A stretch of 64,000 bases of DNA from Mesorhizobium sp. J8 (GTDB lineage Bacteria; Pseudomonadota; Alphaproteobacteria; Rhizobiales; Rhizobiaceae), in NCBI RefSeq assembly GCF_016591715.1, contig NZ_AP024109.1, forward strand, positions 2,666,001 to 2,730,000, read 5' to 3'. Under the pieces are notes generated by a model. The model had not been told where the DNA came from. It did not search any database and saw only the letters and a program-made list of their open reading frames with translations. Position 1 is the first letter of the stretch; the number at the start of each line of letters is the position of its first letter. Positions 1 through 64,000 of this stretch are shown here, piece after piece. The position numbers and the translations under genes were made by a program.

Positions 1-431
1 ACGTCACCATGGTGGGGCTCGACCTGACGCACCAGGCCCTGGCCACGCCCGAGTTGCAGGACAGGGTGCGCGCCGTCGGCGGCCCGATCGCCAAGTTCAT
101 CCTCGACATCTGGGAGTTCATCGCGACCACCCATGGCGGTCTCTTGCAGATCGCATATCCCGCCGTCCATGACGCCTGCTGCGTCGCGGCCATAATCGAC
201 CCGGGCGTCTTCACCACCGAGAAGGCCGATATCCGCGTCGAGACAGCCGGCCGCTGGACCAAGGGCATGACGGTCTGCAATTTCGAGAAGATGGGCGGCA
301 TGCGCCATTTCGGCGGCACGTCGAGCGAGCAGGTGAACTTCCGCCACACCGTGGCGATGAAGCTCGACCACCGGAAATTCTGCGACCTCATCGTCGACGC
401 GCTCGAGCGGCTCGCCAGCAAGAAGGCATGA
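1..431 (+). CDS. Inosine-uridine-type nucleoside hydrolase, C-terminal part (cut by window edge)
   Basis: The reading frame is open from the first bases of the window and enters as VTMVGLDLTHQAL, so the N-terminus, including the DxDxD calcium-binding motif of the family, lies outside. About 142 residues remain. Family-like features are the VGLDLTHQ segment, the HDACCVAAIIDP segment, in which nucleoside hydrolases place a late active-site His-Asp pair, and the G-rich C-terminus. The family hydrolyses the N-glycosidic bond of ribonucleosides to ribose and base, usually in the cytoplasm for purine or pyrimidine salvage. The internal ATG at position 9 is not the real start. Substrate preference cannot be told from the fragment. 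Confidence 0.85.
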   Translation, partial: VTMVGLDLTHQALATPELQDRVRAVGGPIAKFILDIWEFIATTHGGLLQIAYPAVHDACCVAAIIDPGVFTTEKADIRVETAGRWTKGMTVCNFEKMGGMRHFGGTSSEQVNFRHTVAMKLDHRKFCDLIVDALERLASKKA

Positions 432-490
432 GCCGCCTCGCACTTTCAAAACGGGTATAAAACAGTCGGGCGGGCGCCTGGGCGTAGCCT

Positions 491-511
491 TCCGTCCAGA
501 ATTGCGTAAAA
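491..511 (+). repeat. Partial copy of a rhizobial intergenic repeat
   Basis: The bases TCCGTCCAGAATTGCGTAAAA match, with one substitution, a segment of the complete repeat at 60674-60776 (TCCGTCCGGAATTGCGTAAAA). Only the right arm of the palindrome is kept here. It lies between the nucleoside hydrolase and the sulfotransferase. No gene is seen in the 287 bases around it. Confidence 0.6.
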
Positions 512-700
512 GAAAATATTGGCTCGGCGGTTCGATGAAGCGCCGAACCCCCTTTCGAAAGGCTGCCGGGAGCTGCAGCCGCGGAAGAGCATCGAGACGG
601 ATGTCGGTTGGGAGCGGCCGATCCGCTCGGGCGAAAAGGAAGGGGTGGCGGGAATGGAGCGCCGAGCCCGCGCGTTCCTGCGGCATTACCGGCGGCGGGC

Positions 701-721
701 AAAGGAGGACAGGACATATTG
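701..721 (+). promoter_or_regulatory. Ribosome binding site that fixes a TTG start
   Basis: AAAGGAGGAC at 701-710 is complementary to the 16S anti-Shine-Dalgarno sequence and lies 8-10 bases before TTG at 719-721. No ATG or GTG in the frame is as well placed, so it decides the start of the sulfotransferase. Confidence 0.7.
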
Positions 722-1480
722 AAGGGGGTTGCGGTTTTAACCGAGGGAAGAAGCGGTTCGAACTGGCTTGGAAGTCTCACCAATGCGACGGGCATCATGG
801 GCCGCTCAGGAGAATGGCTGAAGCAGCTCCATCTCGGTCCGGAGCCGCGCCGATACGATGTGCTCGAGGAGACGGTGATCCGCGAAGCCTCGACCGCCAA
901 CGGCCGCTTCGCCATCAAGGTGTTTCCGCGCCATCTGAGCTGGTCGAAGGGCAAGTGCGGCAAGGACTTCCTGCTGGAAGTTCGAAAGAAAAGCGATCTG
1001 GGCTTCATCCTGCTCGAACGCCGCGATCGGCTGAGGCAGGCCATTTCCTTCTACCGCGCCAGCGTCTCGCTCTTATGGACGAGCCGCGACAAGGGAGCCG
1101 AATCGCCCGTTCCCTACAGCTTCGCCGGCATCAGCCAGGCCTTCTTCCAGATCGAGCAGAGCTATGCGTTCTGGCGGGCCTATGTGGATCTTTCGCAATT
1201 GCACCACCGGCATTTCTTCTACGAGGATCTGTTGCCGGAACCGAGGCCCTACCTCGAAGCCGTCGCTGAATTGCTCGATGTTCCGGCGCCGGCAACCGTG
1301 CCGGTCTCTCAACTCAGGATCCAGCGCGATGACCTGACCGAGGATTGGGTGGCGCGCTTTCGGCAGGAGGCCGCGATGAAAGGCGCCATCGAGGCGATCG
1401 AGGAGGCGCCGGTGCCGCGCACGCTGGAGAATTTCGCCCGCATCGCCATGAAGCGGCCTTTGAACAGAAGACGGTTCTGA
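719..1480 (+). CDS. Stf0/NodH-like sulfotransferase
   Basis: This 253-residue protein begins with a PAPS-binding P-loop, TEGRSGSNWL, at residues 8-17, as in trehalose 2-sulfotransferase (Stf0) and NodH-type enzymes. Such enzymes move a sulfuryl group from PAPS to a carbohydrate hydroxyl. A later segment, HHRHFFYEDLL, fits the second PAPS-contact region, where an R/Y-Y-E-D pattern is usual. The start is TTG at 719. It is chosen because a near-perfect ribosome site, AAAGGAGG at 701-708, sits at the right distance and the P-loop then falls near the N-terminus; upstream in-frame starts lack such a site. The acceptor is unknown, with surface polysaccharide or lipid-linked sugar as the likeliest targets. 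The gene appears monocistronic. Confidence 0.75.
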   Translation: MKGVAVLTEGRSGSNWLGSLTNATGIMGRSGEWLKQLHLGPEPRRYDVLEETVIREASTANGRFAIKVFPRHLSWSKGKCGKDFLLEVRKKSDLGFILLERRDRLRQAISFYRASVSLLWTSRDKGAESPVPYSFAGISQAFFQIEQSYAFWRAYVDLSQLHHRHFFYEDLLPEPRPYLEAVAELLDVPAPATVPVSQLRIQRDDLTEDWVARFRQEAAMKGAIEAIEEAPVPRTLENFARIAMKRPLNRRRF

Positions 1481-1531
1481 CCAACCGCGCTCTGGCGACC
1501 CGCCGGAGCGCGATTCGATACGTTGCTCGCC

Positions 1532-2068
1532 TCACAGCAAGAACGTCTGCCGGTCGCGCAAGGTCGTCGCGATGGCGGCGATGCCGGTCTCGATCTCGCT
1601 CTTGCTGGCGAGGATCGCTTCGGCCGCGGCGCCCTCGACCAGCGAGCGCAAGAGCTCCGCCTGGCCCACCAGCACCGCATCCTTTTCGGCGAGCGTGGCG
1701 AGCGTCGCGGCTTCCCGCCGGTAGCGCTGCGCCATGCGGTCGTTCTCCGGCACCGGCTGGTGACGGATCAGCCCTTCCAGCCCGCCCACCTCGCGGCCGA
1801 GCCGCTCCAGCGCCTGGGCGTTGGCGACGACGGCCGGATCGGGGAAGGGATTGGCCCGGGTGGGCGGCGCGATGTTCTCGCGCCGGTAGCGGCTCTCGGC
1901 CGCGTCGAGCCCCGCGCGTGCCCGGCCAAGCAGCGAGCACGCCATCTGGCGCACCCGCTGGTCGTCGGCACGCAGCTGGTTCTCCTGCCGGTAGAAATTA
2001 TAGCCGTAGCCGTAGAACAGGTTGATCCCGACCTGCGCCAGCAGCCCGGCCTCGTAGAAGCGGCTCAT
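1532..2068 (-). CDS. Hypothetical protein paired with SPFH-domain protein
   Basis: The product is 178 residues and I do not recognise a domain. It starts MSRFYEAGLLAQVG and includes a tyrosine-rich stretch (NLFYGYGYNFYRQE), a central run that looks helical, and charged heptad-like segments suggesting a coiled coil. There is no signal peptide. The start at 2068 is supported because, once the frame of the upstream SPFH gene is corrected (see that entry), its TGA overlaps this ATG as ATGA, a typical sign of translational coupling. The pair probably acts together. A longer reading upstream of 2068 is only the SPFH C-terminus in the wrong frame. Confidence 0.65.
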   Translation of the reverse strand: MSRFYEAGLLAQVGINLFYGYGYNFYRQENQLRADDQRVRQMACSLLGRARAGLDAAESRYRRENIAPPTRANPFPDPAVVANAQALERLGREVGGLEGLIRHQPVPENDRMAQRYRREAATLATLAEKDAVLVGQAELLRSLVEGAAAEAILASKSEIETGIAAIATTLRDRQTFLL

Positions 2069-2903
2069 CTTGTGGCGCCCACTTCGTCGCCCAGCGGGTA
2101 GAAGCCTGTCGGCTGGCCGCCGATCTGGAACGCACGCCGGCAGCCGCATTGGGCGCCGACACCAGGCCTTTGTCCGCCATGCGCAGCGCCAGGTAATAGC
2201 GCACCGCCTCGATGGGGGTGAGGCCGATCGCTTGCAGCGAGATCAATTCGCGCATGCGCTCGTCGCGCGGCATGATCAGCACCTTGAGGTCGTTCAGCAT
2301 GATGCCGTAGACCTTCAGGAAATCGGTGAGATGCGCCTTCACCGCCTCGCGCACGTCGCTAATGCGCTCGTTGACGTTCTCCATCTTGGTGATCTGGATG
2401 ATCTGGTTGATCGCCTGCTCGATGGCCGGCCCGGCATAGTCGGCGATCTCCTTGGTGTCGATCACCGAGCCCGCGAAGGGCATGTGGGTGATGAGGTCGA
2501 GCGCCTCTTCCTTGCTGTCGATGTGGATATAGTAGTCCACCACATAGGACATCTCCGCCATCTCGGCGCTGGTCGCCACGCCCTCGTTGCGCACCAGGAG
2601 CTTCGAGCGGTTGATGTAGATGACCTCGTAGACCCAGGGCGACGAGCCGCCGAAGAAGCCCTGCACCACCGAGCCGACCAGCGGCTTGTCCGGCGTCTGC
2701 AGCGCATATTGCCCGGTCTCGTAGACATTGAGCACCGCGCCGCGCGATTTCAGGATGCAGAAATGGTTGCTTTCCACGGTGAGCAGCGAGCCCGAGACGA
2801 TGCTCTCGTCGACGATCTTCATCGCGACCGTCCTGGTGCCCAGCGCATCGGTGCCGTCGCGTTGCAGAGACGTGATGACCTGCCTGGTGATTGCCATTTT
2901 CAT
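1998..2903 (-). CDS. SPFH/Band 7 (virion core protein-like) protein, frameshifted near its C-terminus
   Basis: The uninterrupted frame gives 301 residues. Residues 1-255 read as an SPFH/Band 7 domain of the YdjI type: a short basic N-terminus, beta strands (SGSLLTVESNHFCILKSRG), then EVIYINRSKLLVRNEG and a long helical part. From about 2127-2136 the frame becomes low-complexity arginine/serine-rich sequence and runs 71 bases into the next gene. Another frame continues instead as AFQIGGQPTGFYPLGDEVG and stops at 2065-2067, exactly overlapping the ATG of the downstream gene. The simplest explanation is a single-base deletion (or a sequencing error) near 2132, and the true end is 2065. Members of this family scaffold membranes or multimers. 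The role here is unknown. Confidence 0.75.
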   Translation of the reverse strand: MKMAITRQVITSLQRDGTDALGTRTVAMKIVDESIVSGSLLTVESNHFCILKSRGAVLNVYETGQYALQTPDKPLVGSVVQGFFGGSSPWVYEVIYINRSKLLVRNEGVATSAEMAEMSYVVDYYIHIDSKEEALDLITHMPFAGSVIDTKEIADYAGPAIEQAINQIIQITKMENVNERISDVREAVKAHLTDFLKVYGIMLNDLKVLIMPRDERMRELISLQAIGLTPIEAVRYYLALRMADKGLVSAPNAAAGVRSRSAASRQASTRWATKWAPQDEPLLRGRAAGAGRDQPVLRLRL

Positions 2904-3002
2904 TCCCTCGCTTGGTTGGAGGCACGCCCCGCGCGGGCCTCAAGGATTTACGTTTAAAAACAGAGAGTTGGAGCGGATAGCCGATTCAAGATGCGAGCCG
3001 CG

Positions 3003-3548
3003 TTAACGCGGCGAGCAGAGGCCCTTGCCCCTGAAGGATTGTTGGAGCCGCGCGGTGCGGTCCGTCCGCTGCCGGTAGCCGCCATCGCCGTCGAGCAGGT
3101 ATCTGGCCCGCTGCTTGCCCTGCGCCTGCTTCCCCTGCGCCTGCCGGCCTGCCGTCTGCCTGGCCGCCGCCTGCCTGATCGGCTTCAGCGCCTCGGCCGC
3201 TTTGCGCTCGATCTCCTTGGCGACACCGGAGTCCTGCAAGGCGCGGCTGACCGCCTGGCCGAGCAGTTCCCGCCCTGTCTCGCCAAGCAGGGCATCGCCA
3301 AGCAGGCCTTTCTCGCCCAGAAAACCTTTCTCGCCGAGGAAGCTCGACACCGCCTTGGCGACATCGCCGACCTCGTCGCCTTCGCTGTCGTCGTCGGCAT
3401 CGCCGGACGGCGCGGTCCGGAGCGCGGCGCGCCGGCCGCCTTTCGGCCGCACATTTTCCCGTCGAGCGCCTTTCGCCTCGCTTCGCCCCTTGGCGAACCA
3501 TTGCCAGGCGACGAAGCCGAGCGCGAGCAGAAACAGTAGATGCGACAT
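3003..3548 (-). CDS. Small membrane-anchored hypothetical protein with internal LGEKG repeats
   Basis: The product is 181 residues from ATG at 3548; longer in-frame starts are arginine-rich and unlikely. Residues 1-16 (MSHLLFLLALGFVAWQ) form one hydrophobic segment, so the protein is probably inserted at the N-terminus with the rest in the cytoplasm. A short direct repeat, FLGEKGFLGEKGLLGDALLGE, lies in the middle third, followed by a helical charged section and a Gln/Arg-rich tail (QAQGKQAQGKQ). I recognise no family. It may be cotranscribed with the SPFH gene, about 100 bases downstream, which also suggests a membrane-associated role, but that is inference. Confidence 0.55.
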   Translation of the reverse strand: MSHLLFLLALGFVAWQWFAKGRSEAKGARRENVRPKGGRRAALRTAPSGDADDDSEGDEVGDVAKAVSSFLGEKGFLGEKGLLGDALLGETGRELLGQAVSRALQDSGVAKEIERKAAEALKPIRQAAARQTAGRQAQGKQAQGKQRARYLLDGDGGYRQRTDRTARLQQSFRGKGLCSPR

Positions 3549-4186
3549 GCCGAACCCCCGCTGGAAAACCGCCAAAACGCACTCGGACTGAGGGAGAGGG
3601 CAAAGCAGACCTGTCACGCGCCCTCGGGCTGGCGCCCGGGTTTGCGTGTTGGTGTTGGGCGTGCCGTTTCGACCGGCACGCTCTCGCCGTGATTGCCCGC
3701 TTCGAAGATGCCGGAACGCGCCCGCCTCAGCGCGCCTTGCCGCCCGCTTCCGGGCGCCAACGACCACGCCAGAGGCGTGTCAAAGCCCGTTCCGTCGCCG
3801 CTCCCCCTCCATCCCTTGCCTCATTTACAAAGACGTCTCGTTCGCCGGACGGGGCTGTCCGGGAAATCTGGATGGCATGCTGCATCGTTGATAAGCGAAG
3901 TCTGAAATGGCGGCCATACACATTGTCGCGAGCGGCGGGCGGCCGCCCTTTTCCTCGCACGCGCAGAGAGGGCAGAGGAGATTGTCGGCATGAGCGCCAG
4001 TCTCTTCTCCCCGACGGGGAGAAGGTGGCCGCGTAGCGGCCGGATGAGGGGCAGCGCCGGCGTCCGCGATCGCGCGCCAACCACCCCGATGCTAAACAGT
4101 CTGTAGAGCGGCCAGCCGTTTCCAGGAAACGAAGAACCGCCTAGAGTTCCGCTGCGTATTGGAACCACCAGGGAGCGGAGCACGCG
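3549..4186. other. 638-base intergenic region containing a rhizobial repeat
   Basis: No convincing gene is seen on either strand. The right half holds a two-hairpin interspersed repeat at 4004-4063. The remainder would hold the promoter of the dioxygenase-like gene (good ribosome site GGGAGCGGAG before 4187) and of the leftward gene starting at 3548. Confidence 0.6.
4004..4063. repeat. Interspersed two-hairpin rhizobial repeat
   Basis: The first hairpin is CTTCTCCCC (4004-4012), loop GAC, GGGGAGAAG (4016-4024). The second is GGCCGC-GTA-GCGGCC at 4027-4041, followed by GGATGAGGGGCAGCGCCGGC. The same tail, GGATGAGGGGCGGCGCCGGC, recurs at 14767-14786. I know this kind of repeat to be frequent between rhizobial genes; its function is not settled. 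Confidence 0.7.
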
Positions 4187-4594
4187 ATGAAAGACGTCAG
4201 GCAACTCGCCGAGATCGCCAGCTATCACGCTCACATCTATTACGGCGACGCGGCCGAGCGCCGGCAGGCCGAATGGCTGCGCGAACGCATCGGCGAGCGT
4301 TTCCGCGTGCGCCTCGGCAACTGGCGCGACGAGCCGGTCGGCCCGCACGAGCAGGCCATGTACCAGGTCTCCTTCGCCACCGAGATCTTCGCCACGCTGG
4401 TTCCCTGGCTGATGCTGAACCACGGGGGCCTGAGCATCCTCATCCACCCCAACACCACCAACCCCAAGCGCGACCACCTGATCGACCCGATCTGGATCGG
4501 CCGCCCACTGCCGGTGAAGGGCGAGGTGCTGGGCGAGGAGGACGAAGCGGAAGAGGCTCTGGAGGTGAATACGGCGCCGACGCTGGGGGTGTGA
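4187..4594 (+). CDS. DOPA 4,5-dioxygenase family protein
   Basis: The 135-residue protein has the histidine-rich pattern of the small extradiol DOPA 4,5-dioxygenase family: SYHAHIYY at residues 12-19 (H14, H16), then GPHEQAMYQV, LNHGGLSILIHPNT and a final HLIDPIWIG. In fungi and bacteria these enzymes open aromatic catechol rings; many bacterial members are uncharacterised. The length matches a complete member, apart from an acidic tail (EEDEAEEALE). The start is supported by a purine-rich site, GGGAGCGGAG, just upstream. It converges with the giant gene that follows, with only 32 bases between the two stops. Confidence 0.85.
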   Translation: MKDVRQLAEIASYHAHIYYGDAAERRQAEWLRERIGERFRVRLGNWRDEPVGPHEQAMYQVSFATEIFATLVPWLMLNHGGLSILIHPNTTNPKRDHLIDPIWIGRPLPVKGEVLGEEDEAEEALEVNTAPTLGV

Positions 4595-4626
4595 GGGGGT
4601 CTCTAACTGGCCTCATTGGGGTTGTT

Positions 4627-7600
4627 TCAGGGGCTGGAGTGGACTCCAAAAGCTATTTCGAGTTGGTCATACGTCAGCAACGTTATGGTGTGGCCTATCC
4701 GTTCTGCAGCAAAGCTCATTGGAACAGTGTGGGCAAAGACCAGAGCGCCACCCATCCGCACGTCGCGGAGCTTAAGATGGGATTGAAACGCAACTGCGTT
4801 GCCCTGTGCAAGTTCCATTCGCTTGAGGTGCTTGCCAAGCAGGTCCGGGCGGCCTTTTTCATCCGCCTTGCCTCGAAATTTGTAAAGTTGCTTGGCAATT
4901 TCGCTGGAAGTTTTGGCGAACTGAAGATCCTTGCATTCGAGGAGCATAACGCGCCCGTCCGAATGCCATGCCAGAACATCGATGTCGCCGGGGTCCTCAG
5001 ATAATTTGCGGCCAAGAACGTGTGAGAATTTCGCACCTCGTTTTGCTTGCCATCCGAGTTCCTTTAGGCGCGCGACAACTCGCTCTTCAAACTCGGCCGC
5101 TTCTTTCGCAACGATGTGATCTCGCCAGCTTCGCATCTCTTTCGTAGCAATAGAACTGAGATCATACTGACCATGGTAGAAATTGTGAAGCTGGACGCGG
5201 AAGGCATCCCGGATCATGCCTGGCGCAACTAACACGTCTGATTCAGCGGACGGTTCCAGACGAAGAATGGGCCGTTGCACGACAGACAATCGCCGCCTGA
5301 ACCGCCACGGCTGTCTATCCTGATCGGTGTAAGGCGGTGGGATATTCTTCCAGCCGTCACGCGGTCGCAGCTCTACTGACGAGATAAACTGTTCCGCAGA
5401 ATCGACATGTTCAGCGAGGTAGCGAAGCAGTTCCGATCTGGGCAATATCTCCCAGGCCTGCCCCGTCTTGAAAAGGCGATTTTCCAGCGCTTCGAGCGCC
5501 GTGCGGAAATCCTTCAGGGATATGCCCATTTCCGCCTGCCATGCGGCCACGAAACGCTCGTCCGTTCGGTTGTTTGCTTGTTCTTCGGTGACCAGTTCAG
5601 GATCATGCAGCAATTCTGAATAGTCGCGGCGGCTTCGGTCGATCCGATCGCTGACGAACGATTCACCCACCGGCGTTACGATGGCGTCGAAGAATGATAC
5701 GTCGATCTGCACCTCGCCGGCTGGCGAGATGCGTATTTCGGGTCGCATGCCCTCGTAGCGAATGGCATCGGAATAACCGCCGAGGTGATGGATCATCATC
5801 GCGAGCGCCATCAGATTGGACAGGTCAAAATCTGCAACCTCGAAGCCGGCATCCACCGGACATTCACAAAGTGCGGCCTCCAAAATGACACGGCTTGCAA
5901 ACCCCGTGGCGTTTGCTTTCAAAATGCTCTCGTAAATCTCTTGGCGGGATTCCTCTGGATTGGCCGAAAGGTCGAGGACAGCGCCTGAGGTCCGCTCCCA
6001 CCGGGACTTGTCGATGATGGACGCTTCGTGATTTTCTATGACTCGGCGAATGAGTGCGCGTCGCTCGAACTGCCTCAGATACTCGCAAAACATTTCCTCT
6101 GCCGCCGTTGTGATCGCGTTTAGCACCCTAGTGCACTCGTCGCGTCCTTTCACCGTGCCGCCCGGTCGCGGGAGCCCATGCCAGCCAAGTCCCAAGCGAA
6201 TGGCAGCATCATCGAACTGGCTAATTTTTACTACCTTCTGCGAAACCGATTCTCGTACATGATCACGGAAGTCCTGAGGCGCGAACGCATGTAGTTGCCG
6301 CGCCTCGGATGAAGGAACGATTTCACACAAAAGCTCAGCAATGCCTACTTTGACCTCTTCTGCAAGAGTAACAACTTGCGTAACGAAAGCTTCTATCAAA
6401 CTAACTTCCGAAACATTGTCGCGGTGAGAGAGACCGTGAAAGAACGGCAGTCCGATTTCGGTAGTGATGACATACCCGTTGTGATCGCAGGACGAACGGA
6501 TGGCGGCCTTTAGGTCGTCTACCGACGGTGGGCTGATCTCCTCAGATCGGATAACCGGCCATGCGGGAGTAATAAGCTTCCATGTCAGAATATCCGGGAG
6601 ATTTGGTAAGCGCTGCGCAAGAATTGGGGCAAGGCGCTCCATCCAAACCATCTGCATTTCAAAGATAGGGTAAAGATGCGAGCGCTCCGCAGAGGGGATG
6701 GTTTCGAGCCACCAGGTTCGACGGCCCGATCTCCATACCCCACGATAGCGTAGCGCTCGGGCGTCAACATGCGAGACGTAGATCCGTTGTACATTCTGGG
6801 GTGAACGTTTACCGCCATCCTTGCGGCGGACTATCAGCACATTGCCTGCTGCATCGCTGACTGCGTGCTTGTCGAAGCGAGCATGGTGCTTAGTTCTGAG
6901 CCGCAAATGCGCATTAGTTGGCACCATGAGCGTTGCTCTCTCCGTGCCATCCGGCATGGCCTCATGTGGCACGACATGACCTCTGTTGTCGTACGCGAAG
7001 CCGATACGAGCAAGGAGCCCATTTATCGCTAACAATGGAAAGCCCATATGTTCCGCTGTAATTTCAGCCAAAAGGAATTTCAACAGCTCGGCAATATTGA
7101 AGTCGTGCCGCCACCCGAGCACATCGAGATCGTAGCTGCTAATACCTTCAACTAGCCAATTGATAGGCCGGGTAAACTTTACAAGTTGTCCGCGACCGAA
7201 GCCGCACAACACGACTAGTGTAAATCCAAGTTTGAAGCCAGGCCGGTTTCGAACGTCGTCAGCTGCTTTGTGTATCGTTTGCTGGAGCTCCGCCTGCGCC
7301 TTCTCACTAGATGGCCCAGGTCGGCTGAAACCAGTTTCATGGAAGCCGGCGAAGTCATCCGTCAGGAGGACGAGTTGAAACCACAACCCCGGCTGAAACT
7401 CGACGGGCTCAGAGGGAACCACATACGAATCTCGCTTCATTTCCGTAGGAGGAATGCCGATATTCGAAATTGACGGGTTCAGCGAGAGTTCGTCAGTCTG
7501 GGCAACAAGCAGGCCGGTCCAGAGTGCGAACATCGCTCCGGCCTCCTGGCAGGTCTCTATCACAGCTCTGCGTATCGCAACTCCCATAGCAGAAGGCAGC

Positions 7601-8346
7601 GCAACGACGATTTCATCTTGGAAATCGATCAACGGTCGCCTTTCAAGCCAACTGTCGCCATCGCCGCCGAAGCCTACGTTGCGCTGTGTTGGCGACAAAC
7701 AAAACCGCTCAAGGGCTCGCCAGCTAACGCCCGCATCGGCCAGATCGCCGCTCGAAAAGGTAACACGCGCCGCTAGTGTCTTCATGGTCGGAAGATGATC
7801 TAGGGGCAATGCATCGAGACCATATTCACCACCACAGCAAAAGGCCGCCAGTTCTGAACGGGCGCAGACGAGGTCGGATAGCAAAAGCATCGCTAGGCAA
7901 GCCTGCTTGAGCGCGGCATACACTCCATGGTCGGGCATATGCTCAACGGCCGTCAGCATATGTTGCAGATGATGGCCGTTAGCCTCCGCCAGCCCTTCGA
8001 GTATCCGGTAGTTTCGTCCCTGCATGTGCACGCGCGCTACAAACACGTCCTCGGCCGCATCCTCCATGTGCGCGAAAGCTTGCCCCACCTGCTTGAACCA
8101 TCTCGCTGCATCCTGCTTATTCGGCTTCTTCTTTCCGGTCGCGCTTGCGACAATCAGATGCGCAATGGCCTCAAGCCTGACGGTGTTGGCTTGAAGTTCC
8201 GGAACTGTAAGCAGTCCGCCAGCGGCAGCAACACCAGCTCTCACATCGTACGAGCGAAAAATCGCTCCGAGGCTCTCGGTCTGCAGCTTTATCGTGTCGG
8301 TCAGCATTTGCTGCGCTGCAAATAAATTGTCAGGAATCTCATGCAT
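4627..8346 (-). CDS. Large orphan protein (1239 aa) with C-terminal PD-(D/E)XK nuclease motif
   Basis: I do not recognise the first 1080 residues. They read as a soluble, mostly helical protein with no membrane segment and no P-loop. The C-terminal 150 residues look like a restriction-endonuclease fold: FEERVVARLKELGW (1086-1099, with E1087/E1088 in helix 1), GDIDVLAW (1120-1127, D1123) and LLECKDL (1136-1142, E1137, K1139). This is the D-x13-E-x-K arrangement of PD-(D/E)XK enzymes, so metal-dependent nucleic acid cleavage is likely. No methyltransferase, helicase or toxin partner lies next to it. Base composition is visibly less GC-rich than its neighbours and there is no clear ribosome site before the ATG. 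These points suggest an acquired, possibly single-gene defence or DNA-processing factor, but a vertically inherited repair protein cannot be excluded. Confidence 0.8.
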   Translation of the reverse strand: MHEIPDNLFAAQQMLTDTIKLQTESLGAIFRSYDVRAGVAAAGGLLTVPELQANTVRLEAIAHLIVASATGKKKPNKQDAARWFKQVGQAFAHMEDAAEDVFVARVHMQGRNYRILEGLAEANGHHLQHMLTAVEHMPDHGVYAALKQACLAMLLLSDLVCARSELAAFCCGGEYGLDALPLDHLPTMKTLAARVTFSSGDLADAGVSWRALERFCLSPTQRNVGFGGDGDSWLERRPLIDFQDEIVVALPSAMGVAIRRAVIETCQEAGAMFALWTGLLVAQTDELSLNPSISNIGIPPTEMKRDSYVVPSEPVEFQPGLWFQLVLLTDDFAGFHETGFSRPGPSSEKAQAELQQTIHKAADDVRNRPGFKLGFTLVVLCGFGRGQLVKFTRPINWLVEGISSYDLDVLGWRHDFNIAELLKFLLAEITAEHMGFPLLAINGLLARIGFAYDNRGHVVPHEAMPDGTERATLMVPTNAHLRLRTKHHARFDKHAVSDAAGNVLIVRRKDGGKRSPQNVQRIYVSHVDARALRYRGVWRSGRRTWWLETIPSAERSHLYPIFEMQMVWMERLAPILAQRLPNLPDILTWKLITPAWPVIRSEEISPPSVDDLKAAIRSSCDHNGYVITTEIGLPFFHGLSHRDNVSEVSLIEAFVTQVVTLAEEVKVGIAELLCEIVPSSEARQLHAFAPQDFRDHVRESVSQKVVKISQFDDAAIRLGLGWHGLPRPGGTVKGRDECTRVLNAITTAAEEMFCEYLRQFERRALIRRVIENHEASIIDKSRWERTSGAVLDLSANPEESRQEIYESILKANATGFASRVILEAALCECPVDAGFEVADFDLSNLMALAMMIHHLGGYSDAIRYEGMRPEIRISPAGEVQIDVSFFDAIVTPVGESFVSDRIDRSRRDYSELLHDPELVTEEQANNRTDERFVAAWQAEMGISLKDFRTALEALENRLFKTGQAWEILPRSELLRYLAEHVDSAEQFISSVELRPRDGWKNIPPPYTDQDRQPWRFRRRLSVVQRPILRLEPSAESDVLVAPGMIRDAFRVQLHNFYHGQYDLSSIATKEMRSWRDHIVAKEAAEFEERVVARLKELGWQAKRGAKFSHVLGRKLSEDPGDIDVLAWHSDGRVMLLECKDLQFAKTSSEIAKQLYKFRGKADEKGRPDLLGKHLKRMELAQGNAVAFQSHLKLRDVRMGGALVFAHTVPMSFAAERIGHTITLLTYDQLEIAFGVHSSP

Positions 8347-8564
8347 AATGCGAATATATTTTTGCAGCTCTGCATGAACAATACTGATAATGGCGACATG
8401 GCCGTTTATGCGCGGTTACCTGTTATCGCATCTGCGCCGCTGTGGCAGAGCCGCCAAGAGGCAAACAATGTCGTCCGGTAGGAATGTGCTAAGGCTTGCT
8501 GGACGAGCGGCACGGCGCTAGGCTACTAGTAGTCACACCATCGCCAAGGCTGGCTGACGTAGTT
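8347..8564. other. Upstream region of the giant nuclease gene
   Basis: The first 60 bases are AT-rich (AATATATTTTTGC near 8352-8364), which fits a promoter for the leftward gene. I see no gene, repeat or attachment-site-like direct repeat here. The segment then passes into the remnant of a MoaD/ThiS-like gene. Confidence 0.5.
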
Positions 8565-8815
8565 GCTTTGGCTCCGCCCTCACAACCTCCGGCCAACCGC
8601 CGCAGGAATGTCTCCGCCACTTCGTGGCAGCTCTTTACTCGACGTACCTCGATCAATCGTCCCGTTAATTGCCACCGCGATTCCGCGATCGACCCAAGGC
8701 TCTATGCGGGATACTGTTCCGCCAGTTTGCGAAACAGCTCCCTGATGTCCTTGGCGTCGTACCTGGCTGCCTCCGGCGACGGCGCTGAGCGGACGCCAAA
8801 GGGGGACTTCGACCA
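8565..8815 (-). pseudogene. Decayed second copy of the MoaD/ThiS-like gene
   Basis: This stretch aligns with the intact gene at 10562-10807. Shared runs include GGATACTGTTCCGCCAG, CTCCCTGATGTCCTTGGC and CTCCGGCGACGGCGCTGAGC. Small insertions and deletions break the frame, and the position of the start codon (CAT on the plus strand in the intact gene) reads CAG here, so the start is lost. The copy is clearly diverged, so the duplication is not recent. No product is expected. Confidence 0.75.
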
Positions 8816-8840
8816 GGTTGGACCGGGGACCGTCTCGCCC

Positions 8841-9023
8841 TCAATCCTCCTCCTCCACCACGAACGACAGCGCGATCAGGTCGTCGACGTCGATGCCGCC
8901 ATGGCCGTTGTCGAGCACGTCCGCGACCTTTTGGAAGGCCAGCATGTCATCCATGCTGAGATTGGCTTGTCTCAGCCTGTCCTGCAAACCCGCCACCCTG
9001 GTTTCCAAAGTCGTGGTGATCAT
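8841..9023 (-). CDS. Small acidic hypothetical protein (60 aa)
   Basis: The ATG at 9023 follows a good ribosome site (ACGGAGGC, six-base spacing), which makes this the better supported of two overlapping frames. The product has a leucine/arginine-containing helical N-terminus (LETRVAGLQDRLRQANLS) and a very acidic end (VVEEED). I recognise no family. It overlaps the end of the next upstream gene by 77 bases, suggesting coupled translation or that one of the two frames is not used. Confidence 0.55.
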   Translation of the reverse strand: MITTTLETRVAGLQDRLRQANLSMDDMLAFQKVADVLDNGHGGIDVDDLIALSFVVEEED

Positions 9024-9306
9024 GCTTGCCTCCGTTCTTTTCCAGGGCCGCGTTCCAGACGCCTAGCATCAGGCAGGTGAACACCACCGGCCCGATGAAA
9101 AGGCTGATTGCTACGCCCACGGCCGCCGCGATGCCCATGCGCTCCGCTTTTCCGGAGATCTTTGGAAGTCCGTCATCGGCCGGGATGAGATCGAGCAGGG
9201 ATAGATCGCGGCGATGGAACGCGCCGTTGTCGTTCGCGGGCATTTCGAACGGCTCCCGAAAAAGAAGCTGCTGCCCGGCAAAAGGGTCGCGGGAGCTCAT
9301 CCGCAT
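8947..9306 (-). CDS. Small single-pass membrane protein, hypothetical
   Basis: The product is 119 residues. The N-terminal half is polar (FREPFEMPANDNGAFHRRDLSLLDLIPADDG), followed by a hydrophobic segment of about 25 residues (MGIAAAVGVAISLFIGPVVF and onward), then a His/Gly/Gln-rich tail (KHDHHDFGNQGGG). The tail is the part that overlaps the 60-residue gene downstream and may be less constrained. The start could be 9306 or the second ATG at 9300. I recognise no family. Confidence 0.45.
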   Translation of the reverse strand: MRMSSRDPFAGQQLLFREPFEMPANDNGAFHRRDLSLLDLIPADDGLPKISGKAERMGIAAAVGVAISLFIGPVVFTCLMLGVWNAALEKNGGKHDHHDFGNQGGGFAGQAETSQSQHG

Positions 9307-9309
9307 GGA

Positions 9310-9513
9310 TCACGCCCCCGAGAACGCCGCCTTGCTGTGACGTTCGAAAAGCGCCAGCTTGGCCGAATAGCCGAGCCTGAGCTTGGCCTTGCAGGCGTCG
9401 CAGGGGAAGGTGCTCACCGCCTTGAACCACGAACCGTTTCGAACGATCTGCTGATGGCAATTCGGGCATTCATAGCGGAGACGGGCGTCCCGCAACTCAT
9501 TGGAAATCGACAC
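9310..9513 (-). CDS. Small zinc-ribbon-like protein
   Basis: The 67-residue protein has two CxxC knuckles, YECPNCHQ (C16, C19) and FPCDACKA (C38, C41), separated by 18 residues, the spacing of a zinc ribbon. Such proteins bind nucleic acid or act as adaptor modules. It ends three bases before the start of the small membrane protein at 9306, so the three leftward genes (9513 to 8841) form a tight cluster. I cannot assign it to a named family. Confidence 0.6.
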   Translation of the reverse strand: MSISNELRDARLRYECPNCHQQIVRNGSWFKAVSTFPCDACKAKLRLGYSAKLALFERHSKAAFSGA

Positions 9514-9746
9514 TGTTCACCTCTGCCCCGGCCCTTGTTCTTTCATCGGATGCCGGCCACCTGTGGGCAAGTGGCCGGCGATCCAGCCGGCTGACGATGA
9601 AGGGACTGATTGCTCGTCAGCGCAGTCCTAATGAGATCGCAGGGTTTATGTTTCACGCGATGGACCAATGCGCCGTCGAATGGGACCTCAGTCGGATCGA
9701 GGGCCGTATCAGCGGAACCTAATGTCCGTCGCGCGCTTATGGCCAG

Positions 9747-10118
9747 ATGAGCAGGCGCGGTCTCGATTTTTTCGACAAATGGATGGCGGAGCATCTGCCC
9801 AACCTGCTGACGGATGACCGCGTCGCGGTGGCTGATCTCGCCGACGAGATGATGAAGGCGGCCGGGCGCGAAGGCATCGCGGCCAGCGAGATCGACGAGG
9901 AAGTCGACAGCGTTTTCGAGGTGATCTTCGAGGCGCTGCAGCATCGCGAAGGCAGCCTGGGGGAGGGCGACCAGGCCGTCTTCGAATTGCTTGCAGGACG
10001 CCTGGCAAGGGAAACCGGCATCACTCAGGAGCAAGCCGGCGAGCTGATCGAAACGACCGGAACCGACTGGAGCTCGCTTCTTCGCGAAGCGCATTTCCTG
10101 AAAGAGCAGGGCGGATGA
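9747..10118 (+). CDS. DUF768-type protein, first of a tandem pair
   Basis: The protein is 123 residues, acidic and helical. It opens MSRRGLDFFDKWMAEHLPNL and continues VADLADEMMKAA and ASEIDEEVDSVFEVIFEAL, the pattern of DUF768, a family I know mainly from Mesorhizobium. The adjacent gene has the same three blocks (RGVAFFGQWITDNVL, ISVSELTSKLFADA, EEIEEEVGSAYEAIL), so the two are paralogues. This copy has an extra C-terminal extension of about 50 residues. Its stop overlaps the next start as ATGA. Function unknown. Confidence 0.75.
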   Translation: MSRRGLDFFDKWMAEHLPNLLTDDRVAVADLADEMMKAAGREGIAASEIDEEVDSVFEVIFEALQHREGSLGEGDQAVFELLAGRLARETGITQEQAGELIETTGTDWSSLLREAHFLKEQGG

Positions 10119-10339
10119 GCGAGCGTGGCGTGGCGTTCTTTGGCCAATGGATCACCGATAATGTGCTGCGCGGCAGCGTGGGCGCGGACATCATCTCGGT
10201 CTCCGAGCTGACCAGCAAGCTGTTCGCCGATGCCAGGGCGGCAGGTATTTCCGAGGAGGAGATCGAAGAGGAGGTTGGAAGCGCCTACGAGGCGATCCTG
10301 GCGGCGATCGTCGGTTCCAAGGAGACCGGGAAACCGTAA
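10115..10339 (+). CDS. DUF768-type protein, second of a tandem pair
   Basis: The product is 74 residues and close to the minimal size of the family. It shares the RG-FF-W opening and the EIEEEVGSAYEAIL block with the gene just upstream, overlapping it by four bases, so the two are probably translated together from one message. No catalytic residues, membrane segment or signal peptide are seen. The family has no established function; the paired, coupled arrangement hints at a heteromer, which is inference. Confidence 0.75.
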   Translation: MSERGVAFFGQWITDNVLRGSVGADIISVSELTSKLFADARAAGISEEEIEEEVGSAYEAILAAIVGSKETGKP

Positions 10340-10420
10340 TGGTCGGACCGCCACCCTGATAGGCCGACCGGCGGAACATTAGTGCACGCTAATTATTAAT
10401 CCTCGATAGGAGGATATGCC

Positions 10421-10498
10421 ATGCACAGCATTATCTATATCGTCGGCCTCGTCGTCGTCATTCTCGCCGTCCTGAGCTTTTTCGGGCTCAGGCGATAG
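10421..10498 (+). CDS. 25-residue single-pass membrane peptide
   Basis: The frame encodes MHSIIYIVGLVVVILAVLSF followed by FGLRR, almost all one membrane helix with two arginines at the end. A strong ribosome site, AGGAGG at 10408-10413, lies seven bases before the ATG, and an AT-rich stretch (TAATTATTAATCC) upstream could carry a promoter. Small IIYIVGLVVVVL-type proteins are widely annotated in rhizobia, which supports a real gene. Its role is unknown; the size resembles regulatory membrane peptides. Confidence 0.75.
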   Translation: MHSIIYIVGLVVVILAVLSFFGLRR

Positions 10499-10561
10499 GC
10501 GGTTACCCGAGCGGTCAGCGCGGGATCTGCGAGCCAGCGATGCCGGCAGGCCGCTCGGCCG

Positions 10562-10807
10562 CTATCCCCCCGCCAATCTCGGCAGCAGGAAAATCTCCGC
10601 GTCCTTCGGCAATTCCTTGCTCCAGGTATCCCGATAGATCGTCCCGTCTATCGCCACCGCGATGCCGCGGTCGATCCAGGGCTCTATGCCGGGATACTGT
10701 TCCGCCAGCTTGCGGAACAGTTCCCTGATGTCCTTGGCCTCGATGTCGTGCTTGGCCTTGCCTCCGGCGACGGCGCTGAGCGAGCCCCAAAGGGTGACTT
10801 CGACCAT
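10562..10807 (-). CDS. MoaD/ThiS-family sulfur-carrier-like protein
   Basis: The 81-residue protein has the beta-grasp length and ends in the GG dipeptide used by MoaD and ThiS for C-terminal thiocarboxylation. Features are a first strand VEVTLWGSL, a helix IRELFRKLAEQYPG and a final strand with EIFLLPRLAGG. MoaD provides sulfur for molybdopterin synthesis; ThiS does so for thiamin. This gene lies just downstream of a molybdenum hydroxylase operon on the same strand, which favours a link to the molybdenum cofactor, but orphan carriers of this kind also serve other sulfur transfer paths. A decayed copy lies at 8565-8815. Confidence 0.7.
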   Translation of the reverse strand: MVEVTLWGSLSAVAGGKAKHDIEAKDIRELFRKLAEQYPGIEPWIDRGIAVAIDGTIYRDTWSKELPKDAEIFLLPRLAGG

Positions 10808-10867
10808 TACCGCCTCAAGGTGCGCCGATATTCAGGTGAGGCCGGCTTGCGAATGACGGCTTCCTGC

Positions 10868-10918
10868 GCTTCCGGTGCTCACGTACTTCAAGTACGCTCC
10901 GCTCCGGTTCTCGGAAGC
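10868..10918. repeat. Nested inverted repeat between MoaD-like gene and Mo-hydroxylase operon
   Basis: The outer arms are GCTTCCG (10868-10874) and CGGAAGC (10912-10918). The inner palindrome CGTACTTCAAGTACG (10882-10896) has seven-base arms around one base. No T-run follows on either strand, so it is not a standard terminator. It may be another interspersed repeat or a transcript-stabilising hairpin. Confidence 0.5.
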
Positions 10919-10999
10919 CACCTTGTCTGGTCGCTTCGCGCCCGTCTTCGACTCCGGCTCGGCTTGACCTGAATCTCAACACACCTTGCCCTAGCTCTC

Positions 11000-13264
11000 T
11001 CAGCCTTCCCGCTCTGCGTCCAGCGCCGCCAGAATCCGCGGCGGCGACATCGGGATGTGGGTCATGCGCACGCCCACCGCGTTCGACACCGCGTTGGCGA
11101 TCGCCGCCAGCGGCGGCACGATCGAGGTTTCGCCCACGCCGCGCACGCCATAGGGGTGGTTGGGGTTGGGGATTTCCAGGATCTGCGTGTCGATCATCGG
11201 CAGGTCGGAGCAGACCGGGATGCGGTAGTCGAGGAAGCCCGCATTCTGCAGCCGCCCGTCCTTGCCGTAGATATACTCCTCGTTGAGCGCCCAGCCGATG
11301 CCTTGCGCCGCACCGCCCTGGTACTGGCCCTCGACATAGGTCGGGTGCACCGCCTTGCCGGCATCCTGCACCACCGTATAGCGGATCACGCGGGTCGAGC
11401 CGGTCTCGGGGTCGACCTCGACGTCGCAGATATGCGTGGCGAAGGAGACGCCCGCGCCGTCGGCCACGAGCTCGCTATGGCCGGCGATCGGGCCGCCGGT
11501 CTTGCCGGAGGCGGCGGCGATCTCCTTCAGCGACAGCGGCGACAGGTTGCCGTATTTCTCGCCCTTGGCAATCGCATGGCCCTTTTCCCAGACGACGTCG
11601 TCCACCGGGACATCCCACATCTGCGCCGCGCGCTCGCGCAGGATCTTGATCGCGTTGCGCGCGGCCGAGATCGTCGCCATCGAGGAGGAGAAGGTGCCGC
11701 GGCTGCCGTCGGTCATGTCGTTGTAGCCGAGCGAGGAGGTGTCGGCGACGATCGCCTTGACCTGGGAGTAGTCGATGCCGAGCTCCTCCGCCGCCACCAG
11801 TGACAGCGAGGCGCGGGAGCCGCCCACATCCACCGTGCCCACGGCCAGCGAGACAGAGCCGTCCATGCCGATGTTGAGGTCCGTACAGGTCTGGCCGCCG
11901 AAATTGAACCAGAAGCCGCAGGCCATGCCGCGCCCCTGGTTGGCCTTCAACGGCGCCTTCATGTGCGGATGGTTCTTCACCGCCTCCAGCGTCGGCCCGA
12001 TGCCGATCGGCCCGTAGACCGGACCGTAGGACGAGCGCGTGCCTTCCTGGGCGGCGTTCTTGATGCGGAAGTCCACCGCATCCATGCCGAGCTTCTTGGC
12101 GAGCTCGTCCACCACGCTTTCCACGGCGAAGGCCGCCATGGGTGCGGAGGGCGCGCGATAGGCCGCGGTCTTCGGCCGGTTGACCAGCACTTCGTAGCCG
12201 ACGGTCTTGACGTTCTCGAGCTTGTAGCAGGCGAACGCCGTCATCGCGCCGATCTCGGCCCAAGAGCCGGCATAGGGGCCGCAGCTATAGCGCAGCGTCG
12301 CTTCCGCGGCGGTGATGGTGCCGTCCTTCTTCGCGCCGATCTTGACGTCGATCGAGGTGGCGCTGGTCGGGCCCGAGGCGCGGAACACCTCGTCGCGGGT
12401 CATCACCAGCTTCACGGGACGGCCGGCCTTGCGGGAGAGGGCCAGCGCCACCGGTTCGGCCCACACATGGGTCTTGCCGCCGAAGCCGCCGCCGATCTCC
12501 GACGAGGTGACGCGCAGCTTCGATGCCTCCAGCCCAAGCAGCTGGGCGCAATGCTGGCGGTAGACGAAATGCCCTTGCGTGCAGACCCAGAGGTCCGCCG
12601 TGCCGTCGGCGTTGACGCTCGCCACGCAGGCATGCGGCTCGATATAGCCCTGATGCGTCTGCTCGGTCTTGAAGGAGCGTTCGACGACGAAATCGGCCTC
12701 GGCGAAACCCTTGTGGACATCGCCATGGCCGAACTGCGTGCGCTTGGTGATGTTGGAGGGCTTGGCCGGCTTTTCCTCGAGGCCTTCCGTAAAGACCTGG
12801 TCGTTGATCAGCGGCGCGTGATGCTGCGCGGCCTCGTCGACATCGGTGACATGCGGCAGTACCTCATAGTCGACCTCGATCAGCTTGAGCGCCTGGCGGG
12901 CGGTGCGGGCGTCGATCGCCGCCACCGCGGCCACCGCATGGCCGTCATAGAGCGCCTTCTTGCGCGCCATCGAGTTGTCGAGGATGTCGTACATGGCGGC
13001 GTCGCCGTCGGTGAGGTCCGGCAGGTCCTTCGCCGTGATCACCGCCTTCACGCCGGCGAGCTTTTCCGCCTTGGACGTATCGATGCTCCTGATCACCGCA
13101 TGCGCATGCGGGCTGCGCAGGATTCGGCCGACGAGCTGGCCGGCCATGTTGAAGTCGGCGCCGTAGCGGGCGCGTCCGGTCACCTTGTCGATGCCGTCGG
13201 GGCGGATCGGGCGCGTGCCGACGGAAGCGAACTTGCGTCCTGAAAAGCGCGGATCGAAATTCAT
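11000..13264 (-). CDS. Molybdenum hydroxylase (xanthine dehydrogenase family), molybdopterin-binding large subunit
   Basis: This 754-residue subunit belongs to the xanthine dehydrogenase / CO dehydrogenase family. It has the aldehyde oxidase a/b hammerhead domain first (TGRARYGADFNMAGQLVGRI, GVKAVITAKDLPD), then the cofactor-binding domain with GGGFGGK after SSEIG, and the catalytic glutamate in RGVGETSIVPP (E712). The loop equivalent to the substrate-proximal AYR motif reads AAYRAPSAP, without the cysteine of aerobic CO dehydrogenase, so a CO-oxidising role is unlikely. It forms the L-M-S type complex with the two subunits encoded just upstream. The substrate, perhaps an aldehyde, purine or N-heterocycle, cannot be set. 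Confidence 0.9.
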   Translation of the reverse strand: MNFDPRFSGRKFASVGTRPIRPDGIDKVTGRARYGADFNMAGQLVGRILRSPHAHAVIRSIDTSKAEKLAGVKAVITAKDLPDLTDGDAAMYDILDNSMARKKALYDGHAVAAVAAIDARTARQALKLIEVDYEVLPHVTDVDEAAQHHAPLINDQVFTEGLEEKPAKPSNITKRTQFGHGDVHKGFAEADFVVERSFKTEQTHQGYIEPHACVASVNADGTADLWVCTQGHFVYRQHCAQLLGLEASKLRVTSSEIGGGFGGKTHVWAEPVALALSRKAGRPVKLVMTRDEVFRASGPTSATSIDVKIGAKKDGTITAAEATLRYSCGPYAGSWAEIGAMTAFACYKLENVKTVGYEVLVNRPKTAAYRAPSAPMAAFAVESVVDELAKKLGMDAVDFRIKNAAQEGTRSSYGPVYGPIGIGPTLEAVKNHPHMKAPLKANQGRGMACGFWFNFGGQTCTDLNIGMDGSVSLAVGTVDVGGSRASLSLVAAEELGIDYSQVKAIVADTSSLGYNDMTDGSRGTFSSSMATISAARNAIKILRERAAQMWDVPVDDVVWEKGHAIAKGEKYGNLSPLSLKEIAAASGKTGGPIAGHSELVADGAGVSFATHICDVEVDPETGSTRVIRYTVVQDAGKAVHPTYVEGQYQGGAAQGIGWALNEEYIYGKDGRLQNAGFLDYRIPVCSDLPMIDTQILEIPNPNHPYGVRGVGETSIVPPLAAIANAVSNAVGVRMTHIPMSPPRILAALDAEREG

Positions 13265-13267
13265 GGA

Positions 13268-13744
13268 TCAGGCTCCCTTCATCACGTTGGCAGCGTCCTG
13301 GACGGCGCGCACGATCTTGTCATAGCCGGTGCAGCGGCACAGATTGCCCGCGAGCCCGAAGCGGATTTCCTCCTCGGTGGGCGAGGGGTTCTTCGCCAGA
13401 AGGTCCTTGGCCGCAATCAGGAAACCTGGCGTGCAGATGCCGCATTGCAAGGCCGCGTGCTCCAGGAATTTCTGCTGCAGCGGGTGCAACTGGTCGCCAT
13501 GCGCCATGCCTTCGATGGTCTCGACCTCACGGCCTTCGGCTTCCGCGCCCAGCACCAGGCAGGAGCAGACCAGGCGGCCATCGACGATGACGCTGCAGGC
13601 GCCGCAGTCGCCGGTGCCGCAGCCTTCCTTGGCGCCGGTCAGGCCGAGACGGTCGCGCAGCACTTCCAGCAGCGTCTCGTCGGGCTGGCACAGATATTCG
13701 ACGGCGTCGCCGTTGATCGTGGTTGATACAGCTACACCGGCCAT
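13268..13744 (-). CDS. Molybdenum hydroxylase, [2Fe-2S] small subunit
   Basis: The protein is 158 residues and holds two [2Fe-2S] sites in the usual order. The plant-ferredoxin-like site is GCGTGDCGACS with C42, C47 and C50 plus C62. The second, helical site is QCGICTPGF (C101, C104) and LCRCTGY (C136, C138). It passes electrons from the molybdenum site to the FAD subunit. Its start overlaps the stop of the upstream FAD-subunit gene (TAATG), and only three bases separate its stop from the large-subunit start, so the three are one operon with FAD, iron-sulfur, molybdenum order. Confidence 0.92.
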   Translation of the reverse strand: MAGVAVSTTINGDAVEYLCQPDETLLEVLRDRLGLTGAKEGCGTGDCGACSVIVDGRLVCSCLVLGAEAEGREVETIEGMAHGDQLHPLQQKFLEHAALQCGICTPGFLIAAKDLLAKNPSPTEEEIRFGLAGNLCRCTGYDKIVRAVQDAANVMKGA

Positions 13745-14604
13745 TATTTGCCTCCCGCACGCTTGTAGGCGATTGCCGCGACGCGCCTTGCCAGCACGCC
13801 CGCCACTTTCCGTCTGAATTCGATGGTTCCGCGCTTGTCGTCGATCGGCCGGCAGGCGCCGGAGCAGATCTTGGCCAGCCGCTCCAGCGTCGCTTCGTCG
13901 AGCTTGGAGCCGACCAGCACCTGCCCCGCTTCCTCGACCAGAAGCACCGTGGGCGCCGCGGCGCCCAGCGCCACGCGCGCGGTCTTGATCGCGCCGTGAT
14001 CATCCAGCGTCAGGTTCACGCCGGCGCTCACCACCGCGATGTCCATCTCGGTGCGCGGAATGAAGCGCAGATAGGCGTCGCCCGCATGGTCGGGCCGCTT
14101 GTCGAGCAGGATCGCCTCGATGATCTCGCCCTTGGCGAGCGAGGTGCGGCCCGGCCCGGTCGGCACAGTTTCCACGGCAATGGTGCGCTTGCCAGAAGGC
14201 CCGGCGACCACCGCCTTGGCCCCGGCCGCCACCAGCGCCGGCACGCTGTCGGCGGCGGGCGAGGCGTTGCACAGATTGCCGGTGATGGTACAGCGGCCCT
14301 GCACCTGCTTGGAGCCGATCAAATTGGCCGCCTCGACCACGCCCGGCCACGCCTTGCGGAGCGCCTTGTTCTCGCCCAGCACCGCGCAGGGTACGGCGGC
14401 GCCGATGCGGAAGCCTTCGGCCGTTTCAGTGACGTCGCTCAGGCCGCCTATGCGCTTGATGTCGACGATCAGCTCGGGCTCGATGAAGCCGCCCTTCATC
14501 CTGACCAAAAGGTCGCTGCCCCCGGCCAGGATGGCGGCCGGTCCTACTGCCTTGGCGAGCTCGCCAACGGCATCTTCGATTGAAAGCGGACGTATGTAAC
14601 GCAT
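13744..14604 (-). CDS. Molybdenum hydroxylase, FAD-binding medium subunit
   Basis: The protein is 286 residues. The FAD-binding signatures of the family are present: AILAGGSDLLVRMK near residue 32 and TITGNLCNASPAADSVPALVA around residue 105, with a C-terminal CO-dehydrogenase flavoprotein domain. It accepts electrons from the iron-sulfur subunit and passes them to NAD or another carrier. It is the first gene of the operon, and the promoter should lie in the 220 bases upstream, which also contain an interspersed repeat. Confidence 0.9.
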   Translation of the reverse strand: MRYIRPLSIEDAVGELAKAVGPAAILAGGSDLLVRMKGGFIEPELIVDIKRIGGLSDVTETAEGFRIGAAVPCAVLGENKALRKAWPGVVEAANLIGSKQVQGRCTITGNLCNASPAADSVPALVAAGAKAVVAGPSGKRTIAVETVPTGPGRTSLAKGEIIEAILLDKRPDHAGDAYLRFIPRTEMDIAVVSAGVNLTLDDHGAIKTARVALGAAAPTVLLVEEAGQVLVGSKLDEATLERLAKICSGACRPIDDKRGTIEFRRKVAGVLARRVAAIAYKRAGGK

Positions 14605-14743
14605 CGTCTCCCCTTGGTGATCGCTTTGTCAGCGACCGTTATAAAGCCTCTGGTTATAATGGCCATCCCGTTCGTGCATGTCCGGGTTGGGCCAGAGCCC
14701 TGTTCCAGATGCGCCCAGAGGGCAGGCCAGGGCGACATGGCAT

Positions 14744-14788
14744 GGGGCAGAAGGCGCCCGAAGGGCGGATGAGGGGCGGCGCCGGCGT
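14744..14788. repeat. Interspersed rhizobial repeat, related to 4004-4063
   Basis: The segment GGGGCAGAAGGCGCCCGAAG and its continuation GGCGGATGAGGGGCGGCGCC share the AGAAGG...GGATGAGGGGC-GCGCCGGCGT order with the repeat at 4004-4063. Here the second hairpin is GCGCCC-GAA-GGGCG instead of GGCCGC-GTA-GCGGCC. The stem sequence differs while the flanks are conserved. Confidence 0.65.
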
Positions 14789-14825
14789 TGGTGGTTTGCT
14801 GTCGCTGCCGCAAGCCACAAAACTG

Positions 14826-15353
14826 TTATTCGTTCGAACTCCATACCGGCTCGAACGATACGTTCCGCAACCCGGCCTTGCGCACCCGCTCGACGAACAC
14901 GTCATTGACGAAGACGGGGGAAGCCCGCATCGGCAGCTTGAACACCTCCGCCGTGCCGATCTTCTTGGCGTCGAAGGCGTATCGCTCGATCGCCAGGATG
15001 CCGCCGTCGTCGAACCGCACGATTTGCGAGTGCGCCTCGTCCAGCGCGTCGATCACATTGGTGACATTGAGCAGCCAGACCTCCTCGCCGCGCAGCGCGA
15101 CGAGCTCGCCATAGGGGCCGAGCGCCACGGCGAGCGCATCGACGGCCGGCCGCCGCAACAGCGGCGCGTGCTCGCCGAGCCACGGGAAGTCGGAATAGAG
15201 CCGTTCGCCTTCCTCGACGCGCCGCATCACCGGCGGCTCCCAGCCCTCCAGCGATCGTCCGTCGAGGCTGAAAAATTCCTCGTAAGCGTCGTCATCGGCC
15301 GGCAGCACCCATTCCTGCCCCTCCGACACGGCGAATTGATGGATGGTCGTCAT
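14826..15353 (-). CDS. Imm11-like (DUF1629) protein
   Basis: The 175-residue protein has a C-terminal segment, FKLPMRASPVFVNDVFVERV followed by AGLRNVSFEPVW, which fits the Imm11/DUF1629 family (immunity MXAN_0049 type): a strand, the phrase FVND-FVE, and an end on FEPVW. In polymorphic toxin loci such proteins neutralise a cognate toxin. No toxin gene or secretion tag lies nearby, so it is either an orphan immunity protein or a family member with another role. There is no signal peptide or membrane segment. It is transcribed alone, divergent from the VanZ-like gene. Confidence 0.5.
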   Translation of the reverse strand: MTTIHQFAVSEGQEWVLPADDDAYEEFFSLDGRSLEGWEPPVMRRVEEGERLYSDFPWLGEHAPLLRRPAVDALAVALGPYGELVALRGEEVWLLNVTNVIDALDEAHSQIVRFDDGGILAIERYAFDAKKIGTAEVFKLPMRASPVFVNDVFVERVRKAGLRNVSFEPVWSSNE

Positions 15354-15559
15354 CGCCCGATGGCTCCGCTGGTTTCGTCCGAGGGTCGCGGCTCCAGGCG
15401 GTCACCGAAGCGCGGGCAAGCATGCACCGGCCGCGCGCGCCGTTCAAGGAAGCTCGGGCCTGACTGCGGAGCAGGCCGGCTGCGGGCCCTCGCGCGGAAC
15501 CGATCCACGGCTGGCGCCGGCAATATTGTTATCACGGCCAGCGGCCTGTAAGAGCGGGC

Positions 15560-15907
15560 ATGACCTCCATGTCCCGTCTCGCCGCGTTCGCCCTGCTGGC
15601 TCTCATCACCTTCGCAACGCTGTCGCCAATCCAGCTCCGGCCGCATCTGGGCGACGCCAATGTGGAACGCGCTTTGGCTTACATCCTGCTCGGGGCTGCC
15701 CTGGCGCTCGGGTTCCCCTCCCGGGTGATGCAGACGGTGCTGTTCGTTTGCGCGGTGGCCGGCATTCTCGAATTCCTGCAGCTGTTCGACCCTGGCCGGC
15801 ACGCGCGGGTTGTCGATGGCCTGCTCAAGGCCGCGGCGGGTGTCGCGGGGATTGTCCTGGGGCGCTTCATCATCACGTGGGTGAGCCGCGCCGCGGAGCG
15901 ACGCTAA
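15560..15907 (+). CDS. VanZ-like small membrane protein
   Basis: The protein is 115 residues with four predicted membrane segments. The order matches rhizobial VanZ-like proteins: an N-terminal helix ending LSPIQLRPHLG, a helix AYILLGAALALGFP, a third helix ending ILEFLQLFDPGRHARVVDGL, and a last helix. The acidic/aromatic LEFLQ motif and the conserved arginine/aspartate near DPGRHAR are the family hallmarks. The founding VanZ confers slight teicoplanin resistance; chromosomal relatives are of unknown function. Two ATGs lie four codons apart; the first is used here. Confidence 0.65.
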   Translation: MTSMSRLAAFALLALITFATLSPIQLRPHLGDANVERALAYILLGAALALGFPSRVMQTVLFVCAVAGILEFLQLFDPGRHARVVDGLLKAAAGVAGIVLGRFIITWVSRAAERR

Positions 15908-16020
15908 ACCGCGGCTCACGGCTGAATTGGGTTGCGACCTCATGCACGTCGTATTCAGAGGGCTCGCAGCAAGGATTTCCGCATAAGCTGCGGTCGAACG
16001 ATGGACGATCCCGGAAGTAG

Positions 16021-16998
16021 ATGGCCAAGAAGTTCGCATTTCTGCTGGTGCGCGATTTCACGCTCTCGCCGCTGTCTCTGTTCATCGACACGCTGAGGCT
16101 CGCCGGGGACGAGGGCGACCGCAGCCGCCGGGTCGAGTTCGACTGGGAGATCGTCGGGGAGCGCGGCCTGCCGATCCGCGCAAGCTGCGGCGTCGAATTG
16201 CTGCCGACGAAGGCGATCGGCAATCCGGAGGATTTCGACAATGTGGTGGTGGTCGGCGGCCTGCTCGACACCAGCCGCAGGCTGAGTTCGGAAAAGGAGG
16301 CGTTCCTGATGCGCGCCGCCGAAAAGGGCGTGCCGCTCACCGCGCTCTGCACCGGCAGCTTCGTCTTGGCGCGCTACGGGTTGCTCGACGGCTATAGCGC
16401 CGCCGTGAGCTGGTTCCACATCAAGGATTTCCGTGCTGAGTTCCCGGATGTGAGCGCGCATGCCGACAGCCTCTATTCCGTCGACAGGGGCCGCGCCACC
16501 TGCGCCGGCGGCACGGGTGCCGCCGACCTCGCCGGCTATTTCGTCTCGCAATTCATCGGCCAGAAGGCGGCGGAGAAGGCGGCCAAGATTCTGGTGCTCG
16601 ACCGCATCCGCTCCAGCCGCGACGTGCAGCCGGTCGGCGATCTTTTTCCCGCGGCCGCCAGCCGCGCGGTGAAGCGGGCGCTGCTCCTGATGGAAAGCAA
16701 TTTGCAGGAGACGCTCTCGGTCGCCGAGATCGCCGCCAGGTTGAACTGCTCGCGCCGCCAGCTCGAGCGCCTGTTTGGCGCCGAGCTCGGCATCGGCCCG
16801 ATGGCAGCCTATCTGGCGCTGCGTATCCATTACGCGAAGTCGCTGCTGGAGGGCAGCGACCTCGCCATCGGGGAGATCGCCTATCGCTGCGGGTTCCCCA
16901 ATGCCGGCCATTTCAGCCGCGTCTTCCGTCAGCAGACCGGCATCACGCCGACCCATCTTAGGCACCCGAACCGCGCGGTTGCTGCCGCCGCGAAATGA
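16021..16998 (+). CDS. GlxA-type transcriptional regulator (DJ-1/PfpI domain plus AraC helix-turn-helix)
   Basis: The protein is 325 residues. Residues 1-190 are a DJ-1/PfpI-like domain with the nucleophile-elbow cysteine in LTALCTGSFVLARYGLLDG. Residues 225-320 form an AraC-type DNA-binding domain (VAEIAARLNCSRRQLERLFG, then IGEIAYRCGFPNAGHFSRVF). Proteins of this design often activate quaternary amine, arginine or carnitine catabolism (GbdR, ArgR, CdhR). The next two genes encode a class III aminotransferase and a DAO-type FAD oxidase on the same strand, so it probably controls them. The inducer is not identifiable. Confidence 0.88.
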   Translation: MAKKFAFLLVRDFTLSPLSLFIDTLRLAGDEGDRSRRVEFDWEIVGERGLPIRASCGVELLPTKAIGNPEDFDNVVVVGGLLDTSRRLSSEKEAFLMRAAEKGVPLTALCTGSFVLARYGLLDGYSAAVSWFHIKDFRAEFPDVSAHADSLYSVDRGRATCAGGTGAADLAGYFVSQFIGQKAAEKAAKILVLDRIRSSRDVQPVGDLFPAAASRAVKRALLLMESNLQETLSVAEIAARLNCSRRQLERLFGAELGIGPMAAYLALRIHYAKSLLEGSDLAIGEIAYRCGFPNAGHFSRVFRQQTGITPTHLRHPNRAVAAAAK

Positions 16999-17132
16999 TG
17001 CGGATCCGTCGCGACCCTGGTCGAGTCGCATGCCCGGCCTGGCCGATTGCGCCGGCGTGGAAGCCAACCGTAGCTTCGTGAAGCGCGGCGGTTACGCCGC
17101 CGTTTCAACGGTCGAAGTCGCCTCGGAGAGCC

Positions 17133-18452
17133 ATGCCGCATTATCCCGACGCCATGCCCGGATCGAAAGCCCTGTTCGAGCGCGCCAGGAAGGTGATGCC
17201 GGGCGGCAACACGCGCACCACGGTCTTTGTCGATCCGTTCCCGATCTATGCCGCGCGCGGCGAGGGCTGCAGGGTCTGGGATGTCGACGGCAACGCCTAT
17301 TACGACTGCATCAACAATTTCACCGCGATGATCCATGGCCACGCGCATCCGGACGTCACCGCGTCCGTGGCCGGCCAGCTGCCGCTCGGCACCGCCTTCG
17401 GCGCCCCGACGCCGAGCGAGATCGAGCTTGCCGAATTGCTGGTCGAGCGGCTGCCCTCGGTCGACCAGATCCGCTTCACCAACTCCGGCACCGAGGGCGT
17501 GATGATGGCGATCAAGGCCGCGCGCGCCTTCACCTTGCGGCCGAAGATCGTCAAGATCGAGGGCGCCTATCACGGCTCCTACGATTTCGCCGAGGTCAGC
17601 CTGGATTCCTCGCCAGCCAATTGGGGCGACCTGCCGAGGTCGACGCCCTATGCCAAGGGCACGCCGCGCGGCGTGCTGGAGGACGTGATCGCCGTGCCCT
17701 TCAACGACACCGAGGCGTTGCGCGCCGTCTTCGCCGCCGAGGGCGAGACTATCGCGGCCGTGCTGATCGATCCGATGCCCAACCGTGCCGGTCTCATCCC
17801 GGCGCGTCGTGACTATCTTCAGGCCATGGTCGAGATCGCCCATGCGGCGGGCGCGCTGGTGATTTTCGACGAGGTCATCTCGTTTCGGCTCGGATGGTCC
17901 GGCGCGCAAGGCCTGTGGGGCATCGAGCCGGACCTGACGGCGCTTGGAAAAATCATCGGCGGCGGCTTCCCTGTGGGCGCCGTGGGCGGGCGCGCCGATG
18001 TCATGGCGGTGTTCGACCCGACCCAGGGCAAGCCGGCGCTTCCGCATGGCGGCACCTTCACCGCCAATCCGGTCACCATGCGCGCCGGCCTTGCCTCTAT
18101 GCGGGCGCTGACGGAAGAGAGCTTTGCTCATCTCGATCGTCTGGGCGCGTTCCTGCGCGACGGGATCACGGCCTCATTCGAAAAGCATGGGCTTGCCGGC
18201 CAATGCGTCGGCCTCGGCTCGCTGTTCAAGGTTCATTTCACGTCGCATCCGGTCACGGACTACCGGTCCGTCTATCCGGGTCAGGCCGAGCGCGCGAAGT
18301 TCGAGGCCTTCCACAAGGGTTTGCTTGGCCGTGGCGTGCTCTCCGCCAGCTACGGCCTGTTCGCGCTGTCGACGCCGATGACAGAGGCGGATGCCGGCGC
18401 CATCCTTCAAGCCATCGACCAGACCCTGGGCGACATCGCCGCGCAGTCCTGA
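17133..18452 (+). CDS. Class III aminotransferase (glutamate-1-semialdehyde aminomutase-like)
   Basis: The protein is 439 residues, the usual length. The PLP lysine is K273 in LTALGKIIGGGFPVGA. Other family features are GNTRTT near the N-terminus, FTNSGTEGVMMAIKAARAFT for phosphate binding, IEGAYHGSYD, and the VIFDEV aspartate before the lysine. It looks more like the glutamate-1-semialdehyde aminomutase branch than omega-transaminases, but the location beside a GlxA regulator and an FAD-dependent amine oxidase suggests catabolism of an amino compound rather than tetrapyrrole synthesis. It ends 13 bases before the oxidase gene. Confidence 0.85.
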   Translation: MPHYPDAMPGSKALFERARKVMPGGNTRTTVFVDPFPIYAARGEGCRVWDVDGNAYYDCINNFTAMIHGHAHPDVTASVAGQLPLGTAFGAPTPSEIELAELLVERLPSVDQIRFTNSGTEGVMMAIKAARAFTLRPKIVKIEGAYHGSYDFAEVSLDSSPANWGDLPRSTPYAKGTPRGVLEDVIAVPFNDTEALRAVFAAEGETIAAVLIDPMPNRAGLIPARRDYLQAMVEIAHAAGALVIFDEVISFRLGWSGAQGLWGIEPDLTALGKIIGGGFPVGAVGGRADVMAVFDPTQGKPALPHGGTFTANPVTMRAGLASMRALTEESFAHLDRLGAFLRDGITASFEKHGLAGQCVGLGSLFKVHFTSHPVTDYRSVYPGQAERAKFEAFHKGLLGRGVLSASYGLFALSTPMTEADAGAILQAIDQTLGDIAAQS

Positions 18453-18465
18453 AAGCGGGCCACAG

Positions 18466-19617
18466 ATGACAGCTTCTCCTCATGTCGTGGTGATCGGCGC
18501 TGGCACGCTGGGCATGTGCACGGCGCTCAATCTCGTCGAACAGGGCGCGCGTGTCACCGTGCTCGAAGCCCAGTCGATCGCTTCGGGGTCGAGCGGCCGG
18601 TCCGTCGGCGTCGTCGGATCGCAACTGACCGACCCGTTCGAGATCCTGCTGCGCGTCCATTCGCTGTGCCGGTTCCGCCAGTGGGAGGGCGAGGGGCTTC
18701 GCTTCAACCATATCGGCTATCTGCGGCTGGCCCGTACGCCCGCGCAGATGGAGCTGTTCGCGAGATCGGTCGAGATCCAGGCCGAGGCGGGGCTGAGGTC
18801 GCGCCTGGTCCGCGCCGGCGAACTCAGGGATCTTGTGCCGCACATCAATCCCGACGGCCTCGAAGGCGGATTGTTCGGGCCCGACAACGGCTTTCTCGAC
18901 CCGCACGAGATGTGCAATTTCCTGGCCGGCATCGTCCGCGCCAAGGGCGGCGAGATCCGCCAGTACCGCAAGCTGCTCGGCGTGAAACGGCGGCCAGGCG
19001 GCTACAGGCTGGAAACCAATGGCGACCCGGTCGATTGCGATGTCGTGGTCAATGCGGGCGGCGCCTGGGCGCCGCAGGTCGCCGCGCTTTTCGGCCAGCG
19101 CCTGCACATCTGGCCCGAGCGCCATGAGGCCGTCGTCATCCATCTCGACGAGCCGCTCGGCTACACCATGCCGATGGTGATGGATCTGGTGAACGGCGAG
19201 GGCAGCGGCCTCAACTTCCGCCACGAAAAGCCGGGCGAGCTGATCGCCGAGATACACAAGGTGAACTCCATCGCGCCGGAAGATCCCGACAATTACAACG
19301 ACCAGTGCGAGGAGCAGTCGAAGGTCGATCTGGCGGAGCTGCTTCTGGAACGTGTGCCCGACCTGCCGGGCGCCCGGCTCGGCCGGGGTTGGGCGGGCCT
19401 TTATCCCGTCACGGCCGACCATCGCCCCTTCGTCGGGCCTGTCGATGCCTCGGAGCCGGCGCTGGTCACGGCCGCGGGCGCCGGCGGCTACGGCATCCAG
19501 CTCGCCCCGGTGATCGGCCAGATCGCCGCCGACTGGGTGCTTCACGGCGCGCCGGTCTCGGTGCCCGGCTCACAGAGCCTGGCGCCATCGGCCGAGCGCA
19601 ATGTCCTGGGTCACTGA
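18466..19617 (+). CDS. FAD-dependent amino acid/amine oxidase (DAO family)
   Basis: The protein is 383 residues. The N-terminal Rossmann motif is HVVVIGAGTLGMCTALNL and the C-terminal DAO signature is the GAGGYGIQLAPVIGQIAADW stretch, which contacts FAD. The start at 18466 is the one that places the dinucleotide motif at residue 6; a longer reading would add low-complexity sequence from the aminotransferase tail. Family members oxidise secondary amines or D-amino acids (glycine oxidase, sarcosine oxidase). With the preceding aminotransferase and GlxA regulator it probably forms a small amine-catabolic operon. Confidence 0.87.
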   Translation: MTASPHVVVIGAGTLGMCTALNLVEQGARVTVLEAQSIASGSSGRSVGVVGSQLTDPFEILLRVHSLCRFRQWEGEGLRFNHIGYLRLARTPAQMELFARSVEIQAEAGLRSRLVRAGELRDLVPHINPDGLEGGLFGPDNGFLDPHEMCNFLAGIVRAKGGEIRQYRKLLGVKRRPGGYRLETNGDPVDCDVVVNAGGAWAPQVAALFGQRLHIWPERHEAVVIHLDEPLGYTMPMVMDLVNGEGSGLNFRHEKPGELIAEIHKVNSIAPEDPDNYNDQCEEQSKVDLAELLLERVPDLPGARLGRGWAGLYPVTADHRPFVGPVDASEPALVTAAGAGGYGIQLAPVIGQIAADWVLHGAPVSVPGSQSLAPSAERNVLGH

Positions 19618-19664
19618 CTGATGCGTTTTGACGAGGCTGAACGTCTAAGATGCGACCGTTCGTG

Positions 19665-19680
19665 TTAACCATCGATTAAC
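19665..19680. promoter_or_regulatory. CtrA-type box (TTAA-N7-TTAAC)
   Basis: TTAACCATCGATTAAC reads TTAA (19665-19668), seven bases, TTAAC (19676-19680). This equals the full alphaproteobacterial CtrA consensus, including the preferred TTAACCAT half-site. It lies about 143 bases before the 93-residue gene at 19823, with a TTTAATAGG stretch at 19693-19701 as a possible -10 region. Binding is inferred. Confidence 0.55.
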
Positions 19681-19822
19681 TATCCGGTCGCCTTTAATAG
19701 GGTTCTGGAGGATACTGATTTTGGCCGCGCGATGGTCTCGCGACGCCGGGATTAGAAAAGAGCGGCGCTATTGCCGCCATCTGCCGGGGAGGCGCCCAGC
19801 ATCTTTGATGAGGAGCGCCGGA

Positions 19823-20104
19823 ATGAACATCGAGGAAGCAGTCACTGCGGCGACGGCGGGGTCGGGAGCGCTTCTCTCCTGTCTTGGCCAGCCGGTCGTG
19901 GCCTATCACGTCACGGCCATCATGCGCGAAACCGACAGGAGCCATGCGCGGCAGATGCAACTCGCCCTGCTGCGCCGAAGCATCGAGGCTCTTGTCGACG
20001 ACGGCCTCGAAGACATCGAAGCCGAACGTTTTGCATCGCAGTTCAACGGCCGCGTCGGCTCGGCCTGGGATCGTCTGCATCCGGCCGGCGACAAGTCGCA
20101 CTGA
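19823..20104 (+). CDS. Small hypothetical protein (93 aa) behind a CtrA-type box
   Basis: The start is set by an AGGAG ribosome site at 19811 just before ATG 19823. The protein is soluble and helical: IEEAVTAATAGSGALLSCLG, then AIMRETDRSHARQMQLALLR, LVDDGLEDIEAERFASQFNG and a short polar tail. There is no signal peptide or known motif. Its main interest is the upstream TTAA-N7-TTAAC site, which suggests cell-cycle or motility-linked expression. It stands alone between the oxidase gene and a DMT transporter. Confidence 0.6.
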   Translation: MNIEEAVTAATAGSGALLSCLGQPVVAYHVTAIMRETDRSHARQMQLALLRRSIEALVDDGLEDIEAERFASQFNGRVGSAWDRLHPAGDKSH

Positions 20105-20207
20105 TCTTTGGACGGTGGCCCTCCATCGCCGGCCATATGTAACAACCTCGGGATGAGGTAGACTGACGCTTGCGTCTGGGCTGGCGTTCATCGAACGGGG
20201 GCATGCG

Positions 20208-21164
20208 ATGCAGGCGATACCGATAGCGCATCCGGCGGAGCAACCTGCCGCGATCTCGATACCTTCGCTAGGCGGTTATCCGACCGCCCTCTTGTGCTGG
20301 CTGCTTTCGGCCGGCGTCTATATCGCGGCCAAATGGGTGGCGCCGGAAATGCCGCCCTGGGGGTTGTGCTTCTGGCGGCTCCTGCTGGCCTGCGCCATCC
20401 TGTTGCCGATCGTGCACCGCCATCACAGCGCCATGCTGACGCTCCTCAAATCCCGGCCTTTTGAGATCATCGCCGTCGGCGCGATCGGCCTGACGTTTTG
20501 CCAGGGCATGATCTACCATGGCTTGAACGACACCGACGCGACCACGGCCGGCATCATCATGGCGATGTCGCCGATCATGACGATGGTGCTCGCGCGCCTC
20601 GTGCTCGGCGAGCCGCTCGGCCTGTGGAAGGCGCTCGGCGCGGTTGCGGCACTGGCCGGCATGCTGGTGATCGTCGCCCATGGCAAGCTGGACGCGCTGG
20701 TGCAACTGCGCTTCAATCTCGGCGAGTTGTGGATCGTCGGCAGCGCCTTCTGCTGGGCGCTCTACACGGTGCTGCTGCGCCGTTCCAAATTCGGCCTCGA
20801 ACTCCTGCCGCTGGTCGTGCTCCTGCTCGGCGCAGGCGCGCTGGTGGCACTGCCGTTCCATCTCTGGGAAATCGTCAACGACGAGCGCTCGACCCTCAAT
20901 GCCCACGGCCTGCTGGCGCTCGCTTACCTGGCCGGCCCCGGCGGCGCGCTGATGTATTATCTCTACAACAAAAGCGTCGAGACGCTGGGCGCCAGCCGGG
21001 CAAGCATGCTGCTCTACCTGCAGACCTTGTTCGTCGCCATTCTCGCCTATCTCCTGCTCGGCGAGAGCCTGCACGACTACGATCTCGGCGGCGCGGCGTT
21101 CATTGTGGTCGGGGTCGTGCTGGCGACAGCAATCAAGCCGCGAGCGCTTCCGTCAAGAACGTGA
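20208..21164 (+). CDS. DMT-superfamily (EamA) transporter
   Basis: The 318-residue protein shows ten hydrophobic segments arranged as two EamA repeats, the first beginning YPTALLCWLLSAGVYIAAKW and the second NLGELWIVGSAFCWALYTVL. The GLNDTDATTAGIIMAMSPIM stretch is the conserved end of the first repeat, with PIMTMVLARLVLGEPLG after it. The family exports or imports metabolites such as amino acids or nucleotides in the inner membrane. Nothing in the neighbourhood fixes the substrate. It ends about 150 bases before the BTAD-hydrolase gene. Confidence 0.88.
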   Translation: MQAIPIAHPAEQPAAISIPSLGGYPTALLCWLLSAGVYIAAKWVAPEMPPWGLCFWRLLLACAILLPIVHRHHSAMLTLLKSRPFEIIAVGAIGLTFCQGMIYHGLNDTDATTAGIIMAMSPIMTMVLARLVLGEPLGLWKALGAVAALAGMLVIVAHGKLDALVQLRFNLGELWIVGSAFCWALYTVLLRRSKFGLELLPLVVLLLGAGALVALPFHLWEIVNDERSTLNAHGLLALAYLAGPGGALMYYLYNKSVETLGASRASMLLYLQTLFVAILAYLLLGESLHDYDLGGAAFIVVGVVLATAIKPRALPSRT

Positions 21165-21288
21165 GGAACGGCAAACAGCGTCATTTCAGGTCCACGCGCC
21201 CTGGATGCCGTGCGCCACGCTTTCCTAAATTAGCCATTTTTGCTATTGGCTGCCCCTTCGCAGCGCCGGCCAAGGCCGAAGGGGGATC

Positions 21289-21318
21289 ATGGCGATCGAC
21301 AAGCGCGAGAACGCATGA
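21289..21318 (+). CDS. Possible 9-codon leader peptide before the BTAD-hydrolase gene
   Basis: A GGGGGAT site precedes ATG at 21289, which opens the frame MAIDKRENA and stops at TGA 21316-21318. That stop overlaps the ATG at 21315 as ATGA, which would couple translation of the downstream regulator-hydrolase gene to this leader. It contains no run of a single amino acid, so classical attenuation is not indicated. It may be chance. Confidence 0.35.
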   Translation: MAIDKRENA

Positions 21319-22868
21319 ACGGCGGTCGGCACATGCTTCAACTGCGCGTGCTTGGCGATTTCCAGGTGACGCGCGACGGCAAGCCGCTCGACTTGCCGCC
21401 GTCGCGCAAGACGCGAGCGCTGCTCGCCTACCTCGCCGTCACCGGCAGGCAGCACCAGCGCGAGCGGTTGTGCGAGATATTTTGGGACATCCCCGACGAT
21501 CCGCGCGGCGCCTTGCGCTGGAGCCTCTCCAAGATCCGCCAGGTGCTGGACGGCGGCGAATCCTCGCTTGTCGCCGATCGCAACGCCGTGACGCTCAACC
21601 TCGACACGGACTATGCGCGGCTGGCGCCACTGGTGAAGGCCGACCTGTCGTCCCGCCCGACCGAGGAGCTCGAAGCCGTCCTTGCCTCGATGCGCGGCGG
21701 CTTTCTCGCCGATCTCTCGCTCGAACGATGCTTCGAATACGAGTCCTGGCGGCAGGCGATCGCCAGCGAAGTGGAGATCGTCGAACTCGGCATCCTGCGC
21801 GAGCTGGTCGAGCGCCTGGCGGATCAGCCCCGGCGGGCGCTGCCGCTTGCGCAGCGCCTGCGCCGCCTCGTTCCCGACGACGCCAGCCTCGCCGCCGAGA
21901 TCCAGGCGCTGGAGGGCCAGGTCCGGTCTGCCGCCGCTCAAGCCACGAGCCGCGCGCCCCGGTCCGGCGCCGCGCGACCGGCGCAGGGACCGTCGAAACC
22001 GGCGGCGTCGGCGCAGGATCCCGGCCGCGCCGTGCAATTCTGCCGGGCTCTCGACGGCACCAGGCTCGCCTATGCCAGCACCGGCGGCGGCCCGGCGATC
22101 CTGCGCGCTGCCCACTGGATGTCGCATCTCACCTTCGACTGGGACAGCCCGATCTGGCGGCACTGGATGCGGGAACTGTCGCGCCATAACCGGCTGGTGC
22201 GCTATGACCAGCGCTGCAACGGCCTGTCGCAGCGGCACGTCGTCGACATCTCGTTCGAGACGATGGTGTCGGACCTCGAATGCGTTGTCGAGGCGGCAGG
22301 GCTCGACCGCTTCACCTTGCTCGGCCTGTCGCAGAGCTGCGCAGTTTCGATCGCCTATGCCATCCGCCACCCCGAGAAAGTGTCGGCCATGATCCTCTAT
22401 GGCGGCTACGTCAAAGGCTGGCGGGCGCGCGGCGACGCCGGCGAGATCGCGATGCGCGAGGCCGCCGCGACCCTGATGCGCGAGAACTGGGGCAAGCCGA
22501 ACCCGATGTTCCGTCAGGCCTTCTGCTCGATGTTCATCCCCGGCGCCACGCACGAGCATTTCGCCTGGATGGATGATCTGATGCTGCGCACCGTCTCGCC
22601 CGATGATGCCTGGCGGCTGCAGAGCGCCTCTTCGGTGATCGATGTCAGCGACTTGCTGGAGAAGGTGCGCGTGCCGACGCTGGTGCTGCACGCGCGGGAC
22701 GATAACGTGGCGCCGGTGGAGTCGGGCCGCACGATGGCCGCCGGCATTCCGGGCGCCCGCTTCATCGAGCTCGAAAGCCAGAACCACATCCTGCTCGAAG
22801 GCGAGCCCGCCTTCGAGGAGTTCATCGACCACGTCCGTGCCTTCATCGCCGAGACGGCGGGCGCGTGA
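21315..22868 (+). CDS. BTAD (SARP-type) domain fused to an alpha/beta hydrolase
   Basis: The product is 517 residues. Residues 7-90 have the OmpR-like DNA-binding fold of SARP regulators (MLQLRVLGDFQVTRDGKPL, then SRKTRALLAYLAVTG and REKL-like RERLCEIFW), followed by a bacterial transcriptional activation domain to about 210. After a proline/alanine linker, residues 245-515 are an alpha/beta hydrolase with a plausible triad: S339 in GLSQSCA, D462 or D463 in HARDDNVAP, H491 in SQNHILLEG. The nucleophile elbow is GxSxS instead of GxSxG. It could be a ligand-processing or ligand-sensing regulator. The start at 21315 is favoured by an overlapping short leader frame; 21333 is the alternative. Confidence 0.8.
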   Translation: MNGGRHMLQLRVLGDFQVTRDGKPLDLPPSRKTRALLAYLAVTGRQHQRERLCEIFWDIPDDPRGALRWSLSKIRQVLDGGESSLVADRNAVTLNLDTDYARLAPLVKADLSSRPTEELEAVLASMRGGFLADLSLERCFEYESWRQAIASEVEIVELGILRELVERLADQPRRALPLAQRLRRLVPDDASLAAEIQALEGQVRSAAAQATSRAPRSGAARPAQGPSKPAASAQDPGRAVQFCRALDGTRLAYASTGGGPAILRAAHWMSHLTFDWDSPIWRHWMRELSRHNRLVRYDQRCNGLSQRHVVDISFETMVSDLECVVEAAGLDRFTLLGLSQSCAVSIAYAIRHPEKVSAMILYGGYVKGWRARGDAGEIAMREAAATLMRENWGKPNPMFRQAFCSMFIPGATHEHFAWMDDLMLRTVSPDDAWRLQSASSVIDVSDLLEKVRVPTLVLHARDDNVAPVESGRTMAAGIPGARFIELESQNHILLEGEPAFEEFIDHVRAFIAETAGA

Positions 22869-22886
22869 CGGGGCGTCGAAGAGCTC

Positions 22887-23342
22887 TCAGCCCTTGGCCA
22901 AAGGCACGGTGAACACCGTCGCGGTGCCGGTGAGGCAAAGTTCGCCGGCTTCATTGCGCACCGATGTCTCCAGCTTGGTGATCGGCTTGTCGGCCCGCAC
23001 CTCCTTGACCTCGACGCGGCCGGTGATCAGTTCGCCGACGCCGACTGCCTTGACGAATCTCCACGACACTTCGAGGAACACCGAGCCGGGGCCGGGCAGG
23101 TCCTCCGCCACCACCGCGTTCAAGATGCCGGAGGTGACGCCGCCCTGCACGATGAGCTTGCCGAACACCGAGGCCTCGGCCAGCGCCTTGTCGTAATGCA
23201 GCGGGTTGCGGTCGCCGGTCATCTCGGCGAAGGCGTCTATATCCTGAGGCTGCGTGCGCCGCGAGCGTTCGGCATAGGCGCCCACCTTTGGCCGCCCTTT
23301 GATGACGCCGACCCAGCCGTCCTTCATCACATGCACAGTCAT
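22887..23342 (-). CDS. MaoC-like hotdog dehydratase
   Basis: The 151-residue single hotdog protein has the R-specific enoyl hydratase motif, DIDAFAEMTGDRNPLHYD and then ASVFGKLIVQGG, with the Asp and His catalytic pair in GDRNPLH. This type hydrates trans-2-enoyl-CoA or, in related families, handles other thioesters. Its start overlaps the stop of the upstream FAD-dependent gene by four bases, so it is the last gene of a leftward operon (OsmC, flavin monooxygenase, FAD reductase-like, MaoC). It converges with the BTAD-hydrolase gene. Confidence 0.85.
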   Translation of the reverse strand: MTVHVMKDGWVGVIKGRPKVGAYAERSRRTQPQDIDAFAEMTGDRNPLHYDKALAEASVFGKLIVQGGVTSGILNAVVAEDLPGPGSVFLEVSWRFVKAVGVGELITGRVEVKEVRADKPITKLETSVRNEAGELCLTGTATVFTVPLAKG

Positions 23343-24634
23343 CGTCTTGCTCCGGTTCGGTTGCGATTGAGGGTCTGGCCGACCGAGGCCGGCGGCTCGT
23401 CCTGATTGGCCGGCGCCCGGTGGGTTCTCGACCGCGATGCCGGGGAGTGGGCACGGCGGGTCGGCATGGGTTGCCCGGCCAGCGCCTGCACTTCGGCCTT
23501 GAGGACGGCGCTGAAGCGGCGATGCCGCTCGCCGATATCGTCGAGCGTCCAGTCGAAGCCGGCGACGGCGTCCGTGGTGTCGAGGATCTGGTTGGCGATC
23601 ATGTCGCGCTGCCGCTGCCAGACCGCGAATGCCGCCTCCGAACCGTCGAGGATGGCGCGCTCCAGGCTCTCGGCATCGCGCAGCGCATCGGAAATGCCGT
23701 GCGAGGTGATCGGGTCGCGGAAGAAACCCGCGTCACCCACCAGCGCCCAGCCGGGACCGTGCGCCTGGCGGATATAACCCGGCACGCCCCGGAAGGCCTG
23801 CAGGCGGGCGTCCTTTGGCGCCTGGGCCGCTTGTGCGGCCAGCACCGGCGATAGCGCTTCGAGCACGTCCATGCGGGCCCGGGCATGGCCGAGACGGAAG
23901 CGCTGGTCGAACAGGCCCGTCGGCACCGAGGCGACGATGCAGGCGAGGCCGTCATTGGTCGGGATGAAGGAGCCCGCGATCCCGTCGCGGAAATACCAGT
24001 GATAGCCGGCGCCGGGCTCAACCGGCGCATAGCCATAGACATGGGCGGCCGACACCACGCCGCGTCGCAAGGGCTGTGCGTCGACGCATTTTGCCACCAG
24101 CGAGCCGATGCCGTCGGCGCCGACCACGATATCGGCGCCGACCCGCACGGCGGCACGGCCGGCGGCGCGGATCTCGATGCCGCGCACCCGGCCGCGCGTG
24201 TCGGCGAAGAGATCGCCGACGGCCACTTCGTGCAGGATCTCCGCGCCGGCCTTGCGCGCCGCGTCGACCAGGATGCGGTCGAGCACGGTGCGCCGCGGCG
24301 CGATCAGGCCGGGAAGCTCCGAGCCGGGGGCGAGCGGGATGGTGATCTCGTTGTCGCCGTAGTGGAAGGTCGTCGTCTCGATCAGCGGCGTGCCGGCCTT
24401 GAGCAGCGGCTCGAGCAGGCCCCAGCGCCACAATTGCATCACCGCTGGCCGCATCAGCGCATGCGTCGACAGCGTATCGGAGCCATAGGGCTTTCGGTCG
24501 ATCGCAAGCACCTTGAGGCCCGCGCGGGCAAGCAGCATCGCGGTCGCCGCCCCCGCGCAGCGCGCGCCGACGACAATGGCGTCGTAATGGCCGCGCCTGG
24601 GGGAGGCCATAAGGGAAATGGCATTGGTTGTCAT
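23339..24634 (-). CDS. FAD-dependent oxidoreductase (geranylgeranyl reductase/PHBH fold)
   Basis: The 431-residue protein has a Rossmann FAD motif DAIVVGARCAGAATAMLLAR at residues 19-38, the mid DG motif VVGADGIGSLVA and the distal FAD motif LVGDAGFFRDPITSHGISDA. This is the layout of group A flavoprotein monooxygenases and the geranylgeranyl reductase family. The conserved SHGI ending, where many members have GLG, is noteworthy. The C-terminal 40 residues are basic and low in complexity (RRAHSPASRSRTHR). It may hydroxylate or reduce an acyl or aromatic substrate shared with the monooxygenase 12 bases upstream. Confidence 0.8.
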   Translation of the reverse strand: MTTNAISLMASPRRGHYDAIVVGARCAGAATAMLLARAGLKVLAIDRKPYGSDTLSTHALMRPAVMQLWRWGLLEPLLKAGTPLIETTTFHYGDNEITIPLAPGSELPGLIAPRRTVLDRILVDAARKAGAEILHEVAVGDLFADTRGRVRGIEIRAAGRAAVRVGADIVVGADGIGSLVAKCVDAQPLRRGVVSAAHVYGYAPVEPGAGYHWYFRDGIAGSFIPTNDGLACIVASVPTGLFDQRFRLGHARARMDVLEALSPVLAAQAAQAPKDARLQAFRGVPGYIRQAHGPGWALVGDAGFFRDPITSHGISDALRDAESLERAILDGSEAAFAVWQRQRDMIANQILDTTDAVAGFDWTLDDIGERHRRFSAVLKAEVQALAGQPMPTRRAHSPASRSRTHRAPANQDEPPASVGQTLNRNRTGARR

Positions 24635-24646
24635 GGTCGTGGTTCC

Positions 24647-25873
24647 TCAGGCCGCCTTGCGGCCGTTACGATCGAGATGACGGGAGATTTCCGCGGCGAT
24701 CGCCTCGGCATCCGCGCCGACGCCGCCGATGAAGTTGGAGTCGCGCTTGCGCAGGAAGCGGAAGCCGAGCGCATAGAGGCCGGGCACGCTGGTGATGCCG
24801 CCCTGATGCGCAAGCTCGCCATTGGCGCCGAGCGCCAACGGCTCCAGCCAGCCGAACGAGCGCGCATAACCTGTCGCCCAGATGATGGTGCGGATCGATC
24901 CGTCGGTCAGCGACAGCCGCTCGCTCGCGGCCGATGGCAGCGCCACTCGCTCGGGCCGGTATGGTGTCGTGGCGCCGGCGAAGCGGTCGATTTGGTCGAG
25001 CAGGCGCGTCTGCTTCGCATCGGCCGCCGCGATGTGCTGGCCGAGATCGCCGGCGAAGGCTATCGCGCGGTCGCTGGCGCCCTGCACCCGCCCGGTCAAC
25101 TCCACGCCGAGCGCCTGCAGCGTGGCGAGATCGACATCGGCCCTGTCCGGTCGGCCCGCGAGCTGCAGCGATGGCTGGCTCCGGGCGCCTTCGGGATTGG
25201 CCAGGTCTTCCAGGCGCTGCGCCATCAGGCCCATTGCGCAGAGCCAGAAGAAGATATCCTGGCCGCGCCATGTCCTGGGCAGGCGAGTATGCTTGCCGAC
25301 CGAAAGCACCACGCGCCGCCCGGCGCGGGCGAGCTCGTCGGCGATCTGCACGCCGGAGGACGAGGCGCCGACGACCAGCACGCCGCCACCCGGCAGCTCG
25401 CCAGGCGAGCGATAGTCCGAAGCGTGGATGCTGAGCGGTTCGCGAAGCGTCTCTCTCGAAAAAGGGATGACCGGCCGGTCGCAATGTCCCGTCGCGACGA
25501 CGACCGCGCGTGCCGACCAGTCGCCGGCGCCGGTGCGCAAGGCGAAGCCGTCGCTGGTCCGCTTGGCGGCGAGAACCTCGACATTGGTCTCGACGGGCGC
25601 ATGCCAATGCCAGGCGTAGCGCTCCAGGCTTTCCACGAAAGCCGCTTTGCTCATGAAGCCGTCGGGGTCGCCGCCCTTATAGGGCGAGCCGGGGAGCGCA
25701 TTCAGCCAGTTCGGCGTGAGCAGTCGAAGCGAACGCCAGCTCTGCGAGCGCCAGCGCTCGCCGATGCGGCCGCGCTCCAGCACGGCATGGTCGATGCCGG
25801 CCTGGCCCAGGCAATGGCTGAGTGCAAGGCCGGCCTGGCCCGCGCCGATGATGACGACGTCCGCGCGTCTCAT
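24647..25873 (-). CDS. Flavin-containing monooxygenase-like NAD(P)/FAD oxidoreductase
   Basis: The 408-residue protein carries two dinucleotide motifs: ADVVIIGAGQAGLALSHCLG at residue 4 for FAD and GGGVLVVGASSSGVQIADEL near residue 160 for NADPH. The region between them contains the ATGHCDRPVIP segment. This design belongs to the class B monooxygenases (FMO, YUCCA-like). It probably adds oxygen to a soft nucleophile or aromatic side chain. It is the second gene of the operon that starts with the OsmC-like gene, 59 bases upstream. Confidence 0.82.
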   Translation of the reverse strand: MRRADVVIIGAGQAGLALSHCLGQAGIDHAVLERGRIGERWRSQSWRSLRLLTPNWLNALPGSPYKGGDPDGFMSKAAFVESLERYAWHWHAPVETNVEVLAAKRTSDGFALRTGAGDWSARAVVVATGHCDRPVIPFSRETLREPLSIHASDYRSPGELPGGGVLVVGASSSGVQIADELARAGRRVVLSVGKHTRLPRTWRGQDIFFWLCAMGLMAQRLEDLANPEGARSQPSLQLAGRPDRADVDLATLQALGVELTGRVQGASDRAIAFAGDLGQHIAAADAKQTRLLDQIDRFAGATTPYRPERVALPSAASERLSLTDGSIRTIIWATGYARSFGWLEPLALGANGELAHQGGITSVPGLYALGFRFLRKRDSNFIGGVGADAEAIAAEISRHLDRNGRKAA

Positions 25874-25932
25874 GGTTCATTCCGGTGGTAGGAGGGGAGG
25901 CGGCCCGGATCGGCTCCGGGCCGCCCGCGGGC

Positions 25933-26511
25933 TTACTGGATGGTCTTGATGCCGACGGTGACCGGCACCCCCTTGGTCAGCACGTCGAAGACCGCCGAAC
26001 GGGCGCGCGACTGCTCGACCAGTTGCTTGAGCTTCTCGGCCGGCGCATCGCCTTCGATCTCGAACGACACTTGGATGTTCTGGAAGCCGTTGCGGACCTC
26101 GTCGGAAATGCCGAGGATGCCGCGCAGGTCGATGTCGCCGTCAACCGAGCACTTCACCTTGCTGAGCTTGATGCCGCGCGCGGCGGCGATATTGGCGACG
26201 CCCGCCATCAGGCAGCCCGCCAGCCCGTGCAGCAGCCACTCGACCGGGGTCGGCGCATTGTCGGCGCCGCACAGGATCGCCGGGTGGTCGGCATCGGCAT
26301 AATGCGGCTTCTCGTGCTTCTGCTCGTTGCCCGCGCCGAAGAAGCCATTCATGACAGTCTTGCTGTGCGTGCCCTCGATCCACTCATTGTGGGCGCGGAA
26401 CTGGAACTTCGCCAGTTCCGGCTGCCCGGCGACGAAATTGATCGTCGCCATCAGGTTCGGCGTGTCGACGCCATTGAGCGGAAGCCGTGCAGGTTTGGTG
26501 TTGGGTTGCAT
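25933..26511 (-). CDS. OsmC family protein
   Basis: The 192-residue form starts MQPNTKPARL at 26511, where GGAG lies six bases upstream. In-frame ATGs at 26517 and 26613 and a longer reading exist but are less well supported. The OsmC fold is seen in TPVEWLLHGLAGCLMAGVAN, with the redox cysteines at C81 (AILCGAD) and C100. OsmC proteins reduce organic hydroperoxides with these cysteines. The gene opens an operon with two flavoproteins and a MaoC hydratase, so it may protect against peroxides formed by that pathway. Confidence 0.82.
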   Translation of the reverse strand: MQPNTKPARLPLNGVDTPNLMATINFVAGQPELAKFQFRAHNEWIEGTHSKTVMNGFFGAGNEQKHEKPHYADADHPAILCGADNAPTPVEWLLHGLAGCLMAGVANIAAARGIKLSKVKCSVDGDIDLRGILGISDEVRNGFQNIQVSFEIEGDAPAEKLKQLVEQSRARSAVFDVLTKGVPVTVGIKTIQ

Positions 26512-26758
26512 CTTCATCTCCAAAAGGTTCGTTTGCGGCTTGGTTGCCGTGACGGCCTCTGTTTGCCGACGCAGCGTGTGAGCGAGAGTGGGTGCGACCG
26601 TGGAATTTTTCATACGCCTACCGTGGAAATTGGTGTTTGACGTATCGTTTGAAACGGTATGGCCCACGCCGGAACCGAATGCGCCGAAGCGATAAAAACC
26701 GGGCGTTGGGAAGCGCACGGCGCCTGTCGACGGCCTGGCCATGCCCCGCCCTGGGCGG

Positions 26759-27007
26759 TCATCTGACGTTGCCGATATCCATCCGGTCGGTGTCGGACGC
26801 CGCGTAGCGCATCGAGGTGTAATGGTCGATTTCCGAACGGGCGATACCCATGTCCTTGAGCAGGTAATCGGGCATGGCCTGCATGGCGGCGCGGTCGCTG
26901 CGCATCCTCATCGCGCGGTAGAAAAGCCTGAGGGCGCGGATGGCAAAGTCGATCGGGCCGCCGCCCGATCGGCTGGTTTCATTCGCGGTGCGTTCCAAAC
27001 TCGTCAT
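26759..27007 (-). CDS. DUF1127 small protein
   Basis: The 82-residue protein ends with the DUF1127 signature, DYLLKDMGIARSEIDHY, a helix-turn-helix-like segment preceded by a basic helix (AIRALRLFYRAMRMRSDRAA). DUF1127 proteins are small and arginine-rich; members in other alphaproteobacteria affect phosphate, carbon or RNA turnover responses. The start at 27007 has GGAG six bases upstream; the ATG four codons earlier (27019) is also possible. It is a single gene between the OsmC operon and the polyamine ABC operon. Confidence 0.8.
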   Translation of the reverse strand: MTSLERTANETSRSGGGPIDFAIRALRLFYRAMRMRSDRAAMQAMPDYLLKDMGIARSEIDHYTSMRYAASDTDRMDIGNVR

Positions 27008-27210
27008 CGTCGTCTCCATCCTTTGCGGCGCGACCGTTCGCGTCGTCGATGGGATGACCTGTGACTTATAGGCGGGGGAGCCAGCGTTGGAACGGGCGTC
27101 GAAATTGCCGTGGAAATCGAGGTTTGCGACTGACGCCTTGCCGGCCGCGCGTCGATTGGAACCGGGCCGAGATCGTGGTGACCGCGATGCTTTGCGGAGG
27201 CGTTCTGACC

Positions 27211-28368
27211 TTAGGAAATCCGCCGTCCGTCCTCATCCAGCAAGACGCAGTCGTCCGGGTCGAAGCCGAGTTCGATTGCTTCGCCTTCGCGCAGAACGCG
27301 GCCGTCGATCGCGGCATTGGCCCGGATGTTCGTCTTGCCGCCTATGTCGACCTCGTAGATGGCACTGCCGCCGAGATAGGAGGCCGACACGATCCGGCCA
27401 GGCAACCGGTTGGCGCTCGCTCCACCGACCGACAGTTTCTGCGGCCGCACCACGACGGTGACGGCACTGCCTTGCGCCAGAGGTTTGGGCGCCTGCACAT
27501 TCACCGTCTGGCCGCTGGCCAGGGCGACAAGTATCGGCCCGTCGGATCGGCTCACGGTGCCCGAAAGCATGTTGGCCTTGCCGAGGAAGTCGGCGACGAA
27601 GGCGGTGGCCGGCCGCTCATAGACCTCTTCCGGTGTGCCGATCTGCTCGGCTGAGCCCGCATTCATCACCACGATGCGGTCCGACATGGAGAGCGCTTCT
27701 TCCTGGTCATGCGTGACGAAGATGGCGGTGATGCCCGTCTCCTTCTGGATCTTCTTGATCTCGACGCGCATCTCCTCACGCATGTTCGCGTCAAGCGCCG
27801 AGAGCGGCTCGTCGAGCAGAAGCACCTGCGGCTCGAAAACGATGGCGCGCGCCAGCGCGATGCGCTGCTGTTGGCCGCCCGACAATTGCGAGGGCAGTTT
27901 CTTCTCGCTGCCCGGCAGCCGCACCATGTCGAGCGCCTGGCTCACTTTGCGCTTGATCTCGGGCTTGGCGACGTTGCGGTATTTCAGGCCGAAGGCGACA
28001 TTGTCGAACACGGTCTTGTGCGGGAACAGCGCATAGCTCTGGAAGACAAGGCCGATGTTGCGCTTGTAGATCGGCACGTCGTCGACGCGCTGGCCGCCGA
28101 TCATGATCTGGCCGGCCGAGATGTCGACCAGGCCGGCGATGGAGCGCAGGATCGTTGTCTTGCCACAGCCCGAAGGGCCAAGCAGCGTGACGAAGCTGCC
28201 CTTGCGGATCGACAAAGAGAAATCGCGCACGGCAACGAACTTGCCATAGGCGATGTCGATGTTGCGGAACTCGACCGCCGGGCTGTTCGCCCCGGCGGCC
28301 GCGCTCGCACCTTCCGCCCCGGCCGAGGCCGGCCGGGGATGGGATAGCGTGTCCTGGCTGTCAGGCAC
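27211..28368 (-). CDS. ABC transporter ATP-binding protein, polyamine (PotA) type
   Basis: The 385-residue ATPase shows Walker A LGPSGCGKTTILRS, the signature LSGGQQQRIALARAI, Walker B VLLLDEPLSALD and the switch histidine in FVTHDQEEAL. A C-terminal TOBE domain follows, as in PotA/PotG. It energises uptake with the two permeases and the binding protein encoded immediately upstream, overlapping the binding-protein gene by eight bases. The N-terminus has a Pro/Ala-rich extension before the domain. Confidence 0.92.
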   Translation of the reverse strand: MPDSQDTLSHPRPASAGAEGASAAAGANSPAVEFRNIDIAYGKFVAVRDFSLSIRKGSFVTLLGPSGCGKTTILRSIAGLVDISAGQIMIGGQRVDDVPIYKRNIGLVFQSYALFPHKTVFDNVAFGLKYRNVAKPEIKRKVSQALDMVRLPGSEKKLPSQLSGGQQQRIALARAIVFEPQVLLLDEPLSALDANMREEMRVEIKKIQKETGITAIFVTHDQEEALSMSDRIVVMNAGSAEQIGTPEEVYERPATAFVADFLGKANMLSGTVSRSDGPILVALASGQTVNVQAPKPLAQGSAVTVVVRPQKLSVGGASANRLPGRIVSASYLGGSAIYEVDIGGKTNIRANAAIDGRVLREGEAIELGFDPDDCVLLDEDGRRIS

Positions 28369-29503
28369 CTTTCGAGATCCTGTTCCACTGCTTGGTCCAG
28401 GCGTCCTCGTTGGTCGCCCAGTAGACGGGATCGGCGAAGGTCAGCGCCTTCATCGTGCCCGTCGGGTCGAAGGCCGGAAGCTTCGCGATCTTGTCGGTGA
28501 GCTTGACCTTGGTCGGGTCGAGCGACGGCGGATAGCTCTGCCCTTCGGCCACTGCGATCGAAGTCGCCGGGTCGAGCATGAAGTTGATCAGCTCCTCGCA
28601 CTCGGCCATCGGCGAGCCTTTCAGGATGAGCATGTCCTCCATCCAGGCATAGGAGCCGGCCGGATCGAGATAGCCGATCGGGTGGCCCTGATCCTGTAGT
28701 GCCGCGACGCGGCCCGACCACGCGTCGGTCACCACGATCTCGCCCTTGGAGAGCAGGTCCATCAGCTCGGCGCCGGAGCTCCAGAACTTCTTGGCGAGGT
28801 CGCGCGTCTCGCGCACCTTGGCCCAGATCGTGTCCATGTCCTTGAGATTGTTGGGATCCTGTCCGGTGGCGAGGGCCGCGTACCAGACGCGCGTCGTCAT
28901 GTCGGAATAGCCGCCCACCTTGCCGGCATATTTCTTGTCGAGCAGCAGTGCCGCGCCCTTTTCCTTCGCTTCCTCCGGCGAGATCACCTTGGTGTTGTAG
29001 GCGATGCCGGTGGTGCCGTAATCGTAGGGCACGGCCGACAGTTTCGGTGTCAGCTTGCGGAACGGCTCGATCATCGGCTGCAGCACATTCACCATGTTGG
29101 GAATGTTGGCTTCGTTGATCTCCGAGGTCAGGCCGCCATTGACATATTTGATGTAGTAATTGACGCCCGAGGAGTGGATGACCTGGTAGTCGCCGGGCTT
29201 CGCGGTCTTGATCTTGGTGATGATCTCGTCCTCGTCGCCGAACGTGCCCTGCACCACTTTGATCTTGGTCTTGGCCGTGTAGGGCTGGAAGGCGAACTTG
29301 TCGATCGCGTCCTGCACCGTGCCGCCCCAGCCGTCGAAGCGGACTTCTTCGACTGCGGCGAGCGCCCGGCCCATCCACGGCATGGAAAGGCCCGCCGATG
29401 CGGCGGCCGCCGCCGTCAGCGTCAGGAAAGTGCGGCGGCTCAGATCGCCGTTGGCATACCGGTCGTGCAGCCGTTCCAGCCGCTTGGTAGTCGTCAGTTT
29501 CAT
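28361..29503 (-). CDS. Polyamine-type ABC transporter periplasmic binding protein, Tat signal
   Basis: The 380-residue protein has a twin-arginine signal, LSRRTFLTLTAAAAASAGL, so it is exported folded. The mature part resembles PotD/PotF binding proteins: VRFDGWGGTVQDAIDKF, YDYGTTGIAYNTKVI and the middle segment ELMDLLSKGEIVVTDAWSGR. It should deliver spermidine, putrescine or a related cation or opine to the permeases. It lies third in the operon between permease and ATPase genes, overlapping both by 4-8 bases. Confidence 0.9.
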   Translation of the reverse strand: MKLTTTKRLERLHDRYANGDLSRRTFLTLTAAAAASAGLSMPWMGRALAAVEEVRFDGWGGTVQDAIDKFAFQPYTAKTKIKVVQGTFGDEDEIITKIKTAKPGDYQVIHSSGVNYYIKYVNGGLTSEINEANIPNMVNVLQPMIEPFRKLTPKLSAVPYDYGTTGIAYNTKVISPEEAKEKGAALLLDKKYAGKVGGYSDMTTRVWYAALATGQDPNNLKDMDTIWAKVRETRDLAKKFWSSGAELMDLLSKGEIVVTDAWSGRVAALQDQGHPIGYLDPAGSYAWMEDMLILKGSPMAECEELINFMLDPATSIAVAEGQSYPPSLDPTKVKLTDKIAKLPAFDPTGTMKALTFADPVYWATNEDAWTKQWNRISKGA

Positions 29504-30366
29504 CGTGCTTCCTCCTTTGGTTCGCCGCGTCTCTTCAACTTGGTCAGGCTCTGCAGGATCACGCCGCCGATCAACGGGATGCCGACGGTCACCAGGATCA
29601 TCACGGTGCCGAGCGCGTTGATCTCCGGGCTGATCGAAATCTTGAGCATGGAAAGGATCTGGGTGGGCATGGTCTCGACACCCGCCGGCCGCCAGAACAG
29701 GCTGGCCGAGGTGTTGTCGAACGAGATGGTGAAGGCGAGCAGCGCGCCGCCGACGACCGCCGGGATGAGCAGCGGCAGCGTGATCTCGCGGAAGGACGAA
29801 AAGCGCGAGGCGCCAAGCGACAGCGCCGCCTCCTCATAGACCCGCCTTATGCCCACCATGCGCGCCTGCGCGATCAGCACCACATAAGGCACGGCTAACA
29901 GGATATGGCCGAGGACGAGAAGCAGCATGGTGCGCGGCTGGTCGATCGCCTTGATCAGCACCAAGAGGCCGACGCCCAGGATGGTTTCCGGCACCAGCGC
30001 CGGCAGGATCACCAGCGTGCTCAGCGCCTGCTTGCCGCGGAAGTCGAAGCGCACCAGCGCGAAGGCCGTGGCGACGCCGATCGCCGTGGTGGCTATCGCC
30101 GTGACGAGCGCGATCCACAGCGAGGTGCGGAAGGCGGTCAGCACCGCGTCATTGTTCATAAGCTTGGCGTACCATTGCAGCGAAAAGCCGGTCATCGGAA
30201 AGCCGCCGAACATCGAGGCGTTGAACGACAGGATGACGGTCGCCGCGATCGGCGCGAACATGAAGATGTAGACTAAGAGCGTGACGAAACCGGTCAGCCG
30301 CCAGGCCCATTTGCCTTCCTTGTTCGGTCGTCCAGCCTTCATCCGCCCAATCCCATCATCCACCAA
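29500..30366 (-). CDS. ABC transporter permease, PotC type
   Basis: The 288-residue protein has six membrane segments and the EAA loop at EEAALSLGASRFSSFREITLPLL, which docks to the ATPase. It pairs with the PotB-type permease encoded just upstream, overlapping it by 11 bases. The N-terminal cytoplasmic part is basic (MKAGRPNKEGKWAWRL). It forms half of the transmembrane channel of the importer. Confidence 0.9.
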   Translation of the reverse strand: MVDDGIGRMKAGRPNKEGKWAWRLTGFVTLLVYIFMFAPIAATVILSFNASMFGGFPMTGFSLQWYAKLMNNDAVLTAFRTSLWIALVTAIATTAIGVATAFALVRFDFRGKQALSTLVILPALVPETILGVGLLVLIKAIDQPRTMLLLVLGHILLAVPYVVLIAQARMVGIRRVYEEAALSLGASRFSSFREITLPLLIPAVVGGALLAFTISFDNTSASLFWRPAGVETMPTQILSMLKISISPEINALGTVMILVTVGIPLIGGVILQSLTKLKRRGEPKEEAR

Positions 30367-31303
30367 GGCCCTTCACGATCTGCGACATGCCCATGTAACG
30401 GGTGTAGATGGCGGCGAAGAAGCCGAGCACTAGGAACAGCACGATGGACAGCGTGGCGCCCATCGGCCAGTTCAATTCGCCCATGATCGTATCGTAGATC
30501 AGGTTGCCGAACAGAGCGTCGCGGCCGGAGCCGAGGAGCTGCGGCGTCACATAGCTGCCGGCCGCCAGCACGAAGCAGAGCAGCAGCCCCGCCGCCAGCC
30601 CCGGCAGGGAGAGAGGCAAGGTCACCTCGCGGAATGCCTGCGCGCTGGTGCAGCCCATCGAGCGGGCCGCGGAGATCAGCGTGCGGTCGATGCCCTCGAG
30701 GCTCACATAGACGTTGAGGATCATGTAGGGCAGGAGGAAGTGCAGCAGCCCCAGGATCACCGCGCCCTCGTTGTAGAGCATCGGCAGCGGCTCGCTGATG
30801 ATGCCCATCTTGAGCAGCGCCACGTTGATGACGCCCTGTTCGCCCAGGATGTTGATCCAGGAAAAGGTGCGGATGGTGAAGCTGATCCAGAACGGCACGA
30901 TGAGCAGGAGCAAGAGCAGCCACTTATGCCTGAAGCTCGTCGCCCAGATGAAATAGGCCGGGAAATAGCCGAGCACCCCGCACAGCAGCGCGGTGATCGC
31001 ACCGACCCTCAGCGTCTTCAGAAGGAAGCCGGAATAATAGCTGTCGGTGAAGAATTCCTGCCAGTTGGCGGTGGTCAGCGCGCTGCTTTCGACGCCGGCG
31101 GTGACGAAGGTGAAGAACGTGTAGGCCGCCATCACCGCGATCGGCAGCACCAGGAAGAAGATCAGCAGCAGAAGCACCGGTGCAACCAGCATCCAGGCCA
31201 GGCGTGGATCGTACAAGGTCCAGCGATTCTTCATGCGCACCCGAAGGTAGGCGCCTTCTTCGAGGCGCTTATGTTCCCGCAGTGAAGATTGTTTCATTGC
31301 CAC
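30356..31303 (-). CDS. ABC transporter permease, PotB type
   Basis: The 315-residue protein is the first gene of the four-gene operon. It has six core membrane segments and an EAA-like loop (SAARSMGCTSAQAFREVTLP). The N-terminus, MAMKQSSLREHKRLEEGAYL, is a charged cytoplasmic stretch. The promoter should lie in 31304-31400; no operator is obvious to me. Together with the PotC-type permease it forms the membrane channel. Confidence 0.9.
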   Translation of the reverse strand: MAMKQSSLREHKRLEEGAYLRVRMKNRWTLYDPRLAWMLVAPVLLLLIFFLVLPIAVMAAYTFFTFVTAGVESSALTTANWQEFFTDSYYSGFLLKTLRVGAITALLCGVLGYFPAYFIWATSFRHKWLLLLLLIVPFWISFTIRTFSWINILGEQGVINVALLKMGIISEPLPMLYNEGAVILGLLHFLLPYMILNVYVSLEGIDRTLISAARSMGCTSAQAFREVTLPLSLPGLAAGLLLCFVLAAGSYVTPQLLGSGRDALFGNLIYDTIMGELNWPMGATLSIVLFLVLGFFAAIYTRYMGMSQIVKGLGG

Positions 31304-31523
31304 CGCGATGTCTACAGGCGCTGGCCCAAATTCGATTCAGCCAGGGCCAGTCGAACGCTGGAGCCCACCATTACGCCGCCGGACGTCCGATACGGCGCGA
31401 ATTCAGCCTTAGCGCTTGACCGTTGGCGCGCGCTTGCGGGCGGCTCCATTTCTGCCTCCATGAAGACTTGGCGGGCCGTTCCAAGCGCAAACTGAGTGGT
31501 TCTCGGTCGATTGAATGGAGTGC

Positions 31524-31546
31524 GAGCCGGCGTTTGGCGCCGGCTC
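31524..31546 (-). terminator. Hairpin just downstream of the NTF2-like gene
   Basis: GAGCCGGCG (31524-31532), loop TTTGG, CGCCGGCTC (31538-31546) is a perfect nine-base stem about 30 bases past the stop at 31575. There is no T-run on the minus strand, so it may stabilise or only weakly terminate the transcript. Confidence 0.4.
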
Positions 31547-31574
31547 TGTCCGAATTGATCTCGAAGATGCGCGA

Positions 31575-32018
31575 TCAGTTCTTGGCCGGCTTCGGTTCGG
31601 CGATGAAAGCGAGCGTCAGGTAGGCGATGTGGCCGTCGCGGACCACGAAGGTGTCGGCGCCGAAGGGATAGCGGCCGGATGGCGTGTCGCCCTGCCAGAG
31701 GAAATAGGCCACGGAGCCGTTTGCTGTGAATTGGCCGGGCGTAAACGTCGCGCCCGGCGCCGAGAAGCTCTTCACGAATGCTGTCAGCAGTCCACGCAGG
31801 TTTTGCATCCCGCTGATCGGCGCCTGGGCGGGCAGTATCACGACGGCGTCGTCGGTGAATGTCTTTAGCATCGCCTCGACGTCGCGGGCGTCCCAGGCCT
31901 TCAGATACTGCCTGACCGGCGCTTCGCTGGCGGCGTCACCGGCCATTGCGACCGCTGGCACACCAGCCGTTGCGACAAGCACGGTGGCGGCGATAAGCAT
32001 TTGCATCAATCTGGTCAT
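31575..32018 (-). CDS. Exported NTF2/SnoaL-like protein
   Basis: The 147-residue protein starts with a Sec signal peptide (MLIAATVLVATAGVPAVAMA, cleavage after AMA). The mature part is a cone-shaped NTF2-like domain: VRQYLKAWDARDVEAMLKTF, then TDDAVVILPAQAPISGMQ and a C-terminal beta sheet ending LTLAFIAEPKPAKN. Members bind small hydrophobic ligands or act as ketosteroid-isomerase-like enzymes in the periplasm. It lies 67 bases downstream of the methyltransferase gene on the same strand and is probably cotranscribed with it. Confidence 0.75.
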   Translation of the reverse strand: MTRLMQMLIAATVLVATAGVPAVAMAGDAASEAPVRQYLKAWDARDVEAMLKTFTDDAVVILPAQAPISGMQNLRGLLTAFVKSFSAPGATFTPGQFTANGSVAYFLWQGDTPSGRYPFGADTFVVRDGHIAYLTLAFIAEPKPAKN

Positions 32019-32085
32019 CGTTCTTCTCCTTGCGTGGTGGATTTGCTTCTTGGATGTTGCCGTGGCGGCAGCGAATGCCGCGGTT

Positions 32086-33144
32086 TCAGGGGCGCGCTTC
32101 GAGGATCATGTTGAATGGCGTCTCGGTGGCGCGGCGCAACTGGCTGAAGCCGCCGGCCTTCGCCACCTCGCGCAGCCTTGCCTCGCCGGCCTGGGCACCG
32201 AGCGCGAGGCCGACCTCCTGGTCGAGCGACGTCGGCGTGCAGACCATGGTCGAGCCGGCGTAGTAAATGCGGCCGACCGGGTTGAGGTTGTCCTCCAGTC
32301 GATCGCCGGCGAACGGCTCGATGATCATCAGGGAGCCGTCCGGCGCGATTGTCTTGCGCACATGCTTCAAGGCGCCCACGGGATCGCCCATGTCGTGCAG
32401 GCAATCGAAGAAGCAGACGAGGTCGTAGCCATCGCCGGTGAAGGTTTTGGCGCTTTGAATTTCGAACGTCGCACGGTCAGCGACGCCGGCCGCGTCGGCG
32501 GCCTTGCGTGCTGCTTCGATCGAGCCGGGATGGGCATCGAAGCCGAAGAAGCGCGAGTTGGGAAAGGCTTCCGCCATCAGCAATGTCGAGACGCCGTGCC
32601 CGCAGCCGACATCGGCAACGATCGCTCCGCGTTCGAGCTTCTCAACGACACCGTCGAGCGCCGGCAGCCATTCCTGCACCAGGTGATGCAGATAGCTGGT
32701 ACGGAAGAAGCGCGCGGTGCCGCAGAACAGGCAAGGATGCCGCTTGTTCCAGCCGACGCCGCGGCCGGTGCGGAAGGCGTCTTCGACCTTGTCGCAGTCG
32801 AGCACCGTAGCAGCGACGATGTCGCCGAGCGCGGCCATGAAGACGGGGCTGTCGTCGTCGGCGAAAACGGTTGCCTGTTCCGGCGCCATCGAAAACCTGC
32901 CGGAGGCGGCGTCGTATGTGACATATCCTGACGCTGCCTGGGCTGCCAGCCACTCGCGGATGTAGCGTTCGGCGGTGCCCGTCCGTCCGGCGAGTTCCGA
33001 CGGGGTCATCGGCCCGCCGTCGGCGAGCGCCTTGTAGAGACCGAGCTTGTCGCCCAAATGCACCAGCGACGCGTTCATCGCGGCGCCGATGTCGTCAAGC
33101 ATCTTGCCGAGAAAGGCGTTGAGTTTGTCCTGATAGACTTGCAT
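32086..33144 (-). CDS. Class I SAM-dependent methyltransferase with N-terminal winged helix
   Basis: The 352-residue protein has a winged-helix N-terminal domain (LGLYKALADGGPMTPSELAG, REWLAAQAASGYV) as in O-methyltransferases and Rv2258c-like proteins. The SAM-binding motif I is VADVGCGHG (residues 176-184), followed by FFGFDAHPGSIEAAR (motif II acidic) and LVCFFDCLHDMGDPVGALKH (post III). The substrate is unknown. It is divergent from the 1284-residue BTAD regulator 173 bases away, and an inverted repeat lies between them, so the regulator probably controls it. Confidence 0.85.
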   Translation of the reverse strand: MQVYQDKLNAFLGKMLDDIGAAMNASLVHLGDKLGLYKALADGGPMTPSELAGRTGTAERYIREWLAAQAASGYVTYDAASGRFSMAPEQATVFADDDSPVFMAALGDIVAATVLDCDKVEDAFRTGRGVGWNKRHPCLFCGTARFFRTSYLHHLVQEWLPALDGVVEKLERGAIVADVGCGHGVSTLLMAEAFPNSRFFGFDAHPGSIEAARKAADAAGVADRATFEIQSAKTFTGDGYDLVCFFDCLHDMGDPVGALKHVRKTIAPDGSLMIIEPFAGDRLEDNLNPVGRIYYAGSTMVCTPTSLDQEVGLALGAQAGEARLREVAKAGGFSQLRRATETPFNMILEARP

Positions 33145-33249
33145 TTTGATCCTCCTTGGTGAGTCAGCCGGCGATCGCTGGCGTCTTGGGAGGGTGGTTT
33201 AGCGGGGTGCCGTCAAAGAAAGTCGCGGCGAGCGTCAAAGCCTCGTCAA

Positions 33250-33270
33250 AAAAGATAACTGTCATCTTTT
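33250..33270. promoter_or_regulatory. Inverted repeat in the divergent methyltransferase/BTAD promoter
   Basis: AAAAGAT (33250-33256), AACTGTC, ATCTTTT (33264-33270) is a perfect seven-base inverted repeat, 47 bases before the regulator start and 106 bases before the methyltransferase start. It is an AT-rich island in GC-rich sequence. The spacing and symmetry fit a dimeric repressor or activator site; the binding protein is unknown. Confidence 0.5.
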
Positions 33271-33316
33271 GTCCGCCCGTGGGCGCCTCTATCCTGCACC
33301 CGTAGGGTGAAGCGCG

Positions 33317-36300
33317 ATGGCGAAGATCCGGCTCAGCACCTTCGGAGGTCTTCAGGTCTTCTCACCGGAAGGCCGGCAGATCGCGGTTGCCTCACGCAAG
33401 GCGCAAGCGCTGCTCGTCTACCTCGCCATGGCTGGAGGTCGCCCGCAGTCGCGCGACAAGCTGGCCGCATTGCTGTGGGAGGATCGTGGCGAGGCCCAGG
33501 CGCGGGCAAGCCTGCGCCAGGAACTTCTCGTGCTGCGCAAGGCCCTCGGATTGAAAGGGTCGGAATTGGCGGGGGGCTCGGGGGAGGGGATCGTTCTCGC
33601 CCCTGATTGTCTCGACGTCGACGCGCTCCAGTTCGAGCAACTGATGGCGGCCCGAACACCGCAATCCGACGAGCAGGCAGCGGCGCTCTACCAGGGGCCG
33701 TTCATGGAAGCCTTCAATCCGAAGGCTCCGGCTTTCGAAAGTTGGCTCGCGGCTATGCGTCAACATCTTAACGAAATGGCCGTCAAGGCGCTGACGGCTT
33801 TGTTGAAAAACCGGATGGCGTCCGGCTCGTCCGCGCCGGCGCTCGAACTGGCGCTGCGCCTGCTGCCGCTCGACCCGCTGGAGGAAAATGTCCATCGGGC
33901 ATTGATGCAGCTTTATGTCCGGCAGGGCCGGATCGGCGCCGCCCTTCGGCAGTTTCACGTCTGTCGCGAGATACTGCAGCGCGAGCTCGGCGTGCGGCCC
34001 GAACCGGAAACCGAGCAGATCTATCAAGAGATTCAGCAAAGGCGGCGCGAGCAGGACCGGCCCGGCGCTGCCAACCCTGCTGAAGCGGCAAGGTCTCCAC
34101 ATCAGGAGCCTCAGACCCCCGGCCCAGAAGCTGCCATCGTGCCGGAGCCGACCGGACCGGCATCGGAATTGCGTCAGCTCGTCGTCATGTTTGTCGAGAT
34201 GGGCGACCTGTCAGTTCTCGCCGACGAAGACGATCCTGAGCGAGAGCGGGACCTCTCCGCGCGCTTCGCAGACATCGTTTACAAGGCCGTCGCGGACCAC
34301 GCGGGGATGGTCTACAGGCAGCTCGGCAGCACCACTATTGCCTTCTTCGGCTTGCCGGTTGCCCACAGCAACGATGCGCAACGCGCATTGCAGGCTGGCC
34401 TCGAGATCGTGGGGGCGGTTCCGGCGACGGAAGACCGCATTCCTCCGGCCCGGATTGGATTGGCGAGCGGCCGGTTGCTGGTCACGAGACTCGATCGAGA
34501 TGGCGCCGGCACGTTTAGCGTAACCGGCGTTGCCATCCATCTGGCCGGCGCACTCGCCGGAGCGGCGGATGCTGGGGAGGTACTGCTCTCGGACGCCGTG
34601 CACCAGTCGGTAGCGCACCTCGTAGACCGCGCCGAACGCCGCTCAATCGTCGCCCGGGGCTCGGAAAAGCCGATCGGGGCTTGGCGGCCGGCTGGCCTCT
34701 CATTCGAGGGTGTCGCCAAAACCGCCTTCGTCGGCCGGCAGGTCGAACTGGCGCAGTTTGCCGGCGCCCTGAAGGCGTGCCTCGATACCGGGCGGGGGCT
34801 CGTCGTGCATGTCCGCGGCGAAGCCGGAATCGGCAAGACCCGGCTGGTTGAGGAGTTTCAGAAGCTTGCCGTCGAGCAGGGATTCGAATGTCACACCGGC
34901 CTCGTTCTCGACTTCGGCGCCAAGCGCAATGCAATCCCGGCTCTCGTCCAAGGTCTCGCGATCGAGCCGCGCATCGGCGTTGACAGCGGCCTCGTCGACG
35001 CCGATCTGGAAATCCACCTTCACCGGTTGATGCAGCATTCCTTGTCCGAGGGCCAGCGGGCGCTCTATGACGCGATGGATAATGCGACGCGCGCCAAGGG
35101 GCTGGAACAGACGCTGTTGCAACTGGTCGGGCGCGCAAGCGCTCGCCGGCCGCTCGTCCTGATCGTCGAGGACGTGCAGTGGGCGGACGCCGAGACATTG
35201 GCGCAACTGGATGCGCTTGCCGCCTCGGCAAGCACGGGACCAGTACTCGTCGTCACGACTGCCCGAACTGAAGAAGAACCTTCCGACCCGGCCCGGCAAA
35301 TGCGGGCCGGCGATGGGCCGAGGCTTACGTTGGATCTCGCACCGCTTTACCGTCAGGAGGCCTTGGCCATGGCGGCCAAGTTCCTTGCGCCGACCGATGT
35401 CTTCGCAATCAATTGCGTCGAGCGCGCTGGAGGGAATCCTCTCTTTCTCGAACAACTGCTTCGCGGCGGCGACCGGGGGCCGGACCGGTTGCCCGACACC
35501 ATCCACAGCGTCGTGCTTGCCCGGCTGGACATGCTGCCGCCCGGCGACCGTCACGCGCTGCGCGTTGCCGCTGTGCTCGGCCAGCTTTTTGCGCCCGATG
35601 CCCTCGGCCATTTGCTGGGAAATCCCGGGCAGGACTGCAGGGCCCTGATCCGGCGCGGATTTCTGAAGCCCGTCGGCAACGACCTTCTGTTCGCGCATGC
35701 GCTCGTGCGCGATGGCGCATATCTGTCTTTACCGCGGATGGAACGCCAAGCGCTGCACCGCCGCGCCGCGCAGTGGTTTGCCGAGCGCGATCCGACCATG
35801 CGCGCCGAGCATCTGGAACGGGCCGAAGACCAGGCCGCACCCCAGGCTTTCCTCGACGCTGCCACCAGCGAGAACCGCGCTTACCGCTATGGGCGAGCAT
35901 TGGAACTGGTGGAGCGCGGCCTGCGGCTTGCGGGGGATAACGAAACCCGGTCCGCGCTCCTCTCATGTCGCGGCGACATTTTGCTAAACCTCGGTCGCAC
36001 CGGCGAAGCCGGCGCCGCATACAACGAGGCGCTGGCCCTGGCGGACGGCGAGCGCGGACGCTGCCGGGCGCTGCTCGGTGCCGCAGCGGTCAAGCGCATA
36101 GCCGACGATGTTGACCGGGCCTTGGCGGACGTACAGGCCGTGGAAGAGATTTCCGAACGCTCCGAGCTGGACGAGGAAGCCGCCCGCGCCCACTTCCTCC
36201 ATGGCAATCTGCTATTTCCCCGCGGGGACATCGACGGCTGCCTGGAGCACCATCGGTCAAGCCTCGAACTCGCGCGACGGGCAGGGCTTGCCGAGATCGA

Positions 36301-37171
36301 GGCTGCATCGTTGGGTGGCATCGGCGACGCCCAATATATGCGCGGCCAGATGATCAGCGCGCATCGGCAGTATCGGTCATGCGTGGAACTCGCCGAACGC
36401 AATGGCTTCGGCCGGATCGCGGCAGCGAACCGCTCGATGGTCGTGGCGACCAGCCTCTACATCGGCGACATCAATAGCCTGCTCAGTGAGGCGCTGGCGG
36501 CGATCGAAGCGTCGAGGAAGATCGTCCACAAACGCGCCGAACTGATCGCGCATATGAACGCCTACCTCGCCTGGTCGTCATTGACGGAGTTCGACAGGGC
36601 GTTGGATAGCGCCGAAGCGTCCCTCCGCCTGGCCCGCGAGATCCAGGCGCCGCGGTTCGAGGCGGAGGCTCTGGCGTTTCGTGGCGACGTGCATCGGTTG
36701 GCCGGCCGAAAGGGGCGGGGCGTCGCCGACCTGGAAGAAGCGTTGCGCGTCAGCCGCCGCACCGGGATGGCGTATCTCGGCCCTTGGTATCTCGGCCTTC
36801 TAGCCGTGGCCACTGATGATCCCGGGATACGCGCCGCTGCCCTGGAAGAGGGAGAGGCGATCCTGGCTTCAAATGCGGTGAGCCACAATCATCTGCAGTT
36901 TCGCCGTTACGCGATCGACGCTTGCCTCGCCTGCGAGAACTGGGCGGGAGCCAGCCATCACGTGGATCGTCTCGAGGCGTTCACCGCAGCCGAACCCTTG
37001 CCCTGGGCAAATTTTTTTGCGGCACGCGGCCGTGCGCTGGTAGCATACGGCTTAAAGCAAATTTCTCCTTCCTTGCAAACGGAGCTTCGAAGAATGTCCG
37101 CAGAGGGACGGCGGCTCGGCCTTATCGAAGCTACCCGACCGATAGATGCCGCTGTCGAAGCGCTGGCTTAA
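33317..37171 (+). CDS. Large BTAD-cyclase-AAA-TPR regulator (1284 aa)
   Basis: The product reads in four parts. Residues 1-245 are a SARP-type DNA-binding and BTAD module (AKIRLSTFGGLQVF, SRKAQALLVYLAMAGG). Residues 290-450 resemble a class III nucleotide cyclase domain (LRQLVVMFVEMGDLSVLA, MVYRQLGSTTIAFFGLPVA), but the first metal-binding site reads VEMGDLS, unlike the usual DxxGFT, so activity is doubtful. Residues 470-800 are an AAA-type ATPase with Walker A GEAGIGKT (501-508) and Walker B LVLIVEDVQWAD (about 612-623). The C-terminal 450 residues are TPR-like repeats. Such proteins integrate a signal and activate a neighbouring gene. The divergent methyltransferase is the obvious target. 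Confidence 0.85.
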   Translation: MAKIRLSTFGGLQVFSPEGRQIAVASRKAQALLVYLAMAGGRPQSRDKLAALLWEDRGEAQARASLRQELLVLRKALGLKGSELAGGSGEGIVLAPDCLDVDALQFEQLMAARTPQSDEQAAALYQGPFMEAFNPKAPAFESWLAAMRQHLNEMAVKALTALLKNRMASGSSAPALELALRLLPLDPLEENVHRALMQLYVRQGRIGAALRQFHVCREILQRELGVRPEPETEQIYQEIQQRRREQDRPGAANPAEAARSPHQEPQTPGPEAAIVPEPTGPASELRQLVVMFVEMGDLSVLADEDDPERERDLSARFADIVYKAVADHAGMVYRQLGSTTIAFFGLPVAHSNDAQRALQAGLEIVGAVPATEDRIPPARIGLASGRLLVTRLDRDGAGTFSVTGVAIHLAGALAGAADAGEVLLSDAVHQSVAHLVDRAERRSIVARGSEKPIGAWRPAGLSFEGVAKTAFVGRQVELAQFAGALKACLDTGRGLVVHVRGEAGIGKTRLVEEFQKLAVEQGFECHTGLVLDFGAKRNAIPALVQGLAIEPRIGVDSGLVDADLEIHLHRLMQHSLSEGQRALYDAMDNATRAKGLEQTLLQLVGRASARRPLVLIVEDVQWADAETLAQLDALAASASTGPVLVVTTARTEEEPSDPARQMRAGDGPRLTLDLAPLYRQEALAMAAKFLAPTDVFAINCVERAGGNPLFLEQLLRGGDRGPDRLPDTIHSVVLARLDMLPPGDRHALRVAAVLGQLFAPDALGHLLGNPGQDCRALIRRGFLKPVGNDLLFAHALVRDGAYLSLPRMERQALHRRAAQWFAERDPTMRAEHLERAEDQAAPQAFLDAATSENRAYRYGRALELVERGLRLAGDNETRSALLSCRGDILLNLGRTGEAGAAYNEALALADGERGRCRALLGAAAVKRIADDVDRALADVQAVEEISERSELDEEAARAHFLHGNLLFPRGDIDGCLEHHRSSLELARRAGLAEIEAASLGGIGDAQYMRGQMISAHRQYRSCVELAERNGFGRIAAANRSMVVATSLYIGDINSLLSEALAAIEASRKIVHKRAELIAHMNAYLAWSSLTEFDRALDSAEASLRLAREIQAPRFEAEALAFRGDVHRLAGRKGRGVADLEEALRVSRRTGMAYLGPWYLGLLAVATDDPGIRAAALEEGEAILASNAVSHNHLQFRRYAIDACLACENWAGASHHVDRLEAFTAAEPLPWANFFAARGRALVAYGLKQISPSLQTELRRMSAEGRRLGLIEATRPIDAAVEALA

Positions 37172-37322
37172 CTGCGTAGCGAGAGAATAAGGCCTGGGTC
37201 GACTGGCTCGACGGCGCGGAGCCGGCGCGCGCTACGGTCGGAGCGAGCTTCGCGTTGCCTGATATCCGTGTCGAAATCCAGCTTACCGCGGCAAGCTAAA
37301 CGCGGCTATGAGCTGACGTTGC

Positions 37323-38642
37323 CTACCTTTCCCTGAACGCCCGCGCGAAGGAATCCATCATCGGGCGTACCAGATACTCGAAGAAAGTCCGGTCGCCCGT
37401 GCTGATGAAGGCATCGACCGGGGTTCCGGGATAAAGCTGCTCGGCCTTCACGCCGGCGGGCAGGGCCTCCGTGATCTTCAGCTTGGCGCGGAAATAGGGT
37501 TCGTGCGTGGTCTGATCGATCAGCCGATCGGCGGAAATCTCGCTCACCGTGGCAGGCACTTCCGGCGTGAGCCGTGTGTTGAGCGCCGACAGGCGGAGCT
37601 TTGCCGGCTGGCCGACATGCACCTGGTCAATGTCCTTCGGCCGCAGCCGGGCGTCCACCACCAGGCCGGATGACGTGGGCAGGATCTCCATGATCTTTTC
37701 GCCGGGCGCGACCACGCTGCCTTGCGCGTTGTAGGTCGAGGACACGACGATGCCCGCCGCCGGCGCGGTGATCGTCGTGCGCTTCAGCACGGCTTCTGCC
37801 GCGCGCATCCGCTCCTCGACGTCGGCGAGGTTGGTGCGCACGTCGTCGAGCTTGGTCAGCGCTTCCTCGACGCGCTGCGTCGTGGCGCGCTCGGTCTGCG
37901 CCTCGGCCTCGACGATCTGCGTGTTGGCGGAAGCAAGGTCGGCCTCCAGCGCGCCGGCCTGGCCGATCAGGTCGGCCTCCGAGCGCAAGAGCTGCGAATA
38001 TTCGGTCCGGTTGGTGAGGCCCTTGTCGAGCAGGTCGGTCTTGATGCCGAGCTCCTTCTTCACCACCTCGGCCTGCTGCTCGATGGCCGCTTTCTGCGCA
38101 TTCAGCCCTTTGACCGACTCGCGATGCATGGCGACGCGCTGCGCCAGGATCGACTGCTCCGAGCGGAACCGCGCAAGCCTCGCGTCGAACTCCTTCTGCT
38201 GTTCGCGGATGAGGTTCCGGAACTCCTGCTGGAACGGCGCCGGCGCAGGCTCGGCGATCGGTGCCAGCGTCGCGAGGCCGTCGCGCTCGGCCTCCAGCCG
38301 CGCAGCACTTGCCTTGAGCGCGATCCACTGTCTCGTCAGCCGGTTGAGATCGGCCTCCGCGGCGGTCCGGTCGAGCAGGATAAGGTCCTGGCCCTCGCGC
38401 ACATGGTCGCCCTCATGCACCAGCAATTGCCTGATGATGCCGCCTTCGCGGTGCTGGACGAGGATGTTGCCGCCGGTCGCCGCGATCGTGCCTTGGGTGA
38501 TCACCGCGCCTGCCAGCGGCGCGCTCGCTGCCCAAATGCCGAAGCCGCCGGCAAGCAGCGCGATCGCTGCGTAGCCGGCGAAGGCGGTGCGACGGAAATC
38601 GGTGCGCGGGCGGCCGTCTAAGGCGAGGCTCTGGGTGGACAT
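37323..38642 (-). CDS. Type I secretion membrane fusion protein (PrsE/HlyD family)
   Basis: The 439-residue protein has one N-terminal membrane anchor (GYAAIALLAGGFGIWAASAP), a biotinyl/lipoyl-like half (QHREGGIIRQLLVHEGDHVR), a long coiled-coil hairpin between residues 95 and 300, and the second half-motif with the HlyD C-terminal beta domain (GEKIMEILPTSSGLVVDARL). It bridges the inner-membrane ATPase to an outer-membrane TolC, which is not encoded here. It starts four bases after the ATPase stop. By gene order it should export the RTX-GH16 enzyme encoded upstream. Confidence 0.9.
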   Translation of the reverse strand: MSTQSLALDGRPRTDFRRTAFAGYAAIALLAGGFGIWAASAPLAGAVITQGTIAATGGNILVQHREGGIIRQLLVHEGDHVREGQDLILLDRTAAEADLNRLTRQWIALKASAARLEAERDGLATLAPIAEPAPAPFQQEFRNLIREQQKEFDARLARFRSEQSILAQRVAMHRESVKGLNAQKAAIEQQAEVVKKELGIKTDLLDKGLTNRTEYSQLLRSEADLIGQAGALEADLASANTQIVEAEAQTERATTQRVEEALTKLDDVRTNLADVEERMRAAEAVLKRTTITAPAAGIVVSSTYNAQGSVVAPGEKIMEILPTSSGLVVDARLRPKDIDQVHVGQPAKLRLSALNTRLTPEVPATVSEISADRLIDQTTHEPYFRAKLKITEALPAGVKAEQLYPGTPVDAFISTGDRTFFEYLVRPMMDSFARAFRER

Positions 38643-38645
38643 CGC

Positions 38646-40391
38646 CTACGAACCGTAACCGACAGTTGGCGCGGCGCGGATGGTCGGCGCGAACGATCCG
38701 GTCACCACCGTGCTCCGCTGCGCGGCTTTACCCGGCTGCCGCAGCACCTCTGCGCTCGGCCCGAACGCCTCGATCACGCCGCCGCGCAAGACCATCACAC
38801 GGTCGCATGCTGCTGCGATTGCGGGGCGATGCGTGATCACGATTGTGGTGACCCCCGCGGCGCGGGCCGCCGCGAGCACCGCTTCCAGCGCTGTCTCACC
38901 GGCCCCGTCGAGATGCGTGCTGGGCTCGTCCAGAACCAGGATGCGCGGATTGCCGTAAAAGGCGCGCGCGAGCCCGATCCGCTGCCGCTCGCCGCCCGAC
39001 AGCGTGCCGGCGATCGCCGTCTGGTAGCCGTCGCGCAGCGAAAGGATCAACTCATGCGCCTCCGCGCGTTTCGCCGCTTCCACGATCGCCGCGTCGTCGG
39101 CCTTTGCGTCGAAGCGCGCGATGTTCTCGGCGATCGAACCGGGGAAAAGCTCCACCTCCTGCGCCAGATAGCCGATATGCCGGCCGAGTTGGTTTCCGTC
39201 CCAGGTCCTGAGCTCGGCGCCGTCGATCCTGACCGAGCCGCCGCTTGGCTGGGCTGCGCCAACGAGCAGCCGCGCCAGTGTCGATTTGCCTGCGCCGCTC
39301 GGGCCGACGATCGCCACCGCTTCGCCCGCGGCTATCGCGAAGCTCAACCGCTTCAGGATCGGCTCGGCGCCGAACGTGGCATTCGGGGCGATGAAGAAAA
39401 GATCCTGCGCGGAGATCGCGCCGGTCGGTTCGGGCAGGATGAGCTTGATCGCCTGAGCCGGCTGCGCCGCCAAGGCTCCTCTGAGGCGCGTCCATGCGCG
39501 CCTGGCTTCGACGAGCTGCCGCCAGGAACCGATCAACTGGTCGAGCGGCTGCAGCGCGCGCGACGACACCAGCGAGGAAGCGAAGATCATGCCGGCCGTC
39601 ATCTCGCCTTTGAGCACCAGCCAGGCGCCGGTGCCGAGGATCGCCAGCTGCAACATCATGCGCAGCGCCCTGGAAGCGCCGCTGAAGACGGCGTTGGCGC
39701 CGGCCGAGCGGTCATGCAGGACAAGCGCCTCGGCCACGTGCCGTCCCCATGCGCGCGCGGCATTTTCCACCATGCCCATGGCGCGCAGCGTGTCGGCGTT
39801 GCGGGCAAAGGCCTGCTCGACCCGGCTGGCCAAAGCCGAGCGCTCCGCCGAGAGCGCATCGTTCCTGCCGATGGCAAGCTGGTTGGCGAAGACCAGCACG
39901 ACGAGCAGCGCCGCGCCGCCGAACGTGACCCAGAACAACAGCGGGTGGATCAGGTAGAGCAAGGCGAGGAAGACCGGCGCGAAGGGCAGGTCGAACAGCA
40001 CCGAAACGCCGCGCGAGCGGATGAAGGCGCAGACCGAGGCAAGGTCGGCGAGCGGCGACGAAGCATCCCGGGAGCCGAGCGAAGCCGCGAACGCTCTGGT
40101 GCCCAGCCTGTCATTGACCATTGCTGCGACGCGCTGCGTGTAGACGGCGCGGATGGCATCGAGGAAGCCTAGGAAACCAAGCGCCGCGACCGCCATGACC
40201 GACAGGTAGACGAGCGTCTCGACGCTGGAGGAGGGCAGCACCCGATCATAGACCTGGAGCAGGTAGAGCGGGATCACCAGCAGCAGAAGGTTGATAAGCA
40301 GCGAGAACAGGCCGACATCGGTTACGGCGCGCGGGAACATCGGCCGCAGGCCGGCCTGCCTGATCGCATCCGGAGCGCTCTCCTGTGACAT
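38646..40391 (-). CDS. Type I secretion ABC ATPase/permease (PrsD family)
   Basis: The 581-residue protein combines a six-helix membrane domain (from VGLFSLLINLLLLVIPLYLL) with an ATPase domain: Walker A VGPSGAGKSTLARLLVG, signature LSGGERQRIGLARA, Walker B ILVLDEPSTHLD and switch His in ITHRPA. There is no N-terminal C39 peptidase or CLD, matching PrtD/PrsD-type exporters of RTX proteases and glycanases that read C-terminal or internal signals. It is placed between the substrate gene and the adaptor gene, all on the minus strand. Confidence 0.92.
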   Translation of the reverse strand: MSQESAPDAIRQAGLRPMFPRAVTDVGLFSLLINLLLLVIPLYLLQVYDRVLPSSSVETLVYLSVMAVAALGFLGFLDAIRAVYTQRVAAMVNDRLGTRAFAASLGSRDASSPLADLASVCAFIRSRGVSVLFDLPFAPVFLALLYLIHPLLFWVTFGGAALLVVLVFANQLAIGRNDALSAERSALASRVEQAFARNADTLRAMGMVENAARAWGRHVAEALVLHDRSAGANAVFSGASRALRMMLQLAILGTGAWLVLKGEMTAGMIFASSLVSSRALQPLDQLIGSWRQLVEARRAWTRLRGALAAQPAQAIKLILPEPTGAISAQDLFFIAPNATFGAEPILKRLSFAIAAGEAVAIVGPSGAGKSTLARLLVGAAQPSGGSVRIDGAELRTWDGNQLGRHIGYLAQEVELFPGSIAENIARFDAKADDAAIVEAAKRAEAHELILSLRDGYQTAIAGTLSGGERQRIGLARAFYGNPRILVLDEPSTHLDGAGETALEAVLAAARAAGVTTIVITHRPAIAAACDRVMVLRGGVIEAFGPSAEVLRQPGKAAQRSTVVTGSFAPTIRAAPTVGYGS

Positions 40392-40403
40392 TGGCCCGGC
40401 CGC

Positions 40404-41828
40404 CTAGGCTGTGTGCTCGCCCGTGACGTTCAAGTGGCTCTGCTGCAGCTCATTCAGCGTGTAAGCGTGGATATAGTCGATCTTCATCTGGGCGGGCGTG
40501 GCGAGATGGTCGGGCGGCGCGCCGGCCTGTCCGCCGATTGCAAGGTCCACCAGCATGTACATCGGCTTGTTCATGTCGGACGGCGTCGCCGCTTCGGCGA
40601 CCTGCACGCCGTCATAGGTCCAGACCAGCTTGTCCGGCGTCCACAACAGGCCATAGGTATGGAAGCCGGCGGTGTCCATGACGTTCACCGTGGATCCGAC
40701 CGTCGTGTGCTGGCCCGTCTCGTTGGTGTGCGCGGTCACCAGCAGCGAATTCGGCTTCTGTCCGTACATCTCCATCACGTCGAGCTCCGGCGGCCACGAG
40801 CCGTCTTCCGGCAACAGCCAGAAAGCCGGCCAAGCGCCTGCGTGTTCCGGCAGGTCGGCGCGCATTTCGAAATAGCCGTAGGTCTGCGAGAACGAGTCAT
40901 GGGTGGTCAGGATGCCGGAGGTGTATTCGTAATTGTTGATCAGAGGCCTGATGTCGGCCGGCGCCTGCGCCGCGGTGATCGTCAGCACGCCATTGTCGGT
41001 GCTGAACGGATGCACCGAGCTGGTCGGGCCGTAATTGGCGTCGATATACCACTGCAGCTCGCCATTGCGGGTGAGCGTGCTGCCGTTCGCCGCGCCCCAC
41101 CAGAAGTTGGTGTCCCAGGTGCCGCCTTGGCTGTTGTGCAGGTTCAGCGTGTTGAACTCGTCGCTGAAGGACAGCGTCATGCCGGACTTGTCGATTGGCA
41201 GCTGGAAATTGTTGGGCTGCAGTTTGTCGATGGTGGTGTTCTTGAATTCGAGGATTTCGCCCGATCCGAGGTTCAGCACCACATTGGGTCCCGCCTGGAT
41301 CATGGCGTTGTGGACGGCGGCGAACGACGTGAATCCGTAACCGTCGAGCCGCACGGCATCGTTCGAGGCGAAATTGACGATCGAGTCGCTGCCGTTGCCC
41401 TTCGCGACAATGAAAACATCGGCGCCGCCGCCGCCATCGATCAGCACATCGTTGCCCGCGCCGCCGTCGATCGTCTGGCCGCCCGCCGTGGCGGTGATGA
41501 TGTTGTCCAACGCATTGCCGAAGGCGTAATTGTGGGCGTTGGTGACGACGAGGTTCTCGACGTTGTCTGGCAGCGTGTAGCTCATCCATGTGTTGATCGT
41601 GTCGATGCCCTCGCCAGGGTTCTCGACCACCTTGTTGCCCGCCGAATAGAGGTAATAGATGTCGTCGCCGGCGCCGCCATACATGGTGACGTTGACGCCG
41701 CTGGAGGCCCAGATTGAGTCGTTGCCGCTGCTTCCGTTGAATGTCGGTCCGGACGTTGCCGAAAACCAATGATTGGAAGCGCCACTATAGTAGAGAGGAA
41801 CGCCTATCGCGTTGACGACGAAGCTCAT
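40404..41828 (-). CDS. RTX-GH16 glycanase (ExsH/PlyA-like), type I secreted
   Basis: The 474-residue product starts MSFVVNAIGVPLYYSG at 41828; upstream sequence in frame is not protein-like. Residues 45-140 contain nonapeptide-type calcium-binding repeats (MYGGAGDDIYYL, IDGGAGNDVLIDGGGGADVF). Residues 230-460 are a GH16 domain with the catalytic ELDVME motif (E348, D350, E353) and aromatic subsites (GAWPAFWLLPEDGSWPPE). ExsH of S. meliloti and PlyA/B of R. leguminosarum have this design and trim acidic exopolysaccharide outside the cell. The two genes after it encode its probable exporter. It has no Sec signal. Confidence 0.88.
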   Translation of the reverse strand: MSFVVNAIGVPLYYSGASNHWFSATSGPTFNGSSGNDSIWASSGVNVTMYGGAGDDIYYLYSAGNKVVENPGEGIDTINTWMSYTLPDNVENLVVTNAHNYAFGNALDNIITATAGGQTIDGGAGNDVLIDGGGGADVFIVAKGNGSDSIVNFASNDAVRLDGYGFTSFAAVHNAMIQAGPNVVLNLGSGEILEFKNTTIDKLQPNNFQLPIDKSGMTLSFSDEFNTLNLHNSQGGTWDTNFWWGAANGSTLTRNGELQWYIDANYGPTSSVHPFSTDNGVLTITAAQAPADIRPLINNYEYTSGILTTHDSFSQTYGYFEMRADLPEHAGAWPAFWLLPEDGSWPPELDVMEMYGQKPNSLLVTAHTNETGQHTTVGSTVNVMDTAGFHTYGLLWTPDKLVWTYDGVQVAEAATPSDMNKPMYMLVDLAIGGQAGAPPDHLATPAQMKIDYIHAYTLNELQQSHLNVTGEHTA

Positions 41829-42359
41829 CGGACACTCCTTCCGCGCTGCCCCGCCCGGATGGCTCATTGCAGGTTCGAGCACCTGCTTCGAACCAATTTG
41901 CAACACGGACTATCGTTCCCGAAAATAAGCAAATAGTACAGAGAAAATTGCCGGTTTTTTTGTCGATATTTTGAAAAGATAGAATAAGCGGTGACTAATG
42001 CAATTAGGGCGTGAGTTGTTCTCAATTTTACTTAATTTTTGCAAGGTTTTCTGCCAAAGGTTGTGCAGATAGCCATGGATGGATGTATCTGTCGCAGCGG
42101 GCCTCAAGTCGTGGCCGGTCGAGTTTGGCTTCAGGATTGGACCGTCCGCTTAGGCCTCGCCGTCGCGGCCGATGCTGGCTTGCAGCGCGGCGCTTGCGAT
42201 GGCGCCGGCCAGCCGACCGGCGCAGCAGCGCTCATTTCTTTTGTGTCCATTTCGGGACGCATGACAGCCGCCCGGCAAAAAATTTGACAGCCGCTGTCGG
42301 ATCGGCTGGGGGCCGCTCGTCCTTGGGGCATCGATCAACAAAAGGAAGGATACCGAGAT
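41829..42359. other. 531-base AT-rich intergenic region upstream of the glycanase
   Basis: The stretch 41900-42060 is strikingly AT-rich for this window, with runs such as GTTTTTTTGTCGATATTTTG on the plus-strand complement side and TTTTACTTAATTTTTGC near 42025. It probably holds the glycanase promoter and regulator sites and, toward the right end, the promoter of the SRPBCC gene. The short frames within it lack ribosome sites and are not credible genes. Confidence 0.55.
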
Positions 42360-42803
42360 ATGCCGAGCACCATCCAACTGCACCGCGTCCTGGCGACCAA
42401 GCCGGAGAAGGTCTACCGCGCATTCGTCGAGGCCGATGCGCTGGCCAAGTGGCTGCCGCCGAACGGCTTCACCTGCACGGTGCATGAGTTCGACGGCAAG
42501 GTCGGCGGCGCCTACAAGATGTCCTTCCGCAACTTCACCACCGGCGACAGCCATTCCTTCGGCGGCGAGTTCGTCGAGTTCGTTCCGGGCGAGCGCCTGC
42601 GCTACACCGACCGCTTCGACGACCCCAACCTGCCGGGCCAGATCGAGGTGACGGTGACATTGAAGAAAGTGTCGGTCGGCACCGAGATCAACATCACCCA
42701 GGCCGGCATCCCGGACGCCATCCCCGCCGAGGCCTGCTATCTCGGCTGGCAGGAATCGCTGCGCAACCTTGCCAAGCTCGTCGAGCCGGAGATCAATCAG
42801 TAG
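42360..42803 (+). CDS. SRPBCC (AHSA1-like) domain protein
   Basis: The 147-residue protein is a START/Bet v1-like ligand-binding domain of the AHSA1 type: the opening PEKVYRAFVEADALAKWLPP is the typical first helix, FTCTVHEFDGKVGGAYKMSF and VEFVPGERLRYTDRF are the central strands, and GWQESLRNLAKLVEP the last helix. Members bind hydrophobic ligands; many bacterial ones are of unknown role and some lie beside ArsR repressors. No ArsR gene is adjacent here. The ribosome site AAGGAAGGA precedes ATG 42360. Confidence 0.82.
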   Translation: MPSTIQLHRVLATKPEKVYRAFVEADALAKWLPPNGFTCTVHEFDGKVGGAYKMSFRNFTTGDSHSFGGEFVEFVPGERLRYTDRFDDPNLPGQIEVTVTLKKVSVGTEINITQAGIPDAIPAEACYLGWQESLRNLAKLVEPEINQ

Positions 42804-42813
42804 GCCGCGAAGC

Positions 42814-42843
42814 GCAGGGCGGCCGTTGCCGTGGCCGCCCTGC
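42814..42843 (+). terminator. Strong hairpin after the SRPBCC gene
   Basis: GCAGGGCGGCC (42814-42824), an eight-base loop, GGCCGCCCTGC (42833-42843) forms a perfect eleven-base stem 11 bases past the stop at 42803. It is followed by TTACCC, a weak U-tract. Confidence 0.55.
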
Positions 42844-42853
42844 TTACCCAAGG

Positions 42854-42867
42854 TAAGCAAAATTTCA
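42854..42867 (+). promoter_or_regulatory. Conserved upstream box of duplicated gene 1
   Basis: TAAGCAAAATTTCA lies 25 bases before ATG 42893. The same 14 bases lie at 43151-43164 before the paralogue. Conservation outside the coding region suggests a promoter (-10/-35) or regulator site, or simply a recent duplication. Confidence 0.5.
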
Positions 42868-42892
42868 CCAAGCGCTGATAAAAGCCGCTCCC

Positions 42893-43123
42893 ATGGATCG
42901 CAACAAGAACAACGACCTCTTTGTTCTGATGGCGGCGCTTGCAGCGCTGGCGATCTATAACATTGCCTGCGGCATCAAGACCGGCGAAGTCCGGGGCAAG
43001 TTGCATTGGGTCGCGCTGGCCGACGATCCCACGCGCTTTTGGAACATCGTGATCGGCAATTCGATTGTCTTGGTGGCTTCGATAGCCTTTTTGTGGGTCC
43101 TCAACTCCCGCAGGCCCGGATGA
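42893..43123 (+). CDS. Small membrane protein, first of a tandem duplicate pair (76 aa)
   Basis: The product starts MDRNKNNDLFVLMAALAALA and has two membrane segments, residues 9-27 and about 53-70, linked by KTGEVRGKLHWVALADDPTRFW. The next gene encodes a protein with the same architecture and many identical positions (MDRNKN, KTGE-RG-L-W, DDP-RFW). I recognise no family. With the shared upstream box the pair looks like a local duplication under the same control. Function unknown. Confidence 0.7.
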   Translation: MDRNKNNDLFVLMAALAALAIYNIACGIKTGEVRGKLHWVALADDPTRFWNIVIGNSIVLVASIAFLWVLNSRRPG

Positions 43124-43150
43124 TCCGAGGCGAGATACCCCATACGACGA

Positions 43151-43164
43151 TAAGCAAAATTTCA
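43151..43164 (+). promoter_or_regulatory. Conserved upstream box of duplicated gene 2
   Basis: TAAGCAAAATTTCA is identical to 42854-42867 and lies 23 bases before ATG 43188. The sequence between box and start differs between the copies, so the box itself appears constrained. Confidence 0.5.
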
Positions 43165-43187
43165 TCGGACGCGGCTAGACGTGTTCC

Positions 43188-43418
43188 ATGGACCGCAACA
43201 AAAACGACGCCGTCTTTGTCCTGGTGGCGGCGCTCGCCGCCTTCGCGATCTACAATCTTGCCTACGGCCTGAAGACCGGCGAAATCCGGGGAAGGCTCAG
43301 CTGGATTTCGTGCGTGGACGACCCGGCGCGTTTTTGGAGCAACGTTTTCGGCAATATCGCCGGCGTCGTTGTCTTGCTGGGCTTTCTCTGGCTGCTGCAC
43401 CTTCGTGGCCGCAAATGA
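43188..43418 (+). CDS. Small membrane protein, second of a tandem duplicate pair (76 aa)
   Basis: The protein has the same length and topology as its neighbour: MDRNKNDAVFVLVAALAAFA, the KTGEIRGRLSWISCVDDPARFW linker region, and a second helix NIAGVVVLLGFLWLLHLRGRK. A cysteine occurs in the linker of this copy only. Divergence is substantial, so both copies have probably been kept by selection. It converges with the SDR gene; a hairpin lies between the two stops. Confidence 0.7.
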   Translation: MDRNKNDAVFVLVAALAAFAIYNLAYGLKTGEIRGRLSWISCVDDPARFWSNVFGNIAGVVVLLGFLWLLHLRGRK

Positions 43419-43422
43419 CGTT

Positions 43423-43443
43423 GCGCCCGGCAATGCCGGGCGC
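43423..43443. terminator. Bidirectional hairpin between convergent genes
   Basis: GCGCCCGGC (43423-43431), AAT, GCCGGGCGC (43435-43443) is a perfect nine-base stem between the stop of the small membrane protein (43418) and that of the SDR (43464). No clear T-run on either side. Confidence 0.5.
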
Positions 43444-43463
43444 CGACCTGCTTGTGGCGTGGC

Positions 43464-44168
43464 TTACACTGCCCGCGTGATGCCCCCATCCACGCGGATG
43501 TTCTGTCCGGTGATGTAGGCGGCCCCGTCCGATGCGAGAAACGAGATCGTCGCGGCGATCTCCTCCGACGTGCCGTAGCGCTTCATCGGCACAGCATGGC
43601 GACGCTCCTCGGTCGCAGGCAGGCTGTCGATCCAGCCGGGCAGCACGTTGTTCATGCGGATGTTGTCGGCCGCATAGGTATCGGCGAAGATCTTGGTGAA
43701 GGCGGCAAGCCCGGCGCGCGCCACGGCCGAGGTCGGGAACATCACGCTCGGCTCGAACGTCCAGGCGGTCGAGATGTTGATGATGACGCCGGATTTCTGT
43801 TCCTGCATCACCGGCGTCACCAGCCGGGTCGGGCGCACGGCGTTGAGGAAATAGGTGTCGATGCCCTTGTGCCAGTCCTCGTCGCTGATCTCGATGATCT
43901 GCGCGCGCGGCCCGTGGCCGGCGCTGTTGACCAAAACGTCGATGCGGCCCCAGCGCTCCAGCGCGCCGTCGGCAAGGCGCTTCAGATCCTCGTTCGACTG
44001 GTTGGAGCCGGTGACGCCGAAGCCGCCCAGTTCCTTGCCCAGCGCCTCGCCCTTGCCGGAGGAGGAGAGCACGCCGACTTTGAACCCATCCGCCGCCAGG
44101 CGCTTTGCCGCAGCGGCTCCCATGCCGCTGCCGCCCGCCGTCACCAGAGCTACTTTTTCGCCTGCCAT
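43464..44168 (-). CDS. SDR-family oxidoreductase lacking the YxxxK motif
   Basis: The 234-residue protein has the SDR cofactor motif VTAGGSGMGAAAAKRL and the NSAGHGPR segment. Where active SDRs have YxxxK, this protein reads FPTSAVARAGLAAFTKIF, with Thr and Ala at the Tyr and Lys positions by my alignment; the lysine further on (AFTK) is at another spacing. It ends with the usual GQNIRVDGGITR. Some divergent SDRs work without the canonical residues, so it may be an atypical reductase or a binding protein. It stands alone. Confidence 0.8.
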   Translation of the reverse strand: MAGEKVALVTAGGSGMGAAAAKRLAADGFKVGVLSSSGKGEALGKELGGFGVTGSNQSNEDLKRLADGALERWGRIDVLVNSAGHGPRAQIIEISDEDWHKGIDTYFLNAVRPTRLVTPVMQEQKSGVIINISTAWTFEPSVMFPTSAVARAGLAAFTKIFADTYAADNIRMNNVLPGWIDSLPATEERRHAVPMKRYGTSEEIAATISFLASDGAAYITGQNIRVDGGITRAV

Positions 44169-44334
44169 GTCGCTGTCCGTTTGTTGAAATTGTTGAAAGC
44201 GACCCTGTTAGCATGCCAAGGCCAGGGCATGAACCGGATTGGATTGCGCCACGGCGTCGGCGGTTCGCGCGCCGGGTCACACTCCAGTGGCGCTCACCGT
44301 CATCTGGGGCGGTCAAGCGTTGGCCGCCGGGAGA

Positions 44335-45234
44335 TCATCCGAAGCGGTTGGCCGGCACGCCGCGCACGCCGGGCTTGAGCGCGAACAGGCCGCCCTCGAA
44401 AGGGTTGGCGGCAAGATGCTCGGCGCTCATGGTGAAGCGCGCGGAGGTCACGAACAGCGTGTCAAAATCCGTGCCGCCAAAGGAGCAGCTTGTCGGCCAA
44501 CTGCAGGGCAGCTCGACAATTCGGTCGAGCCTGCCGTCGGGCGCGATGCGGGCGAGGCAGCTTCCGCCAACCACCCTGCAGTTCCAGACATAGCCCTCGG
44601 CGTCCAGGCATGAGCCGTCCGGCAGGCCGCGCTCGAAGCCGGTGAAGAAGGGACGCGCTTCGCCGAGCCGTCCAGCCTTCCGGTCCCAATCATAGCTGTA
44701 AAGCGCGTTCTTCATCGTGTCGGCGGTGACGAAGCGCCCGTCGGGCAGCCATACCATCGTGTTGGTGATGCCGAACCGATCCTCGCTGAGGCGCCTCACA
44801 TCGCCGCTCGAGCCGACCCGGTAGAGCCGGCCCTCATCGCTTGTGATCGCCATCGGCGCGTCGTCCGGCCCGATATTGTTGGCCATCGTACCCACCCAGA
44901 GCGAGCCGTCCGGCCCGACCACGCCTTCGTTGAGCCGCGAGCCTTGCCGGTCGGCCTCGATCGTCGCCAGCATCCGGAATGGCCCGCCGAAATCCCAAAG
45001 CGCGATGTCCTTGCGCAGGCCGACGATGGCGCCGCCATCGGCGCGCAGGCCGACCGAGGTGACGAGGTCGCCCGTCGGCCAGCGCTCATGCGCTCCGCTC
45101 GATGGATCGAGCCGATGGATCCGGCGGCCGATGATATCGACCCAGACCAGCCTGCCGACGCGCTCGTCCCACACAAGGCTCTCGCCGACCATGTCGCGTG
45201 CGTCGTGGATCAGCTTGGGTTCCGTTTCGTGCAT
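44335..45234 (-). CDS. SMP-30/gluconolactonase-like sugar lactonase
   Basis: The 299-residue protein starts MHETEPKLIHDARDMVGESL; GGAGGAG lies just before ATG 45234. It is a six-bladed SMP-30/regucalcin beta propeller with metal-site segments LVWDERVGRLVWVDI, LNEGVVGPDGSLWVGTM, FGITNTMVWLPDGRFVTADT and LPDGSCLDAEGYVWNC. Such enzymes hydrolyse aldonolactones to aldonic acids. It is divergent from the FadR-type regulator and, with it, flanks a shared operator, so it belongs to the sugar oxidation locus to the right. Confidence 0.88.
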   Translation of the reverse strand: MHETEPKLIHDARDMVGESLVWDERVGRLVWVDIIGRRIHRLDPSSGAHERWPTGDLVTSVGLRADGGAIVGLRKDIALWDFGGPFRMLATIEADRQGSRLNEGVVGPDGSLWVGTMANNIGPDDAPMAITSDEGRLYRVGSSGDVRRLSEDRFGITNTMVWLPDGRFVTADTMKNALYSYDWDRKAGRLGEARPFFTGFERGLPDGSCLDAEGYVWNCRVVGGSCLARIAPDGRLDRIVELPCSWPTSCSFGGTDFDTLFVTSARFTMSAEHLAANPFEGGLFALKPGVRGVPANRFG

Positions 45235-45267
45235 GAGCGCTCCTCCGGGCAGGTATCCAAAATCAGC

Positions 45268-45296
45268 TTGACATATATCTTTCGCGTGAAATATGA
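45268..45296 (+). promoter_or_regulatory. Candidate promoter of the FadR-type regulator
   Basis: TTGACA (45268-45273) and ATATGA (45291-45296) with 17 bases between them fit a housekeeping promoter, just left of the inverted repeat at 45310-45326. A repressor bound there would cover the start of transcription. Confidence 0.45.
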
Positions 45297-45309
45297 GCAA
45301 TTCGATAAT

Positions 45310-45326
45310 AACCTGTCATACAGGTT
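45310..45326. promoter_or_regulatory. Probable FadR/GntR operator
   Basis: AACCTGT-CAT-ACAGGTT is a perfect seven-base inverted repeat with a three-base centre. It contains the GT-N3-AC core typical of FadR-subfamily operators. It lies 14 bases before the regulator start and between it and the divergent lactonase gene, so autoregulation and control of both directions are likely. Confidence 0.65.
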
Positions 45327-45340
45327 TTCGAGGGAGCGGA

Positions 45341-46060
45341 ATGCAGGAGCAGACGGACTCACCGGATGAGGCAAGCCCCGGCCTGGTCAGCACGGCGATT
45401 CAGGCGATCACCCAGCACATCCGCTCCGAGGGTCTCGCGCCCGGCGATCCGCTGCCCAGCGAAGCCGCCATGACGCGGCAGCTCAACGTCTCCCGCACCG
45501 TGGTGCGCGAGGCCTTCCGCTCGCTGTCGGCGATGCGCCTGATCGACATGAGCGCAGGGCGCCGCGCCACCGTCGCCAAGCTCGACACCGGCGCGATGTC
45601 GATGGTGATCGAGCACGGCATCACCACCCAGCAGATCAGCGTGCAGCAGGTCTATGACGTCAGGCGTACCATCGAGATGCGCACCGTTGCGCTTGCCGCG
45701 CTCCGCCGCACTGACCAGGAGGCGGCGGCCATTGGCCGGTCGGCCCGGCTGATGCGCGAGAATTTCAGCAACCCCGAGGCCGTCATGGAGCATGACATCG
45801 CCTTCCACGAGGCGATCGCGGCGGCCTCGCACAATCCGGTCTTTTCGCTGATCGTCACCGCCTTCAGCGGCGTCACCCGCCGCACCTGGGTGATCGGCTG
45901 GCGCACCCGTTCCTCCGACGAGGCACAGCTCAAGATGATCAAAGGCCATGAGGATATCGCCGACGCCATCCTCAAGGGCGACCCACGGCTGGCGGCCGAG
46001 CACATGGCCGAGCATTTCGACAAGAGCGTCAAGGCACTGCTCGACGCGGGGATCGCGTGA
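45341..46060 (+). CDS. FadR-subfamily GntR transcriptional regulator
   Basis: The 239-residue protein starts MQEQTDSPDE with GAGGGAGCGG upstream; an earlier ATG at 45293 would place the operator inside the coding region and is unlikely. Residues 20-85 are the winged helix (PLPSEAAMTRQLNVSRTVVR). The C-terminal FCD domain has metal-ligand-like residues (EHDIAFHEAIAAASHNPVF, and the HMAEHFD end). It should sense a sugar acid and repress the following catabolic genes. Its stop overlaps the dehydratase start (TGATG). Confidence 0.9.
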   Translation: MQEQTDSPDEASPGLVSTAIQAITQHIRSEGLAPGDPLPSEAAMTRQLNVSRTVVREAFRSLSAMRLIDMSAGRRATVAKLDTGAMSMVIEHGITTQQISVQQVYDVRRTIEMRTVALAALRRTDQEAAAIGRSARLMRENFSNPEAVMEHDIAFHEAIAAASHNPVFSLIVTAFSGVTRRTWVIGWRTRSSDEAQLKMIKGHEDIADAILKGDPRLAAEHMAEHFDKSVKALLDAGIA

Positions 46061-47262
46061 TGAAGATCCGCGCCATAGAGACCATCCGCATCGAGGAGCG
46101 GCCGAACCTGCTCTGGGTCGAAGTCCATACCGACGAGGGCATCACCGGGCTCGGCGAGACCTTCTTCCTGTCGCGCACCGTCGAGGAATATCTGCACGAA
46201 TATGTCGCGCCCAGGGTGATCGGCCGCGATCCCCTGGAGATCGACCTGCTCGCTGCCGACCTCGTCGGCTATCTCGGCTTCCGCTCCAGCGGCGCCGAGG
46301 TGCGCGGCAACTCGGCCTTCGACATCGCGCTGTGGGACATTTTCGGCAAGGCCACCGGCCAGCCGGTCGCGCAATTGCTGGGCGGCTTCAGCCGCCGCTC
46401 CATCCGCACCTACAACACCTGCGCCGGCACCGAATACATCAAGGACGCCAAGGGCCAGACGACGGCCAATTACGGAATCGGCGCCGGGCGGGACTATGAC
46501 GACCTCAACGGCTTCCTCACCCGCGCCGGCGAACTGGCCGAGGAACTGCTCGAGGACGGCATCACCGCCATGAAGATCTGGCCGTTCGATCACTCGGCCG
46601 AAAAGACGCGCGGCAACGACATCTCCGCGGCCGACTTGAAGGCGGCGCTCGAACCGTTTGAAAAGATTCGCAAAGCCGTCGGCGACAAGATGGACGTCAT
46701 GGTCGAGTTCCACTCCATGTGGCAGCTCCTGCCGGCCATGAAGATCGCGCGCGCTCTGCAACCCTACGCGACTTACTGGCACGAGGACCCCATCCGCATG
46801 GACAGCCTCGGTGACCTGAAGCGCTACGCAGCGGCCAGCCCGGCACCGATCTCGGCCTCGGAGACGCTCGGCAGTCGCTGGGCTTTTCGCGACCTGCTGG
46901 AAACGGGAGCGGCCGGTATCGTCATGCTCGACATCTCCTGGTGCGGCGGCCTGTCGGAAGCGCGCAAGATCGCCTCGATGGCCGAGGCCTGGCGGCTGCC
47001 GGTGGCGCCGCATGACTGCACCGGTCCGGTCGTGCTCGCCGCCTCGACGCATCTGTCGCTCAATGCGCCCAACGCGCTCGTCCAGGAAAGCGTGCGCGCT
47101 TTCTACCGCACCTGGTACCGCGACCTGGTGACCGCGCTGCCGGAAGTGAAGGACGGCATGATCACCGTGCCGCCCGGGCCAGGGCTCGGGCTGGCGCTCA
47201 ATCCGGACCTCGGCCGCGCCTACACCGTCCATCGTCGCGTCAGCGACAGGACAAGCAACTGA
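46060..47262 (+). CDS. Mandelate racemase/muconate lactonising-type sugar-acid dehydratase
   Basis: The 400-residue enolase-superfamily protein has the capping domain first, then a TIM barrel. The metal and catalytic elements are GITAMKIWPFD (catalytic Lys region), DVMVEFHSMW (first Glu), YWHEDPI (second Glu), ISASETLG (third Glu) and APHDCTGPVV (His-Asp end). VEFH and the long insertion TRGNDISAADL resemble acid-sugar dehydratases such as galactonate or rhamnonate dehydratase. It removes water from an aldonic acid to give a 2-keto-3-deoxy acid. The exact sugar is not decidable. GTG at 46057 is an alternative start. Confidence 0.87.
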   Translation: MKIRAIETIRIEERPNLLWVEVHTDEGITGLGETFFLSRTVEEYLHEYVAPRVIGRDPLEIDLLAADLVGYLGFRSSGAEVRGNSAFDIALWDIFGKATGQPVAQLLGGFSRRSIRTYNTCAGTEYIKDAKGQTTANYGIGAGRDYDDLNGFLTRAGELAEELLEDGITAMKIWPFDHSAEKTRGNDISAADLKAALEPFEKIRKAVGDKMDVMVEFHSMWQLLPAMKIARALQPYATYWHEDPIRMDSLGDLKRYAAASPAPISASETLGSRWAFRDLLETGAAGIVMLDISWCGGLSEARKIASMAEAWRLPVAPHDCTGPVVLAASTHLSLNAPNALVQESVRAFYRTWYRDLVTALPEVKDGMITVPPGPGLGLALNPDLGRAYTVHRRVSDRTSN

Positions 47263-47285
47263 AGAATCCAAAGGGAGGAACAGAC

Positions 47286-48263
47286 ATGAAGAAACTCACC
47301 GCAATGCTATTGCTCGGCGCCGCCCTGATCGGCGGCCAGTCCGTGGCCCGCGCCGACGGGCTCAACATCGTCTTCACCCATCATTCGTCGGCCTCGAACA
47401 CGTTCTGGCAGGCGGTGAAGAAGGGTTTCGACGATGCCTGCGGCAAGGTCGAGGCGACCTGCAACATGGTCTTCACCCAGACCGAGGGCTCGGTCGAGCA
47501 GCAGGTCGCCAATATGCGCGCCGCGCTCGCCGCCAAGCCTGACGCGCTTTTGACCTCCATCGTCGACGATCACGCTTTCGACGACGTCATCAAGGAGGCA
47601 CGCGACGCCGGCGTTTTGGTGATCGCCGTCAATGTCGACGACACCGAGGGCGCCAAGGGCAATGCGCGGCAGGCCTTTGTCGGCCAAGGCTTCAAGCCGG
47701 CCGGCTACTCGCTCGCCAAGGCGATTTCCGAGAGCTTCCCGAAGGACGGCCCGATCAAGGTGCTGGTCGGCATTTCCGCGCCCGGCCAGAACTGGTCGGA
47801 AAGCCGCGGCGCCGGCATCATGCAGTTCCTTGAGGAATACAAGGCCGCGAATAAGGACCGCGACGTGTCGTGGGAGCGCATCGACAGCGGCACCGATCTC
47901 GCCATCACCTCCGACCGGGTCGGCGCTTATCTGAACGCCCATCCCGACACCACGGCCTATTTCGACACCGGCTTCTGGTGCGCCGGCGTCGCGCGCGTGC
48001 TGGCCGATCGCGGCGTGGCGCCCGGCAAGGTGTTGCTCGGCGGCTTCGACCTCGTTCCGGAAGTGCTGCAGCAGATGCAGAAGGGCTTTGTCCAGGCGCT
48101 CGTCGACCAGCAGCCCTACATGCAGGGCTTCATGCCGGTGATGGAGGCCTATCTCAACAAGAAGATCGGCCTTGCTCCTTCCGACATCGACACCGGCCAG
48201 GGCATCGTGCGGCCGAAGGAAGCCGACAGCATCATGGCGCTGTCCGCTCAGGGGATGAGGTAA
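47286..48263 (+). CDS. Sugar ABC transporter periplasmic binding protein (ribose type)
   Basis: The 325-residue protein has a Sec signal peptide (MLLLGAALIGGQSVARADG) and a PBP1/LacI-type binding fold: IVFTHHSSASNTFWQAVKKG for the first strand and helix, GVLVIAVNVDD, VLVGISAPGQNWSESRGAGI and VALVDQQPYMQGF near the end, where the DQQP phrase is usual for ribose, xylose and autoinducer-2 binding proteins. It brings a sugar to the permease encoded next. Its transcript continues directly from the dehydratase gene, 24 bases upstream. Confidence 0.9.
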   Translation: MKKLTAMLLLGAALIGGQSVARADGLNIVFTHHSSASNTFWQAVKKGFDDACGKVEATCNMVFTQTEGSVEQQVANMRAALAAKPDALLTSIVDDHAFDDVIKEARDAGVLVIAVNVDDTEGAKGNARQAFVGQGFKPAGYSLAKAISESFPKDGPIKVLVGISAPGQNWSESRGAGIMQFLEEYKAANKDRDVSWERIDSGTDLAITSDRVGAYLNAHPDTTAYFDTGFWCAGVARVLADRGVAPGKVLLGGFDLVPEVLQQMQKGFVQALVDQQPYMQGFMPVMEAYLNKKIGLAPSDIDTGQGIVRPKEADSIMALSAQGMR

Positions 48264-48342
48264 GCTCCCTAAATTGCCAGACCGGCATCGGCGGCGCCTG
48301 ACGCCGCCGGTGCGACCGAATCCCGAACCCCGGAGCCTTTCG

Positions 48343-49320
48343 TTGAAGCGCCTGTTCAAGACCTATCTCGAAAAGCCGGAACTGGCGGGGCTGATCCTTC
48401 TGGTGCTGCTCATCATCCTGTTCCAGGTGCGCTCGCACGGCGTGTTCCTGAACGCCGACAATCTGCGCGGCATTCTCGGCATCCTGCCGGAGGCCGGCCT
48501 CGTCGCCATCGGTGTCACCATCCTGATGATCAGCGGCGAGTTCGACCTCTCGGTCGGGTCGGTCTTCGCGCTGATGCCGATGACCATGGCGGTGCTGATG
48601 GTGCATGGCGCCCCGTTCCCGCTGGCGTTGCTGGCCGGGCTGCTGGTCTGCGCGGCCATCGGCTTCATCAACGGCTACGTCACCATCCGCTTCGCGATAC
48701 CCAGCTTCATCACCACGCTCGGCATGCTGTTCATGGCGCGCTCGCTCACGGTCGTGGTCTCGGGCGGCTTCCCGCCACTGCTGCCTATCGACCTGCCCAA
48801 CTGGCTGTTCACCTCCTTTGTCGGCCCCGGCAACATGTTCCGCATGTCGTTTCTGTGGTTCGCAGCGGTTGCCGTGTTGACCTCGCTCATGCTGTCGCGG
48901 ACCAATTTCGGCAACTGGATCAAAGCCACCGGCGGCTTCCTGCCTGCCGCCGCCTCGATGGGTATCCCGACCGCCAGGGTCAAGATCGTCTGCTTCATGC
49001 TGTGCTCGGTGCTGTCCGGATTCGCCGGCATGCTGCAGGTGCTGCGGTTGGGCTCGCCGCTGCCCTCGATCGGCGAGGGGTTGGAATTGCAGGCTGTCGC
49101 CGCCGCGGTCATAGGCGGCGCTTCGCTGACCGGCGGCATCGGCACCGTTATGGGCGGCATCATCGGCACGACGCTGATCCGCGTCATCGACAACGGCCTT
49201 GTGCTCAGCCACGTCGACGCCAACTGGTTCAAGTTCGCCATCGGCTTCCTCACCATCTTCGCCGTCGTCGCCAATGCCTGGATGCGCAAGCGCGCCAAGG
49301 CCATCAAGATGGAGGGCTGA
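48343..49320 (+). CDS. Sugar ABC transporter permease (RbsC/XylH type)
   Basis: The 325-residue protein has about eight to ten membrane segments and the family motif LISGEFDLSVGSVF, here MISGEFDLSVGSVFALMPM, and GGIGTVMGGIIGTTLI near the end. The start is TTG at 48343 because CGGAGCC lies six bases before it and the protein then begins MKRLFKTYLEKPEL, typical of the family; no ATG is available and an upstream TTG at 48274 lacks a ribosome site. It ends four bases before the ATPase gene. Confidence 0.88.
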   Translation: MKRLFKTYLEKPELAGLILLVLLIILFQVRSHGVFLNADNLRGILGILPEAGLVAIGVTILMISGEFDLSVGSVFALMPMTMAVLMVHGAPFPLALLAGLLVCAAIGFINGYVTIRFAIPSFITTLGMLFMARSLTVVVSGGFPPLLPIDLPNWLFTSFVGPGNMFRMSFLWFAAVAVLTSLMLSRTNFGNWIKATGGFLPAAASMGIPTARVKIVCFMLCSVLSGFAGMLQVLRLGSPLPSIGEGLELQAVAAAVIGGASLTGGIGTVMGGIIGTTLIRVIDNGLVLSHVDANWFKFAIGFLTIFAVVANAWMRKRAKAIKMEG

Positions 49321-49324
49321 AGCG

Positions 49325-50056
49325 ATGAGCGACGCGATCATCTCGGTGCGCGATCTGCACAAATGGTATTCCGGCGTGCATGCGCTGAAGGGCGTGACGC
49401 TCGATTTCAAGCGAGGCGAGGCGCTCGGCCTGGTCGGTGACAACGGCGCCGGCAAGTCGACCTTGATCAACATCCTGTCGGGCGTCCACCGCGCCGATCA
49501 GGGCGAGATCAAGGTCGAAGGCAGGGCGGTCAGCATCGCCACGCCGCGCGACGCCATGGATCTCGGCATCGAGACCATCTACCAGTACAACTCAATGGTA
49601 CCCACCATGTCGATTGCCCGGAACCTGTTCATCGGCCGTGAGCCGACGCGGTTCTCGATTTTCGGCGTCGGCATCCTCGACCAGAAGAAGATGGCTGAGG
49701 AGAGCATCCGAGCGATCGCCAATGTCGACCTGCATCTGCGCTCTCCCGACGCGCTCGTCGGCGAGCTGTCCGGCGGCCAGCGCCAGGGTGTCGCCATCGC
49801 GCGCGCCATGCATTTCAAGTCCAAGGTGATGATCCTCGACGAGCCGACCAACCATCTCTCGGTCAAGGAGACCAACAAGGTCATCGGCTTCGTCCGCGGC
49901 TTGAAGGAGCAGGGGGTGACCGGCGTCTTCATCAGCCACAACATGCATCATGTCTTCGACTGCTGCGATCGCGTCGTGGCGATGGCGCGCGGCGAGGTGG
50001 TGCTGGACAAGCGCGTCGCGGACACCTCGATCGACGAAGTCCATTCTGTCTTGTGA
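49325..50056 (+). CDS. Sugar ABC transporter ATP-binding protein (single-domain)
   Basis: The 243-residue ATPase has Walker A VGDNGAGKSTLINIL, signature LSGGQRQGVAIARAM, Walker B VMILDEPTNHLSVKE and switch His in FISHNMHH. It holds only one ATPase domain, while RbsA-type transporters usually have two, so it probably works as a homodimer, as in FrcA. It completes the importer with the two upstream genes. Confidence 0.9.
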   Translation: MSDAIISVRDLHKWYSGVHALKGVTLDFKRGEALGLVGDNGAGKSTLINILSGVHRADQGEIKVEGRAVSIATPRDAMDLGIETIYQYNSMVPTMSIARNLFIGREPTRFSIFGVGILDQKKMAEESIRAIANVDLHLRSPDALVGELSGGQRQGVAIARAMHFKSKVMILDEPTNHLSVKETNKVIGFVRGLKEQGVTGVFISHNMHHVFDCCDRVVAMARGEVVLDKRVADTSIDEVHSVL

Positions 50057-50066
50057 GGAGGAGCCG

Positions 50067-50822
50067 ATGAAGGCGCTCGCTGGTCGCAAGGTTCTGCTGA
50101 CGGGTGGCCTAGGCTCGCTCGGCCGGGCCCAGGCTGTGGCGCTGGCGCGGGCCGGAGCGCGCGTGCTGCTGCTCGACCGCCCCGCTGCAGCGAACGCGGC
50201 GGAGATCGTCGCCGGGCTGGCCGGCCAGGCTTCGGGCGATATCGCCTTCGTCGGCTGCGATCTCAACCGGTTGGCCGAGGCGGAGGCCGCGGTTGCCGCG
50301 CTGGCGGCGAAGGAAGATGGCATCGACATCCTGATCAACAACGCCGCGCTGATCATCAACCGACCGTTCGAGGACTTCTCGCTCGCCGAGTATGAGGACC
50401 AGATCCGCGTCAACTCCTCGGCCGCCTTCGCGTTGGCGCGGGCCTGCGCCCCGGGCATGAAGGCCAAGGGTTATGGCAAGATCGTCAATTTCTGCTCGAT
50501 CACGCTGAACGGCCGCTGGGACGGCTATGTGCCCTATGTCGCATCGAAAGGCGCCATGCTCGGCCTAACCAAATCGCTGGCGCGCGAGCTCGGACCGCAC
50601 GGCATCAGGGTGAACGCCGTATCGCCGGGCGCGGTGGTCTCGGAGGCGGAGGAGCGCGTCTTTGGCGAGCGGCTGAAGGAGTACAATGACTGGATCCTCG
50701 CGAACCAGAGCCTCAAGAAACGCATCGAGCCGGACAACGTCGCCGATCTCGTGCTGTTCCTCGTCTCGCCTGCCTCCGACATGATCAGCGGCCAGAACAT
50801 CGCCGTCGATGGCGGCTGGTGA
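50067..50822 (+). CDS. SDR-family sugar dehydrogenase
   Basis: The 251-residue SDR has the cofactor motif LLTGGLGSLGRAQAVAL, the DILINNAAL segment and the full catalytic set: Ser in FCSITLNG and Tyr/Lys in VPYVASKGAML, followed by INxG-like IRVNAVSPGAV. In this operon it would oxidise a pyranose or furanose at C1 to a lactone, which the divergent SMP-30-like enzyme would hydrolyse. The start follows a GAGGAGGAG ribosome site. Its stop overlaps the epimerase start (TGATG). Confidence 0.87.
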   Translation: MKALAGRKVLLTGGLGSLGRAQAVALARAGARVLLLDRPAAANAAEIVAGLAGQASGDIAFVGCDLNRLAEAEAAVAALAAKEDGIDILINNAALIINRPFEDFSLAEYEDQIRVNSSAAFALARACAPGMKAKGYGKIVNFCSITLNGRWDGYVPYVASKGAMLGLTKSLARELGPHGIRVNAVSPGAVVSEAEERVFGERLKEYNDWILANQSLKKRIEPDNVADLVLFLVSPASDMISGQNIAVDGGW

Positions 50823-51694
50823 TGGCGGGCACGGTCGAGCTGAACGACGGGCAGGCGAGGCTGGTCCTGGCGCCCGACAAAGGCGCAGCGATCGCCCGCT
50901 ATGACGCGCTGGTGATCGGCAGCGCGCCGGTCGCGCTGTTGAGGGCAGGGGAGGGCACCGGCACCTCCGGCTGCCAGCTCCTGGTGCCGTGGTCGAACCG
51001 TATCTCCGCCGGCGGCTTCGAGTTCGAAGGCCGCTTCCATACCGTCGAGCCGAACGTCCCGGAAGAGGCCTTTCCGATCCATGGCGACGGTTTCCAGAAG
51101 CCGTGGCGGCTTGTTCACATGACCGACACTGAGGCCGAGCTCGCCCTGGATGACGGCGCGATCGGTCCTTACCGCTACAGGGCCTCCGTCGCCTACGCGC
51201 TGCAGGACGGCGCGCTGGAGGCGCATCTCACCGTCGAGAACCGCGCCGGCATGCGCCTGCCTTACGGCCTCGGTTTCCATCCCTGGTTCCCGCGCGGCGA
51301 CACGACCCTGCTGGAGGCCGGGGCGAAACGTGTCTGGCTGGAGGACGACCGCCATCTGCCTGTCGGCGTTGTGCCGGTGAGCGAGCATCCGGCTTGGGAT
51401 TTCGATCGCCCCATCCCGTTGCCGCTGGACTGGGTGAACAACGCCTTCGACGGCTGGAACCGCCGCGCCTCGATCATGCAGCAAAAGGATGGGATCAAGG
51501 TCACGCTTACCGCCTCGCCCGAACTTGGCGTCTACATCCTCTATTCGCCGTCGTCCGATGCCGGCTTCTTCTGCTTCGAGCCGGTCTCGCACCCGGTCGA
51601 CGCGCATCATGGCGAGGGGCTGACGGTGCTTGACGATGGGCAAGCGATGAGCGCGACGATGCGGCTGGATTGGACGGTCGTGGAGACGGAGTGA
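50822..51694 (+). CDS. Aldose 1-epimerase
   Basis: The 290-residue protein is a galactose-mutarotase-like beta sandwich. Recognisable parts are LLVPWSNRISAGGFEFEGR, FPIHGDGFQKPW (catalytic His), LPYGLGFHPWFPRG (second His) and FCFEPVSHPVDAHH with the base glutamate. It interconverts alpha and beta anomers so the dehydrogenase receives its preferred form. It is the last gene of the sugar operon; dinB follows in the opposite direction 11 bases later. Confidence 0.88.
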   Translation: MAGTVELNDGQARLVLAPDKGAAIARYDALVIGSAPVALLRAGEGTGTSGCQLLVPWSNRISAGGFEFEGRFHTVEPNVPEEAFPIHGDGFQKPWRLVHMTDTEAELALDDGAIGPYRYRASVAYALQDGALEAHLTVENRAGMRLPYGLGFHPWFPRGDTTLLEAGAKRVWLEDDRHLPVGVVPVSEHPAWDFDRPIPLPLDWVNNAFDGWNRRASIMQQKDGIKVTLTASPELGVYILYSPSSDAGFFCFEPVSHPVDAHHGEGLTVLDDGQAMSATMRLDWTVVETE

Positions 51695-51705
51695 GCCCCC
51701 TCCCT

Positions 51706-52968
51706 CTACAGCTCCTTCTCCGCCAGTTCCCTGAATCCATCCGGCACCGAGCGCGTGCCTTCCAGCTGCACCGTGCCGTAGCCGACCGCCTCCTTGCCGA
51801 AGCGCTGGCGGATCTTGTCGATGGCGCGGTCGGCGCCGAAGCGGGCGAGGCCCTTGCGGCTGCCGGGCTTCAGCCTCTCGTCCGCCAGGCCGAGCGGCAG
51901 TTCGAGCTGCAGCTCGGCTCCTTCTTCCAGATGCGAGACGGAGATCGCCAGCAGCGAGATATCCCGTTCGCCCGGATGGGCGGCGAGCACGCCGCGCACC
52001 AGCTCCTCGGCGATCTCGGCGAGCATGGTGGTGGCCTGGATCGGCTGCTCCAGCGTGACGGAGCGGGTGACCGCGCGCATGTCGGCGAAGCGCACGCGCA
52101 CCGTGACCGTGCGCCCGGGCCGGTCCTTGGCGCGCAACCGGCTCGCCACGCGGTCGGCCAGATGGAGCAGCGTCGGCACGAAGACACGCGGCAGCGCGGG
52201 CCTGCGGCCCAGCGCCGACTGTGCGCCGGCCGAATGCGCGCGCCGCTGCGTCTCGAGCTTGCGCGGGTCTCGGTTCCAGGCGAGAGCGGCAAGCTTCCGG
52301 CCGGCGGCATGGCCGATCAGCCGCTCCAGCGCGCCGCTATGTGTGCGTGCCAATTGCCCGATCGTCTCGACGCCGATCTCGGCGAGCCTCGCCTTGGTCG
52401 CCGGGCCGACGCCCCACATCAGCGTGACGGGCAAATCGTGCAGGAAGGAAAGCTCGCTGCCGGGCTCGACCACAACCAGCCCGTCGGGCTTCGCCACCTG
52501 CGAGGCGATCTTGGCGAGGTGTTTCGTCCGCGCTACGCCGATCGAGATCGGCAGGCCGAGCTCGGACTTCACCCGCTCGCGGATTTTTCGCGCGATCTCT
52601 TGCGGCGATCCGAACAGATGCGTGCAGCCTGCGACGTCGGCGAAGGCCTCGTCGATCGAGATGCGCTCGACGAGCGGAGTAAAATCGTCGAGCACCTTGA
52701 TCGCTGCGTCGCCCAGCCGCTGGTATTCGCTGAAGCGCCCGCCCACGAAGATGAGCTGCGGGCAGAGCTCGCGCGCCTTACGGCCAGGCATGCCGCCGCG
52801 CACGCCGAAGACTTTCGCCTCGTAGGACGCCGCCAGCACCACGCCGCCGCCGACGGCGATCGGCTTGCCGCGCAGCGTCGGGTCGAGCAACTGCTCGACC
52901 GAGGCGTAGAAGGCGTCGAGGTCGGCATGCAGGATGGTGGCGGCCGCGGCGGCGTCCGTGACGAGCAT
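51706..52968 (-). CDS. dinB: DNA polymerase IV (Y family)
   Basis: The 420-residue protein has the Y-family palm motifs: ILHADLDAFYASVEQ (D16, first metal ligand, with the steric-gate region at FY) and ISIDEAF (D106, E107). The thumb has LMWGVGPATKARLAEIGV (helix-hairpin-helix), and the little finger begins near residue 240. The C-terminus QLEGTRSVPDGF does not look like a canonical beta-clamp motif. The enzyme performs error-prone translesion synthesis. A GAAC-N7-GAAC LexA box lies 69-83 bases upstream of the ATG, so it should be SOS-induced. It is monocistronic. Confidence 0.93.
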   Translation of the reverse strand: MLVTDAAAAATILHADLDAFYASVEQLLDPTLRGKPIAVGGGVVLAASYEAKVFGVRGGMPGRKARELCPQLIFVGGRFSEYQRLGDAAIKVLDDFTPLVERISIDEAFADVAGCTHLFGSPQEIARKIRERVKSELGLPISIGVARTKHLAKIASQVAKPDGLVVVEPGSELSFLHDLPVTLMWGVGPATKARLAEIGVETIGQLARTHSGALERLIGHAAGRKLAALAWNRDPRKLETQRRAHSAGAQSALGRRPALPRVFVPTLLHLADRVASRLRAKDRPGRTVTVRVRFADMRAVTRSVTLEQPIQATTMLAEIAEELVRGVLAAHPGERDISLLAISVSHLEEGAELQLELPLGLADERLKPGSRKGLARFGADRAIDKIRQRFGKEAVGYGTVQLEGTRSVPDGFRELAEKEL

Positions 52969-53036
52969 CGCGCGATCCCATGGTCATTTGTGTGGCATTG
53001 CAGCATTAGCTGCATCTTTTGTAAGGGGAATTGACA

Positions 53037-53051
53037 GAACATAAAGAGAAC
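53037..53051 (-). promoter_or_regulatory. LexA (SOS) box of dinB, alphaproteobacterial type
   Basis: On the plus strand the site reads GAAC-ATAAAGA-GAAC; on the coding strand of dinB it is GTTC-N7-GTTC, the direct-repeat LexA consensus of Rhizobiales and other alphaproteobacteria. It lies 69-83 bases from the dinB start codon. LexA repression and induction by DNA damage are expected. Confidence 0.8.
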
Positions 53052-53205
53052 AAAAGCGGTTCCATGTCAAGTCTCCACGCTTCAACATGCGAGTTTGCAC
53101 AACCTGACGGTACAGCCGCAGATAGAGGCGGATTGTGCGGGCAATTCTGCCCCTGGATCGTGATGGCGTTTCGTTGAATCGCTCTCACGATCCAACTCTT
53201 TGTTG

Positions 53206-53253
53206 GAGCATGATCTTTCTCCGAAAACCGGTTCCCACTTCGGGATCATGCTC
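53206..53253. repeat. Rhizobial intergenic palindrome (RIME-like)
   Basis: GAGCATGATC (53206-53215) and GATCATGCTC (53244-53253) are perfect ten-base arms around TTTCTCCGAAAACCGGTTCC and CACTTCGG. The core GAAAACCGGTTCCCACTT is a sequence I know from many rhizobial intergenic regions. No transcription role is evident here. Confidence 0.8.
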
Positions 53254-53394
53254 TAGAGGGATGTTCGCCATGGGCCACGGAGAGGGCGCCTGCATAGAGT
53301 GGCGACGATCGTTCTTCACGCTCGCAAGTCGTTGCGCTCCACGCGCCCTCTCTGCCGCCTTCGGCTACATGCCCCGAGGAGGCGATCGCTTGTG

Positions 53395-53775
53395 CTATGC
53401 CGGCTTGGCGTATTGTTCGGCGCTCAGCACCTCGATGCATTGAAACGGTTGGTTGCCTTCGACCCAGGCGTCATGGCCTGGCGGAATGGTATAGGAAGAG
53501 CCGGCCTCGAAGGTCTTTTGCGTGCCGTCGGTCATCCGCACCGTGATCGATCCGGACACGACATAGCCGACATGCGAGACCTGGCAGCTGTCGGTCTTGA
53601 CCACCGGTTTCACGCATTCCGACCACTTCCAGCCCGGCTGCATGTTCATCCGCCCGAGCGTATAGCCCGGCAGCCGTACGATCTCGACACGCGTCTTGGC
53701 GGGCGCGCGGACCTCGTCGGGATTGTTGTGCGATTTGGATTCGAGCTTTGTCACGTTCATTGCGACTTCGGCCAT
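53395..53775 (-). CDS. Cupin-domain protein
   Basis: The 126-residue protein starts MAEVAMNVTKLESKSHNNPD at 53775 with GGAGG six bases upstream. It is one cupin barrel: RMNMQPGWKWSECVKPV (first strand), SHVGYVVSGSITVRMTDG and YTIPPGHDAWVEGNQPF with metal-type histidines. Cupins of this size bind metals and small molecules; this branch includes proteins that sense or stabilise ligands. No partner gene is adjacent. A longer in-frame start at 53841 lacks a good ribosome site. Confidence 0.8.
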   Translation of the reverse strand: MAEVAMNVTKLESKSHNNPDEVRAPAKTRVEIVRLPGYTLGRMNMQPGWKWSECVKPVVKTDSCQVSHVGYVVSGSITVRMTDGTQKTFEAGSSYTIPPGHDAWVEGNQPFQCIEVLSAEQYAKPA

Positions 53776-54178
53776 GGCAGTCCTCCCATGTGTGAAGCGG
53801 CGCCTGACGTTGCGATCGTCGGCGACCGCTGTCTCATTCATACGCCTTATTATGAGGAATCGCTAATGTAATCGGAGCGTCCCCGACCGAAGATTTGGCG
53901 CTTCTATCGAAAGTTATTGCAGACCTGGTCGCCGGGTGCTTTTCTGTTTTCGCGCTGGCACCGCGGTGGTTGAGGGACCAATCCGTTCTCGCCCGACAGG
54001 GAGAATTCGATGCGACCCTCGGCAAGGATCAAGGCAACACCGTCGCGGCTTCTCGCAATCCCCCATCAGCATGATGCGCACCTGTTCCAGTGCCGGCCGA
54101 GCGCCGCGCCGCGGCACATAGGCGGGCGAGGGGACAGACTTTTGGGCGGGATAATCAACAGCCACCAGGAGGAAACCG
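53776..54178. other. 403-base region with one possible short gene
   Basis: Between the cupin start and the CxxC protein I see only one possible gene, the 58-codon frame at 54010-54186 described separately. The remainder has no repeat, hairpin or promoter that I can defend. Confidence 0.45.
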
Positions 54179-54186
54179 ATGCTTGA
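54010..54186 (+). CDS. Possible small protein (58 aa), uncertain
   Basis: ATG 54010 follows GGGAGAATTC, a reasonable ribosome site. The frame begins MRPSARIKATPSRLLAIPHQ, includes HDAHLFQC, then becomes Arg/Gly-rich. Its stop overlaps the next gene by eight bases. The first 30 residues look like small rhizobial zinc-finger-type proteins (H...LFxC), but the second half does not supply the further cysteines. It may be a frameshifted remnant. Confidence 0.3.
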   Translation: MRPSARIKATPSRLLAIPHQHDAHLFQCRPSAAPRHIGGRGDRLLGGIINSHQEETDA

Positions 54187-54370
54187 TCAAGTCGTGGAAG
54201 ACCATCCGCGCCCGCCGGTCATTGCCGGCCGTCGCGGTTCGCCGGCGCTTCGCCAATGCTGCGACAGCTATGTCTGTCCGGTCTGCGCACAGGTCGTCGA
54301 ACTGACGGATTATCGTCAGGTGCTATGGCACCAGCAGGCCGGCCATCAGCCGATGGACCTCGAGGACTGA
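54179..54370 (+). CDS. Small CxxC protein (63 aa)
   Basis: The start at 54179 is set by AGGAGG about six bases upstream. The C-terminal half contains YVCPVCAQVVELTDYRQVLW and HQQAGHQP, which gives a CxxC plus two histidines, a possible single zinc site. The N-terminal half is Pro/Arg-rich. I do not recognise a family, but small zinc-knuckle proteins like this are common in rhizobia. Role unknown. Confidence 0.55.
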   Translation: MLDQVVEDHPRPPVIAGRRGSPALRQCCDSYVCPVCAQVVELTDYRQVLWHQQAGHQPMDLED

Positions 54371-54732
54371 ATATCGGCCAGCGCTTCAAGGATGGCCCGC
54401 GGTTCTCGAGAACTCGCGGGCCGGGAGTGGAGTAGCGGCAACCTCTGCCAGCGCATGCGGTTGCATCCGCCATCGCCAACCATGAAGCCATCGGGTCTTG
54501 ATCGACGCCGAGTGCGTATCAACCGTCTGGGGCCATCTTCAGACTGAAGTCTTACCTGCCCAACGCAGAGGCCTGAGACGTCGATTTGTGAGAAACAAGA
54601 GGACATTAATTTCATTGGGTAGCAAGCCGCCGGACAAAGTCCCTTCATCGGCGGTTGACCACGGAGTGCCCACCATTCCTGCGATTTGGTGGGCACTCCT
54701 TTCCCTCTGGAAGCGCTCTTGGAGCTGCTGGC
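54371..54732. other. 362-base intergenic region, nothing recognised
   Basis: No gene on either strand has a ribosome site and protein-like composition. I see no repeat or hairpin. The right end should hold the promoter of the small membrane protein at 54733. Confidence 0.5.
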
Positions 54733-55008
54733 ATGCAACCCGGCAAGATCATCGCGAACCTGTTTGCCACGCTGCTTTTTGCCGGCCTGGTCGGCGGCGT
54801 CTTCCTCCTCTTCGGCAGGCCGCTCTGGCCGCAACGCCAGGCCCAGATGGTGATCCTTCTTCCGATCGACACGGTCGCGACAGGATCGGTGCGTAGGGCC
54901 TGTGTCGAGCCGTGTCTGCCGGCCCGCTTCGATCTCAAGCTCGCGCCCGTCAGGCCGCCCGATGAAGGCAGGCGGCGGAACCAGCCCGCGGCTCATGCCG
55001 TTGAATGA
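54733..55008 (+). CDS. Small membrane protein, hypothetical (91 aa)
   Basis: The frame MQPGKIIANLFATLLFAGLV is followed by GGVFLLFGRPLWPQRQAQ, so the protein has one membrane helix close to its N-terminus. The rest, MVILLPIDTVATGSVRRACV and a basic Pro-rich end, is outside or in the cytoplasm. TTGGAG lies upstream of the ATG. The stop overlaps the next start by four bases (ATGA), which supports both genes. No family recognised. Confidence 0.5.
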   Translation: MQPGKIIANLFATLLFAGLVGGVFLLFGRPLWPQRQAQMVILLPIDTVATGSVRRACVEPCLPARFDLKLAPVRPPDEGRRRNQPAAHAVE

Positions 55009-55274
55009 GCGAAGGGATGGCGCTGGCGGAGGCCGCCATGGACAATTTCGAACTCATCGATCTTCTCTGCGTCATCGACGCATGCGCGAGCGACCGTTTG
55101 GCCGGGCGTGTCGTGCCGATGTCGAAGGCGGTCGAGGAATTGCGCGTGTTGACTGGCGATTTCGTCTCGTCGGATGAGGACGCGACCAACGCCTTGACGC
55201 AGGTCGCGCTCGAGCGCGGCTGCGCAGTGCTCTTCGACGAGCAGGCGGGCGCGGATATTATGGGCTTGGCGTAA
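55005..55274 (+). CDS. Hypothetical protein (89 aa) coupled to membrane protein
   Basis: The protein reads MSEGMALAEAAMDNFELIDL, CVIDACASDRLAGRVVPMSK, VEELRVLTGDFVSSDEDATN and ends FDEQAGADIMGLA. It is acidic, helical and soluble, about the size of a small regulatory or adaptor protein. It overlaps the preceding membrane-protein gene by four bases and is probably made from the same message. It converges with the TadG-like gene that ends at 55300. No family recognised. Confidence 0.55.
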   Translation: MSEGMALAEAAMDNFELIDLLCVIDACASDRLAGRVVPMSKAVEELRVLTGDFVSSDEDATNALTQVALERGCAVLFDEQAGADIMGLA

Positions 55275-55299
55275 ACTCCTCCAGCCGGGAGATTGGTGC

Positions 55300-56517
55300 T
55301 CATTTCGCTAGGGTGATCATCCGGCCCGCATACGCCGCTCGGCCCCCGAGTTCGGCCGTGCAATCGGACTTTACGGCTGAGTTCCCTATCATCGCGACCG
55401 TATCGCCGACCAGCCGCAGGCAACTGCCCTGGGCGTTCACATCCGAATTTCCGGTGTAGGTGATGGCGGCGTCCGGAGCGTAGATGAAGCCGCTCACCAC
55501 CGAGCCGGATCCGCCGTTGAGCAGCAGGGGCTGAGTGTTGCCATGCGCTTGGAAGATGGTGATGCCGGCGTAAGGACCGCTCGTCGGCGGCGAGAGGTTC
55601 ACCTGCTCGTTGGCGTTGATGGTAAGCTGCGAGTTCTCCATCAGGAAGATTGTCACGCCTTGGCCGCTCAGGCTGCCGTTGCCACCGGGCTTTATGGTGA
55701 CGTTGCGCATGATGTAGGTGCCCGGATTGAGGGTGATCTTTCCCGACAAGGTCTTGTCGCAATAGGTGCCCGGCGAGAGCGTCACCGTTTTGCCGTTGGG
55801 AACCGGCAGGCAGAGCGTGTAGGCAGGCGGAACGACATCGGCCAGCGGATCGAACGAAGCATACTGGTTCTCGTGCGGCGCGCCGCAGGAAAGCGTGGCG
55901 TTGGGCGGCGTCAGCCCTTGCGTGCGGCCGACCGTCGAGACGCAGCCGGCGCTGACGATCGCCGAGCCTCCGCGGTTGACGGCGTCGGGGGCGTCCGAAT
56001 TGGCCGCGATCACGCAGCCGTTCATCGCCACGTCAGTCGAGCCTTGCAGGCTGACCGCGCCGTCGGCGTGCTGATCGAGCGCGAGCACGCAGGCTTGCGC
56101 ACCGGGCTTGAGCTTGACCGAAGCGCTGCGCGTCGCCTGCCAAGCCGGCATGCCGCTGATGAACGCCGGTCGGCTGATGCTCGACGACAGCGAAATGAAA
56201 TAGGCGCCCGGATCGCCGCTTGCGCTTGCCTGGAACGCGCCGAGGCTGCCCGATAGCTCCTGCGCGTCGGCTGCGCTCATATTGGCCGCGAAGAAGGTCT
56301 GGCCGAGTTGCTGCACGTCGCTTGCCGACATGCTCGCCTGGTATTTCGTACCGATCGCCAGGCCGGCCGCGTCCAGTGAGTTCTGCAACTGCGCGGCGTC
56401 GTCGCTCGTGCCTATCAGGTCGACGGACGCCGCCACGCCAAGCATGAGCGGCACCATGGCGACCGCGGCCGCGATCGCGAAGTTGCCGCGCCTCGATGCC
56501 AAAAAACGTCCCCACAT
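55300..56517 (-). CDS. TadG-like pilus-assembly protein with beta-helix-like C-terminus
   Basis: The product, about 405 residues, begins MWGRFLASRRGNFAIAAAVA followed by MVPLMLGVAASVDLIG, the type IV prepilin-like TadE/TadG N-terminus in which a short basic leader precedes a hydrophobic helix. After helical spacer QLQNSLDAAGLAIGTKYQ, the C-terminal 200 residues hold repeated Gly/Asn/Thr strands (LSPGTYCDKTLSGKITLNPG, TIFLMENSQLTINANEQVNL). The same pattern occurs in the divergent gene at 56798, so the two are paralogues. An in-frame ATG at 56526 is the alternative start. TadG proteins anchor Flp pili or act as adhesive pseudopilins. Confidence 0.75.
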   Translation of the reverse strand: MWGRFLASRRGNFAIAAAVAMVPLMLGVAASVDLIGTSDDAAQLQNSLDAAGLAIGTKYQASMSASDVQQLGQTFFAANMSAADAQELSGSLGAFQASASGDPGAYFISLSSSISRPAFISGMPAWQATRSASVKLKPGAQACVLALDQHADGAVSLQGSTDVAMNGCVIAANSDAPDAVNRGGSAIVSAGCVSTVGRTQGLTPPNATLSCGAPHENQYASFDPLADVVPPAYTLCLPVPNGKTVTLSPGTYCDKTLSGKITLNPGTYIMRNVTIKPGGNGSLSGQGVTIFLMENSQLTINANEQVNLSPPTSGPYAGITIFQAHGNTQPLLLNGGSGSVVSGFIYAPDAAITYTGNSDVNAQGSCLRLVGDTVAMIGNSAVKSDCTAELGGRAAYAGRMITLAK

Positions 56518-56626
56518 GGAGCCCATCCTCGCCGATATGCGGTATTTGATATGCGCGCGGTCTCAACGAGCGATTTGCAAAAAAGTTAAAATGCAGAAAG
56601 TGCTAAAGCATTAGCTTTTACAGATG

Positions 56627-56670
56627 CTTATGCCTTAAGTCCGATATGTCTTAGGCCTTAGGTCTTAGTC
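56627..56670. repeat. Heptad CTTAnnn repeats in the divergent TadG promoter
   Basis: Five units, CTTATGC and CTTAAGT (56627-56640), a nine-base gap, then CTTAGGC, CTTAGGT and CTTAGTC (56650-56670), lie between the two divergent TadG-like genes. A seven-base period is not the helical repeat. It may be a regulator site, a slippage-prone microsatellite or chance. Confidence 0.5.
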
Positions 56671-56797
56671 TGTGCGGCGTAAGGTGGGGACAGTGGAACG
56701 CTGGAGTCCCATCGGCGCAAATCGAGCGAAATAATTAGGCATTCGTTCACATCGCAATGATGACGTGACGGCTGGGATAGCTTGGGCGCGGTCGGCC

Positions 56798-58036
56798 ATG
56801 GCCTTTTCGGGTCGTTTTTTCAGACATGTTTTTTCTCGACATTTTTTTCGACGCTTTGGCGAAGGCAAGGGCGGCAATGTCGCCACCATCTTCGCGCTCA
56901 CCCTGCCGGTCGTCGTCGGCGGCGCGGGGCTCGGCGTCGAGACCTCGTACTGGTACTATTCGAGCCTGAAGCTGCAGGCGATCGCTGACGCCGCCGCCTA
57001 TGCCGGCGCGCTGGAGAAGATCGCCGGATCCAACACCGATGCCATCGCCGCCGCCGCCACGTCATCGGCTGCCTCGAACGGCCTGGGCGCAGGCACGATC
57101 GTCGTCAACACGCCGCCGGCATCAGGACCGAACACGGCCAAGAAGGCGGTCGAGGTAATCCTCAACCAGAATCTCGACCGGATGTTCACCTCCATTTTCA
57201 CGCAGACAAAGGTGCCCGAGCGGGCGAGGGCGGTGGCGCTGATCACTGACGCTTCCAAGGCCTGCGACATAGCTCTCAGCCTCACGGCCTCGCAGGCGCT
57301 GCTTTTCTCCGGCAACACCACCGCGAAGAAAATCGGCTGCGTTGACATGGCAAATTCGAGCGCGTCCGACGCCATCAAGATCCAGGGCTCGGCGGCGGTG
57401 CAGACCGACTGTTTGATCACCGTCGGCGGCGTGGTGCTGAACAATCCGCCGACGATGGTCTGCAAGGCCCCGATCACCCAGGCTCTGCCGGCCGCCGACC
57501 CCTTTGCCAGTCTCCCTGCGCCCGCCGCTACCAATCCTTGCCAGAACGACAACAAATCGGCGCTGAAGCCGGGCACTTATTGCAGCGGCATGAACTTGAG
57601 CGGCAATGTCACGCTCGATCCCGGCGTCTATGTCGTGCAGGGCAACCTGAAGATAAACGCCAATGCCAACATCTCCGGCAGCGGCGTCACCATCTTCATG
57701 TCCGGCAGCTCGACCGTCAGCATCAACGGCAACGCCACCGTGACGCTGAGCGCGCCGACCTCGGGCACCTATTCCGGCGTGCTGTTCTATGGCGACAGGA
57801 CTGGAACGGCTGCACAGAGCACCTTCAATGGCACCGCGAGCTCGCTTCTGACCGGCGCCATCTATTTCCCCAGGCAGCAGGTCAACTACCTCGGCAATTT
57901 CTCGGGTAAGAACGGCTGCACCCAGGTGGTTGCGGATACCATCCAGTGGTCGGGCAATTCGACTATCAACCAGGACTGCTCGAGCCTGGGGATGAAGGAC
58001 ATTCCGGCCGCCCAGTCGGTCGCGGTCGTCGAGTAG
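56798..58036 (+). CDS. TadG-like pilus-assembly protein, paralogue of 55300-56517
   Basis: The 412-residue protein starts MAFSGRFFRHVFSRHFFRRF, a strongly basic leader, followed by the prepilin-like helix GKGGNVATIFALTLPVVVGG and GLGVETSYWYYSSLKLQAIA. This matches the TadE/G-like class. Residues 200-400 repeat the beta-rich pattern of its divergent partner (LKPGTYCSGMNLSGNVTLDP, TIFMSGSSTVSINGNATVTL). It is the first of three genes on this strand, the next two being small TadE-like proteins. The start at 56798 is an ATG; GTG at 56765 is less likely. Confidence 0.75.
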   Translation: MAFSGRFFRHVFSRHFFRRFGEGKGGNVATIFALTLPVVVGGAGLGVETSYWYYSSLKLQAIADAAAYAGALEKIAGSNTDAIAAAATSSAASNGLGAGTIVVNTPPASGPNTAKKAVEVILNQNLDRMFTSIFTQTKVPERARAVALITDASKACDIALSLTASQALLFSGNTTAKKIGCVDMANSSASDAIKIQGSAAVQTDCLITVGGVVLNNPPTMVCKAPITQALPAADPFASLPAPAATNPCQNDNKSALKPGTYCSGMNLSGNVTLDPGVYVVQGNLKINANANISGSGVTIFMSGSSTVSINGNATVTLSAPTSGTYSGVLFYGDRTGTAAQSTFNGTASSLLTGAIYFPRQQVNYLGNFSGKNGCTQVVADTIQWSGNSTINQDCSSLGMKDIPAAQSVAVVE

Positions 58037-58041
58037 CGGCC

Positions 58042-58482
58042 ATGAGGCTTCCCGCAATCCGTTTCGGCAGGGACTGCGCCGGCATCGCCGCGGTTGAGCT
58101 CGCGCTGGTGATGCCGGTGCTGTGCGCGGCTCTTCTGGGTGTTGTGGACGGCTGGTCTTATGTCTCAAGCTCGCTCGCCATGCGGGCGGGGGTTAAGACC
58201 GCGGCAAACCTCGTTATGGCGGGCGGCGCCGACGATAGCGCCACCCAGGCCGCCGCGCTGGCGAGCTGGGAGCATAAGCCGGCCGACGCCGCGGTCACGG
58301 TCAGCCGCATCTATCGGTGCGGAACGACCGTGGTCACGTCGACCACCATCTGCAGCGGGCCAAAAGTGCCCTCGGTGTTCGTCCAGATCCAGGCATCCGG
58401 CACCTGGATCCCGCCCTTTACTTTCGGTCCCTATCCGGACAATACCGTCATTGGGCATCTGCAGGTGGTTCGTGTCCGCTAG
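58042..58482 (+). CDS. TadE-like pseudopilin (146 aa)
   Basis: The protein begins [20 protein letters not shown] and continues [17 protein letters not shown]. The [10 protein letters not shown] phrase, with a glutamate at the fifth position of the hydrophobic segment, is the hallmark of TadE/TadF pseudopilins processed by the TadV prepilin peptidase. A mature domain of about 110 residues follows with two cysteines (RCGTT, TICSG) that could form a disulfide. It starts five bases after the stop of the TadG-like gene and overlaps the next gene by 11 bases. Confidence 0.8.
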
Positions 58483-58882
58483 GCAAAGACCCCGGGCATT
58501 TGTCAGCGATGAATCCGGCGGCGCCGGTCTCGAATTCGCGCTGGTCGCGCCTTTTCTCATCATGCTCCTGTTCGGCATCTTCGCCTTTGGCTGGTCGATG
58601 AACAGCATATCCAGTGTGCGCTATGCGCTCGAAGCCTCCGCGCGCTCCCTGCAGCTCAACAACACGCTGACGCAGGCCGACATCCAGGCGGTCGCGACGC
58701 AGAAATTGCAGGCGCTGGGCCTGCAGAATGTGAACGTCACCATCACCACCGATCCGCCCAGCGGCGGCTTCACCATGGCCCATGTCAACGCCAGCTATGC
58801 CTTCGTCATCAGCTTCCCCTATTTCAGCAATTTTCCGATCAGCTACACCACCTCGGTGACCGTGCCGCTGGTCAGCGGCTAG
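58472..58882 (+). CDS. TadE-like pseudopilin, GTG start (136 aa)
   Basis: GTG at 58472 with AGGTGG upstream opens the frame [20 protein letters not shown], continuing [20 protein letters not shown], again a TadE/TadF-type E5 hydrophobic segment. The mature part ([31 protein letters not shown]) fits other small TadE proteins. It overlaps the upstream pseudopilin gene by 11 bases. The upstream part of the long frame is the wrong frame of that gene. No prepilin peptidase or secretion ATPase is nearby. Confidence 0.75.
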
Positions 58883-59230
58883 AGGATCGGCCCCGGACCG
58901 GTCCAGCCGCGACGAACCGACTGGATTCCTGCGCGACTGGACATGGCCGCTCTCGACATGCGCGGGTCGGGAAACGTCGTTGGACCATGGTCCGGCGGGA
59001 CGAGGGCCCTCATTGTTCCAAACGGCCCAAGGGCTCTCGGCCCTTTGTATTTCCGTTTGTTTTCAATAGGTTAAAGGTGTTTTTTGTGGGAATTCCCGGT
59101 GGGCCGCCGCCATGCTCTCATTTCGCGACCGTAATTGCTTAAAGTTTATCCGACGCCATTAGGAAATTCTCATAAGAGGCTGCCTAGCGGTTGGGCCATG
59201 TATGCGACGATTCATCTGCGGAGAAGCATA
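58883..59230. other. 348-base intergenic region after the Tad-like genes
   Basis: It contains a terminator-like hairpin at 59029-59045 and an AT-rich stretch near 59060-59095 (GTTAAAGGTGTTTTTTG) that may include the promoter of the glycine-rich protein. No gene is seen. Confidence 0.5.
59029..59045 (+). terminator. Weak terminator hairpin
   Basis: AAGGGC (59029-59034), TCTCG, GCCCTT (59040-59045) followed by TGTATTTCCG. The stem is only six bases and the T-run is short, about 150 bases past the last TadE-like stop. Confidence 0.4.
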
Positions 59231-60034
59231 ATGACATTGCGAAAGACACTCCTGGCATCCCTTGCCATTCTCGCGCTCGCCGCGGCCCCCGCGCTAGCCG
59301 CCGGTGGCGGTAATGGCGGCGGCCACGGCAATGGCGGCAGCCACGGTGGCGGCAACGGCAATGGCGGCAACGGAAACGGCGGCGGCAATGCCGGCGGTAA
59401 GGGCAACAGCGGTGCCTCGCACGGTAAGTCGGCCTCGGCGCCCGGCCACAACAAGGGCACCGACAGCGCGTCGGACGACAGCTCGACCGACACCGCGACG
59501 ACAACGACCGATGACACCACCACGGCCGCTACGCCCAAGGAAAAGAACATCCATGCCAAGCTCGGCCGGCTGAACTCGCTGAAGCGCAACATCAACGCCT
59601 ACATGAATTCCAAGAGCAAGAAGTTCGCCGGCATTCAGGCTTACGTGACGCAGGCCGCGGCGGCCCAGAACGCGCAGGCCGCGGTTGATGCTGCTCAGAA
59701 GGCAGTGGATGACGCTCAGGCCAAGCTCGACGCGCTGAACGCCCTTGCGAACGATTCCACGACCCCGCCCGACCAGGTCCCCACTGCTCAGCAGCTCGCT
59801 GATGCGCAAACCGCGCTGACCGAGGCACAGGATGCGCTCGCCGCTGCTGAGACCACGGCACAAAATACGCCGCCTCCCACTGACGCCTCCCTGGATACGG
59901 CTCTCGCCGACATGGCCAACAAACCGGTCGACGCCGACGTCACAGCCTGGGCGAAGGATACGCTGGGGGGCAAGATCGACGCCGCTGCCGCCGCCACGGC
60001 GACGACGACCACATCGACGACAACGACCCCATAA
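59231..60034 (+). CDS. Secreted glycine-rich protein with coiled-coil C-terminus
   Basis: The 267-residue protein starts MTLRKTLLASLAILALAAAP with signal cleavage near ALA-AG. The mature N-terminus is a 45-residue Gly/Asn/His/Ser tract (GGGNGGGHGNGGSHGGGNGN), then a Thr/Asp-rich linker, a basic segment KLGRLNSLKRNINAYMNSKS and an alanine-rich heptad region from about residue 140 (AQAAVDAAQKAVDDAQAKLD). It is probably exported and surface- or periplasm-associated. It ends before a perfect terminator. No enzymatic motif is seen. Confidence 0.7.
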   Translation: MTLRKTLLASLAILALAAAPALAAGGGNGGGHGNGGSHGGGNGNGGNGNGGGNAGGKGNSGASHGKSASAPGHNKGTDSASDDSSTDTATTTTDDTTTAATPKEKNIHAKLGRLNSLKRNINAYMNSKSKKFAGIQAYVTQAAAAQNAQAAVDAAQKAVDDAQAKLDALNALANDSTTPPDQVPTAQQLADAQTALTEAQDALAAAETTAQNTPPPTDASLDTALADMANKPVDADVTAWAKDTLGGKIDAAAAATATTTTSTTTTP

Positions 60035-60068
60035 GGCCGGCCGAACCGCCCAGAGGGTGAACGAAGAC

Positions 60069-60096
60069 GCCGCCGGGCCTCGCCCGGCGGCTTTTT
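60069..60096 (+). terminator. Rho-independent terminator of the glycine-rich protein gene
   Basis: GCCGCCGGGC (60069-60078), loop CTC, GCCCGGCGGC (60082-60091), then TTTTT (60092-60096). A perfect ten-base stem and T-run, 35 bases past the stop at 60034. Confidence 0.85.
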
Positions 60097-60123
60097 GTAT
60101 GCGGCCGCACTTTTGGGACGCCG

Positions 60124-60216
60124 AAAGAAAAGTGGCTCGCCTCAGCCTGAGGCGAGCCAAGCGGGAGCCGCATTGTTGGGTGTCGGTTCCCGCAACAGGT
60201 TGCCACCTGTTTTGAC
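60124..60216 (-). ncRNA. Structured RNA candidate B (paralogue of 61461-61544)
   Basis: On the minus strand three hairpins follow one another: ACAGGTGGCAACCTGT (60210-60195), GGGAACCG...CGGCTCCC (60191-60184 with 60170-60163, one A-C mismatch) and GGCTCGCCTCAG...CTGAGGCGAGCC (60158-60134), then ACTTTTCTTT. Hairpin order, CAGGTGGCAACCTG and GGCTCGCC/GGCGAGCC sequences are shared with the plus-strand copy 1.3 kb away, while loops differ, which suggests selection on structure. The family may be suhB/mmgR-like as I recall it; I could not check. Confidence 0.55.
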
Positions 60217-60673
60217 GAATGGCCGGTGCTTTCTTGGACGATGAATATGCCGGCCTGGCGGGCGGATGTTCGGGTGTCCCTGAAGTCGCCCGCAAAAAAT
60301 ATCGTATTCCGACATACTTATCGGTAGCATGACAGGCCGGCAACAACTTTTGATAGTCGGGCCGCCAGCCGACGCGATTGCCTCAAACCTTGACGGGACA
60401 CCCTAGCCCTAGACGGGTCGGCGCCGGCCCAATGCGTTGGCGCGTCGGACCTCAGTCACCTTGTGTTCGGTGAAGCATAACGCCAGTGTACCCCTGCGCT
60501 CCCTGTTCTTGCCCGCCATGGTGCATGGCTTAGACTCCGCCGCCCCCCGGCGAGCCGAGCCCAGAGATGGGGAGCTGAGAAGACGACAGTCGATTCCTCG
60601 GGGATGTAGCTGTCCCTTCATCGAGCCCGCCACTGGTTCAGGCACCAGTAGGCGGGCTTTTGATGATCGGCCC

Positions 60674-60776
60674 AGAGCAATTCCAGGAAAAGTGCTGAGC
60701 GGTTTTCCGTCCGGAATTGCGTAAAAACAAGGAGATAGAGCATTTCACCGCTTTCTGTGAAACGGTGAAATGCTCT
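60674..60776. repeat. Two-part rhizobial intergenic palindrome
   Basis: The first part pairs GCAATTCC with GGAATTGC (about 60677-60720). The second is AGAGCATTTCACCG (60737-60750), a twelve-base loop, CGGTGAAATGCTCT (60763-60776), a perfect 14-base palindrome. Linker GTAAAAACAAGGAGAT sits between. A partial copy lies at 491-511. Its last bases supply the TAG stop of the DnaJ-domain gene. Confidence 0.8.
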
Positions 60777-61317
60777 AATCGGCGTGATCGAGAAGGCGGG
60801 TGGCGTCGGTACGACCCGTATTGTGCTTGGCCCCGGCATGATCGATGCCTTCGACGGTGATGGCGAACGTTCCGTTCTCGGTTCTGCCGATGAAGCCCTT
60901 CGCCTTGAGGTACCACAGATGGAATTCCAGGTGCTCGCGAGGGCAGCCCGACAAGCGCTCGAGCTCTTCGTCGCCGATGCCCGGATTGTTGACGTCCCGC
61001 CGGCGCCTCACATAGAGAAGCGACAGTAGATTGGCTTGGATGACGCTGTCCCTTTCCATGCCGCCACCGTCGCGCGCTCCTTCCGTGAGTTCGTGACGAA
61101 GGCCAAGATGCTCGCGATAAAGAATGTCGTACTGTGCCCGTTTGACTGGATCACGAAGCGTATTGTGGGCTTCCACGATTTCGCTGAAACGCGATTCATT
61201 GCCGGTTTCCCGATTGTCGGGATGGTAGCGCATGGCAAAGTAGCGGAAGATCCGCTCGATGGTCTCAGAATTGGCGTTCGGGCTTATTTCCAGAAGTTCG
61301 TAGTAATCGATGAACAT
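60775..61317 (-). CDS. DnaJ-domain protein with winged-helix-like C-terminus
   Basis: The 180-residue protein starts with a J domain, MFIDYYELLEISPNANSETI, and the HPD tripeptide at residues 32-34 (RYHPDN) that stimulates DnaK. The J domain ends near 75. No Gly/Phe or zinc-finger region follows. The C-terminal part (NNPGIGDEELERLSGCPREH, LEFHLWYLKAKGFIGRTENG) looks like a winged helix, so it may be a J-protein specialised for a DNA- or ribosome-associated substrate. The stop TAG comes from the adjacent repeat. It is flanked by two related RNA candidates. Confidence 0.75.
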   Translation of the reverse strand: MFIDYYELLEISPNANSETIERIFRYFAMRYHPDNRETGNESRFSEIVEAHNTLRDPVKRAQYDILYREHLGLRHELTEGARDGGGMERDSVIQANLLSLLYVRRRRDVNNPGIGDEELERLSGCPREHLEFHLWYLKAKGFIGRTENGTFAITVEGIDHAGAKHNTGRTDATRLLDHAD

Positions 61318-61460
61318 GTAATCGTGCTTCCGAAATTACGGAAACCACCCCCGATCCAAGCATTGCCCAAATGCCGCGCGCTTGCAAGGCGCCGCCGGGC
61401 CGGCCCGAACCGCTGCGGCCGGTGGAATAAATCCGGCATTCTGCTACGTTAGCTATGTTT

Positions 61461-61544
61461 GAAATTCAGGTGGCAACCTGGATGGGAGCCGATCTCAAGC
61501 CCGGCTCCCTTTTGGCTCGCCTCGAAAGGGGCGAGCCATTTTTT
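61461..61544 (+). ncRNA. Structured RNA candidate A with terminator
   Basis: Three hairpins: CAGGT-GGCA-ACCTG (61467-61480), GGGAGCCG...CGGCTCCC (61484-61491 with 61502-61509) followed by TTTT, and GGCTCGCC-TCGAAAGG-GGCGAGCC (61514-61537) followed by ATTTTTTGG. There is no gene on this strand here, so the two U-tract hairpins point to a short transcript rather than an mRNA end. A homologous copy lies on the other strand at 60124-60216. TACGTT/TATGTT at 61444-61459 may be its -10 region. Resemblance to suhB/mmgR (alpha-r8) RNA is from memory. Confidence 0.6.
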
Positions 61545-61679
61545 GGCGGAACTCCGCTCGCCTACCTCGCGGCTTTCGCCCGAAAGCGGCACCGACTTAG
61601 GTGCGCCATGGCTAATATGGCTTGCAAGATGTAGACTTGGCAGAGTCGGGTTTTACAGAGGCATTGGGAGGACAGCAAA

Positions 61680-62087
61680 ATGCCACGGGTTTCGGAGCTT
61701 TTCTTCAAGACGGCCATCGTCTTTCTCATCCTGGGCATCGCCGCCGGGCTGCAGATGGCGATTTCGGGTGATCACGGCGCCTTCCCGGCGCATGCTCACA
61801 TCAACCTTCTTGGCTGGGTCACCAGCGCCATCTTCGGCGGCTATTATGCGCTCAACCCAGCCAAGGCGGAACGCCGCATCGCCATGATCCATTACGGCCT
61901 CTACACGGTCGGCCTCGTCATCATGCTGCCTGCGCTCTACTGGATGCTGGCGGCAGGCCATCCGGAGATCGAGCCGGTCGTGGCGATAGGCTCGCTGATC
62001 GTTGCCGCTGCAGTGCTGGTCTTTGGCTTCGTCGTCTTCTCGTCGCCGGAGACGGTTCGCTCGGCCTCACCAGCTACCGCGCGCTAG
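61680..62087 (+). CDS. Four-helix membrane protein with HAHxNLLGW motif
   Basis: The 135-residue protein starts MPRVSELFFKTAIVFLILGI with GGAGGACAGCAAA before the ATG. It has four predicted membrane helices. After the first, GDHGAFPAHAHINLLGWVTS carries four histidines. The HAHxNLLGW phrase is found in subunit I of heme-copper oxidases and NO reductases (NorB/CcoN) at a haem-ligating helix, so this small protein resembles a fragment or relative of that fold. The other ligands are absent. It may bind a single haem or a metal. Function uncertain. Confidence 0.65.
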   Translation: MPRVSELFFKTAIVFLILGIAAGLQMAISGDHGAFPAHAHINLLGWVTSAIFGGYYALNPAKAERRIAMIHYGLYTVGLVIMLPALYWMLAAGHPEIEPVVAIGSLIVAAAVLVFGFVVFSSPETVRSASPATAR

Positions 62088-62127
62088 GCTAGCTGGGGAA
62101 CCGGGCACGGATTCAGGCGGGCGGGCT

Positions 62128-62158
62128 CCAACCCCGATCAAGGAAGAGCCGGGGTTGG
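62128..62158 (+). terminator. Possible terminator after the HAHxNLLGW protein gene
   Basis: CCAACCCC (62128-62135) pairs with GGGGTTGG (62151-62158) around a 15-base loop, 41 bases past the stop; an alternative stem GGCTC (62125-62129)/GAGCC (62146-62150) competes. Only TT follows. Confidence 0.35.
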
Positions 62159-62358
62159 TTGCGCCCGTGGTAACCCGTTGAAGGCGGCCCGCCGGCACAG
62201 ATGCGAAATTTGATTGCGCCCGAACGCCGAGGCGTAGCTTGGCTGCTGCATTTTCGAGCAGAGGAATGCACCATGTCGGGCCATTGCACCGCGGCCACCT
62301 TTCCAAAAAAGGAAGCCGATGGTTTCGCGGCTCGTCCGCGAAATGCCACGCAAAGCGA

Positions 62359-62655
62359 TCAGGGAAGCAATTTCGGGAACAGCCGCAAGATGAGGGCGTG
62401 AACGATGCCGTCGCGTTCGAACGGGCCGGGAATCTTCACAGGCGCCGAGCTTGCATCCGTCTTGCCTTCGTCGGTCACGCGGGTTTCGCCATGCACGAGC
62501 CAGAGCACGGCCACGAAATAGCCGGCCTGCAGAACCACGGCCGCCAGGAATGTCCAACCGATCGCCATCCAGACGGATCCCGTGGACATGAAGGTCCAGC
62601 CGAGGATGACCAGAAGCGTTGCCACCATTCCCACAAGAAACTGCGGAAAATACAT
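62359..62655 (-). CDS. SyrA-like exopolysaccharide production regulator
   Basis: The 98-residue form starts MYFPQFLVGMVATLLVILGW; ATGs at 62706 and 62718 would add a polar extension. Two membrane segments, residues 5-25 and about 30-52, are followed by a polar tail. The pattern MYxPxFLxGM...TGSVWMAIGWTFLAAVVLQAGYF matches the small SyrA/exopolysaccharide-repressor family of rhizobia, which in S. meliloti affects succinoglycan output. With the glycanase at 40404 it is the second polysaccharide-related function in the window. Confidence 0.65.
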   Translation of the reverse strand: MYFPQFLVGMVATLLVILGWTFMSTGSVWMAIGWTFLAAVVLQAGYFVAVLWLVHGETRVTDEGKTDASSAPVKIPGPFERDGIVHALILRLFPKLLP

Positions 62656-62928
62656 TTGCCCAATCGAGCGCCGCGACCACGTTCGGCCATCGGCGATCTC
62701 GCCCATGTCTCTACCCATCTCGACCCATGCACCTTTTCCAGGTGGACCGCAAGCTTGAACGACCTACCGGCTGGCCCGTCGCCCTTTCGTCCGACCCTGG
62801 ATAGGACGACAGATGCAGGACCTCCGTTGAAACAACCGGGAATTGCGTCGATCGTTCCCAGGCGGCTGCATCTGATGCGCATGTACAAGCGGATGCCGGC
62901 GTGTTCGGGTGTCTCCCCACGTAAGAAA

Positions 62929-62949
62929 GGCCCGCCAGCTAGGCGGGCC
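62929..62949 (-). terminator. Rho-independent terminator of the DUF1236 gene
   Basis: GGCCCGCC (62929-62936), loop AGCTA, GGCGGGCC (62942-62949). On the minus strand it is followed by TTTCTTACG. It lies 23 bases past the stop at 62972. Confidence 0.8.
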
Positions 62950-62971
62950 CTTGTCAGCTAAGCTGGCCGGA

Positions 62972-63892
62972 TCAGCTCAGGACCACTACGATCTTGTAGG
63001 TGTCCGGGTCGACGATGACGATGCGTCCATCGGCCAACACGAAATACTCATAGTTCTCATAGGCCGGAACGATCTTGACGATACGGGCCGGCAGACGATG
63101 CAGACGCACCTTGTGGCGCGGCACCTCGACGCCGACCGAGACGTCGAAGCTGACGTCGCGAACCGGCTCGACATGGGTCTCATGAATGACCTGCGTGATC
63201 TGTGTCTTCTGCTCCACCGTCACGTTGTTGATCGAGGCCGTCTTGTTCTGGTCTGTCTCGACATTGGTGTTGCCCTGGGCATTCTGCTCGGTCTGCATCT
63301 TGGTATTGCCCTGAGCATTCTGCTCGGTGGTTGTGCCGGTCTTGCCCTGCGCGTTCTGCTGGGTCTGCATCTTGGTATTGCCGCCCTGAGCATTCTGCTC
63401 AGTGGTGCCAGTCTTACCCTGCGCCTGCTGATCGGTCTGGGTCTTGGTCTTGTTCTGGGCATTCTGCTCGGTCGTGCCGGTCTTGCCCTGGGCGTTCTGC
63501 TCAGTCTGCATCTTGGTGTTGCCCTGAGCGTTCTGCTCCGTGGTGCCGGTCTTGCCCTGTGCCTGTTTCTTCTTCAGCTGTGTATTGTCCTGGGCGTTTT
63601 GATCGGTACCGGTGCCGGTCTGACCCTGGGCCTGCTCGTCGGTCTTCATCTTGGCCTTGCCCTGGGCCTGCTCTTCGGTGTTGGCGCCGGCCTTGCCCTG
63701 GGCGTTCATCTCGGTTTTCGATTTCATCTCGCCCTGCGCCTGCCCGCCGGCCTTGCCGCCCTTCTGGCAATCGGCCGTGCCGGCCGCGCAATTGTTGTCG
63801 CCGCCGCTCGGCTGTGCGGATTCGGTTTGCGCCATCGCGGCGCCGCAACCGACGCCGAGCGCGATCATGCTCGTGATAAGCAGGTGTTTCAT
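62972..63892 (-). CDS. Secreted DUF1236 protein with long Gln-rich repeat region
   Basis: The 306-residue protein starts MKHLLITSMIALGVGCGAAM; cleavage is expected after AMA-Q. GAGGAG lies eight bases before the ATG. Residues 50-215 are imperfect repeats of about 11 residues built on EQNAQGKTGTT and EQNAQGNTKMQT, hydrophilic and probably disordered. The last 60 residues form a DUF1236 domain (SFDVSVGVEVPRHKVRLHRL, YENYEYFVLADGRIVIVDPD). DUF1236 proteins are exported and widespread in Rhizobiales without known function. The repeat count could vary between strains by slippage. Confidence 0.8.
   Translation of the reverse strand: MKHLLITSMIALGVGCGAAMAQTESAQPSGGDNNCAAGTADCQKGGKAGGQAQGEMKSKTEMNAQGKAGANTEEQAQGKAKMKTDEQAQGQTGTGTDQNAQDNTQLKKKQAQGKTGTTEQNAQGNTKMQTEQNAQGKTGTTEQNAQNKTKTQTDQQAQGKTGTTEQNAQGGNTKMQTQQNAQGKTGTTTEQNAQGNTKMQTEQNAQGNTNVETDQNKTASINNVTVEQKTQITQVIHETHVEPVRDVSFDVSVGVEVPRHKVRLHRLPARIVKIVPAYENYEYFVLADGRIVIVDPDTYKIVVVLS
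63240..63720 (-). repeat. Imperfect tandem coding repeat inside the DUF1236 gene
   Basis: Nearly identical units, for example GCCCTGAGCATTCTGCTC and GGTCTGCATCTTGGTATTGC on the plus strand, recur with varying spacing of about 33-36 bases or multiples. Alternation of two unit types (TKMQT and KTGTT) suggests a higher-order repeat that arose by unequal exchange. Confidence 0.75.
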
Positions 63893-64000
63893 TGGATTTC
63901 TCCTCGGAAAGTTCGGTCCCTTCGCTGAGAAAACCCCGCCCGAAAAGCATTGTTCCGAAATTGTTGCGACGGCGGAGAGGACCATTTCGCGGAACTCGGC

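Follow-up and report, generated by a model that had tools for sequence, protein, structure and literature searches.

A divergent Upx-family gene at a probable defence hotspot in Mesorhizobium sp. J8

The locus

The stretch of Mesorhizobium sp. J8 DNA examined here—'the window', 64 kb in length—contains a long gene lodged between two convergent chromosomal genes, with an assortment of smaller features beside it. The following are needed for what comes after (window positions; strand in parentheses):

4187..4594 (+): DOPA 4,5-dioxygenase family gene, the left border (PF08883, 8.6e-33); the DNA of this border (4100-4620) is matched in 105 of 144 genomes of the genus
4600..8580 (no strand): exchangeable segment; loci L068, L070 and L071 of relatives carry unrelated cargo instead, bounded almost identically on both sides
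4627..8346 (-): upx-like gene, 1239 aa, a single ORF (PADLOC Upx, 8e-214; PDB 9wuf_A, 1.2e-148)
4687..5103 (-): predicted C-terminal PD-(D/E)XK nuclease domain, residues 1082-1220 (restriction-fold matches of the model; motif invariant)
4930..4980 (-): codons of D1123 (4978-4980), E1137 (4936-4938) and K1139 (4930-4932), in 188 of 188 sequences and also in 9wuf
6301..6852 (-): weakly zincin (M1/M61)-like scaffold, residues 499-682
6979..7551 (-): weakly FokI/BspD6I-nuclease-like domain, residues 266-456
8599..8815 (-): frameshifted copy of part of the right border gene (81% identity to 10582-10806; frames broken)
8836..10347 (no strand): block of small ORFs common to many relatives, to the right of the exchangeable segment (in many of the first 20 relatives, DNA identity is 84-88% across most of the block)
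10562..10807 (-): right border gene, 81 aa, putatively MoaD/ThiS-like (by eye, from its C-terminal GG), with copies in relatives

A single intact ORF of 1239 codons fills 4627-8346, as the earlier note on this DNA had it; the ORF occupies the minus strand, which that note did not mention, and the plus strand is full of stops. The gene is indeed AT-richer than its surroundings, with a GC content of 0.549 versus 0.640 for the whole window, and its GC3 is 0.585 versus a median of 0.743 for the 34 mechanically listed window ORFs of at least 250 aa, three of which fall lower. Nor does any Shine-Dalgarno-like 4-mer precede its ATG, again as had been observed, and this is weak evidence, because such a 4-mer precedes the first ATG in only 20 of 79 homologous loci.

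The gene is under purifying selection. Compared with the copy in Bosea, dN/dS is 0.09, at a dS of 1.6, near saturation; compared with the copy in Neorhizobium, dS is saturated and the ratio is not obtainable. Could the gene nonetheless be a non-functional passenger, heading for decay as its neighbour at 8599-8815 has done? The decayed copy adjoins it and no ribosome site is recognizable, both of which point that way. Against this, the frame of 1239 codons is intact, every residue invariant in the family is present, and the low dN/dS argues for function, albeit as a long-term average that is silent on present-day activity. We judge the passenger reading very improbable.

Kinship and spread

Upx is an already described one-protein antiphage defence, and the 1239-aa protein is almost certainly a divergent member of the Upx family in the broad, PADLOC sense. 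Its match to the PADLOC profile (PDLC02221) extends over profile positions 31-1254 of 1271; it has the fold of the solved Upx (9wuf), to which it is about 28-29% identical. Its score against NCBIfam NF042954.1 (Upx_antiphage) is 782.5 bits, below the curated cut-off of 1900, and for this reason we do not file it as that equivalog or take equivalence of function with Upx as given. The earlier note had called the protein an orphan with some 1080 unrecognized residues. Neither description holds: the PADLOC, NCBIfam and PDB chain matches cover the N-terminal part as well, and a protein search yielded 130 relatives (E<=0.001, of 7994 candidates scored), and a scan of genome contigs 133, of which 80 were retained. 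A Pfam scan of the protein returned no families, and nothing at E<=10, yet the protein database gives PF28173.1 for relatives.

The closest named relatives listed, at 80-82% identity, come from Mesorhizobium, Neoaquamicrobium and Aminobacter, and those from Ochrobactrum and Bosea follow at 78%; such near-equal distance across genera is as expected of a travelling gene. Relatives from the contig scan belong mostly to Proteobacteria; Planctomycetes, Firmicutes and further phyla appear among the labels of some, and several of these are MAG contigs. Upx-like proteins match two loci on viral contigs and six plasmid records; there were no matches in the phage records searched, nor in the viral structure library at E<=0.001. 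Two of the plasmid records, OX345047.1 and OX345461.1 from Salmonella enterica, are 4 kb each and match residues 430-1217 at 29.6%. The neighbours of upx relatives vary from place to place, each neighbour cluster occurring in at most six of 79 loci, and the commonest clusters resemble, by eye, serine and tyrosine recombinases, among others, so that mobile elements may carry upx relatives elsewhere.

The nuclease domain

The motif D1123-x13-E1137-x-K1139, in GDIDVLAW...LLECKDL, had been picked out from the sequence by itself. It is there, and since it is invariant in all 188 aligned family sequences it is not due to chance. The alignment comprises this protein, the found proteins of at least 1130 aa and ORFs from 79 of the 82 loci; it omits 12 of 121 proteins, which are shorter, and loci L096, L162 and L166, which have no long ORF, and some proteins, such as those of Bosea and Litoreibacter, are in both sets. 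D1123, E1137 and K1139, together with C1138, F1086, G1098 and G1120, occur in 188 of 188 sequences, H1173 and R1176 in 187, and E1149 in 186. The three motif residues align with their equivalents in 9wuf.

The earlier note had also pointed to an acidic helix, E1087/E1088, ahead of the motif. Here the alignment disagrees: glutamate occupies these positions in merely 91 and 68 of the 188 sequences, ruling them out as catalytic, and the invariant residue in this place is F1086. The restriction-like fold that had been anticipated for the C-terminus was, in contrast, borne out by modelling. The modelled domain matches restriction folds, with the D and the ExK placed on the fold, and on the strength of that model it can be assigned to the PD-(D/E)XK nuclease superfamily.

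The N-terminal and middle parts

What the rest of the protein resembles is less clear-cut. Residues 266-456 bear a weak likeness in fold to the nuclease domains of FokI and N.BspD6I/R.BspD6I2, but no D/E-x-K pair is conserved there in the 188-sequence alignment, and we treat the likeness as a lead rather than as membership. Residues 499-682 weakly recall the zincin-like core of M1/M61 zinc aminopeptidases, but the zinc motif of those enzymes, HExxH, is absent from the entire 1239-aa protein. Absences from the fold libraries were not counted as evidence of a new fold.

On or beside the zincin-like scaffold lie N644, E647, R683 and H686. These might form a second functional site in mid-protein, an enzyme or a ligand pocket that gates the nuclease; we think this unlikely. 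More doubtful still is a fuller version, in which Upx would be a composite of disused enzyme folds: the inactive FokI/BspD6I-like domain would read DNA, a centre of the invariant N644, E647, R683 and H686 in the zincin-like core would sense infection, and only the C-terminus would cut, with such genes rotating at one site in the genus through border-gene recombination, without a dedicated integrase.

The chromosomal site and its cargo

Among 146 Mesorhizobium genomes, five have a Upx match, J8 included. One of the others is 33% identical and has one in-frame stop (G110), another is 23% identical and near full length (G015), and two are partial matches near contig ends (G042 and G012). The right-hand stretch (8500-10820), by comparison with the left border, is matched in 133 of 144 genomes of the genus. 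Forty relatives supplied the interval between the borders: 20 picked because both borders lay near each other on a single contig, and a further 20 arranged likewise. Similarity to the window breaks off in L068, L070 and L071 at 4596-4599, no more than 5 bases past the stop of the DOPA gene, and resumes at 8576-8589. These three loci, and L067 and L074, have no similarity to the window inside 4700-8400, from which we conclude that the whole upx segment is exchanged as one block. At L169 about 0.7 kb separates the border genes, and no ORF there reaches 150 aa. We also asked whether copies in other genera occupy the same site and rejected the idea: neither border protein had a tblastn match at E<=1e-4 in 82 loci (L087-L168).

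What takes the place of upx in relatives was scanned with PADLOC for 60 of 222 listed ORFs, hand-chosen mainly by size: 40 of 133 in a first set (at least 90 aa) and 20 of 89 in a second (at least 150 aa). Twenty of the 60 matched at E<=1e-10. Counted by site, with L169 and L170 left out, 14 of 38 have a match, as follows, and 24 have none at this threshold among the ORFs tested.

L068: DRT8 and an RT-associated PDDEXK protein
L071: PifA, part of the profile
L072: type IIG
L073, L078: LmuB
L082: BovA
L083: type II methyltransferase and a LmuB-like protein
L084: PtuAB, and type I M and S
L176: PycC-like, weak
L179: PDC-S25
L181: PDC-S08
L183: PtuA-like, and type I S
L184: dGTPase
L187: HamB-like

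Among control ORFs from the window, one of 20 matched. The difference between site and control (Fisher p 0.017) is indicative only, because ORFs of an operon are not independent, both sets were picked by hand, and one control ORF did match. That ORF, 38646-40391 (-), 581 aa, matches mad3 (2.3e-31) and mad8 (4.3e-15) across a portion of its sequence, and its product is possibly an unrelated ATPase. Within the window, 9214-9594, 9747-10118, 4187-4594 and the flanking larger ORFs gave no PADLOC match. A methyltransferase, the mark of classical restriction-modification (type I, II or IIG), was recognized neither in the upx-like protein by Pfam nor among these ORFs by PADLOC.

Two further cargo ORFs were kept outside the defence count. 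L077 has a Schlafen/AlbA domain by Pfam; L080:7212-10244, of 1010 aa, has NB-ARC and TPR domains by Pfam and a weak SIR2/pAgo-type PADLOC match (3e-5), and from its domains looks like an NLR-type defence gene. Four sizeable cargo ORFs (599-1032 aa) for which PADLOC gave nothing at E<=1e-10—L079:15742-18399, L172:441-2240, L186:6534-9194 and L188:1328-4426—are candidates for undescribed defence genes; the first of them has weak ZorB matches (7e-5). Taken as a whole, the site between the convergent DOPA-dioxygenase-family and MoaD-like genes is very probably a defence hotspot.

How the cargo may move

The earlier note had remarked on a decayed gene copy beside upx, and rightly so: 8599-8815 is frame-broken and 81% identical to part of 10562-10807. 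It is no peculiarity of J8. Extra partial copies of border genes (at least 60 bp) are present in 13 of the 20 loci of the first set and in 7 of the 20 of the second; among the first 20, nine have partial copies of the DOPA gene, mostly of its 3' part, and eight have copies of the MoaD-like gene. Because such copies recur across loci, we regard the one beside upx as a trait of the site and not of the upx gene. In L069, L071, L072, L073, L078, L187 and L174, partial DOPA-gene copies separate cargo modules, and several of them begin near window position 4275-4300.

In the window's own segment, the other ORFs of at least 80 aa overlap upx or straddle an edge, and no recombinase was recognized. The two edges share words of at most 8-9 bases, a length for which no chance level was computed, and on this ground we rejected a transposon or att-type boundary. 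Exchange of cargo through homologous recombination, within the border genes and in their surroundings, would fit the site and is what we propose. In L079 (G137:C6:82830-102800) pieces of the MoaD-like and DOPA genes are joined directly to each other, and this junction, identical in position, is found in two places separated by about 1 kb (13840-14036 and 14855-15134, window orientation). No other genome among the matches listed from 144 spans this fused junction, and so we do not offer insertion of a circle as a general mechanism.

Proposed function

We consider it likely that the gene encodes an antiphage protein of the Upx family, though a divergent one, and that it is one of the exchangeable cargoes of a defence hotspot flanked by two convergent genes. 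The original proposal, a single-protein antiphage or DNA-processing system acquired horizontally, is partly supported: the orphan status has gone, and the antiphage reading is favoured by the kinship to Upx, the invariant nuclease site, the patchy occurrence and the swap site. As for the proposition that this is a housekeeping enzyme of DNA repair or recombination rather than a defence gene, sparse occurrence (five of 146 genomes), atypical composition, a site swapped with defence genes and a near full-length Upx match make it scarcely credible, and on the first of these we reject it.

In outline, the long N-terminal part would recognize a phage structure or a feature of phage DNA and would restrain the nuclease; upon recognition, the C-terminal domain would cut the invading DNA. 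Both steps are probably performed by one chain, without a methyltransferase or an ATP-driven motor. That the nuclease cuts invading DNA directly is the version towards which we lean. Alternatively, infection might activate a nuclease of low selectivity, one that cuts the host's DNA or RNA as well and so stops the infected cell. This abortive mode is conceivable but doubtful: we recognized no signal-producing gene, whether fused or adjacent, and PMC10855318 groups Upx with nucleic acid degradation rather than abortive infection, which is a classification only.

Comparison with known systems

In literature that lay for the most part outside subscription journals, we found no description of the Upx mechanism, no paper naming PDB 9WUF, and no published description of the Mesorhizobium hotspot. 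The upx-like gene represents a kind already known. New here are its placement, although it had seemed an orphan, in a named defence family; a corrected set of conserved residues, in that the 188-sequence alignment and its exact invariant positions form a basis for testing Upx; and the swap site. Since 24 of the 38 sites scanned lack a PADLOC match in the ORFs tested, the DOPA-dioxygenase-family/MoaD-like site is a ready place in which to seek undescribed defence genes.

Sites of a similar nature are known. PMC12629846 reports Upx almost only in GI-Hotspot 6 of the Pseudomonas PAGI-1 islands, and PMC10121019 describes hotspots in E. coli where mobile elements reside, bearing defence cargo of various sorts. 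The Mesorhizobium site resembles both in offering one chromosomal position to many alternative defence cargoes, and differs in genus and in border genes. The E. coli cargo, moreover, is mostly on mobile elements, whereas here no recombinase was recognized in the window's segment, and the modules are separated by partial border-gene copies.
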